56,839 nucleotides of DNA from Elusimicrobiota bacterium (GTDB taxonomy: Bacteria > Elusimicrobiota > Endomicrobiia > CG1-02-37-114 > XYA2-FULL-39-19): positions 1-56,839 of the forward strand of contig JAHIVV010000003.1 in NCBI GenBank assembly GCA_018816525.1. Direction: 5' to 3'. A program made the position numbers and the translations under genes. Positions 1-56,839 of this stretch are shown one piece after another. The notes beneath the pieces were generated by a model. That model had not been told where the DNA came from. It searched no databases and was given only the letters and a program-made list of their open reading frames with translations. Position 1 is the first letter of the stretch, and the number at the start of each line of letters is the position of its first letter.

Positions 1-201
1 GGCAAGGTAAATGTTTTGCAGGTGCCGCAACATGGCAAGAAAATGCCCAGTAAGCAATTATTGAATCAACTCAACCCTGAAGCTTTGATAGTCTCTTCCG
101 ATAAATCAATCGCAAATGTTTATTCCACAGCTGCTTCCGGTGCAATCGAGATTGTGAGTGATGGAAAAAAGTATAAAGTAAGTGGGTTTCTTAAGCAATA
201 G
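1..201 (+). CDS. Partial C-terminus of a ComEC/Rec2-like metallo-beta-lactamase domain
   Basis: This gene enters from the left edge; 66 codons are visible, ending at a TAG. The fragment reads VLQVPQHGKK at its start and SGAIEIVSDGKKY near its end. This matches the final part of the metallo-beta-lactamase domain of ComEC-type DNA-uptake proteins, where a VPHHGS turn is followed later by a GAI strand. The second His of the usual HHG is not present (QHG). It is convergent with the E2 gene, 25 bases away. A stand-alone MBL-fold hydrolase is possible, because the ComEC channel domain lies outside the window. Confidence 0.55.
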   Translation, partial: GKVNVLQVPQHGKKMPSKQLLNQLNPEALIVSSDKSIANVYSTAASGAIEIVSDGKKYKVSGFLKQ

Positions 202-226
202 CGAGATGAAAGTTTTAATTCTTTAT

Positions 227-1348
227 TCATTGCATTATTGAAGACGGATTTTCCAATGTTTCTTTTAACTTAGCTAAAAATTTGGCGCCATAAGCGCCAT
301 CTACAACACGATGGTCTAAAGAAATATTAACTTTCATCAGCCAGCAAGCAACTATTTTCCCTTCCCGTACCTGCGGAACTTCTTTAATTTTACCCACAGC
401 CAGAATACCCACCTGTGGCGGATTAATTATTGCAGTAAATTGGTCAATACCATACATTCCAAGATTGGAAATAGTGAAAGTACCGCCAGAAAAATCTTTT
501 TCATCAAATTTACCTGTTTTTCCTTTTGCTTGTAAGTTTTTTATTTCATCAGCAAGCTCAAAAAGAGCTTTCTTGTTCGGTTCTTTTATTACCGGAACCA
601 TAAGTTTATCGTCTATCATCATGGCAATGCCGATATTGATTTTTTTATGCATTTTTATTTTTTCAGCTTCAAAAGTGGAATTGATTAACGGAAAACTTTC
701 CAAAACTTTAGCCGCCGCTTTTACTACCACATCATTATAAGAATATTTTTTATCCGACCCCTCGCGCAGTTTAACAATATTATCCAGAGCTATCTCTATC
801 TGAAGATAATAATGCGGGGCATCGTGCTTGCTCTGTGAAAGACGCTGAGCAATTGTCTTACGGATACCTGTCAATGGGACTATTTCAACATCACTTTCTG
901 CGCCGACTGCTGATTTTTGACTGCTTTCTGCGTCAATTACATCTTTTTCAATGATTCTACCGCCGGGCCCTGTGCCTTTTATTTTGGAAAGGTCGATATC
1001 TTTTTCCTTAGCAAGTTTTTTCGCTACCGGTGAAGCTTTTGTCTCTTTTTCATTCTCTGGTTTCTGTTCTACGCTTCCTGTTTCTTTCGGTATTTCTTCA
1101 TCCATTGTATCAGCAACATAAGCCACCGTTTGAATTACTGGTATTTTTCTTTCATTATCCGCCGGAAAAATAATTTTTTTTATAAAACCGCTTGCCGGCG
1201 ATTCTGCTTCAAATGTCGCTTTATCAGTGGTCACTTCAAATAACGCTTCACCTTTCTCAACCTTTTCACCTTCCTGCTTTAGCCATTTAGTAAGTATCCC
1301 GTCTTCCATTGTTTCACCAAGTTTCGGCATTACAAGCTTTGTAATCAT
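227..1348 (-). CDS. pdhC: Dihydrolipoamide acyltransferase, E2 of a 2-oxoacid dehydrogenase complex
   Basis: 373 residues. E2 carries the acyl group on lipoate and transfers it to CoA. An N-terminal lipoyl domain covers about residues 1-75, with the lipoylated Lys in TTDKATFE (K43). A peripheral-subunit-binding domain follows at about 105-137 (SPVAKKLAKE...GTGPGGRI). The catalytic domain ends with SLDHRVVDG, giving the active-site His (about 346) and Asp (about 350). Only one lipoyl domain is present. The start overlaps the E1-beta stop as TAATG, so translation is probably coupled. It is the last gene of the regulator-polyol dehydrogenase-E1-E2 cluster. No E3 (dihydrolipoamide dehydrogenase) is present here. 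The 2-oxoacid or acetoin substrate cannot be decided from sequence. Confidence 0.93.
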   Translation of the reverse strand: MITKLVMPKLGETMEDGILTKWLKQEGEKVEKGEALFEVTTDKATFEAESPASGFIKKIIFPADNERKIPVIQTVAYVADTMDEEIPKETGSVEQKPENEKETKASPVAKKLAKEKDIDLSKIKGTGPGGRIIEKDVIDAESSQKSAVGAESDVEIVPLTGIRKTIAQRLSQSKHDAPHYYLQIEIALDNIVKLREGSDKKYSYNDVVVKAAAKVLESFPLINSTFEAEKIKMHKKINIGIAMMIDDKLMVPVIKEPNKKALFELADEIKNLQAKGKTGKFDEKDFSGGTFTISNLGMYGIDQFTAIINPPQVGILAVGKIKEVPQVREGKIVACWLMKVNISLDHRVVDGAYGAKFLAKLKETLENPSSIMQ

Positions 1349-2319
1349 TAAATTAGCTCCTTTACTGCTTTAATGATATCTTCTTTCTGAGGCACTGCCA
1401 ATTTCTCCAGATTTGGCGCCTTTGGCATAGGCACGTCTGCACCGCATAATCTTTTTATTGGTGCATCAAGGTAATCAAACCCTTCCTCCATTATTTTCAT
1501 GCCTATTTCTGCACCTACTCCTCCTGTCTTACACGCTTCATGTACAATTAACACCTTATGCGTTTTTTTGACTGACTCCAATATAGTATCGGTATCAAGC
1601 GGCAATAATGTTCTCGGGTCAATGACCTCGCAACTTATTCCTTCTTTTTGCAGTTCTTCCGCAGCTTCCAATGACCTGAGCAATGACCTTGAATATGCGA
1701 TAACCGTAATATCTTTCCCCTCTTTTTTTACATCTGCTTTACCTATCGGTACAGTATATTCAGTTTCTGGAATTAATCCCTTTGTATTGTAAAGCATTTT
1801 GTGTTCAATGTACATTACTGGATTATCTTCCCTGATTGCTGATTTCAGTAATCCTTTTGCATCATACGGCGTAGCTGGCATAACTACTTTTATTCCCGGA
1901 ATATGAACAAACCAGGCCTCAAGACTCTGGGAATGATGAGCACCCAAAGTCCTGCCGGCGCCTCCTTCAGTCCGGACAACCAGGGGCACCTTGCATTTTC
2001 CGCCGAACATATATCTGATCTTTGCTACCTGGTTATTTAACTGGTCCATGGCAATTCCCATAAAATCCACATACATTATTTCAACCACAGGTCTGGTTCC
2101 GGTAAGCGCGGCACCCAAGCCGGCACCGACTATCGCGGCTTCTGAAATTGCAGTATCCCTTACTCTTTCTTCGCCGAATTTCTCGTATAATCCGCGGGTC
2201 ACGCCGTATGCTCCGCCGTAAATTGCGACATCTTCTCCCATGACAAACACCGACGGGTCCCTTTTCATCTCCTCTTCCAGCGCTTCATTTATCGCTTTCC
2301 AATACTGCACTTCATGCAT
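1348..2319 (-). CDS. pdhB: 2-oxoacid dehydrogenase E1 component, beta subunit (pyruvate/acetoin type)
   Basis: 323 residues from the chosen start. With the alpha subunit it forms the thiamine-diphosphate-dependent decarboxylase of a pyruvate- or acetoin-dehydrogenase complex. Family landmarks are visible: VMGEDVAIYGGAYG near the N-terminus, EIMYVDFMGIAMDQ and GGAGRTLGAHHSQSLE in the middle, and EVIDPRTLLPLD in the C-terminal transketolase-like domain. An upstream in-frame ATG at 2343 would add eight residues (MNILRGKN). That ATG lies within a small hairpin, whereas the ATG at 2319 is preceded by GAGAGGG at good spacing and begins MHEVQYWKAI as in homologues, so I prefer 2319. It is followed by E2 with a one-base overlap. 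Confidence 0.93.
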   Translation of the reverse strand: MHEVQYWKAINEALEEEMKRDPSVFVMGEDVAIYGGAYGVTRGLYEKFGEERVRDTAISEAAIVGAGLGAALTGTRPVVEIMYVDFMGIAMDQLNNQVAKIRYMFGGKCKVPLVVRTEGGAGRTLGAHHSQSLEAWFVHIPGIKVVMPATPYDAKGLLKSAIREDNPVMYIEHKMLYNTKGLIPETEYTVPIGKADVKKEGKDITVIAYSRSLLRSLEAAEELQKEGISCEVIDPRTLLPLDTDTILESVKKTHKVLIVHEACKTGGVGAEIGMKIMEEGFDYLDAPIKRLCGADVPMPKAPNLEKLAVPQKEDIIKAVKELI

Positions 2320-2348
2320 ATTTTTCCCTCTCAGGATATTCATCCTGA

Positions 2349-2431
2349 CCGGGAGTTAATCTCCCGGCTCTTTTTAAATATTTTTATTTGCGCTCGCCTC
2401 AGCGAGAGGGCTGAATTTTATGAAGCCCTCT
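2349..2431 (-). promoter_or_regulatory. Cluster of hairpins between E1-alpha and E1-beta genes
   Basis: This gap holds several consecutive inverted repeats. One is 8 base pairs with an 11-base loop at 2405-2431 (AGAGGGCT/AGCCCTCT) and overlaps the E1-alpha stop codon. One is 5 base pairs at 2393-2406 (CTCGC/GCGAG). One is 7 base pairs with a 5-base loop at 2349-2367 (CCGGGAG/CTCCCGG), followed by a T-run on the plus strand. A further short one (CAGGAT/ATCCTG) lies next to the E1-beta start. In the transcribed minus-strand direction they could stabilise, process or attenuate the message between the two subunits of one enzyme. The function is inference. Confidence 0.6.
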
Positions 2432-3398
2432 AAACATATAAATCTTCATACAATGCTTCTGGTTCTGGTAAGGGACTTTCAATAGCAAATTTTGTTGCTT
2501 CCTCTATCTCTTTATTTACTTCTTTTTCAATAGCATCAATTTCTTCCCGGGTAAGAATTTTTGCCTGTTCCAATTTTCTTGAAAAACTTAAAATACAATC
2601 CTTTTCTTTCCAGAATTTCTCCTCTTCTTTTGTCCTGTATACTCTTGGATCACTTCTTGAATGGCCATAATACCTATAAGTACTACAAACAATTAATGAC
2701 GGCCCTTTGCCTTCGCGGGCATATTTTGCGTACTTTGAAACAACATCCTTCACTGCCAATATATCCATACCGTCAACATGTTCTGAAGGCATAGCATAAG
2801 GGACTGCTTTTTTTGCTAAATCTTCAACTGCTGACGCTCTTTTGACTGAAACACTCATACCATATAAATTATTTTCACAAATATAAATCACAGGTAATTT
2901 CCACACACCAGCCATATTTAGTGATTCATGAAATATACCCTGATTAGTTGCGCCGTCACCAAAAAAACACAATACTACTTGATTTGTCTTGCGGATTTTA
3001 ATCGACAAACCAGCGCCAGTTGCCATCCCAAACCCGCCGCCGACAACTCCATTGGCACCTAAATTACCAGTAGATACATCGGCAAGATGAAGTGAACCGC
3101 CTTTACCTTTACAACATCCTGTTTTTTTACCGAGTATCTCCGCCATAAGTTCCGGTAATTTCCCGCCTTTGGCAATACAATGTCCGTGTCCGCGATGAGT
3201 AGAAGTTATCAGGTCCTCCGGATTAATTGCTGCCATTGAACCGACAGCCACTGCTTCTTCGCCGGCATAAAGGTGAGAACCTCCTTCAGCAATATTTTTT
3301 GCCAATAAGTCCATAATTTTATCTTCGAACTGTCTTATCTCCATCATCTGTCGCAGGTGCTTTACTGCTTCTTTTTTTGTTATTTTGATTTCTGGCAT
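2430..3398 (-). CDS. pdhA: 2-oxoacid dehydrogenase E1 component, alpha subunit (pyruvate/acetoin type)
   Basis: 322 residues. It binds thiamine diphosphate with the beta subunit. The ThDP motif runs from GDGATNQG to CENN, the classic GDG-x(about 30)-NN pattern. HRGHGH and KGKGGSLH, and the phosphorylation-loop-like YYGHSRSDP, are typical of the PdhA/AcoA family. The GVVGGGFG segment is common in acetoin-dehydrogenase and related PdhA proteins, so acetoin or another 2-oxo substrate remains possible. The ATG at 3398 follows GGAGG at good spacing. It starts 11 bases after the mannitol-dehydrogenase-like gene, consistent with one transcript from the DeoR promoter. Confidence 0.92.
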   Translation of the reverse strand: MPEIKITKKEAVKHLRQMMEIRQFEDKIMDLLAKNIAEGGSHLYAGEEAVAVGSMAAINPEDLITSTHRGHGHCIAKGGKLPELMAEILGKKTGCCKGKGGSLHLADVSTGNLGANGVVGGGFGMATGAGLSIKIRKTNQVVLCFFGDGATNQGIFHESLNMAGVWKLPVIYICENNLYGMSVSVKRASAVEDLAKKAVPYAMPSEHVDGMDILAVKDVVSKYAKYAREGKGPSLIVCSTYRYYGHSRSDPRVYRTKEEEKFWKEKDCILSFSRKLEQAKILTREEIDAIEKEVNKEIEEATKFAIESPLPEPEALYEDLYV

Positions 3399-3409
3399 TC
3401 CGTCCTCCG

Positions 3410-4666
3410 TTATAAATAATTTATTTTTTTTAAATAGGAATAGAGGTTATTTTTAACCTGCCATTCTTTAATAATATCAAACGCCTTACCGGTTAAAACT
3501 AAAATTTCTTGTTTCATTTTTTCATCGTCAACATCTTTCCACAAGTTCTCAAGAACCGAAAGAGCTTGCGATTTATCAGGTGAAGACAATAAAAGCCCTG
3601 CAGCAACACCGATAATATATCTCTTGGGAACAACACCTGCTGCAAGCGAATTGCGAATTACGCCGATAAACCGGTCATTCCATGAAAGTTTTCTATCCGG
3701 GTCGCGGATTATCCTGTCTATTGAATCGTATAAAAACGGATTAATTATCCGCTGACATAATTGAACAACGAACGCTTCATAACCCTTAGGCGTTGCATCT
3801 TCTTCCTTTGTATAGCTATATTTCTTTTTAAACCAGAATCCGGTTTCTTCCCGTAATGCATCAACACCTATATAACCAAAATCAGGGTCTCCTGCATAAT
3901 CAGACATGTAAATGTAACCTTTTAATTTTCCGACAAATCCCAAAAGTGCGTGAACTGCATTATGACCGAAAAGTTTCTGTTCTTCATAGATGTTAATATG
4001 GTTTGTCGCGAAAAATCTTTTAAACCCGGTTTCATAATGATACTTTTTAGAAAATTTGCATTTTTCGATTATTATTTTGTCAAAGTCCTCTACAAGGAAC
4101 GCCTCTTTACCGGCTTCGGTTAATAGTGCAAGCTTGTGCCTTTTTATAAACTCCGGGGCACTGTGGAAACCACCCATTCTTGCGATGACTGTATCCGAAA
4201 ATTTTACCCAGGAAGGTATTTTGCCTGAAGGAAAAACAAGTTTTTTAAGCAGTACTGCCGCTTCAATTTGGTTTTCAGAAGCATAAACTATTACCGGACT
4301 GGTTTCTTTTTTCCGGGCAAGCCCTTCCTTTAATAGCTGGGCAACACCGCCTTTTTCATAAAGCGATGCGCTCGGCACTGCAGTAACAATATCGTTTGCG
4401 TCTTCGATATAATCAAGAATTTTCTTGCGCTCTTCAGGATTAGTTGGATTGTATATTTGTACGGGACCCACTGTTACAGGTACTATTCTGTCAAAATATG
4501 CGATGTTTAAGGAGTAATAATTATTATTATTTCTTATAGCCCGAACTTTTGCATCATCCACTTCAGCAATAACAACTTTCAATCCTGCAAGGTTTGCATA
4601 ATATCCCCACAAACCCAGTTGAATTGCACCGCCCCCGATACCAACAAATATTTTTTGTTCTTTCAT
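3410..4666 (-). CDS. Mannitol-dehydrogenase-like, NAD-dependent polyol (phosphate) dehydrogenase
   Basis: 418 residues. An N-terminal nucleotide-binding fold is suggested by IFVGIGGGAIQLGL and the acidic VVIAEVDD that ends the second strand. The central FGHNAVHALLGFVGKLKGY resembles the conserved His-containing helix of mannitol-1-phosphate 5-dehydrogenases and other polyol-specific long-chain dehydrogenases. The GGGAIQLG loop differs from the usual GAGNIGRG, so it is a divergent member and the substrate is unknown. It overlaps the upstream alcohol dehydrogenase by 4 bases (ATGA). The pair probably oxidises a sugar alcohol or its phosphate in two steps, or reduces and re-oxidises it as in sorbose catabolism. 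No transporter or kinase gene is adjacent. Confidence 0.7.
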   Translation of the reverse strand: MKEQKIFVGIGGGAIQLGLWGYYANLAGLKVVIAEVDDAKVRAIRNNNNYYSLNIAYFDRIVPVTVGPVQIYNPTNPEERKKILDYIEDANDIVTAVPSASLYEKGGVAQLLKEGLARKKETSPVIVYASENQIEAAVLLKKLVFPSGKIPSWVKFSDTVIARMGGFHSAPEFIKRHKLALLTEAGKEAFLVEDFDKIIIEKCKFSKKYHYETGFKRFFATNHINIYEEQKLFGHNAVHALLGFVGKLKGYIYMSDYAGDPDFGYIGVDALREETGFWFKKKYSYTKEEDATPKGYEAFVVQLCQRIINPFLYDSIDRIIRDPDRKLSWNDRFIGVIRNSLAAGVVPKRYIIGVAAGLLLSSPDKSQALSVLENLWKDVDDEKMKQEILVLTGKAFDIIKEWQVKNNLYSYLKKINYL

Positions 4667-5958
4667 TTCAGGTTCTTCTCTAAAAATTCAGCTTCTTTTT
4701 CTCTTGTCCATTCATCTTTCACTTCTAACGGTTTATCTGCTTTTGCATGAGGATAAACTATTGCCTTACCATCAATTTTAGCCTGGTTGACAAGATTCAA
4801 AAATTCAACAGCATTATTAAGATCACCAACTAACTTAATATAAGTACCAACCTGCAAATCCCCGCTATTAATCATGTTAAGGGTTTTTACAGTATCTCCC
4901 CAGTTGCCCCCGCTTGAACCGGTAATTATTGATTCATCATAATGGACTTTGCGCATATCAACCGGAATAATTGCATCTTCTATTTTCAACCCGCCGAAAG
5001 AATTAACCACGCTCCCCTTGCCTGTAATTTTCAGCGCTTCTTTCTGCGCAATACCTGAACCGCTAGCTTCAATTATATCATCTCCGTAGTTCTGTCCACT
5101 GATTTTCTGGATGACATTTTTTGTATCATCTTTACCTGCAACTACACAGTGAAGATCAATGCCTTTTTTCTTTGCGCGGGGCGTAATATATTTTTCAATC
5201 CACTGAAACCTATCCTCCCTGATATCAAGAACAATTATTTTTCTGGGTGAATAACTGAGCGCTGACTCAATATGAAAACGACCCATAACTCCTGCGCCGA
5301 AAATTACAGTTACCCCGCCTTTGAGTAACCCTTTCATCGGAACCCGGTTGCCTGTTTCGGCATTGAAGGTCAGGTGCACGTGGTGGTCCTGCGATGAAAC
5401 CACACATGAGAGCGGTTCGGAAAGCGAAACTTCGTAATAACCCATACTTTGCGAAGGTATTTTTAAAAGGCAGTTTGCTTCAAGAACTTCTTCCTGAACA
5501 AGCATATACTGGCTAAGATGTCCGCCGAGCGTATAACCCACTGCAGTTTTCTTCATAGCTTCCACATTGCGGTAACGTTCCCTGTGGTTGATAGGTGGAC
5601 AGTCCACTGCCGGTTGAATACAAAGTCTTTCTCCAACTTTATATTTCTTAACCAGATTTTTACCCACCTTAACTGCGGTAACTGAACCCTCATCGCCGGG
5701 AGTTATCGGATATTTTTCAATATCCCAGCCATTAACAAATGTATGTTCCGGCCCCTGGCTAAGAAGTTTCATGGTTGACGGACATATAGTACACGCATCT
5801 ACACGCACAAGTAGCTGGTTATCGTTTGGCTGGGGAATATCAACTTCTCCTAATTTAAGATTTTCAAGCCCAGTTTGTGACATTAAAACTGCTTTCATTT
5901 TTTTTGGAATTATTATGTTCTCTTCAATATTTCCGTATATCTGAAATTTGTTCTGCAT
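4663..5958 (-). CDS. Zinc-type medium-chain alcohol dehydrogenase (SorE-like, long form)
   Basis: 431 residues, longer than the usual 340-350 of the family. The GroES-like domain begins at about residue 22 (MKAVLMSQTGLENLKL) and contains the candidate catalytic Cys in DACTICPST. The Rossmann fold shows VIFGAGVMGRFH. The normal GHE motif reads GDE (PITPGDEGS), so one zinc ligand or relay residue is altered. Length and layout recall L-sorbose-1-phosphate reductase and related polyol-phosphate enzymes; that is inference. The start is supported by AGGAGG nine bases upstream, although the first 20 residues extend beyond the family domain. It lies 17 bases after the DeoR gene and overlaps the next dehydrogenase. 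Confidence 0.75.
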   Translation of the reverse strand: MQNKFQIYGNIEENIIIPKKMKAVLMSQTGLENLKLGEVDIPQPNDNQLLVRVDACTICPSTMKLLSQGPEHTFVNGWDIEKYPITPGDEGSVTAVKVGKNLVKKYKVGERLCIQPAVDCPPINHRERYRNVEAMKKTAVGYTLGGHLSQYMLVQEEVLEANCLLKIPSQSMGYYEVSLSEPLSCVVSSQDHHVHLTFNAETGNRVPMKGLLKGGVTVIFGAGVMGRFHIESALSYSPRKIIVLDIREDRFQWIEKYITPRAKKKGIDLHCVVAGKDDTKNVIQKISGQNYGDDIIEASGSGIAQKEALKITGKGSVVNSFGGLKIEDAIIPVDMRKVHYDESIITGSSGGNWGDTVKTLNMINSGDLQVGTYIKLVGDLNNAVEFLNLVNQAKIDGKAIVYPHAKADKPLEVKDEWTREKEAEFLEKNLK

Positions 5959-5975
5959 TTCCGCATCCTCCTAAA

Positions 5976-6743
5976 CTATAGATAAACAAATTTTGGGCCT
6001 GTATTTTCAAACTTTCTTTTGATTTTAGCATCTACCCCTGAATCAGAAATAACCATATCTATTTTTGATAGTGGCGCAACATGAGCAAATGAAACTATGC
6101 CAAGCTTGCTGTGATCTGTAACAACTATTTTTTCTCGTGAAATTTCAAGAAATATCTTTTTCATTGAAGCCTCTTCTCCATAGATCTCGGTTAATCCTTT
6201 TTCCCAGTGAATTCCAGTCGTTCCAAGAAAAACTTTATCTGCATTGAATTTTTTTATATCTTCTACGGCTGACGGCCCGTATATTGAAAAAGTTTCAGGC
6301 AGAATATACCCGCCAATCAAAATATGCCGTATGTCTTTATTTGATGAAAGTTCAACCGCAGCTTTCAGAGAATTAGTTATAACAGTAATGTTTTTTCTGT
6401 TTTTTAAAAGAGAAGCAATCCAATAATTAGTTGTTCCTGTATCAAGAATAATTACATCCTTTTCTTTTATCATAGATACAGCATACTTTGCAATTTGTAT
6501 TTTTTCTTGATGAAATTTTTTTAGCCTTTTTTCAAAAGATATTTCTTCTAATACTCTATCTTTTGCTATAGCGCCGCCATGTGACCTGCGTATCATGCCC
6601 TTTCTATTAAGTTCTGTCAGATCACGCCTAATAGTAGGAATAGACACATTAAGCTCTTTTGCCAGGCTGTGTATTGTAACCCTTCCTTTGTCACTGATGA
6701 ATTGCGTTATTAGATTTTGTCTTTCTTCTTGAAATAATCTCAT
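5976..6743 (-). CDS. DeoR-family transcriptional regulator of the polyol/E1-E2 operon
   Basis: 255 residues from the ATG at 6743. An N-terminal helix-turn-helix covers about residues 1-57 (IHSLAKELNVSIPTIRRDL, RRSHGGAI). The sugar-phosphate-sensing domain follows, with ILDTGTTNYWIA and VITNSL, typical of DeoR/GlpR repressors. The reading frame can be extended to a TTG at 6809, but that TTG is the first half of the -35 box of the gene's own promoter, so the longer form is rejected. It is the first gene of a minus-strand series leading into two dehydrogenases and the E1/E2 genes. It probably represses itself and the operon until a sugar-phosphate inducer accumulates. Confidence 0.9.
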   Translation of the reverse strand: MRLFQEERQNLITQFISDKGRVTIHSLAKELNVSIPTIRRDLTELNRKGMIRRSHGGAIAKDRVLEEISFEKRLKKFHQEKIQIAKYAVSMIKEKDVIILDTGTTNYWIASLLKNRKNITVITNSLKAAVELSSNKDIRHILIGGYILPETFSIYGPSAVEDIKKFNADKVFLGTTGIHWEKGLTEIYGEEASMKKIFLEISREKIVVTDHSKLGIVSFAHVAPLSKIDMVISDSGVDAKIKRKFENTGPKFVYL

Positions 6744-6754
6744 AAGAGTTATTT

Positions 6755-6780
6755 TGATTGATATTGATTGTTTATGATTG
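6755..6780. promoter_or_regulatory. Candidate DeoR operator: three direct repeats of TGATTG
   Basis: On the plus strand TGATTG occurs at 6755-6760, 6765-6770 and 6775-6780, exactly 10 bases apart, so all three copies lie on one face of the helix. They sit between the -10 box and the deoR start codon. DeoR-family proteins often bind direct repeats, so autoregulation is a reasonable inference. Confidence 0.65.
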
Positions 6781-6809
6781 ATTTTATCATATAAATTATA
6801 ATTTGTCAA
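6781..6809 (-). promoter_or_regulatory. Sigma-70-type promoter of the deoR operon
   Basis: On the minus strand there is a consensus TTGACA (6804-6809), a 17-base spacer and TAAAAT (6781-6786). The start codon chosen for deoR lies 38 bases downstream, leaving room for the TGATTG operator. Confidence 0.75.
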
Positions 6810-6881
6810 TAGGGTTTTTTAACCTATTATTTGCGAAAACAGGGCTTTTCCTTTAATTTGGTCTCCGGAGTTTATAGGGGT

Positions 6882-7616
6882 TCAGCGAAGGGGGAGCCAA
6901 TGGAGGACGCGCTGGATTTTTTTATCCCAATAACCCCATTCATGCGTTCCGGGCTCTTCTTCATAGGTATAATCAAGAGGGAGGCGCTTGCAGTGATCGC
7001 GGAATTTTTTATTATCTTCATAAAGGAAATCTTTAGTTCCGCAGCATTGGTAAAGTTTTGGCTTGGGTCCTTTAGATTTCGCTAATTTATCCGCCAGAAA
7101 GAAAAGATTACTATTACTTTTTTTAAAATTCGGCCTGACACCGAAAACATTTGTCATGTCCTCTTTACTAATTCGAGCGCCTATTTTCTCAACATCCATA
7201 GATCCGGAAAGGCTGGCTGCAGCGGCGAACTTATCCGGGAAATTAAGAGCGAGCTTAAACGCTCCGTAGCCGCCCATAGAAATGCCTGCCGCAAAGTTTT
7301 CATTCCGTTTTACCGATAAAGGGAATAATGACCTGGCAATTTTTGGCAATTCCTCGCTGATGAATGTCCAATATTTCGCGCCATGAGCCATATCGGTATA
7401 AAAACTCCTGTTGACAGCCGGCATCACCACGGCAAGCCCCAGAGATTCTACATAACGCTCAATAGAAGTCCTTCTTGTCCAAGCTGTATGGTCATCAGAT
7501 AATCCATGGAGGAGATAAAGTGCCGGGTGCTTTTTTGTCGTTTGCGGCAGTATAACGTACATGGACGTGGAAATTTGTAAAACTTCTGAAAAAAAACCAC
7601 AATGAATTAGCGCCAT
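6882..7616 (-). CDS. Alpha/beta-hydrolase, tributyrin-esterase/S-formylglutathione-hydrolase type
   Basis: 244 residues. The nucleophile elbow is GISMGGYG, with the Ser at about residue 113. The likely acid is in [10 protein letters not shown] and the base in GTHEWGYWD near the C-terminus. [12 protein letters not shown] forms the oxyanion region. This is the esterase family that includes tributyrin esterases of Firmicutes and S-formylglutathione hydrolases; the natural substrate is unknown. The start [13 protein letters not shown] is preceded by AAGGAG and matches the family start, so ten upstream codons are left out. It lies between priA and the deoR promoter and could be cotranscribed with priA or expressed alone. 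No signal peptide is visible. Confidence 0.85.
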
Positions 7617-7667
7617 TTTAAAGTTTCTCCTTATAACTATTTGCATTTGAAAAAAATATAAGTTTTT

Positions 7668-9641
7668 TCATATGATATAATAGGGATTTAGATCATATGC
7701 AATATGAATCCCTGTTTTTGGTTTAAAGTATTTTATATTTTCATTGAGCATGTTTAAATATTCAGTATCAAGCTTCAATAATATATGCCTGCGGTGTTCT
7801 CCGCGTAAAAGCGGATGGGGCGGTTCTTCAGGCCCCAGCAGGGTAACCTGATCCTGCACTTTATCTTCAAGGAAATTATACAATCTTTGCGCTTCTTCTT
7901 CAACTTTTGTTTTTTCTTTCCCGCGGATAATTACATTTATTAATTCCTTAAACGGCGGGTATCCCAGGTCTTCGCGCAATTCCAATTCATTTTTATAAAA
8001 GCCTTTCCAGTTAAGTTTGGCAAGCCAGGCAAACATATAGTTCTTTTTATCAGCAGTTTGCATCATAAACATGCCCGTTTTGTCCAGCAGGCCGGCTAAT
8101 TTATATAAAACCTGAAAAGCCTTTTCGCTGGCCCGGTAATCCTGCTGGTAGATCAGGTGGTCAATATTGTAAAGGCCCACAAATGACAATTTCCGCGCGG
8201 ATAAAGATTTTATTTTTTGCAGTATGGGAAGGATTATATGCGTGCCAATCAGTATATCTACCTTACCCGACTTGATCTCATTGAGAATTTTAAGCAAGTC
8301 GTCATTGCTTTTTATAGTATCCTGGTCTGCGCGGATAATATTTGCCTGGGGAAGAAGTATTTTTAAAGTAGATTCAACTCTTTCTGAGCCGATCCCGACA
8401 AATTTGATCCAGACGCTCTTGCAAATCAGGCATTTGTCTTTAAATTCGTATTTCAAACTGCAGTAGTGGCACTTGAGCTGTTCACTTTGTGGAGTTTTGG
8501 TATGGTAAGAAAGGGGGATACCGCATTTCGCGCAGCGCATAATTGTTTTGCAGCTGCGGCAGAACACCATGGTCGAGTACCCGCGCCGGTTCATAAAAAT
8601 CAGGGAAAGTTCATTTTTCAACCGCCGCGACTGCAATTCATTGTTCATCTCATTAGTGATTGACTGGTCGCCTTTACTGATACTAACAACTTTTATTTCC
8701 GGCAAGTTCTCCTGCGATGTTTTTTTATCTGACAGAAGCGTGCACTTTTTTGTATTAATATTATGGTAAGTGTTAATTGAAACCAGCTCGCTGCCGAGAA
8801 TAACCGAGCCACTATTGATTTTTGCGTATTCCGCTGCGGTTCTTATGGCGTCATATAAAGGTTTTTGCGGATTTTTATAAGATTGGTCGGTTTCATCGTC
8901 CACAATTATCAATTTAGGGTTTTTGAAAGGCATAAAAAGCGCTGAACGGGTACCCACAATGATTTTTAATTTTCCGGAGCTGGCGCCGAACCAGGTATCA
9001 TGTTTTTGCCTTTCAGAAAGGTAGCTATGCCAGGCGCCCGCAATAGCGCCGAATTTTTCCTGTAATTTCGCTTTTACTTCTTCAACAAGAATAATTTCCG
9101 GTACTAATAGAAGGCAGTCGCCGAACTGCAAAGTTTGCGCTATGGTATCAATATAAAAAGAAATTCTTTCCGGCTGGTTTAAACTGCTTATCGCGAAAGC
9201 GCTATGCCGGTTCTCTTTAATAGCGGAAACAATCTTACTCTGGATTTTTGCCCCCGAAGGGGTCTCAGGGACATATTTATTTATAATGGTTTCTTCCGGT
9301 TGATTGGGATCAGTAATGTATTTTGAAGCAGGTTTGAAGGATGTCGAAAAAATGCAGTCTAAAGCTTCGCCCAATGAGCAAACGTAAGTAAAGGACATCC
9401 AAAAGGCCAGTTTAAGAAGGTTTTCTGTTATGACAGGATAAGGGTCGGGCAGGCTGTAAATTTCTTTAATTCCCTTGAAATTGCATTCTTCCGTCAGATT
9501 TATTACATAACCCGTAACTTTTTTGGGGCCGAACGGAACGCTGACCCGCATGCCGGGAAAAACTTTTCCTGATAAGTGTGCCGGTATTTGGTAAGAAAAA
9601 GTTCTTTCTAATGGCAGGGGTAAAGCTACTTGCGCAAACAT
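7668..9641 (-). CDS. priA: PriA-like primosomal protein N' with all helicase motifs degraded
   Basis: 657 residues, somewhat shorter than E. coli PriA (732). The 3'-DNA-binding domain is at the N-terminus (FAQVALPLPLERTFSYQIP, VPFGPKKVTGYV). The zinc region keeps four CxxC pairs (CRSC, CAKC, CHYC, CLIC). The C-terminal domain keeps DLGYPPF and LLGPEEPP. The ATPase is not intact: Walker A reads AISSLNQPERI instead of GVTGSGKTE, DEEH reads DDET, GSAT reads GSEL, the motif V region reads GTHIILPILQK, and QVAGRAGR reads KLAGLLDK. It is probably a scaffold for replication restart rather than a helicase, as proposed for actinobacterial PriA. It starts 4 bases after the uracil-DNA glycosylase stop. 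Confidence 0.88.
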   Translation of the reverse strand: MFAQVALPLPLERTFSYQIPAHLSGKVFPGMRVSVPFGPKKVTGYVINLTEECNFKGIKEIYSLPDPYPVITENLLKLAFWMSFTYVCSLGEALDCIFSTSFKPASKYITDPNQPEETIINKYVPETPSGAKIQSKIVSAIKENRHSAFAISSLNQPERISFYIDTIAQTLQFGDCLLLVPEIILVEEVKAKLQEKFGAIAGAWHSYLSERQKHDTWFGASSGKLKIIVGTRSALFMPFKNPKLIIVDDETDQSYKNPQKPLYDAIRTAAEYAKINSGSVILGSELVSINTYHNINTKKCTLLSDKKTSQENLPEIKVVSISKGDQSITNEMNNELQSRRLKNELSLIFMNRRGYSTMVFCRSCKTIMRCAKCGIPLSYHTKTPQSEQLKCHYCSLKYEFKDKCLICKSVWIKFVGIGSERVESTLKILLPQANIIRADQDTIKSNDDLLKILNEIKSGKVDILIGTHIILPILQKIKSLSARKLSFVGLYNIDHLIYQQDYRASEKAFQVLYKLAGLLDKTGMFMMQTADKKNYMFAWLAKLNWKGFYKNELELREDLGYPPFKELINVIIRGKEKTKVEEEAQRLYNFLEDKVQDQVTLLGPEEPPHPLLRGEHRRHILLKLDTEYLNMLNENIKYFKPKTGIHIAYDLNPYYII

Positions 9642-9645
9642 AGGT

Positions 9646-10371
9646 TTATTTTAAGCCCAATTCTTTTTTTAACATTTTCATATCGTGCCAGGTGTCTACT
9701 TTAAGAGCCGGGTTTCTAAGCAATGCTGACGGGTGGTACATAGGCAGGAGTTTGCTTCCCTTGTAATTCTGGAACTTTCCGCGGAGCCTGGATATTCCTT
9801 CAAAAGTATTAAGCAAAGCCGATGTTGACGAATTTCCCAGGGTTACCAGGACGGCCGGGTTAATAATTTCGATCTGTTTCTCCAGATAGGGCATGCAGCT
9901 TTCCATTTCTTCTTTTGACGGCGGCCGGTCATTGCCTCTGGCATCAGGTGTGTCCGGATTTATCATAGGATGGCATTTTACGATATTGGCAATAAATACT
10001 TCTTCGCGTTTCAATCCGATGGATTCAATTATTTTCGTGAGAAGCTGTCCCGCTCTGCCGATAAACGGCCTTCCTGCCCTGTCTTCATCGTAACCCGGGC
10101 CTTCGCCTATAAATATTACTTTTGCATCGCTGCTGCCTTCGCCGAATACGGTTTTTATCCTGGATTTGCACAGCGTGCATTTTTTACAGCCGCTTACTTC
10201 TTTTTCAAGTTTCAGTAATTTATCGGATTTGCTCTTGTCTATTTTTAAAGGCGGATTCGAGGGGTTAACCTTGCTTGCAAATATGACGTCTGTATAGCCT
10301 AAAAACTTTTCCTCTTTGAGGGACCGCTGCGCGAGTTTGACGATTTTAAGAAATTCTTTTTTTCTGTCCAT
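9646..10371 (-). CDS. udg: Uracil-DNA glycosylase, family 4 (Fe-S type)
   Basis: 241 residues. It removes uracil from DNA. The family-4 signature GEGPGYDEDRAGRPFIGRAG is present at about residues 91-110. The four [4Fe-4S] cysteines are visible as CKKC upstream of it and as the Cys of VKCHP and ESCMPY downstream. MYHPSALL supplies the second catalytic motif. A leader of about 50 residues precedes the domain. It overlaps the upstream coaB gene by 26 bases and is followed 4 bases later by priA, a run of DNA-maintenance and coenzyme genes read together. Confidence 0.9.
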   Translation of the reverse strand: MDRKKEFLKIVKLAQRSLKEEKFLGYTDVIFASKVNPSNPPLKIDKSKSDKLLKLEKEVSGCKKCTLCKSRIKTVFGEGSSDAKVIFIGEGPGYDEDRAGRPFIGRAGQLLTKIIESIGLKREEVFIANIVKCHPMINPDTPDARGNDRPPSKEEMESCMPYLEKQIEIINPAVLVTLGNSSTSALLNTFEGISRLRGKFQNYKGSKLLPMYHPSALLRNPALKVDTWHDMKMLKKELGLK

Positions 10372-11002
10372 ATATGGTTTTTATCTTATTCCAGATTATT
10401 TGAGCGAATTTTTCCTTTGTCATGACCGGTATTTTTTCAACTTCTCCTGACCTGAATATGAAATAACCCTGGCTTTTATTATTGCCGATACTTGAAGAAG
10501 GATTGGCGATAATCAAGTCCAGGTTTTCTGCTTTTAGTTTCTTTAATGTGTTTTTGACTAAATCCTTTGTTTCCAAAGCAAAACCTATAAAAACTTTATC
10601 GCTGTTTTTATAGGACGCTGAAATATGATGAAGGATATTTTCCGTAGGCACCAATCTAATCTTCATTTCTTTTTTATTGCCTTTTTTGATTTTGTTTTTA
10701 TTGAACTTTACCGGCCTGAAATCGCATACTGCGGCACAAAAAATTATTATATCTGACTGCGCGCTTAATTTCATCGCCTGGGCAAACATCTGCCCGGTTG
10801 TTTCGACAGGGACAATCAATGTGTTTTCGGGCCGGGGCAGGGTTACCGGGCCGCTGATTAAAGTGACGCCAGCATCGTCTTTTACTGCGCAATCTGCAAT
10901 AGAATAAGCGGTCTTTCCGCTGGATGCATTGGAAATAAACCTTACCGGGTCAATATATTCTCTTGTAGGCCCAGCAGTAATTAATACGCTCGGTTTTTTC
11001 AT
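10346..11002 (-). CDS. coaB: Phosphopantothenate-cysteine ligase (separate CoaB half of CoaBC)
   Basis: 218 residues. It couples 4'-phosphopantothenate to cysteine in CoA synthesis. VLITAGPTREYIDPVRFISNxSSG, AAVCDFRP and GFALETKD are standard CoaB motifs. In most bacteria CoaB is the C-terminal half of a fused CoaBC. Here it is in the same reading frame as the upstream coaC and is separated by a single TAA plus six sense codons (LLKENQ). I see no good ribosome-binding site in that linker, so expression may depend on re-initiation or stop-codon readthrough. Confidence 0.92.
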   Translation of the reverse strand: MKKPSVLITAGPTREYIDPVRFISNASSGKTAYSIADCAVKDDAGVTLISGPVTLPRPENTLIVPVETTGQMFAQAMKLSAQSDIIIFCAAVCDFRPVKFNKNKIKKGNKKEMKIRLVPTENILHHISASYKNSDKVFIGFALETKDLVKNTLKKLKAENLDLIIANPSSSIGNNKSQGYFIFRSGEVEKIPVMTKEKFAQIIWNKIKTIYGQKKRIS

Positions 11003-11020
11003 TTGATTTTCTTTGAGGAG

Positions 11021-11584
11021 TTATTTTTTGAGAACTGAAATTATTTTGTTTAAAATAGTGTCCACTGCGGCAAGCCTGCCTATTCCTTCAACGCCACAGG
11101 CAAGCTCTCCGGTCTCCGGGCCCACGAATTTATAGCCGAATCCTGAAAGTTTTTCTGCGTTTTCTTTGTTGGCAGGATGATTCCACATATTGGCGTTCAT
11201 GGCAGGGCAAATAATTACCGGCGCTTTGCTTGCCAAAACTACGCTGGAAAGCAATTCATCAGCCAGGCCATTAGCTAACCTTGATATTGTGGCAGCAGTG
11301 GCAGGAGCGATTACAATCAAATCGGCCCAATCGGCAAGCGATATATGCTCCGGTTTCCATTCAGGAAGATTCAATTCAAACATATCGGAATAAACCGTGT
11401 TGTTTGAGAGCGTCTGCAAAGTCAAAGGAGTAATGAACTGCTTGGCTGAAGGGGTTAATATGCACTTGACGTCAATCCCTTTTTCTTTCAGTTTACGAAC
11501 CAGTCCGCATATTTTGTAGGCGGCAATACTTCCGCATACACCCACTAAAACCTTTTTTGTATTATTTGCTTTTTGATTTTTCAT
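11021..11584 (-). CDS. coaC: Phosphopantothenoylcysteine decarboxylase (separate CoaC half of CoaBC)
   Basis: 187 residues. It is a flavoprotein that decarboxylates phosphopantothenoylcysteine. VGVCGSIAAYKICGL near the N-terminus, APATAATISRLANGLADELL for flavin binding, and PAMNANMW with the conserved Asn (PxMNxxMW) are visible. The substrate-binding loop carries GELACGVEGIGRLA. It overlaps rpoZ by 23 bases and ends at a TAA in frame with coaB. The gmk-rpoZ-coaBC order is common in bacteria and supports the calls. Confidence 0.93.
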   Translation of the reverse strand: MKNQKANNTKKVLVGVCGSIAAYKICGLVRKLKEKGIDVKCILTPSAKQFITPLTLQTLSNNTVYSDMFELNLPEWKPEHISLADWADLIVIAPATAATISRLANGLADELLSSVVLASKAPVIICPAMNANMWNHPANKENAEKLSGFGYKFVGPETGELACGVEGIGRLAAVDTILNKIISVLKK

Positions 11585-11861
11585 CTTTTATTTCTTTTCT
11601 CGGGTATTTCTTATTAGGTGTATTCAACGATTCAACTACCGGAGGAAGCTTTGCTAACGCTTCAAGCGAAACTTTTCCGGAATAGACGTCTCTCATGGCT
11701 ATATCCATCTGTTCGTCAAACGGAAGATTTTTAAATTCTTCCTTGTTTTTAATCTCATGCGCCCATCTTGCTATTAACGGTATTATTTTATACCTTTCCA
11801 GTTTTGTGTTTAACATCAATTCTGCTAACAGCACTTCCTTTACTTTCGGTTCTGATGACAA
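11562..11861 (-). CDS. rpoZ: RNA polymerase omega subunit
   Basis: 99 residues. Omega helps fold and assemble the beta-prime subunit. The core KLERYKIIPLIARWAHEIK corresponds to the conserved helix with YxLVxxAAxRARxL in other omega proteins, though divergent. The basic, lysine-rich tail is not conserved. Identification rests partly on position: it lies directly downstream of gmk and overlaps coaC, the usual place for rpoZ. Confidence 0.75.
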   Translation of the reverse strand: MSSEPKVKEVLLAELMLNTKLERYKIIPLIARWAHEIKNKEEFKNLPFDEQMDIAMRDVYSGKVSLEALAKLPPVVESLNTPNKKYPRKEIKDEKSKSK

Positions 11862-11886
11862 TGTGTTGTACCTCCATTTGAAAATT

Positions 11887-12477
11887 TCAATTCTTGCTCT
11901 TCCGTGACTTTATTATAGCAATTATTTGAGCTACTGCGTTATTTAATTTATCATTTACTACCACATGATTATAATTTTTAGCATAAGCCATCTCTTTTTG
12001 AGCGTTTTTAAGCCGTAGTTTTATGGTTTCCTCGTTGTCCTGAGCCCTGTTGACCAGCCTTTGTTCGAGTGCTTTTTTTGAGGGGGGGGCAACAAATATA
12101 AACAAACCGTCCTTAAAAATGCGCCTGATTTTTTCTCCGCCTTGGACATCTATTATCAGCATTATATTTTTGCCTTTATTTATCGTGTCGATAAGCCGTT
12201 TTTTCGGGGTGCCGTAATAGTGCCCGTGCACAAGCGCCCATTCGGCAAACTCTTTTTTGGAAATCATGGATTTAAACTTTTGTTCCGAGACAAAGAAATA
12301 ATCTTTGCCGTTTTTTTCCAGGGGCCTGGGTTTGCGGGTTGTAACCGATACGGAAACTATTGTGTTCTTTAATTTTTTAAGCGCTTCTTTGCATAGGGTG
12401 GTCTTTCCTGCGCCGGAGGGAGCTGATATAACGATTATGAGGCCTTTTTTTATTGATTTTAATGTTTTTGTTTTCAT
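11887..12477 (-). CDS. gmk: Guanylate kinase
   Basis: 196 residues, the normal length. It phosphorylates GMP to GDP. The P-loop is SAPSGAGKTTL at about residues 18-28. SVSVTTRKPRPLEKNGKDYFFV contains the GMP-binding Arg and Tyr residues. VHGHYYGTPK and LIIDVQGGEKIR follow as expected. It is the first gene of a minus-strand series with rpoZ, coaC, coaB, udg and priA. A promoter lies about 45 bases upstream. Confidence 0.95.
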   Translation of the reverse strand: MKTKTLKSIKKGLIIVISAPSGAGKTTLCKEALKKLKNTIVSVSVTTRKPRPLEKNGKDYFFVSEQKFKSMISKKEFAEWALVHGHYYGTPKKRLIDTINKGKNIMLIIDVQGGEKIRRIFKDGLFIFVAPPSKKALEQRLVNRAQDNEETIKLRLKNAQKEMAYAKNYNHVVVNDKLNNAVAQIIAIIKSRKSKN

Positions 12478-12522
12478 TTTATAAGGAAATTTTCCGAACT
12501 TGGAGGCAAGTTATTGTCAGTA

Positions 12523-12551
12523 TTTATATCTAATTATCAGAGGAAAGTCAA
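12523..12551 (-). promoter_or_regulatory. Promoter of the gmk-rpoZ-coaC-coaB-udg-priA series
   Basis: On the minus strand there are TTGACT (12546-12551), a 17-base spacer and TATAAA (12523-12528). The predicted leader before the gmk ATG at 12477 is about 39 bases. It contains a short CTTG/CAAG hairpin and a near-palindromic GGAAAATTTCC next to the start. Confidence 0.65.
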
Positions 12552-12558
12552 ACAAATT

Positions 12559-12605
12559 AACTCCCCTCAATCACCTCTTTTAAAAAGCGGGGAAGTTAAA
12601 GAGGG
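12559..12605. repeat. Interleaved inverted repeats upstream of gmk (REP-like element or terminator)
   Basis: Two interleaved inverted repeats are visible: AACTCCCC (12559-12566) with GGGGAAGTT (12589-12597), and CCTCTTT (12574-12580) with AAAGAGG (12598-12604). The arrangement resembles the CCCCTC.../GAGGGG palindromic intergenic repeats seen in many bacterial genomes. It could end the uvrA-M23 transcript just before the gmk promoter. It is the only repeat I can see in the gap between 12478 and 12645. Confidence 0.5.
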
Positions 12606-12645
12606 ACAGTGCTATATCGATAAACCGGAAGAAATGAAAAGGCAA

Positions 12646-13854
12646 CTATTTGTTTTTCGGATTTGTCTCTGGCGGTGTTTCTAATAATTTAAGCGCATGG
12701 TCTTTTTGTATAATAAATTCATCGATATAATTTTTAGGTATATTTGCCGCCGGTGGAAATTTAAGTTTCATAAAATTTACAAACCTGCCGTTCTGAGTGA
12801 TGCGAAAATCCAGATGAGGCCCCGTAGAAAGACCTGTAGAACCCACATAACCGATAACCTGCCCCTGCCCCACCCGGGCTCCTGAGCTTATTCTTTTTCC
12901 AAATCTTGAAAGATGCCCGTATAGGGTTGTATATGTTGAGTTATGCCTAATAATAATCATTTTACCGAACCCGCCTTTCCATCCGGCGAAGGTAACAGTT
13001 CCTTCACCTATTGTTACAATAGGTGTTCCTGTAGCAGCAGAATAATCAATGCCCAAATGCGACCTAAAAATCCTTAGAATCGGATGAAACCTTTTTGTAG
13101 AGAAAAATGAAGAGATTCTTCTGAAGTTTACCGGCGCTTTTAAAAATAATTTTTTCAGCGAACCGCCCTCCGGTGTAAAGTAATCTGTGAATTTTTTGTC
13201 CTTGCTTTCGAAATAAACCGCTTTATGCAGGCCAATTTGCCGGCCATTATAGCTAGCAGACAAAATCTTTCCTTCTCGGACAACGCCGTTGCTGTACTTG
13301 TAGGTTTCATAGGCAAGTTTAAACGTGTCGCCCTGCCTCAAGTCGCTGAAAAAGTCAATTTGCCAGGAAAAAATATCAGCGAATTTCATAATAAGCTCAG
13401 GCGGGTTACCCGCTTTTATCATTGCTTCGTAAAGGCTGGTTTGGATAGTGCCGGAAAATGTTTTAATCTCCAGCGTTGAAGAGACCGCATTTTTTTTACA
13501 GTAAAAAATATTGCTGGATGATTTTTCTATGGAACAGTATTCTATCGGATTAGTCCAGTAATTGAACCTGTTGACCGTGCCGAACGTTGTTTTATAAATT
13601 TCGTAAACCTGCCCGGGCTGAATTCCACGGATATCAAAATTTGAATTGAGCGTGTTTATGAGGTTTCTGGTTTCTCCCGGAATTATTCCTTCCTGGTCCA
13701 TGAGGATTTCCTTAAGGGTATCGCCCGTCTGGATAGTCCCTGATGAAAGCACAATCACCGGTTTAGAATTAAAATAACCGCCCCTGTTTAAAAAGAAAAT
13801 AATAAAAACAATCAAAAGGGCCAGCGCTGAAATCAAAATGTTGTTTTTTTTCAT
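12646..13854 (-). CDS. M23-family peptidoglycan endopeptidase, membrane-anchored
   Basis: 402 residues. A signal anchor covers about residues 7-24 ([17 protein letters not shown]). The middle contains OapA/LysM-like segments ([15 protein letters not shown] and [13 protein letters not shown]), as in MepM-type enzymes that cleave cell-wall cross-links. The C-terminal M23 domain has [13 protein letters not shown], with the zinc His and Asp, then LYGHLS and GPHLDFRI. The last motif is normally HxH; here the zinc-ligand His is Asp (HLD), a variant I recall from some other Gram-negative M23 proteins. It overlaps uvrA by 4 bases (ATGA). Confidence 0.88.
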
Positions 13855-16640
13855 TTGGATATGTATTCCTTTAAATACTGGCCCGTATAGGACTTCTTGT
13901 TTTTAACAATGTCTTCCGGCGTGCCTTCGGCTGTTATTTCTCCGCCGGCATTTCCTCCGTCCGGGCCCAGGTCGATTATCCAGTCTGCGGTTTTTATCAC
14001 TTCCAAGTTGTGTTCTATTATAACAACCGTATTTTTTAAGTCAGCCAATTTATGCAAAACGTTAAGAAGTTTTTCAACATCCGCGAAATGCAGGCCCGTC
14101 GTAGGTTCATCGAGTATGTAGAGCGTTTTCCCTGTTGCCCTTTTGGATAGTTCGGTTGCGAGTTTCACCCTTTGGGCTTCTCCTCCGGATAAAGCGGGTG
14201 CTGATTGCCCGATTTTTATATAGCCCAGGCCTACATCGTTTAAAGTCTGCAGTGTGCGCGCAATCTGTGGGATGTTTTTGAAAAAGCCTAAAGCTTCTTC
14301 AACGGGCATATCCAGGAGTTCCGCAATATTTTTTCCTTTGAAACGGACCCGAAGGGTTTCTTCATTAAACCTGGCGCCTTTACAGACTTCGCATTTTACA
14401 TAAACGTCAGGCAGGAACTGCATTTCTATTTTTATTGTGCCGTCGCCCTGGCAATTTTCGCACCTGCCGCCCTTTACGTTGAAACTGAACCTGCCGGGCC
14501 CGAAACCTCTTCTTTTCGCTTCGGGAAGCCGGGAAAAAATATCCCGGATAGGCCCGAAAACTCCGGTATAAGTTGCGGCATTGGACCTTGGAGTCCTGCC
14601 TATGGGGGACTGGTCAACAATTATTATTTTGTCAATATTTTCCGTCCCTTTGATTGAATTAAATTTTCCGGGAGCTTCTTTTGACTGGTAAAACTTCTGA
14701 GCCAGGGCTTTATATAAAATTTCATAGACTAGCGTGGATTTTCCCGAACCGGAAACGCCGGTTATGCAGGTTAATAATCCGATGGGGATTGAAACATCAA
14801 TATGCTTCAGGTTAAATTGGGAGGCTCCGGTAATTTTAATAGCTTTTCCCGATGGGTTCCTGCGTTCTTTCGGTACGGATATCCGGAGCTTTCCGTTCAA
14901 ATACTGTCCAGTCAGGGATTCTTTTTCTTTTAATATTGTTTCCAGTGGCCCGTTTGCAATTACTTTGCCGCCGTGAATGCCGGCGCCCGGCCCCAGGTCT
15001 ACAATCCAATCGCTTGCTTCAATTGTATCTTTATCGTGTTCAACAACTATCAGCGTGTTGCCCAGATCCCTCAATTTTAAAAGTGTATCCAGTAATCTTT
15101 TATTATCTTTCTGGTGCAAGCCGATAGTGGGTTCGTCAAGCACGTACAGAACGCCCGTTAATCCGGAGCCAATCCGGGTAGCCAGGTGAATTCTTTGGGC
15201 CTCGCCGCCGGCAAGTGTCTGGGTTTCCCTTTCAAGAGTAATATAATTCAAACCCACATCAATAAGGAATTTCAGCCGCTGGTTAATTTCCTTGAATATT
15301 TGTTTTGCGATGACTTTTTCTTTTTCGGATAATTCCAGTTTGGAGAAAAATTCCGCTGCCTTGTCGATTGACATGCTTGATATTTCAGCGATGGATTTGT
15401 TGGAAATGGTTATTCCGAGAGTTTCCTTTTTTAGCCTTGTGCCGCGGCAAAGAGGGCAGATTTTACGCGTTATGTATTTGTTGTATATTTCTTCTTTGAC
15501 ATAATCTGATTCCGTTTCCTTGTATCTCCTGCTAAGGTTGGTTATGACGCCTTCAAATTCGTCCTGTCCGTAGAAAATAAGTTTTTTTTGTTCCTGGGTA
15601 AGAGTTTTAAATGGTTTATTTACCGGTATATGATTTTTTCTGCACAAATCTGAAAGCATTCCTTCATAATAGCCCTCCCAGGAGGATTTCCACCGGTGAG
15701 TGCGGGTTGTAATCGGGTTAGACCAGGGCCTTATAGCGCCCTGGTCGATAGAAAGGGCCGGGTCAGGAATAACAAGCGCTGGGTCAACCTCAAATTTTGT
15801 TCCCAGCCCGTCGCATTCCGGGCAGGCGCCGAAGGGAGAATTGAAGGAAAAGGTTCTTGGTTCTATTTCGGGAATACTGATTGCGCATTCCGGGCAGGCG
15901 TGATGCTCGCTGAATATTTTCTCGGTGTTTCCGATTATTGCCTTGAGCAGACCGCGTGATTCTTTAAGCGCAGTTTCAACGGAATCAGACAAACGTTCAC
16001 GGACGTTGTCTGCTATAGTGATCCTGTCTACGACAACATCAATTTCATGTTTTTTATAGCGGTCTAATTGGATGTTTTCTTCCAGGTCATAAGTTTTGCC
16101 GTCAACTCTTACCCGCACATAGCCGTTTGACTGCAATCTGTTAAAAAGTTCCGAATAGGTCCCGGTTCTTCCTTTTACCAGGGGCGCCAGGATTTGAATT
16201 TTTGTATCATTCGGCAGGCCGCTTAATTCGTCGATAATTTGCTGCGATGATTGAGGCAGGATCTTTTTGCCACATTGGGGGCAGTGAGGAATGCCGATTC
16301 TTGCATATAGAAGGCGTAAATAATCGTAAATTTCCGTTACGGTGCCGACCGTTGAACGCGGGTTATGGCTTGGAGTTCTTTGCTGGATAGCGATAGCGGG
16401 GGAAAGGCCTGAAATGTAATCCACATCGGGTTTTTCCATCAGATCCAGAAATTGGCGCGCGTAGGTTGAAAGGGATTCTATGTACCTGCGCTGGCCTTCA
16501 GCGTAAATTGTATCAAAAGCCAGGCTGGATTTTCCAGAGCCTGATAAACCTGTTATTACGACAAGTTTATCGCGCGGAATTTCCAGGTGGATGTTTTTTA
16601 GGTTGTGTTCCCTTGCTCCGCGGATGACTATTTTATCCAT
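13851..16640 (-). CDS. uvrA: UvrABC excision nuclease subunit A
   Basis: 929 residues, full length. It is the damage-recognition ATPase of nucleotide excision repair. Two ABC ATPase modules are present, with Walker A motifs GLSGSGKSS (about 31-39) and GVSGSGKST (about 630), and signatures LAGGEAQRI and LSGGEAQRV. Zinc-finger cysteines are seen in CPQC, CPEC...CPEC and CENCQGDG...CEVCKG. The start gives the standard [17 protein letters not shown]. No ribosome-binding site precedes it, and its promoter -10 box ends only 7 bases before the ATG, so the message is probably leaderless. It is divergent from valS. Confidence 0.98.
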
Positions 16641-16647
16641 GACTGTA

Positions 16648-16676
16648 TATATAGCAAATTATTATTTTTTTGACAA
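16648..16676 (-). promoter_or_regulatory. uvrA promoter abutting the start codon
   Basis: On the minus strand there are TTGTCA (16671-16676), a 17-base spacer and TATATA (16648-16653). Only seven bases separate the -10 box from the uvrA ATG at 16640, so transcription should begin at or next to the start codon. Confidence 0.65.
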
Positions 16677-16701
16677 AAATACATTTTTAACATATCATTT
16701 T

Positions 16702-16730
16702 TTGACTTAAACGGCTGATTTAGATATAAT
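16702..16730 (+). promoter_or_regulatory. valS promoter abutting the start codon
   Basis: TTGACT (16702-16707), a 17-base spacer and TATAAT (16725-16730). The valS ATG is at 16739, eight bases after the -10 box, so the expected transcription start leaves a leader of about 0-2 bases. Confidence 0.75.
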
Positions 16731-16738
16731 GGACAATC

Positions 16739-19396
16739 ATGGAACTGGAAAAAGTTTATAATCCTAAAGAAACCGAAGCCAAATGGTATAAATTCTGGGA
16801 AGAAAAGAAATATTTTGAAGCGCGCGTAAACCCTTCCAAAAAACCATTTGTAATGGTCATCCCTCCGCCAAATATCACCGGAATCCTTCACATGGGGCAC
16901 GTCCTGAACAATACCCTGCAGGATATTCTTGCAAGATATAAAAGAATGGACGGGTTCGAAACCTGCTGGATCCCCGGAACCGACCACGCAGGAATAGCCA
17001 CCCAGAACGTTGTTGAAAAAAAACTCGCCAAAGAGAAAATATTCAGAAGAGACCTGGGCCGCGAAAAATTTATCGAGTACGTCTGGAAATGGAAAGAAGA
17101 ATACGGCGGTACGATAATCAGGCAATTAAGATATTTAGGGTGTTCCTGCGACTGGCATAGAGAGCGTTTCACACTTGACGAAGGGCTTTCAGAAGCAGTT
17201 CGGGAAGTTTTCGTAAAACTTTATGATAAGGGGCTGATTTACAAAGGCAAATATATAGTAAATTGGTGCCCGAGATGCGGTACGGCCCTCAGCGACGATG
17301 AAGTTGACCATAGAGACCATGATGGAAACCTGTGGTATATAAAATATCCGATAAAAGATTCAGATGCTTATGTGGTTGTTGCAACAACCAGGCCGGAAAC
17401 CATGCTTGGCGATGTAGCTATAGCCGTAAGCCCGTCTGACGAAAGATATAAACAGCTTATCGGGAAAACTGCGATTTTGCCTTTGGTAAACAGGGAAATC
17501 CCGATAATAGCTGATGCATTTGTAGATAAAGCATTCGGCACAGGCATGGTTAAAGTAACACCTGCTCACGACCCTAACGACTATCAAGTAGGGTTGAGGC
17601 ACAACCTGGAAAGAATAGTAGTTTTTGATACTGCCGCAAAAATGAACGAAAATGTGCCGGAAGAGTACCGGTGCCTTGACCGTTTTGAATGCCGTAAAAA
17701 AATTGTTGAAGATTTAACCGCAAAAGATTTGATTTTAAAGATAGAAAAGCATAAAAACGCAGTAGGGCATTGCTATAGATGCGATACTATGATTGAGCCC
17801 TATCTATCTGACCAGTGGTTTGTGAAGATGAAGCCTCTGGCAGAAAAAGCGCTTAAAGTCGTGCTTGACGGTAAAATAGAATTTTATCCGGAAAGATGGA
17901 CAAAGGTTTACCAGCACTGGATGGAGAATATAAATGATTGGTGTATCTCCAGGCAGTTGTGGTGGGGCCATAGGATTCCGGTCTATTATTGTAAAAATAC
18001 AAACTGCCCTCCGATAGTTTCAACAAAAAAACCAGATAAGTGCCCAAAATGCGGCGGAACTGAAATAGAACAAGACCCAGATGTGTTAGATACCTGGTTT
18101 TCTTCCTGGTTATGGCCGTTTTCAACTCTCGGCTGGCCCAAAGAAAGCGCAGACCTGCGATACTTTTATCCGACAACAACACTTATAACCGCGGCTGACA
18201 TTATATTTTTCTGGGTAGCAAGGATGATTATGGCCGGCCTTGAATTTATGGGCGAAGTGCCTTTCAAGAAAGTTTATTTTAATAGCATGGTGAGAGACGC
18301 CCAGGGTAGAAAAATGAGCAAGTCTTTGGGAAATTCACCCGACCCTATTGATATTATCAATGAATACAGCGCCGATGCCTTAAGATTCACAATTACATAC
18401 CTTTCTCCCATGGGTCAGGATATACTCTTTGCAAAAGAAAAATGTGAAATCGGCAGGAATTTCTGCAACAAAATCTGGAACGCCACAAGATTTATCCTTA
18501 TGAATGTTGATAGTAATTTCAAATTTCAAATTTCAAATTTAGAATCCTCTCTGGCCCCTATGGATAAGTGGATTTTATCCGAATATAACACAACCATAGA
18601 AAAAACCTCAAAGTCTTTAGAAGAATTGAATTTTACCGCCGCGGCGCACACAATCCATGAGTTTTTCTGGTCAAAATATTGCGATTGGTATCTTGAATTC
18701 TCGAAGCCGCGTTTTGCCGACCCCGAACAGAAAAAAACCATACAGGCAGTTCTGTTGCATGTGCTGGCAGGTTCGCTGAAATTGATACATCCGGTCATGC
18801 CGTTTGTTACGGAAGAACTTTATCAAAAAATAAAAGAATTCATGCCGGAAAGTGAATCAGCTGAAAGCATCCTGCTGGCCCCCTGGCCGAAAAAAGACGC
18901 TAAACTAGAGAATCCGGATGCCGAAAATGAAATAGGTTTTATAATGGAAATAATTAACGGCATCAGGACTATCCGCGCAGACATGAATGTACAACCGCAA
19001 AAAACTTTTGAAATAGTGGTCAACAGCAAGGATACTAGCAAGGCTAGCAAGACCGGTATTTTGAATAAATACCTGCTTAACCTTACGCTGATGTGTAAGG
19101 TTAATAAAATTTCTTGCTCCGGCAATAAACCGAAACATTCAGCTTTCTTTGCTGCTGGAGATGTGGAAGTATTTGTGCTTCTTGAAGGAATAATTGATTT
19201 CGAGAAGGAAAAGGCGCGCCTCGACAAAAATATGCAGAAAATTGTGAACGACATAGCGAACCTTAACAGAAAATTAGCAGATGAAAAGTTTTTACAGCAT
19301 GCGCCTGAAAAGGAGATAGAAAGATTGAAAGGTTTCCAACAGGAAAATGAAAGTAAATTAGCCAGTTTAAAAAAATATTTAGAAGCTTTGAATTAG
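16739..19396 (+). CDS. valS: Valyl-tRNA synthetase
   Basis: 885 residues, the family's usual length. It charges tRNA-Val. The class I signature HMGH is at residues 51-54 and KMSKS at 525-529. The editing domain contains TTRPETMLGD. The WCISRQLWWGHRIP block and zinc-type CPKCGG are present. The C-terminus is a coiled-coil arm, rich in Lys and Glu from about residue 815. An unusual stretch of about nine residues (NFKFQISNL, about 593-601) at the junction with the anticodon-binding domain is encoded by a 7-base tandem repeat. The start MELEKVYNPKE matches homologues but has no ribosome-binding site; see the promoter. rph follows after 11 bases. Confidence 0.98.
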   Translation: MELEKVYNPKETEAKWYKFWEEKKYFEARVNPSKKPFVMVIPPPNITGILHMGHVLNNTLQDILARYKRMDGFETCWIPGTDHAGIATQNVVEKKLAKEKIFRRDLGREKFIEYVWKWKEEYGGTIIRQLRYLGCSCDWHRERFTLDEGLSEAVREVFVKLYDKGLIYKGKYIVNWCPRCGTALSDDEVDHRDHDGNLWYIKYPIKDSDAYVVVATTRPETMLGDVAIAVSPSDERYKQLIGKTAILPLVNREIPIIADAFVDKAFGTGMVKVTPAHDPNDYQVGLRHNLERIVVFDTAAKMNENVPEEYRCLDRFECRKKIVEDLTAKDLILKIEKHKNAVGHCYRCDTMIEPYLSDQWFVKMKPLAEKALKVVLDGKIEFYPERWTKVYQHWMENINDWCISRQLWWGHRIPVYYCKNTNCPPIVSTKKPDKCPKCGGTEIEQDPDVLDTWFSSWLWPFSTLGWPKESADLRYFYPTTTLITAADIIFFWVARMIMAGLEFMGEVPFKKVYFNSMVRDAQGRKMSKSLGNSPDPIDIINEYSADALRFTITYLSPMGQDILFAKEKCEIGRNFCNKIWNATRFILMNVDSNFKFQISNLESSLAPMDKWILSEYNTTIEKTSKSLEELNFTAAAHTIHEFFWSKYCDWYLEFSKPRFADPEQKKTIQAVLLHVLAGSLKLIHPVMPFVTEELYQKIKEFMPESESAESILLAPWPKKDAKLENPDAENEIGFIMEIINGIRTIRADMNVQPQKTFEIVVNSKDTSKASKTGILNKYLLNLTLMCKVNKISCSGNKPKHSAFFAAGDVEVFVLLEGIIDFEKEKARLDKNMQKIVNDIANLNRKLADEKFLQHAPEKEIERLKGFQQENESKLASLKKYLEALN
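18515..18540 (+). repeat. 7-base tandem repeat (TTTCAAA) inside valS
   Basis: Three full copies of TTTCAAA plus a partial copy run in tandem and are read in frame as FKFQISN. A related array of heptads lies in sudA (49991-50050). Both fall in linkers between domains. Confidence 0.75.
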
Positions 19397-19407
19397 GAGG
19401 TACGGGT

Positions 19408-20091
19408 TTGCGTCCAATAAAAGTTACACAAAATTATGTGAAATTCGGCGACGGTTCGTGTTTGTTCCAGATGGGTGATACAAAAATTTTATGTGTTGCA
19501 ACAATCACTGAAGACAGGGTTCCTCCGCACTGCGAAGCCAAAGAAATAGGTTGGGTATCAGCTGAATATGCCATGCTTCCCCGCGCAGGAAAGGAACGTA
19601 CCGCCAGGCAAAGAAGTATTGGTTCCGGCAGAACCCATGAGATACAGAGATTAATCGGCAGGTCTTTAAGGGCGATTGTCGACTTGTCAAAATTAGGCCG
19701 CAGGACAATCGTTATAGACTGTGATGTTATCCAGGCCGATGGCGGAACAAGGACCGCATCAATCAACGGGGCCTTTATTGCTCTCAGCCAGGCAATTCAG
19801 AAACTAATCGCAGAAAAAAAACTTTTTAACAATCCTATCAAGAGCTATATCGGAGCCATCAGCGTAGGAATGGTCAATAATAAAAAGATACTTGATATGT
19901 GCTGTACCGAAGATAACGCCGCGCAGGTTGACATGAACGTGGTAATGACAGACAAGAATGAGTACATAGAAGTTCAGTCCACCGCAGAGGGCAAAGTATT
20001 CACGGATAAAGACATGAAGGAAATGCTGGATCTCGCAAAAAATGGAATAAAAGAGATAGTAAAACACCAGAAAAAAATAATCAAACTATGA
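19408..20091 (+). CDS. rph: Ribonuclease PH
   Basis: 227 residues. It is a phosphorolytic 3'-exoribonuclease that trims tRNA precursors. The phosphate-binding and catalytic region reads SAEYAMLPRAGKERTAR, and GRTHEIQRLIGRSLRA, DCDVIQADGGTRTASI and EVQSTAEG are all standard. The start codon is TTG at 19408, preceded by a strong AGGAGG seven bases upstream. It overlaps rdgB by 4 bases (ATGA), the common rph-rdgB arrangement. Confidence 0.96.
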   Translation: MRPIKVTQNYVKFGDGSCLFQMGDTKILCVATITEDRVPPHCEAKEIGWVSAEYAMLPRAGKERTARQRSIGSGRTHEIQRLIGRSLRAIVDLSKLGRRTIVIDCDVIQADGGTRTASINGAFIALSQAIQKLIAEKKLFNNPIKSYIGAISVGMVNNKKILDMCCTEDNAAQVDMNVVMTDKNEYIEVQSTAEGKVFTDKDMKEMLDLAKNGIKEIVKHQKKIIKL

Positions 20092-20711
20092 AGCTGGTAA
20101 TAGCGACAGATAACAAAAATAAGCTCAGGGAAATAAAAGAAATTGCCGCTGTAATGAAAGTGCCGGGCAATATTGAGATTTTGTCCCTGGGGGATTTCCA
20201 AAATGCCCCGGAAGTTGTTGAAGATGGCTTAACTCTTGAAGAAAATGCAATAAAAAAAGCAAGAGAGATTTCAGAATTTACCGGCCTTATTGCCCTGGCT
20301 GATGACACCGGCCTTGAAGTGAATAAATTAAACGGCGAACCGGGGGTTTATTCCGCGCGTTTTGCCGGAGAACAATGCAGTTATGAGGATAATAATAAGA
20401 AGCTGCTGTCTCTGCTTAAAGATATTCCTGATAGCAAACGGACTGCAAGGTTTCGCTGTGTAATAGCTGTAGTTGTTCCAAACGGCAAAACTTATACTGT
20501 TGAAGGCGTTATGAAAGGGAAAATAGCGGCAAAAGCGCAAGGCGATAATGGGTTCGGCTATGACCCGATTTTTATCCCGGAAGGACAGAATAAAACCTTT
20601 TCTCAAATGTCATCGGAAGAAAAAAATAAAATCAGCCACCGCGGCGCGGCGCTAAGAAAGTCAAAAGAAATACTACTTGAAATATTGAGCAATAGTTCAT
20701 ATAATAAATAA
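20088..20711 (+). CDS. rdgB: XTP/dITP pyrophosphatase (HAM1 family)
   Basis: 207 residues. It hydrolyses non-canonical purine nucleoside triphosphates to monophosphates, keeping them out of DNA. ATDNKNKLREI opens the protein as in the family (xTxNxxKxxE). ALADDTGLEVNKLNGEPGVYSARFAG and GDNGFGYDPIF are the key substrate and metal-binding motifs, and SHRGAALRK closes it. It is translationally coupled to rph. Confidence 0.96.
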   Translation: MKLVIATDNKNKLREIKEIAAVMKVPGNIEILSLGDFQNAPEVVEDGLTLEENAIKKAREISEFTGLIALADDTGLEVNKLNGEPGVYSARFAGEQCSYEDNNKKLLSLLKDIPDSKRTARFRCVIAVVVPNGKTYTVEGVMKGKIAAKAQGDNGFGYDPIFIPEGQNKTFSQMSSEEKNKISHRGAALRKSKEILLEILSNSSYNK

Positions 20712-20747
20712 ATCCAATCTTCCAATCTTCTACAAGTGAGGAAAAAG

Positions 20748-21284
20748 ATGAAAGCGTTTAAAATTATTGTAATTGTTTTTGTTGTGCTTGTTGGTTTAGT
20801 GGTTTTTGGAATGTGGCAGGCAGGAGTGTTCCAGAAGATTGAATTTAAAACGCAGGAAATTGGCCCCTTGAATATGGTTTATGCAGAGCATAAAGGGTCA
20901 TATATGAAAATAACTGAAACGATAGCTTTAGTCGATAAATACCTAAAAGACAACAAATATGCAAGTATAGACTCTTTCGGAGAATATCTTAGCGATCCTA
21001 GTAAAGTTAAAGAAGCAGATTTATTAAGCAATGGCGGTATGTTGGTTCAGAAACCCGTTGTTAAATTACCGGAGCCGTTTAAATTCAAAAAGATTGACAA
21101 GCGTTTATATGTAACAGCCGTTTTTAAAGGCCATCCTGCAATGGGCGCATTTGTTGTGTATCCTAAAGCAATGCCTTGGATTACCCAAAATGGGTTTACT
21201 ATTAACAGCGGTGTTATTGAAATATACAAGATGAATGGCAAAGATTGGGAAATAGAATATCTTTTCCCGGTAACAAAGAAATAA
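20748..21284 (+). CDS. Membrane-anchored GyrI/AraC effector-binding-like domain protein
   Basis: 178 residues. A single N-terminal membrane segment (KIIVIVFVVLVGLVVFGMW) is followed by a domain of about 150 residues. Segments such as NMVYAEHKGSYMKI and EIYKMNGKDWEIEYLFPV resemble the GyrI-like/bacterial effector-binding fold, in which a gPYxxI-type region and a terminal EIYxP strand line a ligand pocket. No DNA-binding domain is attached. The ATG at 20748 has GAGG upstream; a GTG four codons earlier is less likely. The upstream gap 20712-20735 contains a doubled CCAATCTT. Function unknown. Confidence 0.6.
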   Translation: MKAFKIIVIVFVVLVGLVVFGMWQAGVFQKIEFKTQEIGPLNMVYAEHKGSYMKITETIALVDKYLKDNKYASIDSFGEYLSDPSKVKEADLLSNGGMLVQKPVVKLPEPFKFKKIDKRLYVTAVFKGHPAMGAFVVYPKAMPWITQNGFTINSGVIEIYKMNGKDWEIEYLFPVTKK

Positions 21285-21290
21285 TTAAAT

Positions 21291-21365
21291 CGGGGTGTGG
21301 CTCAGTTGGCTTAGAGCATCCGGTTTGGGACCGGAGGGTCGTTGGTTCGAATCCAATCACCCCGA
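21291..21365 (+). tRNA. tRNA-Pro (anticodon TGG)
   Basis: A complete cloverleaf is visible: acceptor CGGGGTG/CACCCCG, D-stem GCTC/GAGC, anticodon stem TCCGG/CCGGA with loop TTTGGGA (anticodon TGG), and a T-arm with the normal TTCGAAT loop. The discriminator base is A. CCA is not encoded. It lies 6 bases after the upstream gene and 17 bases before a nucleotidyltransferase gene, so it is probably cotranscribed. Confidence 0.95.
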
Positions 21366-21382
21366 TTTTTCCTTTTGGAATT

Positions 21383-21919
21383 ATGAATTTTGAAAAAGTG
21401 TTCAAGTTATTGATATCAGAGTTTCAAAACAATAAGGTTGAATTTGCTCTAATAGGCGGACATGCTCTTTATTATTCCAAGGTAAGCAGAACTACCCTTG
21501 ATATTGACTTTATGGTACTGCTTGATCAGTCAGATTTAGTAAACAATATCATGAAGAAATATGGATATAAGGTTCTTCAAAAAACTGAAAATGTAGCTAA
21601 TTATTTGTCTGATTTTACCGATTTAGGCCAAGTTGATTTCTTATTTGCCCATAGAAAATATGCATTAAATATGCTCTCCAGGGCAAAATACAAAGATGTT
21701 TTTGGCCAACAAATAAAAGTCATAGGGCCTGAAGATATAATCGGTTTAAAAATACAGGCAATTTCAAATGATCCGCAAAGGTATCATCAGGATATAGCTG
21801 ATATTGAGCAAGTAATTAAATGGAATAAAGAAAGTCTTAATTTTAAATTGGTAGAAGAATATTTTAAGTTATTTAATAGAGGCAAGGAATTAAAAGAAAT
21901 AGTCAAGAGAATAAAATGA
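21383..21919 (+). CDS. Nucleotidyltransferase-fold protein (AbiEii/MNT-like), possible toxin-like partner
   Basis: 178 residues. ALIGGHALYYSKVSRTTLDIDFMV is the signature of nucleotidyltransferase-superfamily proteins (GGxA then TxDID) that include AbiEii-type toxins and MNT antitoxins. GPEDIIGLKIQAI is also typical. The frame stays open back through the tRNA, but the ATG at 21383 lies after the tRNA and begins MNFEKVFKLL as relatives do. It overlaps the next small gene by 4 bases, so the two form a bicistron. The target of nucleotide transfer, if any, is unknown. Confidence 0.7.
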   Translation: MNFEKVFKLLISEFQNNKVEFALIGGHALYYSKVSRTTLDIDFMVLLDQSDLVNNIMKKYGYKVLQKTENVANYLSDFTDLGQVDFLFAHRKYALNMLSRAKYKDVFGQQIKVIGPEDIIGLKIQAISNDPQRYHQDIADIEQVIKWNKESLNFKLVEEYFKLFNRGKELKEIVKRIK

Positions 21920-22116
21920 AACTTTCCGTGCAAGAAAAAAAGGAAATGTTGTGTGATGCTAAAAATAAAAAACGTAAATTGGAATTCAGGAAAGGCGTTG
22001 TTCCTGTTAAATTTAATACATTTGAAAAATACATATCATGGCTGGATGCTTTGCAATCATTTAACCCGATTAAACAAGAAAAGCGAATTGTAACTTATAA
22101 AAACGTAAAAATATAA
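21916..22116 (+). CDS. Small basic partner of the upstream nucleotidyltransferase-fold protein
   Basis: 66 residues, lysine-rich. It begins MKLSVQEKKEML and contains FNTFEKYISWLDALQSF, a predicted amphipathic helix. I recall small proteins of this type (SVQEKKEML...F.EYI.FLDALQ) next to such nucleotidyltransferase genes in uncultured bacteria, but I know of no assigned function. The 4-base overlap (ATGA) indicates translational coupling. A two-gene toxin-antitoxin-like unit is one possible reading. Confidence 0.6.
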   Translation: MKLSVQEKKEMLCDAKNKKRKLEFRKGVVPVKFNTFEKYISWLDALQSFNPIKQEKRIVTYKNVKI

Positions 22117-22153
22117 AGGGAATATACACCATGGGGTATTAGAGAGGTATAAA

Positions 22154-23326
22154 ATGCAGATCGCGGACCGAATCAGCAAGTTGGGCACAGAGCAGGCTTT
22201 TCACGTATTGGCAAGAGCAAAAGAGATGGAACGCAAAGGTATCAACATGGTCCATATGGAAATAGGCGATACCGATTTTGATACACCGACAGTTATTAAA
22301 AACGCCTGTAAAAAGGCTATTGATGAAAATAAAACACATTATCTCCCTTCCCAGGGATTACTTGAATTCAGGATTGAAATTGCAAAATATATAGCTAAAA
22401 CCCGCGGCATACCTGTTGAACCGGAAGAAGTAGTTGTAACTCCCGGAGCAAAACCCATTATTTTTTATACTTTGCTCGCGACAATCAATGCAGGTGATGA
22501 AGTCCTTGTTCCGAACCCGGGATTCCCTACATACGAATCTGTCGTTAATTTTATTGATGCAAAACCGGTTCCGATCCCTTTAATAGCGGAAAAGAATTTT
22601 AATTTCGATTTGGATCTCCTTGAAAAACTTATAAACAAAAAAACTAAGTATATTATCGTCAATTCACCGCAGAACCCCACAGGAGGGATCCTGACCCATG
22701 AAAGTTTAGTCCGTATTGCCCAATTGGCTAAAGAACATGATTTATGGGTGCTTTCAGACGAAGTTTATGATAAATTTGTTTTTGAAGGAAAATTTGAAAG
22801 TATCAGTTCTCTCCCGAACATGAAAGAAAGAACGATTATTTTAAACGCTTTCACAAAGAGCTATTCTATGAGCGGCTGGCGCGTGGGTTACGGTGTAATG
22901 AACAAAGACCTGGCAAAAGTAGTCTCGAATCTTATCAACAACTCAATTTCCTGCTCTCCGAATTTTACTCAATGGGCGGGGATTGCAGCGCTTAAAGCCC
23001 CGGAAGCAATAGTCACAAAAATGCGCGGGGAATTAAAAAAACGCAGGGATGTTTTTGTAAAAGAAATCGTAAAATTGCCCAAAGTAAAATGCCATTGCCC
23101 TAAAGGCGGTATTTATTTATTTCTTGATATAAGGGAAACCGGTAAAACAAGCAAAGAAGTTTTTGAAATACTGTTTGAAGAAGGGCACGTCGCCACGCTT
23201 TCTGGCGCTGCTTTTGGAAAATACGGTGAAGGCTTTTTGAGATTGTCTTTCGGTTCCGCTCCGGTTCATAGAATAAAAGAAGCAGTAAAACGCATGCAGA
23301 GTGTATGGCATAAGATAGCCGAGTAA
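22154..23326 (+). CDS. Class I/II pyridoxal-phosphate aminotransferase (aspartate-type)
   Basis: 390 residues. It transfers amino groups between an amino acid and a 2-oxo acid. VVVTPGAKPIIFY, NPGFPTYE, NSPQNPTGG and SDEVYDKF are standard, and the PLP Lys lies in TKSYSMSGWRVGYG (about K235). It resembles the AspC-related group that uses aspartate, alanine or aromatic substrates; which one cannot be told. GAGAGG precedes the ATG. A near-perfect 16-base palindrome (ATACACCATGGGGTAT, about 22124-22139) lies just upstream. nadE begins directly after the stop codon. Confidence 0.9.
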   Translation: MQIADRISKLGTEQAFHVLARAKEMERKGINMVHMEIGDTDFDTPTVIKNACKKAIDENKTHYLPSQGLLEFRIEIAKYIAKTRGIPVEPEEVVVTPGAKPIIFYTLLATINAGDEVLVPNPGFPTYESVVNFIDAKPVPIPLIAEKNFNFDLDLLEKLINKKTKYIIVNSPQNPTGGILTHESLVRIAQLAKEHDLWVLSDEVYDKFVFEGKFESISSLPNMKERTIILNAFTKSYSMSGWRVGYGVMNKDLAKVVSNLINNSISCSPNFTQWAGIAALKAPEAIVTKMRGELKKRRDVFVKEIVKLPKVKCHCPKGGIYLFLDIRETGKTSKEVFEILFEEGHVATLSGAAFGKYGEGFLRLSFGSAPVHRIKEAVKRMQSVWHKIAE

Positions 23327-24949
23327 ATGAAAAATATCAGGGCCTGTTTGGCCCAAATAAATACCACAGTAGGCGATCTTGCAGGCAATTCAGAGAAGAT
23401 AATACAATATATAGATAAAGCCAGGGAACTTGGTTCCGATATTGTTGTTTTTCCTGAACTTGCTTTGAGCGGTTACCCGCCGGAAGATTTACTTCTTAAG
23501 CCGCATTTCATCAGTAAAAACAGGGAATACCTCGATAAAATCATTGAAAAAACAGAATCGATATTTGCAATAGTCAGTTTTCCTTACCGTGAAAAAGGCA
23601 AACTCTACAATGCTGCAGCTTTAATAAACAACAAAAAGCTTGTAAGTATTTATAAAAAAATATTTCTGCCGAATTACGGTGTTTTTGATGAACTGCGCTA
23701 TTTTACCCCGGGTGATACCTGCCCGGTAATAAATTTTGGCAAAGGCAGGAAAATAGGGATCAATATCTGCGAAGATATCTGGCACAGCAACGGGCCGCAA
23801 AAAGCGCAGGCAGCTTCCGGGAAAGCCAGAATAATAATAAATATTTCAGCATCCCCTTACCATATTCAGAAATTGGACTTGCGCCAGAACGTTGTACGCC
23901 GGATTGCAAAAGAAAATAAAACCTTCGTTCTTTATTGTAATTGTGCCGGGGCTCAGGATGAACTGGTTTTTGATGGAGCGAGTATGGCATTTGACGATAA
24001 GGGCAAACTAATAGCCCGGGCAAAACAATTCGAGGAAGATCTTTTAACGGTTGATATAGATTGCGCAAAACCGTGCGGTAATAGAATTGAACGAAAGTTT
24101 TCTTTATTGGAAGAAGTTTATGCGGCTCTCGTGCTGGGGTTCAGCGATTATGTTAAAAAGAACGGTTTTAAAAAGATAGTTTTAGGGCTTAGCGGAGGCA
24201 TAGATTCTGCGTTAGTTGCCGCTTTAGCTGTGGATGCATTGGGTAAAGACAATGTAGTCGCTTTAACCATGCCTTCGCAGTATTCTTCAAGCGGTACGCT
24301 GAATGATGCGAAAAAACTTGCTAAAAATTTAGGAATAAAATTATACGTTATTCCCATTAAAAAGCTCCACAAAGCGTATCTGGAAACATTTAGCGGGCCT
24401 TTTAAAGGCACAAAACCCAACATTACGGAAGAAAATATACAGGCGCGTATCAGGGGCAATATTCTTATGGCTTTTTCAAACAAGTTTGGCTGGCTTGTTG
24501 TTACTACCGGCAACAAGAGCGAGCTTAGCGTTGGATATTGCACGCTATACGGCGATACTGCCGGAGGGTTTGCACTTATCAAAGATGTACCGAAAACTCT
24601 TGTTTATAAATTGTCGCAATATAGGAATAAAAAAGAGGGGAAAGAACTTATCCCTATAAGCATTTTTGTGCGCCCGCCAACCGCAGAATTAAAGAAAAAC
24701 CAGACTGACCAGGATACCCTGCCGCCTTACAGTGAATTAGATAAAATAATCGACGAATATGTTGAAAAGGACTATAGCCTGGACAGTATTGTAAGGAAAG
24801 GCATCAGGAAGGATACCGCAAAAAAAGTTATTTCGATGATTGACAGAAACGAATACAAAAGAAGGCAGTCCCCCCTGGGAATAAAGATCACGCCAAAGTC
24901 TTTCGGGCGCGACCGCCGCATGCCGATAACCAATAAGTTCTACGAGTAA
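23327..24949 (+). CDS. nadE: Glutamine-dependent NAD+ synthetase
   Basis: 540 residues, the two-domain form. The N-terminal nitrilase-type amidotransferase (about 1-250) has the catalytic set in FPELALSGYPPEDLL (Glu), KKIFLPNYGVFDE (Lys) and GINICEDIWH (Cys). The C-terminal synthetase has LGLSGGIDSALVAALA (ATP P-loop), TTGNKSELSVGYCTLYGD and the terminal RRQSPLGIKITPKSFGRDRRMP. The ATG directly follows the TAA of the aminotransferase gene. It makes NAD+ from nicotinate adenine dinucleotide using glutamine as ammonia donor. Confidence 0.97.
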   Translation: MKNIRACLAQINTTVGDLAGNSEKIIQYIDKARELGSDIVVFPELALSGYPPEDLLLKPHFISKNREYLDKIIEKTESIFAIVSFPYREKGKLYNAAALINNKKLVSIYKKIFLPNYGVFDELRYFTPGDTCPVINFGKGRKIGINICEDIWHSNGPQKAQAASGKARIIINISASPYHIQKLDLRQNVVRRIAKENKTFVLYCNCAGAQDELVFDGASMAFDDKGKLIARAKQFEEDLLTVDIDCAKPCGNRIERKFSLLEEVYAALVLGFSDYVKKNGFKKIVLGLSGGIDSALVAALAVDALGKDNVVALTMPSQYSSSGTLNDAKKLAKNLGIKLYVIPIKKLHKAYLETFSGPFKGTKPNITEENIQARIRGNILMAFSNKFGWLVVTTGNKSELSVGYCTLYGDTAGGFALIKDVPKTLVYKLSQYRNKKEGKELIPISIFVRPPTAELKKNQTDQDTLPPYSELDKIIDEYVEKDYSLDSIVRKGIRKDTAKKVISMIDRNEYKRRQSPLGIKITPKSFGRDRRMPITNKFYE

Positions 24950-24960
24950 TTGACTTTTCC

Positions 24961-24989
24961 TTGCTAAACACCCCCAAATTTGATATAAT
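24961..24989 (+). promoter_or_regulatory. Promoter of the second nucleotidyltransferase-fold gene
   Basis: TTGCTA (24961-24966), a 17-base spacer and TATAAT (24984-24989). The TTG start of the next gene lies nine bases downstream, again allowing little or no leader. Confidence 0.5.
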
Positions 24990-24998
24990 GTAACTACC

Positions 24999-25634
24999 TT
25001 GAACAACCCAAAAGTAGATAAAACAAGCCTGTTTAATGAGCTTATTGCCTGGGATAGCATAATAGGCAAAAGAGTTCACCTTATTGCCTGCGGCAGTACG
25101 GCATTAACCTTTCTGGATATTAAAGAAACGACCACCGATATACATTTCATCGTTCCAAAATTTACCGAATACGATTATTTAACAAAAATTCTTCAACAAC
25201 AAGGCTATGTATCAAACAAAAAAGGCGGGTTGAAGAGGGAATACGGTTTTAAGGTTGATTTTTACAGGGGAGATAAAACTGATACTATTGAACTGATGAA
25301 TTCACCTCTCGATAGAGATTGGCATATCCCGCTTAAGCAATATAAATATATGTACGTAGGCGTGCTTAATTATTACGATATCATAATCAGCAAATTATTC
25401 AGGGCTAAGTCAGACGACCTTCGTGATTGTTTGATGCTGGTAAAATTAAGGCAGGACGAAATAGATATAGATATACTTAAAAAACTTTTCCTTCAGACTA
25501 TTGCTGGAAACGCTAATGGCAAAAAAGTCAGCAAACACCTCGATTCATTTTTAAGGATGCTTAAAAGGGAGAAACTCTATACCCCTGAAACAGAAGCGAA
25601 AATGAAATCCCCGCCAGTAAAGACAAAACACTAA
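24999..25634 (+). CDS. DUF6036-like nucleotidyltransferase-fold protein
   Basis: 211 residues. IACGSTALTFLDIKETTTDIHFIV is the same nucleotidyltransferase pattern as the gene at 21383, but the metal-binding DID reads DIH, so catalysis may be lost or altered. VGVLNYYDIIISKLFRAKSDDLRD is the conserved downstream helix (relatives show D-x-I-x-S-K-L). The start is a TTG with no ribosome-binding site, next to a promoter. Its 3' end overlaps, antisense, the remnant of a permease gene. No small partner gene follows. Confidence 0.65.
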   Translation: MNNPKVDKTSLFNELIAWDSIIGKRVHLIACGSTALTFLDIKETTTDIHFIVPKFTEYDYLTKILQQQGYVSNKKGGLKREYGFKVDFYRGDKTDTIELMNSPLDRDWHIPLKQYKYMYVGVLNYYDIIISKLFRAKSDDLRDCLMLVKLRQDEIDIDILKKLFLQTIAGNANGKKVSKHLDSFLRMLKREKLYTPETEAKMKSPPVKTKH

Positions 25635-25826
25635 TAACCGCCAGATAAATAATCAATATTTTCAGCCCGAATTCTTTTTTAACAACCAAAATAGTTCCGT
25701 AAGAAGTTATCGGCCCGGCAAGCGATAATACCATTCCTGCTACTTACGGAGTTTCAAAAAAGTTTCCAATAATACCGATCACAAAACCCATAAGTTTCCA
25801 GGTAATCAGAATATTGGATGTTCCTT
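25561..25826 (-). pseudogene. Remnant of a membrane permease (C-terminal part)
   Basis: Read on the minus strand, this stretch gives about 88 codons that look like membrane protein: NILITWKLMGFVIGIIGNFF, then a TAA stop at 25744-25746, then VAGMVLSLAGPITSYGTILV and FGLKILIIYLAVISVLSLLAG before a final TAA. The pattern resembles the C-terminal half of YraQ/ArsP-type permeases. The N-terminal half is missing: the cysteine desulfurase gene ends where it should be. It overlaps the plus-strand nucleotidyltransferase gene by 74 bases. It explains the gap between 25635 and 25826. Confidence 0.55.
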
Positions 25827-27023
25827 TTATTTCTTTTTATTCTTATAAATGGGGGACATGGCGCGCAATTTTTTAACAATACCCGGAAGAGTTTCCACGA
25901 TATAGTCTATTTCTTCTTCCGTATTATTCAGGCCTAAAGAAAACCTCAGCGAGCCTTGTGCTTTTACCGGATCCACTCCCATAGCGCTTAAAACATGAGA
26001 GGGTTCCATGCTTCCGCTGGTGCAGGCTGACCCGGCTGACGCCGCGATGCCTTTTAAATCAAGGTTAAGAAGCATAGACTCGCCTTCGATAAATTCAAAA
26101 GATACGTTTAAAGTATTCGGCAGGCATTTTTCCGGAAGCCCGTTGAGATTGACATGTTCAATCTTTTCAGAAATACCCTTCCAAAGTTTATTCCGCAATT
26201 TCGCAAGATGTTTTGCTTCTTTTTCAAGGGTTTTTTTTGCGATTTCACAGGCTTTACCCAAAGCGACTATACCCGGGATATTTTCAGTTCCGGCCCGCAT
26301 GTTTTTTTCGTGGTGGCCGCCGTGTAATAGAGGCTGCATTTTTGTTCCCTTGCGGATATATAACGCTCCTATGCCTTTCGGGCCGTTAATTTTATGCGCG
26401 GAAAGAGATAGCAAATCTACCTCTAGCTGTTTGAGGTCTATAGGTAATTTGCCCACTGCCTGTACTGCATCTGTATGAAAAACAACATTAGGCCGGCTGA
26501 TTTTTGAGCGTTCATTATTAACAGATTGAATTATTTTACAAATATCTTCAATCGGCTGAATGGCGCCTGTTTCGTTGTTTGCAAACATTATTGTTACCAG
26601 TATTGTATTAGCCGTAATCGTTTTTTCAAGTTCACCTAATTTAACAATACCATATTTATCAACAGGCAGGTAAGTAACCTTGAGGCCTTCTTCAAGATAT
26701 TTGCATGTGTTTAACACTGCATGGTGTTCTATCTGTGAAGTTACTATATGACTGCAGTCCTGTCTTAAAGCAGACACCGCCCCTTTTATAGCTAAATTGT
26801 CTGATTCGGTTCCGCCGGAAGTGAAGAATATTTCTGCGGTTTCAGCATTAAATAAGGATGCTACCTGTTCCCGGGCATTTTCCAAAGTATTGTGCGCCTG
26901 TTGTCCAAACCAGTGGATACTGGAAGGGTTGCCAAAATTTTCTTTCAAAAATGGCAACATCTCTCGTAAAACTTCGGGGTGAACCGGTGTGGTTGCGTTG
27001 TGGTCTATGTAAATACGTTTCAT
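25827..27023 (-). CDS. nifS: Cysteine desulfurase (NifS/IscS family)
   Basis: 398 residues. It takes sulfur from cysteine for Fe-S clusters or thio-modification. YIDHNATTPVHPEV opens the protein, GGTESDNLAIKG is the cofactor loop, the PLP Lys is in SLSAHKINGPKG (K211), and the catalytic Cys is in SAGSACTSGS (C334). No scaffold protein (NifU/IscU) is adjacent. It lies 4 bases after pabC in the pabB-pabC-nifS series. Confidence 0.95.
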   Translation of the reverse strand: MKRIYIDHNATTPVHPEVLREMLPFLKENFGNPSSIHWFGQQAHNTLENAREQVASLFNAETAEIFFTSGGTESDNLAIKGAVSALRQDCSHIVTSQIEHHAVLNTCKYLEEGLKVTYLPVDKYGIVKLGELEKTITANTILVTIMFANNETGAIQPIEDICKIIQSVNNERSKISRPNVVFHTDAVQAVGKLPIDLKQLEVDLLSLSAHKINGPKGIGALYIRKGTKMQPLLHGGHHEKNMRAGTENIPGIVALGKACEIAKKTLEKEAKHLAKLRNKLWKGISEKIEHVNLNGLPEKCLPNTLNVSFEFIEGESMLLNLDLKGIAASAGSACTSGSMEPSHVLSAMGVDPVKAQGSLRFSLGLNNTEEEIDYIVETLPGIVKKLRAMSPIYKNKKK

Positions 27024-27027
27024 ATGC

Positions 27028-27855
27028 CTATTTTACCAAATTAAAGGCTGTTTTGAAATATTGGTTCATAAGTAATTGGGTAATTTTACCCGGCTTCCCA
27101 ATATAAAAGCCGCCTATCTTTTTTATCGGAATTATTCCAATCTTTGAATTTGTAATAAATACTTCATCCGCATTGAGTAATTCAGTTTTTAAAATATTCT
27201 TCTCAACTAATTTCAAATTCAAAATTTTACATAAATCTTTAATAACTTCCCTTATTATTCCCGGAAGAATGGGAAAGGGCTCTAAGGCCGGGGTATAGAC
27301 TGTTTTGCCCTTCACGACAAATATATTGGCTGACGCGCATTCGGTTAAGTATTTTCCTGATGGATCCGTATATAAAGAATTAAAGCATTTCATTTTAAGG
27401 GCTTTTGTTTTTTCATTCAGGTTTTCAAGGTAACTCAGCGTTTTATATTTAGGCAGAAAAGAATAATTATTGGTTCTGTAAGAAGAAATAGCCAAATCTG
27501 CGCCTTTTGAATAAAATGTTCCAGGGATAGGGTCTAATTTTTTCATAAATATGAAAAGTGTCGGTTTTTCTGTGCCGGCGCTGAGCGTGATCCTGATATA
27601 AGCATTGTTTAAATTATTAGCTTCAAGCAATTTAAACAAAATACCGGTTAAGTCTTTCAGGGAAAGCTTAAAAGGGATTCGCAATTCTTTTGCGCTTCTT
27701 TTTAACCTTTTGTAATGCTTGTCAACAAAAGGAATGGACTTGTTATAGGAACGAAGAGTTTCAAATACTCCTGACCCGAAGAGAAACCCTTTGTCTAAAG
27801 GTGATATTTTTGCTTCATTTAAATCAGTAATTTTACCATTTAAATAAACTGTCAT
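27028..27855 (-). CDS. pabC: Aminodeoxychorismate lyase (class IV aminotransferase fold)
   Basis: 275 residues. The fold-type IV PLP enzyme pattern is clear: LDKGFLFGSGVFETLRSY, the catalytic Lys in NEKTKALKMK, and YLTECASANIFVVKGKTVYTP followed by LPGIIREVI. Branched-chain or D-amino-acid aminotransferases share this fold, but the 4-base overlap with pabB points to 4-amino-4-deoxychorismate lyase, making p-aminobenzoate for folate. Confidence 0.85.
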   Translation of the reverse strand: MTVYLNGKITDLNEAKISPLDKGFLFGSGVFETLRSYNKSIPFVDKHYKRLKRSAKELRIPFKLSLKDLTGILFKLLEANNLNNAYIRITLSAGTEKPTLFIFMKKLDPIPGTFYSKGADLAISSYRTNNYSFLPKYKTLSYLENLNEKTKALKMKCFNSLYTDPSGKYLTECASANIFVVKGKTVYTPALEPFPILPGIIREVIKDLCKILNLKLVEKNILKTELLNADEVFITNSKIGIIPIKKIGGFYIGKPGKITQLLMNQYFKTAFNLVK

Positions 27856-29141
27856 AGAACCTCCAGAAAAGTTTTTACTTTGTAAAGTGTCTCTTCGTAT
27901 TCCTGCTGCGGGTTTGAATCATAGGTTATGCCGCTGCCTGAATTAAAATACAATTTCCCTTTATCAGTATATATAGTCCTTATCGCAATATTGAAATCAG
28001 TAATCCTATTGAACCCAAAATAGCCTATAGCTCCGCAGTAAACATTTCTTTTAGTCTTTTCAAGTTCTGATATTATTTCCATAGACCTGATTTTTGGCGT
28101 GCCGGTTATCGAGCCACCGGGAAAACAGGCTTTTAAGCAGTCCAAATGAGTTTCATTTTTATGAAGCTTGCCCCTAATTGTCGAAACCAGATGGAATACT
28201 GTCGAATATTTTTCTATTTCCCGCAGTTTTTCTACCTTTACGGAGCCATAATTGCAGACCCTGCCCAAGTCGTTTCTTTCCAGGTCGGTTATCATAAGTA
28301 ATTCCGCAAGATTTTTCTTGCTGGATAAAAGTTCTTTGGCGAGCCTTCGGTCTTCCTTCGGCGAATTGCCTCTTGGCACTGTCCCTTTAATGGGTCTTGT
28401 TTCAACATCGTTTTTATGAATCCTTAAGAACCTTTCCATTGAAAAAGAGAGTATTTCTTTGTCATTAAATTTTATATAGGAGCCAAAAGGAACTTTATTC
28501 TTTTGCCTGATTATTTTATAAAGCGAATACGGATTAATTGTTGACTTTGTGCGGAATTGCTGTGAAAGGTTCACCTGGTATACATCGCCCTGCTCAATGT
28601 ATCTTTTGATTTTGTTTATCGCGGCAAAATATTGAGATTTAGTAAAGTTTGAAAATATTTTTGATCTGTGTCTTTGGTAAAGAACATCGTTTTCAGGGTT
28701 TGTCTTTTTGTATGACTGGATTTTATCCAGAAAGTAATTCAGCCGTTTTGTGCTTCTTTCTTTTGCTTTAGTTTTATTCGTCTCAGGCAGGCCCGTAGAA
28801 ACTATATATGCCTGTTTCTTAAAATGGTCGTAAATTATAGAACAGTCGTAAAATCCAAATTCCAAAACGGATTCATAAGAAACGTACCCGGCCGCAGCGC
28901 CCAAAGGGAAATAGCAGTTTTTGGCTGATATTTTGTATCGATTCAATAAAATACCTAATTTATTAAAGGCATCCTTTTTTTTTGAACATAATTTCAGGAA
29001 AGGATCTGCGAAAATCAAAGTATACCTGCTGAATTTGGAACTGGGGTCATTGCTGTCTAAAAAAATGGCATTTTTTTCTTCTTTTAAAGCCTCAAATAGC
29101 TCAATAGCAGTAAGGTTCGTCAGGATTTTTTTAATAATCAA
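27852..29141 (-). CDS. pabB: Aminodeoxychorismate synthase component I
   Basis: 429 residues. It aminates chorismate. The C-terminal chorismate-binding domain has RPIKGTVPRG, LMITDLERNDLGRV, FPGGSITGTPKIRSM, GAIGYFG and SGSGITYDSNP. The PIKGT Lys distinguishes PabB from anthranilate synthase (PIAGT). The start is a TTG at 29141 with GGAGA upstream. A PabA-type glutaminase is not in the window. The gene is divergent from the membrane protein gene at 29215. Confidence 0.9.
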   Translation of the reverse strand: MIIKKILTNLTAIELFEALKEEKNAIFLDSNDPSSKFSRYTLIFADPFLKLCSKKKDAFNKLGILLNRYKISAKNCYFPLGAAAGYVSYESVLEFGFYDCSIIYDHFKKQAYIVSTGLPETNKTKAKERSTKRLNYFLDKIQSYKKTNPENDVLYQRHRSKIFSNFTKSQYFAAINKIKRYIEQGDVYQVNLSQQFRTKSTINPYSLYKIIRQKNKVPFGSYIKFNDKEILSFSMERFLRIHKNDVETRPIKGTVPRGNSPKEDRRLAKELLSSKKNLAELLMITDLERNDLGRVCNYGSVKVEKLREIEKYSTVFHLVSTIRGKLHKNETHLDCLKACFPGGSITGTPKIRSMEIISELEKTKRNVYCGAIGYFGFNRITDFNIAIRTIYTDKGKLYFNSGSGITYDSNPQQEYEETLYKVKTFLEVL

Positions 29142-29214
29142 AGTTGTTTTTTATCTCCAATTATGATATTTTATTAAAACATAATAATAGTATATTTGCA
29201 AATCAAATACCTAA

Positions 29215-29667
29215 ATGTTTAAAATTGGGGGGTGCGCCTTCAAATTAGAAGTCCATATTATAATTTCAATTGCAGTAAGCAGCGTTGCATACTTGGTCTT
29301 CAAATCATATGAAGTAGCCATTAGCGTTTTATTGGCCGGCATATTTATTGATTTAGACCATTTATTTGACTATTTCATGGATGTTAAAAAAATCACGTTT
29401 GGTTTTAGTGATTTTTTTTACAGGTTAAATGAAGCCAGGTTAAAAAAAGTCTATGTTCTTTTGCATTCATATGAAGTCCTGGCAGTGTTTACATTTATTG
29501 TAATTAAATTAAAGACGCCGATTTTACTGGGAGCGTATATAGGCGTATTAACGCACTTTATGGCTGATATTATGTGTTGGCGGGCGTATTTTTATTCCTA
29601 TTCTCTTATTTACCGCGCCAGCGTGAGATTTGATACGAAAAAAATCTTTAACCTCGCAGGCGAGTAA
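29215..29667 (+). CDS. Small membrane protein with DUF457/YdjM-like His-Asp motifs
   Basis: 150 residues with several hydrophobic segments (about 14-29, 33-46, 81-97 and 102-117). AGIFIDLDHLFDYF, LLHSYE and GVLTHFMADIM carry spaced His and Asp residues, like the membrane-bound metal-dependent hydrolases of the DUF457/YdjM group. Enzymatic activity is not proven for most of that group. It lies 5 bases upstream of rsmD. Confidence 0.55.
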   Translation: MFKIGGCAFKLEVHIIISIAVSSVAYLVFKSYEVAISVLLAGIFIDLDHLFDYFMDVKKITFGFSDFFYRLNEARLKKVYVLLHSYEVLAVFTFIVIKLKTPILLGAYIGVLTHFMADIMCWRAYFYSYSLIYRASVRFDTKKIFNLAGE

Positions 29668-29672
29668 AAATT

Positions 29673-30251
29673 ATGGCTAATCCAAATATCAAAATTATAG
29701 GCGGCGAGTTTTCAGGCCAGCAGTTAACAAAAATCCCGGGGCACCTGGAATTGCGCCCCATTCTTGCCCAAATTAAGAAATCGGTGTTTGATATCCTGAC
29801 GCCGAGGCTTCCGGACTGCGCTTTTCTGGATTTATTCGCAGGAACGGGGTCCGTCGGTATTGAAGCTCTTTCAAGAGGGGCGAAACATGCTGTATTTGTA
29901 GAGTCTTCTTCTGATTCGATAAAAATGATAAATAATAACCTCGAAAAAATTAAAATAAAGGAATGTGCCGGCGTTTACCAAAGAGATGTTACTTACAGTT
30001 TGCAGTGGCTGTCAGCTATGTTAAAAGAGAAATACTTTGACATTATATTCCAGGGCCCTCCCTACAAAGCTTATTTGGTAAACCAGGTGCTTAAAAATAT
30101 CAAGGAAGCGAACTTGCTGAAAGAAGGCGGTGTAATAGTAGCTCAGCATCACCAGACAGAAAAAATTGACCCTGCTTTTTTTAATATTTTCAGGAAAGAA
30201 AAATACGGCGATACAATAGTAACATTTTTAAGACAAACGGAGAATATATGA
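29673..30251 (+). CDS. rsmD: 16S rRNA guanine-N2 methyltransferase RsmD-like
   Basis: 192 residues. The family methylates G966 of 16S rRNA. GGEFSGQQL and RPILAQIKKSVFDIL correspond to the N-terminal RNA-binding segment (RPTxxxxREALFNIL), and LDLFAGTGSVGIEALSRGA is the S-adenosylmethionine site. The catalytic motif IV, normally DPPY, reads QGPPY, so the Asp is replaced by Gly. The fold and context suggest it is still expressed: it overlaps argB by 4 bases. Activity is uncertain. Confidence 0.85.
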   Translation: MANPNIKIIGGEFSGQQLTKIPGHLELRPILAQIKKSVFDILTPRLPDCAFLDLFAGTGSVGIEALSRGAKHAVFVESSSDSIKMINNNLEKIKIKECAGVYQRDVTYSLQWLSAMLKEKYFDIIFQGPPYKAYLVNQVLKNIKEANLLKEGGVIVAQHHQTEKIDPAFFNIFRKEKYGDTIVTFLRQTENI

Positions 30252-30991
30252 GCAAAATTATTGTGATAAAGTACGGCGGGAACGCGACACAGGATAAAGC
30301 CTCGGCAAAAAAAATATTGAAGGATATTGTTTCAATAAACAAAAATAATCCGGTCCTGCTGGTTCACGGGGGCGGCCCGCAGATCAGCAAAATGATGAAC
30401 GAATCAGGAATCAAGCCAATGTTTATAAACGGCTTGAGATATACGGATATTAAAACGATGCAGATAGTCGAAAAAGCGCTGAAGGCTATTAACGATTCAA
30501 TCGTCAGCCGCTTAAATAAGACGGGCGGTTTTGCTTTCGGAATATCCTGCAGGGAAGGTAATTTAATAACATCAAAACGCATAAAAAAATTAGGTTATGT
30601 CGGCAATATTGTAAAAATTGATACGAAGCTTCCGGTATTGCTGTTTGCGGCCGGAATTATACCGGTAATTATGCCCGTTTCTCAGGATTTCGGGCACACA
30701 GCCCTCAACCTTAACGCCGATACTGCCGCTACGCAATTAGCAGCGGCGCTTGAAGCCCAAAGGCTGGTATTTCTTACGGATGTGCCGGGTGTGAAAGGCC
30801 CTGATGGTAAAATTATTAAAATTGTAAGGGCTAAAAACATTGAAAAAATGATAAAGTCCGGTATTGTAACCGGCGGCATGATGCCTAAGCTCAGGGGCGC
30901 TGCTGCAGCTATTAAGAAGGGAATAAAGCAAGTTCAGATTACTGACGGTAAAAATGGGGTCAATGGTAAATCGGGAACGGTGATAATATGA
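30248..30991 (+). CDS. argB: Acetylglutamate kinase
   Basis: 247 residues. It phosphorylates N-acetylglutamate in arginine synthesis. IVIKYGGNA at the start, LLVHGGGPQISKMM for substrate binding, GLRYTD, NLNADTAATQLA, FLTDVPGVKG and GGMMPKL are all typical. The family is usually 260-300 residues; this is a compact form lacking the N-terminal helix of the arginine-inhibited hexamers. It is coupled by ATGA overlaps to rsmD and argD. Confidence 0.95.
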   Translation: MSKIIVIKYGGNATQDKASAKKILKDIVSINKNNPVLLVHGGGPQISKMMNESGIKPMFINGLRYTDIKTMQIVEKALKAINDSIVSRLNKTGGFAFGISCREGNLITSKRIKKLGYVGNIVKIDTKLPVLLFAAGIIPVIMPVSQDFGHTALNLNADTAATQLAAALEAQRLVFLTDVPGVKGPDGKIIKIVRAKNIEKMIKSGIVTGGMMPKLRGAAAAIKKGIKQVQITDGKNGVNGKSGTVII

Positions 30992-32163
30992 CGATAGTTA
31001 GTTTGGAAAAAAAATATATATTGCAGACCTATAAACGCCAGGACGTTGTGTTTGTCAGAGGCAAAGACAAATATCTATGGGATATAAATAGAAAAAAATA
31101 TCTCGATTTCTTTACCGGCATAAGTGTCTGCAATATGGGCCACGGCCATAATAAAATTACCGCAGCAATAAAAAAACAATGTGAAAAACTGGTACATGTT
31201 TCAAATCATTATTATACAGGCCCGCAATCGAAGCTTGCCGAGTTAATAATAAACAAGAGTTTTAAAAAAGGTAAAGTATTTTTATCCAACTCTGGCGCCG
31301 AGGCTAATGAATGCGCCATAAAGCTTGCCAGAAGACATGGTAATCCCGAAGGGAAATATGAAATCATCAGTTTTAATAATTCTTTTCACGGCAGAACTAT
31401 GGCGACATTATCCGCCACGGGCCAGAAAAAGTTCCACCAGTATTTTAATCCCTTTCTTTCCGGTTTCAAATTCGCAAAATTGAACAATATTTCATCTGTA
31501 AAAAAACTAATAAACAAAAGAACCTGCGCTGTTCTTATTGAACCTATCCAGGGAGAGGGCGGCGTTTGCGCTGCAAACAGGAAGTTTTTACAGGAATTAA
31601 GAGCTCTCTGCAATAAAAATAAATTGTTGCTTATATTTGATGAAATTCAGTGCGGTTTGGGCAGGACCGGCAGGCTTTTTGCATATCAGTATTATGGCGT
31701 TGAGCCGGATGTGATGACATTGGCTAAAAGCATTGCAAACGGATTGCCCCTTGGTATTACGGTTGTCAAAGATAAGTACAGCGATGTTTTAGCTTTCGGC
31801 GGCCATGGTTCAACTTTTGGGGGAAACCTGGTAAGCTGCGCGGCAGCGATCGAAACCTTAAATCTGATAAGCGGCAAAAAAGTGCTTGATAATGTTGTCA
31901 AAACCGGCGATTATTTTTATAAAAAACTAACAGGCCTAAAAAACAAGTATCCCGGAATAATAAAGGAAGCCCGCGGAGCCGGCCTGATGCTGGGGATTGA
32001 ACTGGTAGCTGACAGCGGAGCCGGAATTGTAGAAAAATGCCTTAAAAAAGGATTAATTATAAACTGCACGCAAAGCAAAATCCTGCGATTTCTGCCGCCT
32101 TTCACAATTACCAAAAAAGACGTAGATTCTGCAATAAGAATTCTAAGTGAATGCCTTCGGTAA
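30988..32163 (+). CDS. argD: Acetylornithine aminotransferase
   Basis: 391 residues. It is a class III aminotransferase that converts acetylglutamate semialdehyde to acetylornithine. The motifs FFTGISVCNMGHGH, FLSNSGAEANECAIKLAR, FHGRTMATLSATG, LIFDEIQCGLGRTG and the PLP Lys in TLAKSIANGLPLG (K247) are present. Together with argB it gives two steps of the arginine pathway; the other arginine genes are elsewhere. It is convergent with the PorV-OmpA gene, with two bases between the stop codons. Confidence 0.94.
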   Translation: MTIVSLEKKYILQTYKRQDVVFVRGKDKYLWDINRKKYLDFFTGISVCNMGHGHNKITAAIKKQCEKLVHVSNHYYTGPQSKLAELIINKSFKKGKVFLSNSGAEANECAIKLARRHGNPEGKYEIISFNNSFHGRTMATLSATGQKKFHQYFNPFLSGFKFAKLNNISSVKKLINKRTCAVLIEPIQGEGGVCAANRKFLQELRALCNKNKLLLIFDEIQCGLGRTGRLFAYQYYGVEPDVMTLAKSIANGLPLGITVVKDKYSDVLAFGGHGSTFGGNLVSCAAAIETLNLISGKKVLDNVVKTGDYFYKKLTGLKNKYPGIIKEARGAGLMLGIELVADSGAGIVEKCLKKGLIINCTQSKILRFLPPFTITKKDVDSAIRILSECLR

Positions 32164-32165
32164 AA

Positions 32166-33059
32166 TTATTGTGCTGTTTGGGTAGATTGCTGTTGTTCGA
32201 AGGATTGGGTTGTTGTTGAAGGCTCAACGTTTTGAACAGGCTGCTGAATTTGTTTTGCTGTTATTTTTTCTTTTGATATCGTTATTTCTACACGACGATT
32301 CTTCATCCTGCCGGTTCTTGTTGTATTAGGAGCAATAGGTTTTTGCGAACCCCATCCTTTTGCGCTCATTCTTTCAGCTCTCACGCCTTTTTTAACAAGG
32401 TAACTGTAAACATTCCAGGCCCGCGGGCTGGAAAGCTCTGTTTCAGATTTTGCTTCGGATATATCAGTATGGCCTTCAATTAAAACTTTATTATCAGGGT
32501 AATTTTTAATTGTTTCGATTGCTTTGTCCAAAGCCGCATAGGCTTCCGGTTTGAGCGAGGCCTTATTTCTGTCAAAAAGAACTTCTGAAGAGAGGGAAAT
32601 TTTAAGCTCCTGGAATTCCTGTTTGAGTTTTTTTATTATTTCTTTCGGAGGAACTTTTACCGTAATAGGTGTTTCCGCGGTTGTTTTATTTCCGGCAACA
32701 TCAAAAGCGGTTATTTGGGCTTTATATTCCCCGTTGGGTACAATCTCTGAATAAATGTCGTCTTTGCCGGACCAGGTTACGTCTCTTCGCACGATGCCGC
32801 CCAGGATAGTTTCTTCGGGTGATTTATAAGTTTTTATCGTTTTGTTTTTAGAGCTGATAATATTTAACTGCCAGCGCTCAATGGGATTTGTGTCCTGGAT
32901 AATGAAGAAAAAAGTTGTTTCATCTGTTATTTTATCGTCGTTTGGTGTTATTACAGCCGTTGAGGCCGTGATAGAGAGCTGTGGGGATGTCAAATCTATC
33001 TGTAAAGGCTGGTGTTGTACCTGCCCGACTTTTCCGTCGGCATTGATAACCATTTCCAC
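32166..33059 (-). CDS. OmpA-family C-terminal part of a frameshifted PorV-OmpA protein
   Basis: 297 residues from a GTG at 33059, but the coding frame stays open upstream as far as the C8 tract at 33209-33216. That extension reads WNINIYNSFNALIKSF and INWDGKTDLGVFAPEGNYEVE, which is FlgD-type Ig sequence. The visible part has another FlgD-like Ig repeat (WSGKDDIYSEIVPNGEYKA) and then an OmpA peptidoglycan-binding domain (LFDRNKASLKPEA, IEGHTD, RMKNRRVEI). This half and the one at 33172-34269 join perfectly if one C is removed. The intact protein would be about 700 residues, an outer-membrane barrel tethered to the cell wall. Confidence 0.8.
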   Translation of the reverse strand: MEMVINADGKVGQVQHQPLQIDLTSPQLSITASTAVITPNDDKITDETTFFFIIQDTNPIERWQLNIISSKNKTIKTYKSPEETILGGIVRRDVTWSGKDDIYSEIVPNGEYKAQITAFDVAGNKTTAETPITVKVPPKEIIKKLKQEFQELKISLSSEVLFDRNKASLKPEAYAALDKAIETIKNYPDNKVLIEGHTDISEAKSETELSSPRAWNVYSYLVKKGVRAERMSAKGWGSQKPIAPNTTRTGRMKNRRVEITISKEKITAKQIQQPVQNVEPSTTTQSFEQQQSTQTAQ

Positions 33060-33171
33060 TTCGTAGTTGCCCTCGGGCGCGAATACGCCTAAATCAGTTT
33101 TACCGTCCCAATTGATAATTTTTGGCAGGGTCTCTTCTCCCGAAAAAGATTTTATAAGAGCATTGAATGAA

Positions 33172-34269
33172 TTATAAATGTTGATATTCCACGATTTTAT
33201 TTTTGTCAGGGGGGGGTGTTTGGGGCAGAAAAAATGTACTGTCTTTTATACCGTCATTGTTGGGTGAAAAGATTGCCGGGTCAATTTTAAGCAGCATGTC
33301 AAAAGTTTTAGGAGTTACAGACAAAGGAGCGAATTTTATAACGAAGGAAACACGGTGTGTGTCCCCTACTGCAGCAAACGGCTGGTAGGCATAATCAAAC
33401 CCTATTCCATTAATATGTATGCCCAGGCCGGCCCTCAACCCTGACATAGAATCAAGCGCTTTTGTGTTTTTTTCATCAACAAAATATTTATAACCGAGCC
33501 GCAGTGCAAGGACATTAGCTCCCCAGTGTTCAATGCCGGCGCTATAGCTTGTCTGGCCGGATGCAGGCTGGTCGCCTTGCAGCACAAAATTTATCAGAGA
33601 GGATTGTTCAGGCATGTCCAGTTTTAAAGCAATTCCAACGCTTTGGGTTAAAGGCATTTTTTCTTTTATCAAAGAATTTGAAAAAGAGAACTCATTAACG
33701 CCTAAATTTCTTGCGGCATAGCCAAAAGAAAAAGCTCCATTTTCTGTCCGAAGGATAAAACCCGCGTCGCCGCATAAAATATTTGCGCTGTAATTTGTAT
33801 CGAGAGTTTCGGTTACGGATTTTCCGGTTAACCCCAGGGAAAAAGTTTTTGAGGCCTTGATGCCGTAGGATATGCCCGCTGACATATCGGAAGCATTGAA
33901 AGTGTCTTTTAGCGACCCTTCTTCAAATCTTGTTATGGGTGTGCCGCCTAAATAGGTTCCGTTTAACGCGACAGTACCTGTGTGGGAGGGGTATAAGAAT
34001 CCACCTGAACCGATATATGTATCTCCCAACCAATAAGAATAAGTCGCTTGAAATTCTGACCTGGTTATGAAGCCTAAGCCTGCAGGATTGTAATAGACAG
34101 CATTTAAATCATCTGCCAGGGGAGTAAAAGCTTCGCCCATGCCGGCCGAGCGCGCTCCCGGGGCAATATTGAGAAATTCCAGCCCTGTGGATTGTGCGTG
34201 CAGGTTTGAAAAACAGAAAACGATTAATGAAAATATTACCGAAATGAGTATTCTTTTTTTAGTTTTCAT
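33172..34269 (-). CDS. PorV/PorQ-like outer-membrane barrel, N-terminal part of a frameshifted gene
   Basis: 365 residues. A signal peptide is at the N-terminus (ILISVIFSLIVFCFSNLHAQ). GARSAGMGEAFTPLADDLNAVYYNPAGLG is the signature of the PorV/PorQ family of type IX secretion-associated barrels, followed by repeated beta strands. The end carries FSPNNDGIKDSTFF, the opening of a FlgD-like Ig domain, and then leaves the frame at a C8 tract after LPQTPPP. The last ten or so residues (DKNKIVEYQHL) are therefore out-of-frame sequence. It starts next to the stop of the upstream T9SS-tail gene. Confidence 0.8.
   Translation of the reverse strand: MKTKKRILISVIFSLIVFCFSNLHAQSTGLEFLNIAPGARSAGMGEAFTPLADDLNAVYYNPAGLGFITRSEFQATYSYWLGDTYIGSGGFLYPSHTGTVALNGTYLGGTPITRFEEGSLKDTFNASDMSAGISYGIKASKTFSLGLTGKSVTETLDTNYSANILCGDAGFILRTENGAFSFGYAARNLGVNEFSFSNSLIKEKMPLTQSVGIALKLDMPEQSSLINFVLQGDQPASGQTSYSAGIEHWGANVLALRLGYKYFVDEKNTKALDSMSGLRAGLGIHINGIGFDYAYQPFAAVGDTHRVSFVIKFAPLSVTPKTFDMLLKIDPAIFSPNNDGIKDSTFFLPQTPPPDKNKIVEYQHL
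33209..33216 (-). repeat. C8 homopolymer tract at the PorV-OmpA frameshift
   Basis: Eight G on the plus strand, C8 in the coding direction. With seven C the sequence reads TPPLTKIKSWNINIYN and continues without a stop into the OmpA half; with eight it ends after about 15 codons. This is the type of tract used for slipped-strand phase variation. An assembly or sequencing error is the competing explanation. Confidence 0.8.
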
Positions 34270-35058
34270 TTATTTTTTTGTTACTACAACTCTTCTGGTA
34301 ATTCCTTTCGGGTCGGCAGCATCTAAATTAACGAAATAAATGCCTGAAGGAACCACTTCACCGGTTTCATTTTTACCGTCCCAAATTAAAGTGTATTCAC
34401 GTTCTTTTAATGCCAGCTGGTCCCCTGCCAGAGTTTTCACAATCTGGCCTGAAAGGTTGAATATTTTAACTTTGACTCTTCTGTTGGTGTCTCTTATAAT
34501 ATATCTGAATTTGGTTATCTGTCCTTTAGAAGGGTTAAAAGGATTGTTATAGTCAACCTGCAAATCGTAACTATATCCCGATGCAAAGGTTAAACTGGAA
34601 ATAATTGTTACAAATTTTGCCGGTGACGGAAAAGACGGAATAGGAATTGACGAGCCATCATCTTGATAAAGTATTAAGTTCCAGTAATACGTGGAATTGT
34701 AGGTTAATGCAGTCGTTGCACTATTGTCTGAGTTATATTTAAGTGTAGTCCGGAAGTTTCCAGCACCCAGATTCGCAGTATTTATTGAGTTTGTTGAAGC
34801 AGTGATTACCCAAATGGCGGAAGTAAACGGCAATGCATTTGCGGTGCTGACAGAAAGCGTAAAAGAGCTTATACAGACACTGCCGTTAGCCGTGAATTCC
34901 CAGGAAAAAACTGGCGGCCGGCCCTGAATAACAACTTCAAGGTTATCCTGAGCGCCGTCCACAACAAACAGGTAAGTCGAGATTGATATGGCCTGCAGCT
35001 GTGAAACCATGAATAGTATTGCGGATACAAGAAATGTTTTTTTTAGTATTTTCGGCAA
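34270..35058 (-). CDS. Secreted protein with a FlgD-like / type IX-type C-terminal tail
   Basis: 262 residues. A signal peptide (about 1-23, ending LQAISIS) precedes a beta-rich domain with FSWEF and YNSTYYWNL, which looks like a fibronectin/Ig-type module. The C-terminus has NPFNPSKGQITKFRYII, VKVKIFNLSGQIVKTL, YTLIWDGKNETGEVVPSGIYF and a final RRVVVTKK. This is the arrangement of FlgD-Ig or type A T9SS sorting tails. It lies between pth and the PorV-like gene, so the exported protein and a candidate outer-membrane partner are cotranscribed. Confidence 0.75.
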   Translation of the reverse strand: MPKILKKTFLVSAILFMVSQLQAISISTYLFVVDGAQDNLEVVIQGRPPVFSWEFTANGSVCISSFTLSVSTANALPFTSAIWVITASTNSINTANLGAGNFRTTLKYNSDNSATTALTYNSTYYWNLILYQDDGSSIPIPSFPSPAKFVTIISSLTFASGYSYDLQVDYNNPFNPSKGQITKFRYIIRDTNRRVKVKIFNLSGQIVKTLAGDQLALKEREYTLIWDGKNETGEVVPSGIYFVNLDAADPKGITRRVVVTKK

Positions 35059-35072
35059 GTCGTTACTCTGTT

Positions 35073-35651
35073 TTAAGGATTGTAACTATTTATTTTTTCC
35101 ATTATTGCCCGCATATTTCCGCCATTAAAAATATCCTGGGCTGAAATAGCCGCGAAGTCTGTCATTTTAGATACCTTCGGTTTTTCTTCCGTTTTAAACC
35201 TGCTTAATACGAAATCTTTTGAATCAGAATATGTATTTGGCAAAGGCCCGATCCCAAGGCGAAGCCTGGGAAAATCATTTGTTCCTAATGCCGACACAAT
35301 AGATTCTATGCCGTTGTGGCCGCCGCTTGATCCCTGGAGCCTGATTCTAAGTTTTCCTAAAGGCAGTGAAAAATCATCCGAGACAATTAAAATATTTTTT
35401 GGTTCAATCGCGTATTTTTTCATAACCTTCAGGACAGATGTCCCGGAAAGGTTCATGTAAGTCATAGGTTTTAAAAGATACAGTTTTTCTGGCTGCGCCA
35501 AAGGTGTTATCTCTGCTTCAAGAGATTTTGAAACCCTGAATTTCAGCCCCAGATTAGCAGCAATTTTATCTATAACAATAAAGCCAAGATTGTGCCGTGT
35601 AAATTCGTATTCTTGGCCCGGATTGCCTAATCCGACAATAAGCTCTATCAT
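35073..35651 (-). CDS. pth: Peptidyl-tRNA hydrolase
   Basis: 192 residues. It releases peptides from dropped-off peptidyl-tRNA. The catalytic His is in EFTRHNLGF (H20) with N10 in GLGNPGQEY. KPMTYMNLSG, VSDDFSLPLGKLRIRLQGSSGGHNG and FPRLRLGIG are standard. It overlaps rplY by 4 bases; rplY-pth is a common pair. Confidence 0.96.
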   Translation of the reverse strand: MIELIVGLGNPGQEYEFTRHNLGFIVIDKIAANLGLKFRVSKSLEAEITPLAQPEKLYLLKPMTYMNLSGTSVLKVMKKYAIEPKNILIVSDDFSLPLGKLRIRLQGSSGGHNGIESIVSALGTNDFPRLRLGIGPLPNTYSDSKDFVLSRFKTEEKPKVSKMTDFAAISAQDIFNGGNMRAIMEKINSYNP

Positions 35652-36367
35652 TTTTTCTCGGGCTTTGCTTCTGTTTTCGCCGGGTTACCCGCTGTTCCAG
35701 GTGTTGCTGGAGCTGTAGCGGCAGCTGCGCCATCTTCTTCCTTTTTACCTTTTGCAATTACTTCAGGTTCGGCCGGAGAAGCTGCAATAGCATCAGCCGC
35801 AGTCGGTTCTTCAGTCTTAGTAGGAGCGACAACGTGAACGATAATAGAGTTTTTGGTGCTTAAAATGGTAACGTTAGCCGGCGGTGTAATATCTTTCACT
35901 AATATGTTATGCCCAATGTTTAAGTTTGATACGTCAATATCGATGGATTTTGGTATATTTGTCGGCAAACACCTGATTTTCAGCTCTCTTAAAACGTGTT
36001 CAAGAATTCCTCCCTGCGATTTAACTCCATGGCATTCCCCTATGATGTGAACCGGTGCCTCAACTTCAATTTCTTTTTGAAGGGAAACAGCATGAAAATC
36101 TACATGCAGGAGTTTTTCAGATACTACGTGTTTCTGGATTTCCTTGATCAATACTGTTTTTGGCGACCCGTCAACTTTAAGGTTGATAAGCTGATTAAAA
36201 CCAACCCTGAGAATTTTAGAAATTTCCTTTTCTTTCACAAAAAGGGAAATTGTTTTTTCGTCTGAGCCATAAAGTACAGCCGGAACAAGCCCGTCAATTC
36301 TTGATTTTTTCAACTGCCCTTTTGTTTTTGCTTCTCTTGTCTGTGATTCTAAAGTGATCTGGTCCAT
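35648..36367 (-). CDS. rplY: Ribosomal protein bL25 (CTC form)
   Basis: 239 residues, the long CTC-type protein. The N-terminal 5S-rRNA-binding domain begins ITLESQTREAKTKGQLKKSR and contains GLVPAVLYG and LLHVDFHAV. The C-terminal beta domain follows, with PVHIIGECHGVKSQGGILEH. The last 50 residues are an Ala/Pro/Glu/Lys-rich low-complexity tail. It follows prs after 15 bases. Confidence 0.93.
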   Translation of the reverse strand: MDQITLESQTREAKTKGQLKKSRIDGLVPAVLYGSDEKTISLFVKEKEISKILRVGFNQLINLKVDGSPKTVLIKEIQKHVVSEKLLHVDFHAVSLQKEIEVEAPVHIIGECHGVKSQGGILEHVLRELKIRCLPTNIPKSIDIDVSNLNIGHNILVKDITPPANVTILSTKNSIIVHVVAPTKTEEPTAADAIAASPAEPEVIAKGKKEEDGAAAATAPATPGTAGNPAKTEAKPEKK

Positions 36368-36382
36368 TTTTACCTCTCTCCT

Positions 36383-37327
36383 TTATACAAAAAGCGTACT
36401 TACGGATTCTTCGTTATGAATCCTTTTTATTGCATCTGCCAGTAATTTGTCGACCGATAATACGACTATTTTTTCAGATTTTCTTCTTAAAGGAATTGTG
36501 TCAGTTATTATGAGTTTTTCAATATCCGATTTCTCGATTCTTTCTATAGCGTTTCCGGAAAGGACGCCGTGAGAACAGGAGGCAAGCACTCTTTTGACTC
36601 CTTCTTTTTTTAAGGCAGTAGCCGCGTTGATCAAAGAACCGCCTGTATCTATAAGATCGTCGAGCATTATGGCTGTTTTGCCTTTAACGTCTCCGATAAT
36701 GTGCATGATTGAGGACTGGTTTGGCGCGGACCTTCTTTTGTCAATGATTACCAGGTTTGCCTCAAGCCTTTTTGCAAAAGCTCTTGCGCGTTCAACGCCG
36801 CCGGCATCCGGGGAAACAACACATAAATATTCCTTGTCGCCCATAAATTTTTTATTTTTAAAATAATTCAAAAAAACCGGGTTTGCATACAAATGATCTA
36901 CCGGAATATCAAAAAACCCCTGTATTTGGCCGGCATGCAGGTCCATTGCCAGAATTCGGTCGGCCCCGCTGGAAGTAATCAGGTTTGCCACCAATTTTGC
37001 CGTTATCGGCACCCTGGGTTCGGCTTTCCTATCCTGCCTGGCATAACCGTAGTAAGGTATGACCGGTGTAATTCTTCTGGCTGAAGCCCTCAATAAAGCG
37101 TCCATGATGATTAATAATTCCATTATGTGGTCGTTGACAGGCGGGCAGGTGGGCTGAATAATATAACAGTCCTTTCCACGGACATTTTCCTCGATTTTTA
37201 CCCGGATTTCGCCGTCAGAAAAAGTATTGACAAAAATCTTGCCTAGGTTTATGCCAAGTTCTTTTGCAATAGCTTCAGCAAGTTCAGGGTTAGCATTGCC
37301 TGAGAAAATCCTTATTTCATTTTTCAT
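36383..37327 (-). CDS. prs: Ribose-phosphate pyrophosphokinase
   Basis: 314 residues. It makes PRPP from ribose 5-phosphate and [49 protein letters not shown] (ATP loop), [15 protein letters not shown], and [14 protein letters not shown] (PRPP-binding) are all present. Its promoter, at 37386-37414, lies in a divergent control region shared with tRNA-Thr. It leads a series prs-rplY-pth-(T9SS-tail protein)-(PorV-OmpA). Confidence 0.97.
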
Positions 37328-37385
37328 AAAAATTCCCGGTTATTATTGGTTTCTTTTATTTAAACGAAAGGAAAACTAAGTACAA

Positions 37386-37414
37386 ATTCTATTAAAAAAA
37401 CAATTAAATGTCAA
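37386..37414 (-). promoter_or_regulatory. prs operon promoter
   Basis: On the minus strand there are a consensus TTGACA (37409-37414), a 17-base spacer and TAGAAT (37386-37391). The -10 box runs directly into the motif TTGTACTT, which also occurs in the nearby palindrome. Confidence 0.7.
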
Positions 37415-37437
37415 ATTTGCCCGGTTCAACTGGGTAT

Positions 37438-37472
37438 ATTTGTACTGAAGCTAAGGTAGCTGAAGTACAAAT
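37438..37472. promoter_or_regulatory. 35-base inverted repeat between the prs and tRNA-Thr promoters
   Basis: ATTTGTACT pairs perfectly with AGTACAAAT, then a symmetric GA/GA mismatch, then AGCTA pairs with TAGCT across a 3-base loop (AGG). The outer arm repeats the sequence that overlaps the prs -10 box (AAGTACAAATT at 37378-37388). It ends 9 bases before the tRNA-Thr -35 box. It is a candidate operator or DNA/RNA hairpin controlling one or both promoters. Confidence 0.6.
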
Positions 37473-37481
37473 TAGCCTTGT

Positions 37482-37510
37482 TTGACTTTAAAACATATTT
37501 TTAGTATATT
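37482..37510 (+). promoter_or_regulatory. tRNA-Thr promoter
   Basis: TTGACT (37482-37487), a 17-base spacer and TATATT (37505-37510). A second TATATT follows ten bases on, because TTAGTATATT is tandemly repeated. The tRNA begins 40 bases after the first -10 box. Confidence 0.65.
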
Positions 37511-37549
37511 TTAGTATATTTAATCAATTATTAAAAGTGTCGCATTTAT

Positions 37550-37622
<73 letters not shown>

Positions 37623-37646
37623 TTTTTTTAGAAACAGGACTGATAA

Positions 37647-37983
37647 AGGCCTAAAAGAAAATTTGAAAGAGCGGCAAGCGGCATTTTAGTTGATTTGTTT
37701 ACTGCTGATGCATTGATGAATATTGGGCGGGGTTGCAATAGAAACAAAATCTTCACTAGACATTGAACGGGAGTTGCTCGTTTACGCAAAATTACCCAAT
37801 ACTGAAAAACCGCTTGAAATACACGCGAGAGTAGTCCTGTAGCAGGATTTGGGTAATATACGCCGTTACGGCCTGAAATATACAAAAATAACAATTATCG
37901 AAAGAATTAAACTTTTTGCATATGTGCACGGGTGGCTGGAAAAGCCGAAAATAAAGGAAACAGAGAATGGAAATAATCTTTAA
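37647..37983 (+). pseudogene. Decayed PilZ-domain gene
   Basis: Conceptual translation gives KRKFERAASGILVDLFTADA and MNIGRG in one frame, then after a one-base shift at a G4 run near 37727-37733, VAIETKSSLDIERELLVYAK, LPNTEKPLEIHARVV, a TAG at 37840-37842, and RRYGLKYTKITIIERIKLFA. The order (basic start, G-x-AIET, L-x-L-LP, ArVV, YGLKYT) is that of a PilZ cyclic-di-GMP-binding domain. One frameshift, one stop and no start codon mark it as dead, unless these are sequence errors. The 3' end overlaps the start of the GlmU-like gene. It fills the gap after tRNA-Thr. Confidence 0.7.
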
Positions 37984-39484
37984 ATCAAAACAAATAAATC
38001 CAAAATTTAAAAACATTTCAGTAATACTTTCCGGGGGAAAAGGTAAAAGAATTAAATCCGAAATACCGAAAGTCCTTCATGCTTTGTGGGGAATTCCTTC
38101 GGTTGTACGTGTGAGCCAGGCAGCAAAAAAAGGGCTTAATTCGCCTAATCAGGTAGTGGTGGTCGGCATGAAAGCGCAGGATGTGGCCGCTCTTTTAGGG
38201 GATACACCTCACACAATTTTCGCTTACCAGGAAGTCCAGAAAGGAACCGGCCACGCTTTACAAGTCGCTGTTTCAAAAATAAAAGGCGGACAGGGATCAA
38301 AGAACAATATTTTCGTTTTTCCCGGGGATGCCGGACTGTTGGATGCGGAAATAGTCGCAAAATTTCGCAGGCGTTTTGAGAAAAGTTCCTGCTCCGCCAT
38401 GATGCTTACGGGCGCTTATGAAGGGCCGGTTGAGTTAAATATGTACGGCAGAATCGTCAGGATCCCGGACCGGGACTCAAAAGGGAATCAGTCAGGGGAT
38501 GATTTTCAGAAAGTTGCGGAGATAATGCAGGCCAAGGACATTATAAAGATGCTGCCTGATGAAATACATAAAGTAATATATAATAAAAAAGAATACCATT
38601 TTACCAGGCAGCAATTGCTTGAGAACCGGGAATTTGACTCGGGCATGATTGCGTTCCGTTATGATTTGTTAAAAAAATATCTGGGCAAAATAAAATCCGA
38701 TAACGTTCAAAAAGAATTGTACATGACCGACCTGGTTAAAATTTTTAATGCTGCCGGCCATAAAGTTGAATCTTTTGAAATAAAGAAAGATACGAAAGAT
38801 TCCGGGTTCCAGCATGCCGATGCCCTGCTGGGGTTTAACAGCAGAAGCGAACTAAAAAAAATGGAATCAATCCTTAGGGCCAAATATTTCGAGCTGTTGA
38901 AAGATATTATCACCTTTGAGGATGAGGAGGATTTTTTTCTTGACCTGGAAGTTGTAAAAAGAATTCAGCATTTGGATTCCAGGGGGATTCCTTTAGACAT
39001 AACAATCGGAGAAGGTTGTTTTGTCGGTAAGGGCGTTAAAATCAACAAAGGACTTAGCATAGGAAAGAGAGCTATTCTTGAGGGAAATATTATCTTCGGA
39101 CAGCGTGTTAAAATTGGTGAAAATGTACACCTTTCGGCTTATCCGCGCCAAAAAATGCACATCGGAGATGATACCGTAATTTTTGACGGCGATATAATAA
39201 AAGGCAATGTGAAGATAGGCAACAAAGTAAGAATTGAAACCGGGGTAACTATTACAGGAAGCGATGAATACCCTGTTAAGATCGGGGATAATTGTACAAT
39301 AAAAGGGACCACATACATTTTTGGTTCGATAGTTGAGCCGGATAATTGTATTCAGCATTCTGTCCTGGTGCACCAGCTTGTACAAAGAATCATTAATAAA
39401 TCCGGACTGGCGCAGAAAGTAAAGTACATATTACCCCTCCCGGAAGGCAGGGATTCAATAAAACCTTTATCGGAGAAAAAATGA
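37967..39484 (+). CDS. GlmU-like nucleotidyltransferase with left-handed beta-helix domain
   Basis: 505 residues. The N-terminal half is a GlmU-type uridylyltransferase: SVILSGGKGKRIKSEIPKVLH, QKGTGHALQVA, FPGDAG and NVQKELYMTD all match N-acetylglucosamine-1-phosphate uridylyltransferase motifs. The C-terminal half has hexapeptide repeats (IGEGCFVGKGVKI, IGKRAILEGN, IGNKVRIETGVTI) but lacks the NYDG-type acetyl-transfer site of GlmU. So it may make a UDP-sugar without acetylating, or be a divergent sugar nucleotidyltransferase. AAGGA precedes the ATG. It overlaps the next gene by 4 bases. Confidence 0.8.
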   Translation: MEIIFKSKQINPKFKNISVILSGGKGKRIKSEIPKVLHALWGIPSVVRVSQAAKKGLNSPNQVVVVGMKAQDVAALLGDTPHTIFAYQEVQKGTGHALQVAVSKIKGGQGSKNNIFVFPGDAGLLDAEIVAKFRRRFEKSSCSAMMLTGAYEGPVELNMYGRIVRIPDRDSKGNQSGDDFQKVAEIMQAKDIIKMLPDEIHKVIYNKKEYHFTRQQLLENREFDSGMIAFRYDLLKKYLGKIKSDNVQKELYMTDLVKIFNAAGHKVESFEIKKDTKDSGFQHADALLGFNSRSELKKMESILRAKYFELLKDIITFEDEEDFFLDLEVVKRIQHLDSRGIPLDITIGEGCFVGKGVKINKGLSIGKRAILEGNIIFGQRVKIGENVHLSAYPRQKMHIGDDTVIFDGDIIKGNVKIGNKVRIETGVTITGSDEYPVKIGDNCTIKGTTYIFGSIVEPDNCIQHSVLVHQLVQRIINKSGLAQKVKYILPLPEGRDSIKPLSEKK

Positions 39485-39972
39485 GGATATTTTTTATTTT
39501 TATTTCATTGTGTTTATTCGTAATAGGATTGATTTATTTTTATTCGCCCGCTACAATCATTGTAATCAACAATTGGATGAGGAGAGTTTTTTTCGATGAT
39601 TCCAGGGTTATTTTAAATAGAAAAAAAACAGGAATGTTTTATATCGTTGCAGCCCTGGTTGTTTTCTTCGGTGCTTTTTGTTTAAAGCGTATTCCGAATG
39701 AACATAGCGTGAAGTCAGAATTGTACCAGGCCTGGTGTTATTACTATCAGGGCAAGTATGATCTGGCAAAAAACATGAGTGAAGAAGTTCTTAAAGCAGA
39801 ACCGGAAAATCAGACTGCGCTGGAACAACTTATGCTGGTATATTTTGTCGAAAATGATTATTTGAGAGCAAAATATTATTGTCAGAAAGCTCTTATTAAA
39901 GACCCAAACAATAAAAGGACAAAAAATATGTATGATACAATTCAGAACAAAATAAAAAAACCTATTCTATGA
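39481..39972 (+). CDS. Membrane protein with TPR repeats
   Basis: 163 residues. Two membrane helices (about 3-20 and 51-68) are followed by a tetratricopeptide region: YQAWCYYYQGKYDLAKNMSEEVLKAEPEN and MLVYFVENDYLRAKYYCQKALIKDPNN are two clear 34-residue repeats. TPR domains hold protein partners; which ones is unknown. It is coupled by ATGA overlaps to the GlmU-like gene and aroE, so a role in the envelope is possible. Confidence 0.7.
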   Translation: MRIFFIFISLCLFVIGLIYFYSPATIIVINNWMRRVFFDDSRVILNRKKTGMFYIVAALVVFFGAFCLKRIPNEHSVKSELYQAWCYYYQGKYDLAKNMSEEVLKAEPENQTALEQLMLVYFVENDYLRAKYYCQKALIKDPNNKRTKNMYDTIQNKIKKPIL

Positions 39973-40835
39973 TTCAAATCGATGGTTCAACAAAAATAAT
40001 CGGGATTTTTGGCTTTCCTATCAAGCATACCCTGTCTCCGGCGATACATAACGCCGCGTTCCAGCACTTGAAATTAAATCTGATCTACCTCCCCTTCCAG
40101 ATTAAATCTGAAAATTTGGAGACTGCTATCAAATCTCTTGAATTATTAGATATTCCGGGCATAAATGTAACAGCCCCTCATAAAGAAAATGCAGTGAAAT
40201 ACCTGGATAAAATTGATCCGCTTGCGAAAAAGATCGGAGCGATAAACACCATCGTCGTAAATGACGGACAATTGACAGGATATAATACTGACGGTTCAGG
40301 TTTTATAAAATCTCTTGAAGTACGGGGATTCAAACTTGCTGGGAAAAAAATATTATTAATGGGTTCAGGCGGGGCAGGGAAATCGATTGGGGTGACGCTT
40401 TGCACCTCAGTGCCGAAAATAAAAAAATTGTTTATTTACGATTTAGACGTAAAAAAATCATTAGAGCTTTTTCAAAAGGTAAAAACAACAAATAAAGCAA
40501 AATTGGTAACAAAAAAAACAGAACTAAACGAAATCTTCGGTGAAATTGATATGCTTATTAATGCTACCCCTGTAGGTATGGGAAAAAATGATCCATGCAT
40601 AATTGCTCCGGGGCTGCTGACAAAAAATATTTTTGTTTATGATATTGTATATAACCGTGAAACAGCGTTGATAAAAGCGGCAAAAAAGGCCGGATGCAGG
40701 CATATGAATGGACTGGATATGTTATTGTTTCAGGGCATTCTGGCATTTCAATTATGGACGAAGCAGAAAGCGCCTGTAGAGTTGATGCGCAAAGCACTAA
40801 AGAATGCTCTGACACAAAAAACTAGCCAGAAATAA
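39969..40835 (+). CDS. aroE: Shikimate dehydrogenase
   Basis: 288 residues. It reduces 3-dehydroshikimate with NADPH in aromatic amino-acid synthesis. GFPIKHTLSPAIHNAAF (substrate loop), GINVTAPHKENA with the catalytic Lys, AINTIV, GYNTDGSGF with the catalytic Asp, and the nucleotide loop LLMGSGGAGKSIG are present. NATPVGM and GLDMLLFQG close the domain. A small membrane-protein ORF begins one base after its stop. Confidence 0.95.
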   Translation: MIQIDGSTKIIGIFGFPIKHTLSPAIHNAAFQHLKLNLIYLPFQIKSENLETAIKSLELLDIPGINVTAPHKENAVKYLDKIDPLAKKIGAINTIVVNDGQLTGYNTDGSGFIKSLEVRGFKLAGKKILLMGSGGAGKSIGVTLCTSVPKIKKLFIYDLDVKKSLELFQKVKTTNKAKLVTKKTELNEIFGEIDMLINATPVGMGKNDPCIIAPGLLTKNIFVYDIVYNRETALIKAAKKAGCRHMNGLDMLLFQGILAFQLWTKQKAPVELMRKALKNALTQKTSQK

Positions 40836-40836
40836 C

Positions 40837-40974
40837 ATGCCATCTTTCAAAACAAAATTCATTATTTCCTATAGCCTGGCTGGTTTAGTTGTCCTGGCAT
40901 TGTCATTGTATTTCCATGGTATTTTTGTCAACAAGAACCTTTATAAAATCGACCGCGCATGGAAAAAAAATTAA
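40837..40974 (+). CDS. Small single-pass membrane protein, 45 residues
   Basis: An ATG at 40837, one base after the aroE stop, opens 45 codons: MPSFKTKFIISYSLAGLVVL, then a hydrophobic run ending LSLYFHGIF, then a basic tail ending DRAWKKN. One membrane helix (about 8-31) is predicted. Its stop lies 16 bases inside the M28 peptidase gene, so it may serve to couple translation of aroE with the peptidase gene. I see no clear ribosome-binding site and do not recognise a family. Confidence 0.45.
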   Translation: MPSFKTKFIISYSLAGLVVLALSLYFHGIFVNKNLYKIDRAWKKN

Positions 40975-42833
40975 AACATATTTTTCTAAGCCTGCTCATA
41001 CTTGTTATTGCTTTGCCGATAAGCGCGCAAAGCGAACAAATCTCACAAAGTTTGCTTTTAAAATTGCCTCAAAATGACAAGCCATTCATTGATAAAGCCA
41101 AGTTAAGATTTTCCTGCAAAGATTATATTGTAGCCAGCGTGCAGGAAGAAGACCTCGAATCATTAAAAGAAAATTATGAAATCCTTGATAAAGCTCCCGT
41201 CTCTTTGGAGCAACGGTATTATATGTTCCGGGTTAAATCCGTCGATGAGTTAACTCAATTAAAAAAAATCGCGCAGATCCTGGACAATTCAAACGGAAAT
41301 GTTCTTATAAAATTAAATGAAAACGCGCAGATAGGCCAGGTACCGGTTAAATCAAAGTTCAAACTTTTACCGGAATTTATCCCCTGGCCGCGGAAAATCA
41401 GGAAGAGTTTTGGGTTTATGGCGCCGCGCTCAGTATATGGCGCTATCAGCCACAGCACGATTACCGCTATTTTGGCCAGCCTTAGCACGGCTGAAGTTTC
41501 GGGTTACATACAAGCCCTGCAAAATATCGGGACGAGGTATTCATTCAGCCCGAAATGCAATGACGCCAGGGATTATCTGGTTGCAAATTTTTCTTCTTTC
41601 GGGCTTGAAGTTACAACTTTTCCTTTTAAAAACGTCAGCGAGAGCAGTACAACAAATTATAATGTCATCGCCACGCTGCCGGGTAAGCTGCATCCTGAAA
41701 AAATATTTGTAATATGCGCGCATTACGATTCAATCAGCGAAGACCCGCTTAACAGCGCGCCGGGCGCCGACGATAACGGAAGCGGCGTTACTGCCGTATT
41801 GATGGCTGCAAAATACCTGAAACAATATGATTTTGCCTACACCATAAAATTTATATGTTTTTCCGGCGAAGAACAGGGCATGGTTGGTAGTTTTGCCTAC
41901 GTAAAGTCTCTTTATCAGGCTGATACTCAGATTTTGGGCGCTTTAAATGTGGATATGATTGCCTACGCAAAACCCGGTGTTAAATATGACCTCAATGTTA
42001 CCGAAAATGAAAGTTCCCAGCAGTTAGGCGAATACCTGGATTTTGTAGACAAGGATTATGTCCAGCATCCTCTTGCTGTGACAACCAATAATGATGCCTG
42101 GTGGAGCGACCATGCAGCTTTCTGGGAATATGGGTATCCCGCATTGGAGTTATCCGAAGCTTATGACTGGGACAGCCCGGATTTTAACCCCTATTACCAT
42201 AGCACCAGAGAAACCCTTGACAAACTTGACCTGGTTTTTACGTTAAAAAATATAAAAGTCGCTGTTGCAACACTCGCTGAACTTGCTGATGTTTATACCA
42301 CTGAGCTGGTTACCACGAACCCTGCAGGCTGGAATACAATAATTAGCAAGGGGAATTTGTATGATATTGAGTGGGTAAATGCAGATAACCAGCAGGTGTC
42401 TTTGTACTATGCGGAAACATTCGATGGGGAAAAACATTTGATTGCCAATGTTGACGGAACCCTGAAAAAATATCAGTGGGATACAACTAATGTTATCCCC
42501 GGCAAATATTGGATATTTATGCAGGCCCAGTCCGGGTATAGTTGGTCTTCCGGTCAGGTTACTATATTTTCAAATGATTTTGAAAGGCTGATGATTTATC
42601 CGAATCCTTGCGTTGACCAGGCAACAATTTCCGGTTTAGCCGAAAATACCAGGATGAAAATATTTAACGTAGCCGGTGAAATGGTATTAGAAAGAGTATT
42701 CACTAATCAATTCAGCTGGTCCTGGTATCTTGTAAACGGCAATTATGATAAGCTTGGATGCGGCGTTTATACATGTCTTTTTCAAAGCAGTACAGGTAAA
42801 AAAGCAGCCAGAAAATTCGCAATTATCCGCTAA
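40959..42833 (+). CDS. Secreted M28-family zinc aminopeptidase with T9SS-type tail
   Basis: 624 residues. A signal peptide (HIFLSLLILVIALPISAQ) leads. An N-terminal domain of about 140 residues is followed by the M28 peptidase domain: CAHYDSISEDP, GADDNGSGV, FSGEEQGMVGS, LNVDMIAY and YYHSTRETLDKLD contain the expected zinc-binding His, Asp and Glu residues and the catalytic Glu. The C-terminus has IYPNPCVDQATI and MKIFNVAGEMV and ends KFAIIR, a type A T9SS sorting tail. It is thus an exported peptidase, probably anchored at or released from the surface. Confidence 0.88.
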   Translation: MEKKLKHIFLSLLILVIALPISAQSEQISQSLLLKLPQNDKPFIDKAKLRFSCKDYIVASVQEEDLESLKENYEILDKAPVSLEQRYYMFRVKSVDELTQLKKIAQILDNSNGNVLIKLNENAQIGQVPVKSKFKLLPEFIPWPRKIRKSFGFMAPRSVYGAISHSTITAILASLSTAEVSGYIQALQNIGTRYSFSPKCNDARDYLVANFSSFGLEVTTFPFKNVSESSTTNYNVIATLPGKLHPEKIFVICAHYDSISEDPLNSAPGADDNGSGVTAVLMAAKYLKQYDFAYTIKFICFSGEEQGMVGSFAYVKSLYQADTQILGALNVDMIAYAKPGVKYDLNVTENESSQQLGEYLDFVDKDYVQHPLAVTTNNDAWWSDHAAFWEYGYPALELSEAYDWDSPDFNPYYHSTRETLDKLDLVFTLKNIKVAVATLAELADVYTTELVTTNPAGWNTIISKGNLYDIEWVNADNQQVSLYYAETFDGEKHLIANVDGTLKKYQWDTTNVIPGKYWIFMQAQSGYSWSSGQVTIFSNDFERLMIYPNPCVDQATISGLAENTRMKIFNVAGEMVLERVFTNQFSWSWYLVNGNYDKLGCGVYTCLFQSSTGKKAARKFAIIR

Positions 42834-42887
42834 ACTGCCCCTCCTCTGATTAAAAGGATTTCTAATCATTGTAATTACAAAGTACTA

Positions 42888-42916
42888 TTGACAAAACCTC
42901 TTTATCATACTATATA
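42888..42916 (+). promoter_or_regulatory. Promoter of the small His-rich membrane-protein gene
   Basis: Consensus TTGACA (42888-42893), a 17-base spacer and TATATA (42911-42916). The -10 box is the left arm of an imperfect palindrome (TATATACA...TGCATATA, about 42911-42929), a possible operator. GGGGGG lies upstream of the ATG at 42944. Confidence 0.65.
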
Positions 42917-42943
42917 CATAGTGCATATAATAGGGGGGATTAA

Positions 42944-43153
42944 ATGGTTCTCTTTAAAAAAAATGAGGATGAGAAGCTTCAAATAGATGATATAACAATT
43001 GTTTTACACCATAAAAACAAACCGGATGTAGTGCATAATCATTCTGTAATAAACCATTACCTAAGGTCTATTAATTGGTATGTTGTTTCTGCTATTGTTA
43101 TTATTGCGCTGTCGGCAGGCTGGTTTATATGTTATATGTCGGCGGCGTATTAA
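42944..43153 (+). CDS. Small His-rich single-pass membrane protein
   Basis: 69 residues. A charged cytoplasmic-type N-terminus contains HH, HNH and NHY (IVLHHKNK, VVHNHSVINHY), five His within about 22 residues, then one membrane helix (VVSAIVIIALSAGWFICYM). It has its own promoter and a strong ribosome-binding site, and is not part of a longer operon. I do not recognise a family. The His cluster could bind metal. Confidence 0.6.
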   Translation: MVLFKKNEDEKLQIDDITIVLHHKNKPDVVHNHSVINHYLRSINWYVVSAIVIIALSAGWFICYMSAAY

Positions 43154-43222
43154 AAAGTGTTGCTTTTTCTTTGAAAACTAAACTTCCGCAATAACTATCT
43201 TTTTCATAGGAAGCTTTATAAA

Positions 43223-44389
43223 TCATTCCTTGGGCATTTCGCCGGTGACTAAATCAACAATATTCTCTTTTCCGTTGCGGACAAATTTTACCTTTATTTT
43301 CTTTTTCGGGCCTGTATCGGAAACTATTGCCTGAAGGTTCCTTACAGACTCGATTTGTTTGCCGTTAAATTCAATAATTACGTCGCCCTTTTTAAGCCCT
43401 GCTTTCTCCGCGGGGGAATCCTTTATAATGCTGTTTATGAACGCTCCGGATTTGTCCTTTATTTCCACGCCCAGCCAGCCCCTTACAACTTTTCCCTGGC
43501 GGATTAAATCATCAAGTATTTCTTTGGCGCGGTTTATGGGGATAGCAAAACCTATCCCAGAAAATACGCCGGTCGGGGCGTAAATTGCCGTGTTTATTCC
43601 TATAACTTCGCCGTGAATATTGCCCAGCGGACCTCCAGAATTTCCTCTGTTGATAGGAGCGTCAGTTTGTATAAAATCCCTGTACTCTTTGTTTTCAACT
43701 ACAATTGACTGCCTTATCGCGGATATGATTCCGTTAGTTACTGTCTGCCCCAGCCCGAAGGGTGAACCGATTGCAAGCACAATTTCGCCTACGCGTATTT
43801 TGTTTGAATCACCCAGGGGCGCCGCCGGAAATTTTTCGGTTGCCGAGTTTGAATTGATTTTTACAATTGCCAGATCGGTTCTTGAATCTTTTCCAATAAC
43901 TTTTCCTGTATAGGTTTTGTCTTTACTGTTTATTGTAACCGTAACTTTTATTTCATTCGCGCCGTGAATGACGTGTTCGTTGGTAAGTATATAACCTTCC
44001 GGGTCAATTATTACGCCGGTTCCGCCGCTTTCGGTTCTATATTGGGATGATTTTTTTCTTTGTTTTTTCTGCTCCTGCGGGCTGTTAAAAAAATCCTGGA
44101 AAAAATCTTCAAAAGGATCCCCGAAATAAAATTCCTGCTGGGCGTCATCCAGCATCTGTACGGTTGAAATATTCACTACGGCTGGTTTTAGCCGCTCGGA
44201 TACTTTAACGAAAGCTTCCTGTAAACCCAGGGCATTGGAGCCAATTTCATTGTCCCTGAGAGTTTCAATATTGGAAGTAACCTGTCCGTTATTAAGGGAT
44301 GTTTCCTTGAGGTCTTTAATATGCCAAAAAACACCTAGTACTATTAGACAAAGCAGGATGGTGATTAATATAGAAAGCTTATTTTTCAT
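43223..44389 (-). CDS. degP: HtrA/DegP-type periplasmic serine protease
   Basis: 388 residues. It degrades or refolds damaged envelope proteins. A signal anchor (about 5-22) precedes a trypsin-like domain with the triad in TNEHVIHG (H139), SRTDLAIV (D172) and NRGNSGGP (S251). A single PDZ domain follows (about 290-385; GVEIKDKSG, AGLKKGDVIIEFNG). One PDZ makes it a DegS/HtrA-like form. AGAGGA precedes the ATG. It lies 77 bases downstream of the radical SAM gene at the end of the sudB-metG series. Confidence 0.94.
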   Translation of the reverse strand: MKNKLSILITILLCLIVLGVFWHIKDLKETSLNNGQVTSNIETLRDNEIGSNALGLQEAFVKVSERLKPAVVNISTVQMLDDAQQEFYFGDPFEDFFQDFFNSPQEQKKQRKKSSQYRTESGGTGVIIDPEGYILTNEHVIHGANEIKVTVTINSKDKTYTGKVIGKDSRTDLAIVKINSNSATEKFPAAPLGDSNKIRVGEIVLAIGSPFGLGQTVTNGIISAIRQSIVVENKEYRDFIQTDAPINRGNSGGPLGNIHGEVIGINTAIYAPTGVFSGIGFAIPINRAKEILDDLIRQGKVVRGWLGVEIKDKSGAFINSIIKDSPAEKAGLKKGDVIIEFNGKQIESVRNLQAIVSDTGPKKKIKVKFVRNGKENIVDLVTGEMPKE

Positions 44390-44466
44390 GTTTAAGCAGT
44401 CCTCTGAAATTTTCCGAGCGGAAGCTCGCGGGATATTTACTTATGCAAAAGAGGGAAAGCGTAAAT

Positions 44467-45069
44467 TTATAAAAAGGGCCTTTCAACAAATTTAACGCCT
44501 ATTTTTTTTGCAATCTGCCTGCATTTATTTATATCAGTGCCTTCTAATTTTACAGATGTAATAGAAACGTCCTTTATATATTTTTTGCATTCTTTTGCAA
44601 ATGTCAGGACGGCGTTGAAACTTTTAAGCCCGTAACGCGGTCTGTTTACATTTTTGTATTTGACTGCGTTTTCTGCGTTGAGGCTGATGCATATTTTATC
44701 GATTAAACCTTTTAATTCCGGGCAAATATTTTTCCCATGGTATAAATTTGCCTGGCCGTTAGTGTTTATCCTGACATTGAGGCCTATTTTCTTGTAATAG
44801 GCTGCAACTTTTTTTACCGTCTCAAGCCGTATTAAGGGTTCCCCGTATCCGCAAAATACAATATCCGAGGTTAATGGGGAAAAAGCAATTTTTTTTCTAA
44901 GGGTTTCAGATTCTTTAATAATTTCTTTTACAGTAGGTTCTTTTTTTAGCCTGAGATTGTTGCCTCTGTAGCCCCAATTCCATTTGGTTCTTATACAATA
45001 GGTGCAGTTCATAGTGCACCTGTTGGTGATGTTCAGGTAAACATTGTTTTTATAAGAGTAGGCTATCAT
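44467..45069 (-). CDS. Radical SAM protein, TatD-associated type
   Basis: 200 residues. NITNRCTMNCTYCIRTKW carries the CxxxCxxC [4Fe-4S] motif, and FCGYGEPL is the SAM-binding GGE-like motif. The rest resembles the small radical SAM proteins encoded beside metG and tatD in many anaerobes. Here it directly follows metG by two bases, and tatD itself is not seen. The last residues, FVERPFL, match the conserved end of that group. The reaction is unknown. Confidence 0.85.
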   Translation of the reverse strand: MIAYSYKNNVYLNITNRCTMNCTYCIRTKWNWGYRGNNLRLKKEPTVKEIIKESETLRKKIAFSPLTSDIVFCGYGEPLIRLETVKKVAAYYKKIGLNVRINTNGQANLYHGKNICPELKGLIDKICISLNAENAVKYKNVNRPRYGLKSFNAVLTFAKECKKYIKDVSITSVKLEGTDINKCRQIAKKIGVKFVERPFL

Positions 45070-45071
45070 AT

Positions 45072-46595
45072 TTATATTATTTTCGGAAACAAAATCTGCG
45101 ATTTAGCAATTTCCCTGCCGGTGAGCGGGATAATCGCAGGAATTTTTGCTGTGACGTTTTTTATGTCGTCCTGTTCGTCAAGTGTTTTCCATATTTTCCG
45201 GGAAGTTTCAGGCATAAAGGGATTGATTAAAACGGCAATATACTTAATAGCCATCAATGAGTTGTAAAGCACTAGTTCAAGCTGTTTCATGTCGGTTTTT
45301 GCCAGGTTCCAGGGAGCCTGTTTGTCAATATACTGGTTTGTGAAGGAAGATAAGCTTAATATGGTTTCTAATATACCGTCAAGTTTAATATCTTCAATTT
45401 CTTTTTCAGTTTTTTGCAAGGATTTTTTTATTTCTTCCATAAATTCATTTGTTCGGGTTGTTTGCAGGGCAAATTTCCCGCTAAAGTATTTTACGGCCAT
45501 ATTAGTAACCCGCGAAATCAGGTTTCCTATATTATTGGCCAGGTGCGCATTATATTTTCCTTTAAAAGCTGCTAGATTCATATCACCATCAGCCCCGAAG
45601 GGGAAGGAATTCAAAAGAAGAAAACGCGATGCATCAGCGCCAAAAGCCTGAATAAGTTCTCCGGGTTTGATTACGTTGCCGATGGTTTTTGACATTTTTT
45701 GTCCGGAAACAGTAAAAAAACCGTGCGCAAAAACTTTTTTTGGAAGAGGCAGGCCGTTTGCAAGCAGCATAGCCGGCCAGATAACAGTATGAAACCACAG
45801 AATATCTTTTGCTAAAAGGTGCAGGTCGGCCGGCCAAAGTTCATTGAATTCTTCCTGGCCGGCTTCGCCGTAGCCAAGGGCTGATATGTAATTAATTAAT
45901 GCATCTATCCAAACATAGATAGTCTGCGATTTATCGAAAGGAATCGGTATTGCCCAGGGCAGGTTGGCCCTGGAAATGCTGATGTCTTCAAGCCCGATTT
46001 TGAGTTTGCCGAGTATTTCATTTCTTCTTTCTTCGGGCAGGATATCAAAATGCTGGGGATGATTATTATCTGAAATTATTTCGATTAACTTTTCCCTGTA
46101 TTTGCTTAAACGGAAGAAATAATTTTCTTCTGAATGCACAGAGGGTACTGTTTTGTGGTCCGGACAGCAACCCTCAACGAGATCGGTTTGGGTCAGGAAT
46201 TTCTCGCAGCCCATGCAATAAAGCCCGTCATATTTTGATTTGTATATCTCGTTTTTTTCGTGAAGGTGTGTTATGAATTTTTCAACCGCCGCTTGATGTT
46301 TTGCATCGGTCGTCCTGATAAAACGATCGTAAGAAATATCCATCTGTTTCCAGGTATTTTTAAAATATTCTACAATTTCATCGCAGTATTCTTTCGGCTG
46401 CTTATTTTTTTCTTTTGCGGCTTCCAAAATTTTGCTGCCGTGCTCGTCGGTCCCCGTAAGAAAAAAAGTATCTTTATTGCGAAGCTTTGCCCAGCGCGAA
46501 AGCACATCTGCCGCTACGGTCGTATAGGTGTGCCCGATGTGGGGCAGGTCGTTGACGTAATAAATGGGCGTAGTAATATAGTATCTCTTTTTCAT
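45072..46595 (-). CDS. metG: Methionyl-tRNA synthetase
   Basis: 507 residues. It charges tRNA-Met. HIGH is at residues 19-22 and the second signature is KMSKT (GQKMSKTIGN). The CP region has a zinc-type cluster (CMGCEKF, then EGCCPDHK). The C-terminal dimerisation/tRNA-binding domain found in longer MetG proteins is absent. It overlaps ricT by 4 bases. Confidence 0.97.
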   Translation of the reverse strand: MKKRYYITTPIYYVNDLPHIGHTYTTVAADVLSRWAKLRNKDTFFLTGTDEHGSKILEAAKEKNKQPKEYCDEIVEYFKNTWKQMDISYDRFIRTTDAKHQAAVEKFITHLHEKNEIYKSKYDGLYCMGCEKFLTQTDLVEGCCPDHKTVPSVHSEENYFFRLSKYREKLIEIISDNNHPQHFDILPEERRNEILGKLKIGLEDISISRANLPWAIPIPFDKSQTIYVWIDALINYISALGYGEAGQEEFNELWPADLHLLAKDILWFHTVIWPAMLLANGLPLPKKVFAHGFFTVSGQKMSKTIGNVIKPGELIQAFGADASRFLLLNSFPFGADGDMNLAAFKGKYNAHLANNIGNLISRVTNMAVKYFSGKFALQTTRTNEFMEEIKKSLQKTEKEIEDIKLDGILETILSLSSFTNQYIDKQAPWNLAKTDMKQLELVLYNSLMAIKYIAVLINPFMPETSRKIWKTLDEQDDIKNVTAKIPAIIPLTGREIAKSQILFPKII

Positions 46596-47416
46596 TTGTT
46601 GTTTTTAGGTTTATTGACAGGCGCTTGCAGCAGGGTAACCTGATCAGCCTTAAATTTTTTAGTTTGTTTTTCTGATAATTCAACCGTCACTTCATCTTTA
46701 ATGTAATTTACATTGGTCACTATTCCCGGGCCTTCAGGCGTTTGGACTTTGCTGTTGTATTTAGGCATTCTTTTTGCCTGGGCTGAATAGAAAGCGTCTT
46801 CATAGGCTATGCAACACATCAGCCTTCCGCAAACACCTGTCATTTTTGCTATATTCAGGGAAGGATCCTGTATTTTTGCCATTTCGACGGTAACCGAACT
46901 GAAAGTTTTGAGGAAAGTTTTACAGCAAAGCTGGCAGCCGCAGGGGCCGAATCCGCCCAGCATTTTAGCTTCGTCCCTGACGCCTATTTGAACCATTTGA
47001 ATGCGTGTTTTCAGTATATGCCCCAGGTCTTTAATTAACTGGCGGAAATCTATTCTTGTATCGGCTGTATAATAAATAAAAAGCCTGGACCGGTCAAATG
47101 AATACTCAACACAGGTTAATTTCATATCCAGTTCGTAATCCTCGATTTTTTGGATTATGGATTTTGAAGCCTGGATGTTTCTTTGGCAATTATCCTTTAA
47201 CCTCGGCACGTCGTCATTTGTGAGTTTGCGGATAATTTTATGAACTTCCATTTTATGTTTTTCTATAAGCCGTTCATTGGTTAAAACAGTTCCGACTTCC
47301 TGGGTTTGGTCTATGTCAACAATAACTTTTTCTCCCAGATTCAGGTTAAATTTTCCGACATCTCCGTATATTGTATCCTCTTTGCGCCTTACTAATAAAT
47401 CGACTACAACTGGCAT
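46592..47416 (-). CDS. ricT: PSP1-domain protein (RicT/YaaT-like)
   Basis: 274 residues. GFGPCGCQLCCKTFL and CGRLMCCIAYEDAFY are the conserved Cys-rich motifs of the PSP1 family. In Bacillus the RicT homologue belongs to a Ric complex with RNase Y that affects RNA processing and carries Fe-S clusters. The C-terminal third (YNSKVQTPEGPGIVTNV) is an added beta domain common in this neighbourhood. The holB-ricT-metG order is widely conserved. Confidence 0.88.
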   Translation of the reverse strand: MPVVVDLLVRRKEDTIYGDVGKFNLNLGEKVIVDIDQTQEVGTVLTNERLIEKHKMEVHKIIRKLTNDDVPRLKDNCQRNIQASKSIIQKIEDYELDMKLTCVEYSFDRSRLFIYYTADTRIDFRQLIKDLGHILKTRIQMVQIGVRDEAKMLGGFGPCGCQLCCKTFLKTFSSVTVEMAKIQDPSLNIAKMTGVCGRLMCCIAYEDAFYSAQAKRMPKYNSKVQTPEGPGIVTNVNYIKDEVTVELSEKQTKKFKADQVTLLQAPVNKPKNNK

Positions 47417-48384
47417 AGGGTCTCCTCGTTTTTGAGCTTAAATATTTCATTCAATTTTAGCAAAATTATGTCGCTTAACAGGCTGTTGTTAACATTATAA
47501 CGCAGGGCTTTTTTGCATTGGATTATGAACTCGATAATTTCAGTTGTTTTCTGAGAATTCTGGTTCAACTCAAGCCTGGCAAGGATAAGTATTTTAACAA
47601 GAAAATCTTCAAGCATTTGTTTGTCTTTCGAGAGGCTTTCGCTGAAATCCATTAATTTATCCGTAGAAATAGCGTTTGTTTTTAAAGCGCTCCAAAATCC
47701 AATTAAACTGCTGATTTCGTCCGAAGAATTTAAATATCTCAATGCTTTGCTTACCGATCCCTGCGAAAACTGGACTATTTGCGCAATATCGGAAGCTTTT
47801 TGTGAATACAAATTTACAAGTATTCCCGAGATTATATCATCGTTTAATTGATTGAACCTGATATGCTGGCACCTGGATAAAATTGTCTGGGGCAGGGAAT
47901 CGTGTGACGAAGAAACAAGAATCAATAATGAATTTTCCGGAGGTTCTTCAAGTGTTTTTAAAAGGCAATTTGCCGCTTCGGTATTCATTTTTTCAGCCGG
48001 ATCTATGATAAATACTTTCCATTTTCCTTCTGAGGCCTTCATGCTGATTTGTTTTTGCACTTCCTGCACAGTATCAATTTTGATGCGGGTTTGTTTTTCA
48101 ACATCTTCTTCAAGAAAAGCTGCCTGGAAGCCATAGTCTATCAGATGCACGTCCGGATGAATTCCTTTGTTGATTTTATTGCAGGACGCGCAAGCGTCAC
48201 AAATGGGTGAATTCGCAGTTTGGTTCAGGCAGTTCAATGCCTTTGCAAGTTCCAACGCTGTTTTTCTTTTTCCCGTGCCTTCCAGTCCGGAAAAAATATA
48301 TGCGTGCGAAATTTTATTGCTGCTTAATTGTTTTTGCAATAGGCTTATTGCTTTATTTTGTCCTAGAATTTCCGGTAAACTCAT
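47404..48384 (-). CDS. holB: DNA polymerase III delta-prime subunit
   Basis: 326 residues. It is part of the clamp loader. ILGQNKAISLLQKQL, HAYIFSGLEGTGKRKTALELA (P-loop), a zinc module with CDACASCNKI, NCLLKTLEEPPENSL and ILVSSSHDSLPQTILSRCQ are typical of DnaX/HolB-type ATPases. The P-loop Lys is intact, although delta-prime is normally inactive as an ATPase. It lies 13 bases after tmk, the usual tmk-holB order, and overlaps ricT by 13 bases. Confidence 0.92.
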   Translation of the reverse strand: MSLPEILGQNKAISLLQKQLSSNKISHAYIFSGLEGTGKRKTALELAKALNCLNQTANSPICDACASCNKINKGIHPDVHLIDYGFQAAFLEEDVEKQTRIKIDTVQEVQKQISMKASEGKWKVFIIDPAEKMNTEAANCLLKTLEEPPENSLLILVSSSHDSLPQTILSRCQHIRFNQLNDDIISGILVNLYSQKASDIAQIVQFSQGSVSKALRYLNSSDEISSLIGFWSALKTNAISTDKLMDFSESLSKDKQMLEDFLVKILILARLELNQNSQKTTEIIEFIIQCKKALRYNVNNSLLSDIILLKLNEIFKLKNEETLCQL

Positions 48385-48397
48385 ATCTTATTTCCTC

Positions 48398-49024
48398 TTA
48401 GGAACCTCTCAGGAAGGCATTGGTTATTTCCATTATTTTTGTATGAATAGCCTCAATAGAATTGCAGCCGGCCACTACTTTTATTCTCTTCGGTTCCCTT
48501 TTTGCTAATTGAAGGAATCCTTTGCGTATTCTTTCGTGAAATTGAATGTTTTCATTCTCCAAACGATCCTTGGGGCCGTTTTTACAAACTCTTTTCATTC
48601 CGTCTTCAGCTTTAATATCAACGACTATTGTTAACGCGGGTTTTAGTCCGCCTGCCGCTATTTCATTGAGCCGATAAATCAGGCTTTTGTCCAAATTGCG
48701 GCCGAAATACTGATAAGCCATGGTTGAATCTGAATACCTGTCGCAGATAACAATTTTTCCCTGCGCCAGCGCAGGTTTTATGAGCTCCTGAGTGTGCTGG
48801 GCTCTGCTTGCGGCGTACAATAGGAGTTCAGTGAGAGGAAAAACATTCATTCCTGGTTTAAGCAGAAGGTTTCTTATTGATTCAGCAAATGGCGTGCCGC
48901 CGGGTTCACGCGTAAGAATATACTCGTAACCTTTTTTTTTGAGAGCAGCAGCCAAAAGTCCGGCTTGAGTGGATTTACCTGAACCGTCAGGCCCTTCAAA
49001 TGTGATAAATATACCTTTTTTCAT
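48398..49024 (-). CDS. tmk: Thymidylate kinase
   Basis: 208 residues. It phosphorylates dTMP to dTDP. ITFEGPDGSGKSTQAGLLA is the P-loop and LTREPGGTPFAESIR the DRX-like motif. VICDRYSDSTMAYQ and the lid region (NGPKDRLENENIQFHERI) follow. It overlaps the sudA stop by one base and precedes holB. Confidence 0.95.
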   Translation of the reverse strand: MKKGIFITFEGPDGSGKSTQAGLLAAALKKKGYEYILTREPGGTPFAESIRNLLLKPGMNVFPLTELLLYAASRAQHTQELIKPALAQGKIVICDRYSDSTMAYQYFGRNLDKSLIYRLNEIAAGGLKPALTIVVDIKAEDGMKRVCKNGPKDRLENENIQFHERIRKGFLQLAKREPKRIKVVAGCNSIEAIHTKIMEITNAFLRGS

Positions 49025-50415
49025 TATTTTATAAAGGACTCTATTATGGATTTTGCGGCTTTTTTGCCCAGGCCCAAGGCTTCGATAACGGTTCCTTCGC
49101 CGCCGACAATGTCTCCGCCTGCATAAATATTTTTCAGGCTTGTTTCCATGGTTTGTGGATTTACGGAGATATTGCCTTCTTTATCCTGCTTTAGGCCGTA
49201 TGTTGAAAGAGGAATAAGAGGATTAGGTTTAAGCCCTATGGCGAGCACGGATGTATCTATATCTATTATAAACTCTGAACCTTTTATCGGGACAGGCCTT
49301 CTCCTTCCAGACGAATCAGCGCTGCCAAGCTCGCATTTAATGCATTTTAGCCCTTTAACAAATCCGTTTTCATCGCCCAAAAATTCGATCGGCTGGGTAA
49401 GGAACTCGAATTTTATGCCTTCTTCCTTGGCATGTTCTATTTCAGCCTTTCTTGCCGGCATTTCCTCTTCAGTTCTGCGATAAACAACTGTTACTGCGCC
49501 TTTGCCCAGTCTCAAGGCGCATCTTGCCGCGTCCATCGCAGTGTTTCCTCCGCCGATAACAGCTGTTTTCGCCCCGCTGTTCAAGGGCGTATCATATTCG
49601 GGGAAATTATAAGCTTTCATAAGGTTAATTCTTGTAAGAAATTCATTAGCAGAGTAAATCATGCACAAATTTTCTCCGGGAATTCCGGGAAACATCGGCA
49701 GCCCTGCCCCGGAGCCTATAAAAACAGCCTTAAATCCTTTTGCGAACAATTCATCAATAGTCAATGTTTTACCAATAACAATGTTAGGCAGTATTTCAAC
49801 ACCAAGCGATTTTATATATTCAATTTCATAGCTCAAAATATTTCTGGGCAGGCGGAAAGGAGGAATCCCGTAGGTTAAAACTCCGCCGGGTTCATGCAGG
49901 GCTTCAAAAATAGTAACAGCACAGCCTGCCCTGGCTAAATCCCCGGCACAGGCAAGCCCTGCCGGGCCGCTCCCGATAACTGCAACTGAAATTGGAGATT
50001 TGAAATTTGAAATTTTTGAGTTGGAATTTGAGATTTGAGATTTGAGATTGTTCATCTCCCAGTCTGCAGCAAACCTTTCCAGAGAGCCTATAGAAATCGG
50101 GTTGCCTTTCTTATTTAAAACACATTTTAATTCGCACTGAGTTTCCTGAGGGCATACCCTGCCGCATATGGCGGGCAGGTTGTTTTTTTCTTTAAGGGTT
50201 TTTATCGATTGGTCAAATTGTTCCAGGGTTATTTCTTTTATAAATTTCGGTATGTTTATTTCTACGGGGCAGCCTTCTATACAGGATGCTTTTTTACACT
50301 GTATGCATCTTTTTGCTTCGTTTACGGCTTCTTCTTTCGTATAGCCCAAGGATACTTCCGAAAAGTTTTTTTTTCTTTCTTCCGGCAGCGCTTCCTGCAT
50401 TTTAATTTTATTCAT
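49024..50415 (-). CDS. sudA: SudA/NfnB-like FAD oxidoreductase (NADPH-dependent glutamate-synthase-like small subunit)
   Basis: 463 residues. The N-terminal Fe-S domain has ARCIQCKKASCIEGCPVEINIP, with further cysteines at CGRVCPQETQCELKC. FAD and NAD(P) sites are VAVIGSGPAGLACAGDLAR and TAVIGGGNTAMDAARCALR; IYAGGDIVGG ends the domain. It matches the large NfnB/SudA/GltD group and sits with sudB in a 4-base overlap, so it is likely an electron-bifurcating or ferredoxin/NAD(P) transhydrogenase complex rather than true glutamate synthase. An insert of about 20 residues, encoded by 7-base repeats, lies between the Fe-S and FAD domains (about 122-142). Confidence 0.88.
   Translation of the reverse strand: MNKIKMQEALPEERKKNFSEVSLGYTKEEAVNEAKRCIQCKKASCIEGCPVEINIPKFIKEITLEQFDQSIKTLKEKNNLPAICGRVCPQETQCELKCVLNKKGNPISIGSLERFAADWEMNNLKSQISNSNSKISNFKSPISVAVIGSGPAGLACAGDLARAGCAVTIFEALHEPGGVLTYGIPPFRLPRNILSYEIEYIKSLGVEILPNIVIGKTLTIDELFAKGFKAVFIGSGAGLPMFPGIPGENLCMIYSANEFLTRINLMKAYNFPEYDTPLNSGAKTAVIGGGNTAMDAARCALRLGKGAVTVVYRRTEEEMPARKAEIEHAKEEGIKFEFLTQPIEFLGDENGFVKGLKCIKCELGSADSSGRRRPVPIKGSEFIIDIDTSVLAIGLKPNPLIPLSTYGLKQDKEGNISVNPQTMETSLKNIYAGGDIVGGEGTVIEALGLGKKAAKSIIESFIK
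49991..50050 (-). repeat. Degenerate 7-base repeat array inside sudA
   Basis: On the plus strand, units GAGATTT and GAAATTT follow one another at 7-base spacing, with one irregular stretch in the middle. In the coding direction they read as N-L-K-S-Q-I-S-N type residues. The same unit type occurs in valS (18515-18540). Confidence 0.75.
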
Positions 50416-51230
50416 ATTGTTTTTAACGCTTCTATTTCCTGTTCTTTGAAAAGTTTCAGCCTTTTTTCAAGCCCAGCCCAGTCAACTTCCCTCGCGTCAA
50501 ATTCCGGGCCGTCAACACAGGCAAATTTTGTTTTGCCCGCTATCGTACAGCGGCAGGACCCGCACATGCCGGTTCCGTCTACCATGATGGGATTGAGGCT
50601 TACAATGGTTTTTATGCTGGTAGGTTTTGTCAGGTTTGAAACTGCTTTCATCATAGGTACCGGGCCTACGGCGTAGATAATTGCTATGGATTGTTTTGCC
50701 GTTATAATGTTTTTTAAAATATCGGTTACGAACCCTTTTTGGCCGTAGGAGCCGTCATCTGTTGCTATAAAGAATTCATCAGACGAATTTTTCAAGGCGT
50801 TTTCAAATATTATAAGTTCTTTACTTCTCGCGCCCAGAATGGAAATAATATAATTGCTTTTATTTTTAAGGGCCCGGCAAACGGGAAGCAGTTCAGCTGC
50901 TCCCAGGCCTCCGCCGACTAAAATCACAGGGCCGTCATATTTCTTTATTTCACTCTCGCGCCCGAGGGGCCCTGCAACATCGCGGATTTGTTCTCCGGGG
51001 TTAAGAGTTCCAAGCAGCCTGGTTGTTTTTCCGATTTCCTGAAAGACAATCGTAATAGTCCCTGAGGTGTTATCCGATTTTACAACGGTGAGGGGAATCC
51101 TTTCGCCTTTTTCATTTATGCGCAGGATTATGAACTGGCCAGGGAGAACCTTTTTGGAAATCTCAGGGGCTTCAATTTCTAACAGCCTGGTAGAGGGGGC
51201 AATAAGTTCATTTTTTAAAATTTTATTCAT
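50412..51230 (-). CDS. sudB: SudB/NfnA-like FAD/[2Fe-2S] subunit
   Basis: 272 residues. It is a ferredoxin-reductase-type protein: GQFIILRINEKGERIPLTVV binds FAD, GGGLGAAELLPVCRAL binds the pyridine nucleotide, and MVDGTGMCGSCRCTIAGKTKFACVDGPEFD has the four cysteines of a [2Fe-2S] centre as in PyrK, SudB and NfnA. With sudA it forms a two-subunit ferredoxin:NAD(P) or sulfide-dehydrogenase-type complex. It is the first gene of the series leading to tmk, holB, ricT and metG. Confidence 0.9.
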   Translation of the reverse strand: MNKILKNELIAPSTRLLEIEAPEISKKVLPGQFIILRINEKGERIPLTVVKSDNTSGTITIVFQEIGKTTRLLGTLNPGEQIRDVAGPLGRESEIKKYDGPVILVGGGLGAAELLPVCRALKNKSNYIISILGARSKELIIFENALKNSSDEFFIATDDGSYGQKGFVTDILKNIITAKQSIAIIYAVGPVPMMKAVSNLTKPTSIKTIVSLNPIMVDGTGMCGSCRCTIAGKTKFACVDGPEFDAREVDWAGLEKRLKLFKEQEIEALKTI

Positions 51231-51248
51231 AAATATGCAAGTACGCGG

Positions 51249-51428
51249 TCAATTTTTGAGATTGCAGAAAAAACATGATGTTACAACATTTTTCCAGTCT
51301 GTTTTGCCTCCGCGCGAGCGGGGGATAATATGGTCCAGGTTAAGTTTATCCGTTGTGAGTTTTTTTCCGCAATAAAAGCACTTATAATTATAATGCTCGT
51401 AAAAGTTCCTTATTTATTCCTTTGTACC
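51249..51428 (-). pseudogene. Remnant of an HNH endonuclease
   Basis: The minus strand encodes LRYKGINKEL, then after a one-base shift at a T4 run, YEHYNYKCFYCGKKL, LNLDHIIPRSRGGKTDWKNV and CFFCNLKN before a TGA. This is the zinc-type HNH core (CxxC, DHIIPRSRGG, CxxC), and relatives normally continue with KGNRTPEEA. With one T removed the first part joins smoothly. No start codon is usable. It fills the gap between sudB and the WecA-like gene. Confidence 0.65.
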
Positions 51429-52544
51429 TTAGTCTTCCGTTATAGTTCTGCCGGATAACATCAATAAAACAACAATTACGAAAATTATAGTTGCCTGCAA
51501 AAGAAGAATGAAGGAACCCTGGGAACCGGTTTGACGGATAATCAGGGCTCCCAGGCCAAGGCATAAATTCAACAATATAATAAATCTTACGCTTTGCCGC
51601 ACTGATAACCCTAATTTAAGCAGGCGGTGATGAAAATGGTCTTTCCCTGCATATTCCAGCCATTGCCCGAATGTTTTGACATTGCCGTTTTTTATTCTTG
51701 AAATTGTGGTATAAATCATATCAAATATGGGAATGCTCAGTATGAGCAGAGGCGTTGAAAACCCTACTATCCTGTTGTTTTGGGTCCAGGTTCCCAATAC
51801 TGCGAATCCGGCTAATAAGAACCCGATCAATGTGGCCCCGGAATCGCCTAAAAAAATCTTTGCTTTGTTCCAATTATAATGTAGAAAACCAAAACATGCG
51901 CCAGTTAACGCGATGCACATCCAGGCCAAATACAATTGGTTTGTCTGCAAAGCAATAATAAAGAACAGCAATGAACAAACAGCTCCAAATGAAGTAACAA
52001 GCCCGTCGATACCGTCAAGGAAATTTACTGCATTCAGAATACCAGTAAACCAGAATAGAGATATGATGACATCGGCCAGATAATGAAAAGAATATCGGTC
52101 TGGAATTATTGTTGTATGAACTCCATAGGCAATAGCAATTAAAGACGCGAGCAATTGGAAGAAAATTCTTACTTTTGCCGGGACAGGCCGGACATCGTCA
52201 AAAAGGCCTAAAACAAAAATTATCGTTCCTCCGGCCATAAGGCCGAAAATCTCTTTTGAAAACTGAAGATTTCTTGCGATTGTTATTATAAAAGCGGTAT
52301 AGATAACAATGCCGCCTATTCTTGGTACGGGCGATTTGTGAACTTTTCTTTCATTAGGATAATCCAGCAGGCTGAATTTATGGCCTAGATATATAATCAA
52401 TGGAGTTAAAAGATATGAAATCGCTGTCCCTAAGATAAAAACGTAAAACCACCGTAGATTATACTTATAACCCCAGGCCCCTCCGGAGGGCTGCAACAAA
52501 AACAAAATCAATATCCCCGGCAAAATAAAACGAAGTTTTTTCAT
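51429..52544 (-). CDS. wecA: WecA/MraY-like undecaprenyl-phosphate sugar-1-phosphate transferase
   Basis: 371 residues, about ten membrane helices. It links a sugar 1-phosphate to the lipid carrier, the first step of a polysaccharide. DYPNERKVHKSPVPRIGG is the family N-terminal motif; FVLGLFDDVRPVPAKVR holds the catalytic Asp pair; NAVNFLDGIDGLVTSFG, IFLGDSGATLIGFLLAG and HFHHRLLKLGLS follow. The HHRL ending favours the WecA/WbpL group over MraY. It is followed upstream by other envelope genes. Confidence 0.92.
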   Translation of the reverse strand: MKKLRFILPGILILFLLQPSGGAWGYKYNLRWFYVFILGTAISYLLTPLIIYLGHKFSLLDYPNERKVHKSPVPRIGGIVIYTAFIITIARNLQFSKEIFGLMAGGTIIFVLGLFDDVRPVPAKVRIFFQLLASLIAIAYGVHTTIIPDRYSFHYLADVIISLFWFTGILNAVNFLDGIDGLVTSFGAVCSLLFFIIALQTNQLYLAWMCIALTGACFGFLHYNWNKAKIFLGDSGATLIGFLLAGFAVLGTWTQNNRIVGFSTPLLILSIPIFDMIYTTISRIKNGNVKTFGQWLEYAGKDHFHHRLLKLGLSVRQSVRFIILLNLCLGLGALIIRQTGSQGSFILLLQATIIFVIVVLLMLSGRTITED

Positions 52545-52548
52545 GGTT

Positions 52549-53172
52549 TTACAGGTTCAATCCAAAATCGAGAGCCAGCTTTAAAGGGACAAATCCTTCG
52601 GCATATTTAGTCCTGTTCTGGAATCCTCTGAATAGGGCGCATGCTTTTGAACTTTCTATAATTGAAAGCTCCGCAATACGCGTAGAATGAACCTGCGACT
52701 TGTGCGATTCAAGCAAGATAATTTTACTTTGTATTGTTGCGGCTATATCAGTGTAAACAGAGGGGAGAAAATTTATTGTCGTAGGAACTTCATAAAATAA
52801 AACATTGCGTATGTACCTGGCGGCCGTCGCTGTGGCCTGGCTGGTATTTCTATGGTCCTGATGAGTATCTTCAGGATAATGGACAAAAATTAAAGTAGGA
52901 TTTACTTTTTTGATTATAAATTCAATTTTATTGATAATTTTTTTGGTTATGGGTATTTTTGTATCAGAAAAATTGCCCCAGAAAAGATGGGCTTTCAATA
53001 TTTTTGAGACTTTCAACTGTTCTTTCTTTCTTAAGCCGGGATGGCCGCCCGCTTCACCCCGGGTCATGACCAGAAGGAAGATATTATGGCCGGCTTTTGC
53101 CAGTTTTATCAAAGTGCCGCCGCAGCCGTATTCCAAATCATCGGGATGTGAGCCAATTACCAGTATGTTCAT
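52549..53172 (-). CDS. PIG-L/LmbE-family N-acetylglucosamine deacetylase-like
   Basis: 207 residues from the ATG at 53172. ILVIGSHPDDLEYGCGGTL has the zinc-binding HPDD, and HYPEDTHQDHRNTSQAT the second His pair (HxxH). The family removes acetyl groups from GlcNAc-type sugars. An ATG at 53193 would add seven residues (MHLTGAL), but AGGAG lies five to six bases before the ATG at 53172. It is set among polysaccharide genes, so a modified sugar in the envelope is the likely substrate. Confidence 0.88.
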   Translation of the reverse strand: MNILVIGSHPDDLEYGCGGTLIKLAKAGHNIFLLVMTRGEAGGHPGLRKKEQLKVSKILKAHLFWGNFSDTKIPITKKIINKIEFIIKKVNPTLIFVHYPEDTHQDHRNTSQATATAARYIRNVLFYEVPTTINFLPSVYTDIAATIQSKIILLESHKSQVHSTRIAELSIIESSKACALFRGFQNRTKYAEGFVPLKLALDFGLNL

Positions 53173-53192
53173 TAGCGCTCCTGTTAAATGCA

Positions 53193-53996
53193 TTAGAGAG
53201 TTAAACTTTGAATTGTTTCGATGACAATTTCTTTGTCAATTATTCTAGCTTCTTTGCCAAAACCTGTCAATAGAGCGCTGTCGCAAATGAGATTTATCCT
53301 TCTTGGTATTCCGCCTGAGCGGTCGTAAATTAAACTTAAGGATTCGTCGGTAAAAATCTGTTTGGACGCTTGCGCAATATTTAACCTGTGGATAATATAA
53401 TTTTTGGTATCTTCGCGGGACAGGCCTTCCAGGTGAAACCCCATGGCTATTCTCTGGTTAAGCTGTTTTATGTTTTCAACGTTTTCCTTTAATTCCGGCT
53501 GCCCGATCAAAAGAAGGTTGAGTAAAAATTTATTGTCCTGCTGGTAGTTGAGCAGCAGCCTTATTTCTTCGAATATATTTTTGTCTTCAATGGCGTGCGC
53601 CTCGTCAATTATTACAACAGTTCTTTTGCCGTCCGCAGCGTTGTTTTTTAAAACCTGTTCCAGCGCGATCAGTATGTCCGCTTTTCTGGTGGGAATCCGC
53701 TGTACGCTGAGATAATACACGATCATTCTTAAAAGTTCTATATCATCCAGGCGGGGATTGGTAATCACCGCTACTTTATAAATATCCTGCTCTATTTCTT
53801 TTAGGATCGCCTGCGAAAGCAATGTTTTGCCGCATCCGTAAATACCGGTGAGCAGTCCTGCGCCTTTTCCTTCCCTGATAACATAAAGCATCCTCGCCAG
53901 ACCTTCTTCATGCTGGCGTGAATTAAAAAAGAATTTATGGTCAGGCGTGTTTTCAAAAGGTTTTTCGCTGAAGCCCCAGAATTTTTCGTATACCAC
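53193..53996 (-). CDS. ExeA/GspA-type AAA ATPase of an exopolysaccharide locus
   Basis: 267 residues. KFWGFSEKPFENTPDHKFFF is the characteristic start; the P-loop is GIYGCGKTLLS and Walker B is TVVIIDEAHAIED. LIGQPELKENV and GGIPRRINLICD are also typical of ExeA and of the ATPase that accompanies exosortase/EPS loci (XrtA-associated ATPase). It presumably powers or assembles an envelope export system. No peptidoglycan-binding domain is attached. Confidence 0.85.
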   Translation of the reverse strand: MVYEKFWGFSEKPFENTPDHKFFFNSRQHEEGLARMLYVIREGKGAGLLTGIYGCGKTLLSQAILKEIEQDIYKVAVITNPRLDDIELLRMIVYYLSVQRIPTRKADILIALEQVLKNNAADGKRTVVIIDEAHAIEDKNIFEEIRLLLNYQQDNKFLLNLLLIGQPELKENVENIKQLNQRIAMGFHLEGLSREDTKNYIIHRLNIAQASKQIFTDESLSLIYDRSGGIPRRINLICDSALLTGFGKEARIIDKEIVIETIQSLTL

Positions 53997-53997
53997 A

Positions 53998-54681
53998 TTA
54001 TCCTCTTAACAATTTAGAACTATCCGGCCCGCAGTTAAAAAGCAGGTCTATCGCCGACATATAAGGTTCAAACCCCCCGGGGTAAGCCTGGCTATATTGG
54101 GGGTGTTTAAAATCCTGGTAAATCAATTTTATTTTTTCCTTTTCAAACAAGCTCTCATCCATATATTCTTTTCCGCCCGCGCCGGACAAATAGGTGTCAG
54201 AGTTCAGTTTCTCGCAAATGTTTATAATTCTTTGCGTAGAAGTCCCCGTGATGTTCAATTCTGATTCAACTTTTACCGGCGTCTTTATATCAAAAATTTT
54301 CAGCAACAGGAAAATAATTTCTGAATTCAAATCAACAAGTTTTGACCATGTTTTAGCATACATGGCTTCAAAACTGTTTTGATAGTCCTTGAAATATTTT
54401 GAATGGTTGTAATTCGTTTTTATGGATTCCCAGTGTTTTTCCTGCCAGCGGACGGTATTATCAATTGCCACTTCAGAGATTTTCTGATAGAACTTTTCTT
54501 TTGTAATTACCGGAACTGTCAGCCAGATGGAGCCGTTTTTTGTCAGAATTTTGTTTCTGTTCTGGAATTCTCTTTTTTTGTATTGCACATTATCCAGAAA
54601 TATAAATTCATCACTTTTGGCAATTTTATGAAAATATCCGATCCAGGGAATATATTGCGGTTGATGAACAGAAACAATCAT
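53998..54681 (-). CDS. WbqC-family protein
   Basis: 227 residues. VSVHQPQYIPWIGYFHKIAKSDEFIFLDNVQY is the WbqC signature, and YLSGAGGKEYMDESLF and FKHPQYSQAY are conserved further on. Proteins of this family occur in O-antigen and sugar-modification loci; some link amino groups to sugars, but the reaction is not settled. It starts one base after the PHP gene stop. Confidence 0.88.
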   Translation of the reverse strand: MIVSVHQPQYIPWIGYFHKIAKSDEFIFLDNVQYKKREFQNRNKILTKNGSIWLTVPVITKEKFYQKISEVAIDNTVRWQEKHWESIKTNYNHSKYFKDYQNSFEAMYAKTWSKLVDLNSEIIFLLLKIFDIKTPVKVESELNITGTSTQRIINICEKLNSDTYLSGAGGKEYMDESLFEKEKIKLIYQDFKHPQYSQAYPGGFEPYMSAIDLLFNCGPDSSKLLRG

Positions 54682-56097
54682 TCAATCATTATATAAAAAA
54701 ATGGGGTTAGTGACAAGTTTTGTGGAGTTTTCCATATCAATTTCAATTCTGCAATAGGTATGGTTTTTTACCGGTTGGAATTCGAATTCGATATTTGCGG
54801 GTGATTCCTTTGTAATTGTATTGATAATTTTACCATCTTCTATGAACCTGGTTTTAAGTTTGCGATGGGAATTATCACTTGTTGAAATTGTAAAAAATAT
54901 TTTTACTTTTCCGCGATAATGCAAGCTTTCACCGAAAGTTACCCGAGTTTCCGCAGATTTAATCGTAAAATTAGTAAGGACAGGTTCAAATCCGTTTGGT
55001 TTATATTTTGACGTTACGTAAAAACGGCCTTTGCGCAAGGCGTCCAGCGCGTTTTCTTTTGTCAATTTGTCTACAAGTAAAATATTTTTGTTCAGGTTAA
55101 GGTAATTGTTTTGAACTCCGTCGTTGATATAATCCAGCTCGCCAATAGCCCATTCAGGTTTCTTTCTTTTGTTTTCGCAATATTCAATTAATGCCTGGTC
55201 CCAATAACCGCCGGCATTTCCGGCCATATTTGCGCCTTCCCAGAAATAAGCGAACCCTGTAAAATCCCTGGTGGTAAGAAGTATTTCAGGATAGGGGGAT
55301 GACTGAAGCGATACAGGCCAGAAGCTGTAGGGTTCTTTCCAGTTTCTTGCTTCAGGATGAGCCCAGAACACAAGTCCATTTTGAGTGTTTACATAATTTA
55401 TCAAATTTTGATATGGAAGTTCGCCAAGATTGGTTGAATAAGCGTTGAAGGGGTAATTTTTAAAAGGGAAATTGTAAATCAACAATAGCAATGAAATAGC
55501 AATAAAACAAAATTTTACTTTAGGCCTGCCGCTTATCAATAACCCTAACAGCAACAAAAGTACAGGCCACAAAAGCAGAGGATCAAACTCTCTGGCGGAC
55601 GGATTGTTTATTATCGGGAGTTTTTTATATTTTTCAGCAGTATCAAGGCCTATAATTGTCATGTGCTTGTGCCATCCGCGCAGGACAAGGTTTTTTGTGA
55701 ACGGGCTTCCGGTCCAATAATGGTAAGCCGAAGATTCAACCCCGGGGATGATTATTATTTCGGGGTATTTTTCCTGCAGGCGTTTTATTTCTGCCAGATA
55801 TTTGTCTGTGCCGATTAGAAACACCGAATTTTTCTCGACAGTTTTTTTAATAATTTTCCTGAAAGGCCAAAGGCCATACTCTATTTTTTCTAAATCGTGG
55901 TCAGTGGGAATGACTACGTCAACATGATAATCTTTTGCTTTTTTAATGATCTGTTCCAAAGAGAGTTTTCCGCTGTCGCTGAAAGTTGAGTGTATATGGG
56001 TAACGCATGACACCTGCTTGTAAGCATGCAGCAGATTGGAAACTGACAGTAATAAGAGAGCCAGAATGCAAAAAAATATTATTTTAAAGTTTTTCAT
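54682..56097 (-). CDS. Membrane protein with a PHP-type metal-dependent phosphoesterase domain
   Basis: 471 residues. A signal segment is at the N-terminus (about 5-22), then THIHSTFSDSGKLSLEQI and PTDHDLEKI, the PHP metal sites, with PGVESSAYHYW. A hydrophobic block (about 175-211, LLLWPVLLLLLGLLIS and CFIAISLLLLIYNF) splits the domain, so it should be anchored with the PHP part outside. A later part has HPEARNW and GELDYINDG. The C-terminal 100 residues look beta-rich. The substrate is unknown; the locus suggests polysaccharide. Confidence 0.7.
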   Translation of the reverse strand: MKNFKIIFFCILALLLLSVSNLLHAYKQVSCVTHIHSTFSDSGKLSLEQIIKKAKDYHVDVVIPTDHDLEKIEYGLWPFRKIIKKTVEKNSVFLIGTDKYLAEIKRLQEKYPEIIIIPGVESSAYHYWTGSPFTKNLVLRGWHKHMTIIGLDTAEKYKKLPIINNPSAREFDPLLLWPVLLLLLGLLISGRPKVKFCFIAISLLLLIYNFPFKNYPFNAYSTNLGELPYQNLINYVNTQNGLVFWAHPEARNWKEPYSFWPVSLQSSPYPEILLTTRDFTGFAYFWEGANMAGNAGGYWDQALIEYCENKRKKPEWAIGELDYINDGVQNNYLNLNKNILLVDKLTKENALDALRKGRFYVTSKYKPNGFEPVLTNFTIKSAETRVTFGESLHYRGKVKIFFTISTSDNSHRKLKTRFIEDGKIINTITKESPANIEFEFQPVKNHTYCRIEIDMENSTKLVTNPIFLYND

Positions 56098-56101
56098 TTT
56101 A

Positions 56102-56839
56102 CTAGCCTTGCCGGGCCATTATTTTGTCGTACATTTTTTCTAAAAGACTTATCATTCTTTCAGTGCTGAATCTGGGTAATCCTTCAACAAGTTCCTGCGC
56201 GTAAAATTTACCCTGTTGGCCAAGTTTGTTTGCTGTTTGCATACTATTTGCCATTTGCTCCACCGCAATTGAAATTGCTTGCGCATTTTTCGGCGGAACA
56301 AGTAGCCCTGTTTTGCCGTCAAATATCAGGTCAGGTATGCCTTGCACATTTGTTGCGATTATCGGTTTGCCCAGATAGAGGGCCTGTATGATTGTTTTGC
56401 CCATTCCTTCATTTTCAGAAGGTTGCACGTAAATATCCATAATTGACATTAAATCTGTAATATCGGCCCTCATGCCTGTGAAAATAACTTTTTCTTTAAG
56501 CCCGTCTTTTTCAACAATTGATTCTATTTCGTTTCTTTGGTTTCCATCGCCTACTATAACAAAAGTAATGGGCCGGTTCAGCGATTTTACAATAAAGGGA
56601 AAAGCCTGGGCAAAATATTTAATGCCTTTTACCGGTTCCAGGCGCGCAACCGTTCCGATTACCAGAGTGTTTTCCGGTATATTTAATTTCTTTTTTAATT
56701 CATTTTTTTGAGCTGGATTCGTATTTAAATCAATGCCGCTATGAATCACTTCCCAGTTTTCTGGTTTACCGACTTTGAATTTCAGGGATTCCTTTTTTTC
56801 GCCTTCAGTCAATGCAACAAGTTTGTCGGTGATAATTGA
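56102..56839 (-). CDS. Glycosyltransferase family 4 (partial, N-terminus outside window)
   Basis: The frame runs to the right edge (246 codons), so the apparent start at a TTG (56812) is internal. IITDKLVALTEGEKK, HSGIDL, IGTVARLEPVKGIKYFAQAF, FVIVGDGNQRNEIESIV, FTGMRADITDLMSIMDIYVQPSENEGMGKTIIQAL and PIIATNVQGIPDLI are the GT4 retaining-glycosyltransferase pattern, with the E-x7-E replaced by ENEGMGKTI. It ends the polysaccharide series visible here. Confidence 0.9.
   Translation of the reverse strand, partial: SIITDKLVALTEGEKKESLKFKVGKPENWEVIHSGIDLNTNPAQKNELKKKLNIPENTLVIGTVARLEPVKGIKYFAQAFPFIVKSLNRPITFVIVGDGNQRNEIESIVEKDGLKEKVIFTGMRADITDLMSIMDIYVQPSENEGMGKTIIQALYLGKPIIATNVQGIPDLIFDGKTGLLVPPKNAQAISIAVEQMANSMQTANKLGQQGKFYAQELVEGLPRFSTERMISLLEKMYDKIMARQG

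Follow-up and report, generated by a model that had tools for sequence, protein, structure and literature searches.

Introduction

In Campylobacter, slippage at C or G tracts of 7–13 nucleotides acts as a switch (PMC4965091), and the modelled rates at tracts of eight are 4e-4 insertions and 4e-5 deletions per division (PMC8224891). Frame breaks have other origins too: in the GeneTack study, those found in a single member of a family were usually put down to indels or sequencing errors, and clustered ones to recoding or phase variation (PMC3711429). The sequences CCC-C and CCC-U are prone to ribosomal shifts, at a rate of about 1% beside the start codon in E. coli (PMC4519876), and transcriptional insertions within homopolymers are found only in A/T runs in E. 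coli and Buchnera (PMC5574713). Regarding the attachment of surface proteins, the OmpA-type protein PorE of Porphyromonas binds peptidoglycan and also the barrel PorP, which itself binds a CTD protein (PMC9143113).

We analysed a locus in a window of 56,839 nucleotides, i.e. the whole stretch of DNA under study, which is contig 3 of an Elusimicrobiota genome (G000; 1.595 Mb, 93 contigs, 98.6% complete). The locus resembles the poly-G/poly-C contingency genes of Campylobacter jejuni in that a C8 tract lies in the frame of a surface protein and a change of one base switches the product. It differs from them in having a single private tract, a number of tracts at chance level and mismatch repair genes, and it is known here from one assembly. 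It also resembles the singleton frameshifted genes of GeneTack (one broken copy among intact orthologues, with the remainder under normal constraint), and we found no feature that separates it from them. Like PorP-PorE, it joins a FadL-like barrel with a peptidoglycan-binding domain of the OmpA type, and the neighbouring gene encodes a secreted, CTD-like partner. Unlike PorP-PorE, the barrel is of the PorV rather than the PorP family, it shares one polypeptide with the OmpA domain, the TPR and propeller domains of PorE are lacking, and the phylum is Elusimicrobiota. By analogy, the unbroken protein of Elusimicrobiota resembles a PorP-PorE anchor made as one chain.

A gene broken at a C8 tract

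The locus comprises the following features:

34270..35058, minus strand: operon partner, secreted, whose C-terminus is a FlgD-Ig / T9SS type-A sorting-like domain (TIGR04183, 23.8 bits for a cut-off of 23; FlgD_ig, 31.3 bits)
33175..34269, minus strand: frame of the PorV/PorQ-family outer-membrane barrel (365 aa; stop at 33172–33174)
33048..33282, minus strand: FlgD-Ig / CTD-like domain straddling C8, which starts (first strands) in the frame of the barrel and continues in the downstream frame
33209..33216, minus strand: C8 tract and site of the frame change, from the sequence and the alignment to relatives
32169..33206, minus strand: downstream half, in the other frame (346 aa: remainder of the first FlgD-Ig domain, second Ig-like domain, OmpA domain and Q-rich tail)
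33057..33059, minus strand: GTG, first possible start of the downstream frame, with GAGGG 10 nt upstream and followed by MEMVINADGKVGQ, without signal peptide
32295..32579, minus strand: OmpA peptidoglycan-binding domain (PF00691, 78.2 bits for a cut-off of 27.2)

The plus strand has eight G at 33209–33216, which gives C8 on the coding strand, inside the frame as in slipped-strand phase-variable genes. The downstream frame has no stop between 33245 and 32169 and overlaps the barrel frame over 33245–33175, with the tract inside the overlap. The last 12 residues of the barrel frame, past C8, are out of the ancestral frame. When an intact relative protein was searched against the DNA of the window with tblastn, the match to residues 4–351 stayed in one frame as far as 33214, and the remainder matched in the other. 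The initial annotation had placed the barrel and the OmpA part in two frames that meet at C8, with one C extra, and the frames, the tblastn search and a gap-free alignment to relatives confirm the break and its place. It had also described the intervening region as coding in the downstream frame with FlgD-Ig motifs, and this holds: 33206–33060 is coding in that frame (TKIKSWNINIYNSFNALIKSFSGEETLPKIINWDGKTDLGVFAPEGNYEV). The Pfam FlgD_ig match on the downstream part starts at position 23 of the profile, the first 22 positions being absent, and the joined stretch gives weak matches to the CHU_C and Bac_Flav_CTERM models.

Two independent genes in the present form, which the initial annotation had already rejected, are ruled out by the FlgD-Ig domain that spans C8 and by 14 orthologues that are uninterrupted there. 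The lack of a signal peptide on the downstream half excludes them too. The downstream frame contains no ATG, GTG or TTG ahead of the GTG at 33059, and a scan for promoters inside the gene returned weak matches only.

The barrel and its putative anchor

The barrel belongs to the PorV/PorQ family, with a match of 155 bits to NCBIfam NF033709 (PorV_fam, cut-off 90) over residues 27–313, and it matches the PorV chain of the SprA-PorV structure 6h3i in phmmer (E=5.6e-6). Its N-terminus has a signal peptide, as judged by eye from the sequence. These matches are shared with PorV/PorQ barrels, but the protein differs from them by its OmpA extension and by scores under the equivalog cut-offs for PorV, PorQ and PorV2; for the T9SS PorV equivalog NF033710, the score is 64 bits against a cut-off of 250. 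The OmpA domain has phmmer matches to solved OmpA-family domains, and by eye it retains the expected Asp (in HTD) and Arg (in SSPRAW), which we take to be the residues that hold peptidoglycan. The domain is predicted to bind peptidoglycan.

Orthologues are intact and both halves are constrained

We compared one genome per species. The nearest relative among the genomes compared, Elusimicrobia bacterium RIFOXYB2_FULL_48_7, is of the same genus. A search for a second assembly of the species among genome contigs, a set that may leave out records of the genome under study, returned this congener and distant families only. The orthologues come from several families of the class. The junction is resolved in 14 of them, and the frame runs uninterrupted across it in all 14. 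Twelve are full-length (716, 678, 668, 657, 731, 674, 708, 695, 728, 700, 687 and 683 aa), while two are cut by the end of a contig before the start of the barrel. The contig of a fifteenth ends 44 codons past the junction. No run of more than five C was found anywhere in the gene among these 15 orthologues, and the two nearest relatives have CCCCAG at the position of C8. The tract is therefore private to the genome of the window. The protein is collinear with those of the two nearest relatives and free of gaps over the tract (PQTPPLT versus PEVPQLT and PEVPQIT), hence the difference amounts to one base within about three codons of C8.

Constraint is similar on either side of the break. For the two nearest relatives, identity to G001 is 66% for the barrel and 68% for the downstream half, identity to G002 is 56% for both, and pN is far below pS in both halves. 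The dN between the genome of the window and G002 is 0.326 in the N-terminal half and 0.365 in the C-terminal half, versus 0.365 and 0.354 between G001 and G002. The downstream half is not accelerated on its own branch relative to the congener and has not decayed. We therefore reject a decaying pseudogene, although at least one other gene of this genome is truncated (see below). Since both halves are equally constrained and the downstream half shows no acceleration, the inactivation, if real, would be a recent event.

A probable recent slip or a possible error of assembly

The best reading, to which we give a little under an even chance, is that one unprogrammed slippage occurred in a constrained gene and left the barrel without its wall anchor. 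The gene codes for a single PorV-barrel / FlgD-Ig / OmpA protein, which is one chain in most of the class. A lineage-specific proline-rich stretch (CCC CCC CTG, versus CCC CAG CTG in G002) would have made C7 by chance, and one replication slip would have changed C7 to C8. Many observations agree with such a slip: this gene is the single exception to 14 orthologues, both halves are constrained, the tract is private and tract numbers are at chance, no other split gene was found in about 290, and other coding C/G8 runs are in frame. Frame breaks present in one member of a family are also usually indel mutations or sequencing errors (PMC3711429). Two points go against it. C7 should seldom slip when mutS and mutL are intact, and an inactivating form that became the consensus requires drift, favour or error.

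Alternatively, the organism may have an in-frame tract and an intact gene, with C8 being a slip of sequencing or metagenome assembly. We regard this as unlikely, though a serious contender: all of the gene but one base looks functional, homopolymers are the usual site of such errors, and errors are one of the two usual causes of singleton breaks (PMC3711429). However, no other frame break appeared in the part of the assembly that we sampled. The comparison set 579 kb (36% of the genome) against 1.33 Mb of G002 and covered 292 homologue-supported frames, including a few shadow frames. In this set, the barrel/OmpA gene is the sole one whose two parts match a single relative protein in different frames at a short overlap. 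The aligned coding parts hold 94 A/T runs of at least 8 in frame, and the two other coding C/G8 runs are in frame as well. The other apparent splits were discarded: they came from contig ends, from shadow frames, or from LeuC/LeuD-like genes that are separate here but fused in the relative (an assignment made from the sequence). A generally frameshift-ridden assembly is thus ruled out for the 36% sampled; the survey speaks against an assembly prone to homopolymer errors overall, without clearing any single site. A natural indel is favoured over an assembly error, and we infer that C8 is real in the DNA.

If the slip is real, the dominant cells in the sample would make a complete barrel that lacks its tie to peptidoglycan, the OmpA domain. 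The initial annotation had predicted the same product for a C8 cell, and the structure of the frames agrees with it. Because it has no signal peptide, the downstream half would not yield a working protein of the envelope. If PorP-PorE of the type IX system is a guide, both the barrel and the CTD partner would then come loose from the wall.

The survey of the assembly was accompanied by one observation on another gene. A TonB-dependent receptor is cut to its first ~220 residues (C5:12501-24931, stretch positions 7363-6722, minus strand), when the relative has 624 aa, and adjoins rsmA and dnaA (the three genes were identified by eye). This loss is a real truncation and not a frame change.

Possible phase variation and the distribution of C/G tracts

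The gene had been put forward as a candidate for phase variation. In such a switch, slippage at the tract would toggle a fraction of the cells between a wall-anchored form (full length) and an unanchored one (barrel only), and selection would keep the tract. This is mechanically possible: the protein is at the surface, the C tract has a length that switches in Campylobacter, and the break comes after a complete barrel, so that both forms could be stable. The evolved switch, however, is unsupported. The tract is absent from all relatives, and no repeat is kept in the orthologues or in like genes. Both mutS and mutL are present and intact, which rules out a loss of mismatch repair and means that the rates of Campylobacter should not carry over.

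The tracts of the genome as a whole point the same way. There are 25 C/G runs of at least 7 in the 1.6 Mb, when Markov models expect 43 (order 2) or 27 (order 3), and nine of at least 8, when they expect 8.8 (order 2) or 4.9 (order 3); an order-1 model predicts more. C runs of at least 8 in long frames are at about the level expected from shuffling synonymous codons with the same proteins, a comparison in which the single C8 counts twice (the gene has two long frames) and the stretches sampled were picked so as to contain the tracts. Hence, there is no excess of G/C tracts over chance of the kind expected under phase variation, and the C8 tract is not beyond chance. Apart from C8 itself, one of the nine runs of at least 8 is in gmk, one is in a glycosyltransferase gene and six are outside long frames. 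The run in gmk (guanylate kinase, same contig) is a C8 at 12082–12089 that stays in frame through an essential domain, and the one in the glycosyltransferase gene is a G8 in frame. None of these eight breaks a frame, and surface genes do not share a group of similar tracts. The counts and positions of the tracts rule out a genome-wide contingency system.

We thus find evolved phase variation improbable, and we are slightly more doubtful still that the tract is a genuine contingency switch by which an uncultured phylum, its mismatch repair genes intact, alternates a type IX-family barrel between wall-anchored and free forms. The frame break is confirmed, while phase variability is unproven and not favoured. 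If C8 varies between cells, it would make a phase-variable wall anchor in Elusimicrobiota, and the literature searched held no study of a switch of this kind in the phylum. Should C8 prove invariant, the gene would serve as a warning against reading phase variation into a homopolymer that arose by chance in a single metagenome-assembled genome.

Of the six G/C tracts of at least 8 outside long frames, three precede an ATG by no more than about 15 nt, at the Shine-Dalgarno position: C60:12791 (G8), C12:39892 (G9) and C48:15102 (G10). The genes behind them are a lipoprotein gene after a PorV paralogue, a Pal-like OmpA lipoprotein and a small membrane protein. The length of the tract could tune the translation of these three genes.

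Recoding and gene fission as improbable alternatives

Programmed frameshifting at CCC, also raised by the initial annotation, seems very improbable. A +1 shift of the ribosome on the CCC codons (or slippage of the RNA polymerase) would make the full protein from C8, either as the saviour of an indel or to set a regulated ratio, and ACA CCC CCC CCU GAC does belong to the +1-shift-prone class CC[C/U]-[C/U] (PMC4519876). Yet the orthologues need no shift, as none changes frame at the junction, and we saw by eye no stop codon, prfB-like stimulator or SD-like element beside the CCC codons. The rate of +1 shifts at CCC-C is about 1% even at the most favourable position (PMC4519876), and transcriptional insertions in homopolymers are confined to A/T runs in E. 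coli and Buchnera (PMC5574713). Neither process would be expected to yield much full-length protein from C8.

A functional fission of the barrel and the OmpA half, in which GTG 33059 would start a second gene, is hardly credible either: GAGGG stands 10 nt ahead of this codon and family f4, probably the Elusimicrobiaceae, does have the FlgD-Ig/OmpA half as a separate gene, but that gene keeps the full first FlgD-Ig domain and an apparent signal peptide of its own, whereas the product of a restart here would lack a signal peptide and retain only half of the Ig domain.

The two-gene unit and a SprA-like protein

The stop codon of the operon partner abuts the ATG of the barrel (TAAATG), and the order of the partner and the PorV-FlgD-Ig-OmpA gene is kept in all seven relatives whose upstream flank was examined. 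This conserved two-gene unit covers 32166–35058 in the window and corresponds to loci L039, L041, L043-L047 and L197 in the relatives. In family f4, where the FlgD-Ig/OmpA half is the separate gene described above, a PorV-family match lies directly downstream of it in several genomes. This argues that the barrel and OmpA parts work together whether they are fused or not.

The genome also encodes a SprA-like protein of 1793 aa (C6:15001-35000, stretch positions 7588-12966, plus strand), which scores 105 bits against TIGR04189 (SprA/Sov, cut-off 200) and has an autotransporter-like C-terminus. How far type IX-like systems extend is a question on which the conserved operon probably bears more widely, since it pairs a CTD-like protein with PorV and OmpA in one chain and occurs in genomes that also have this divergent SprA-like protein. 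Similar SprA-like matches were found in 11 of the 12 relatives searched, which points to a type IX-like translocon of divergent sequence in the Elusimicrobiota.
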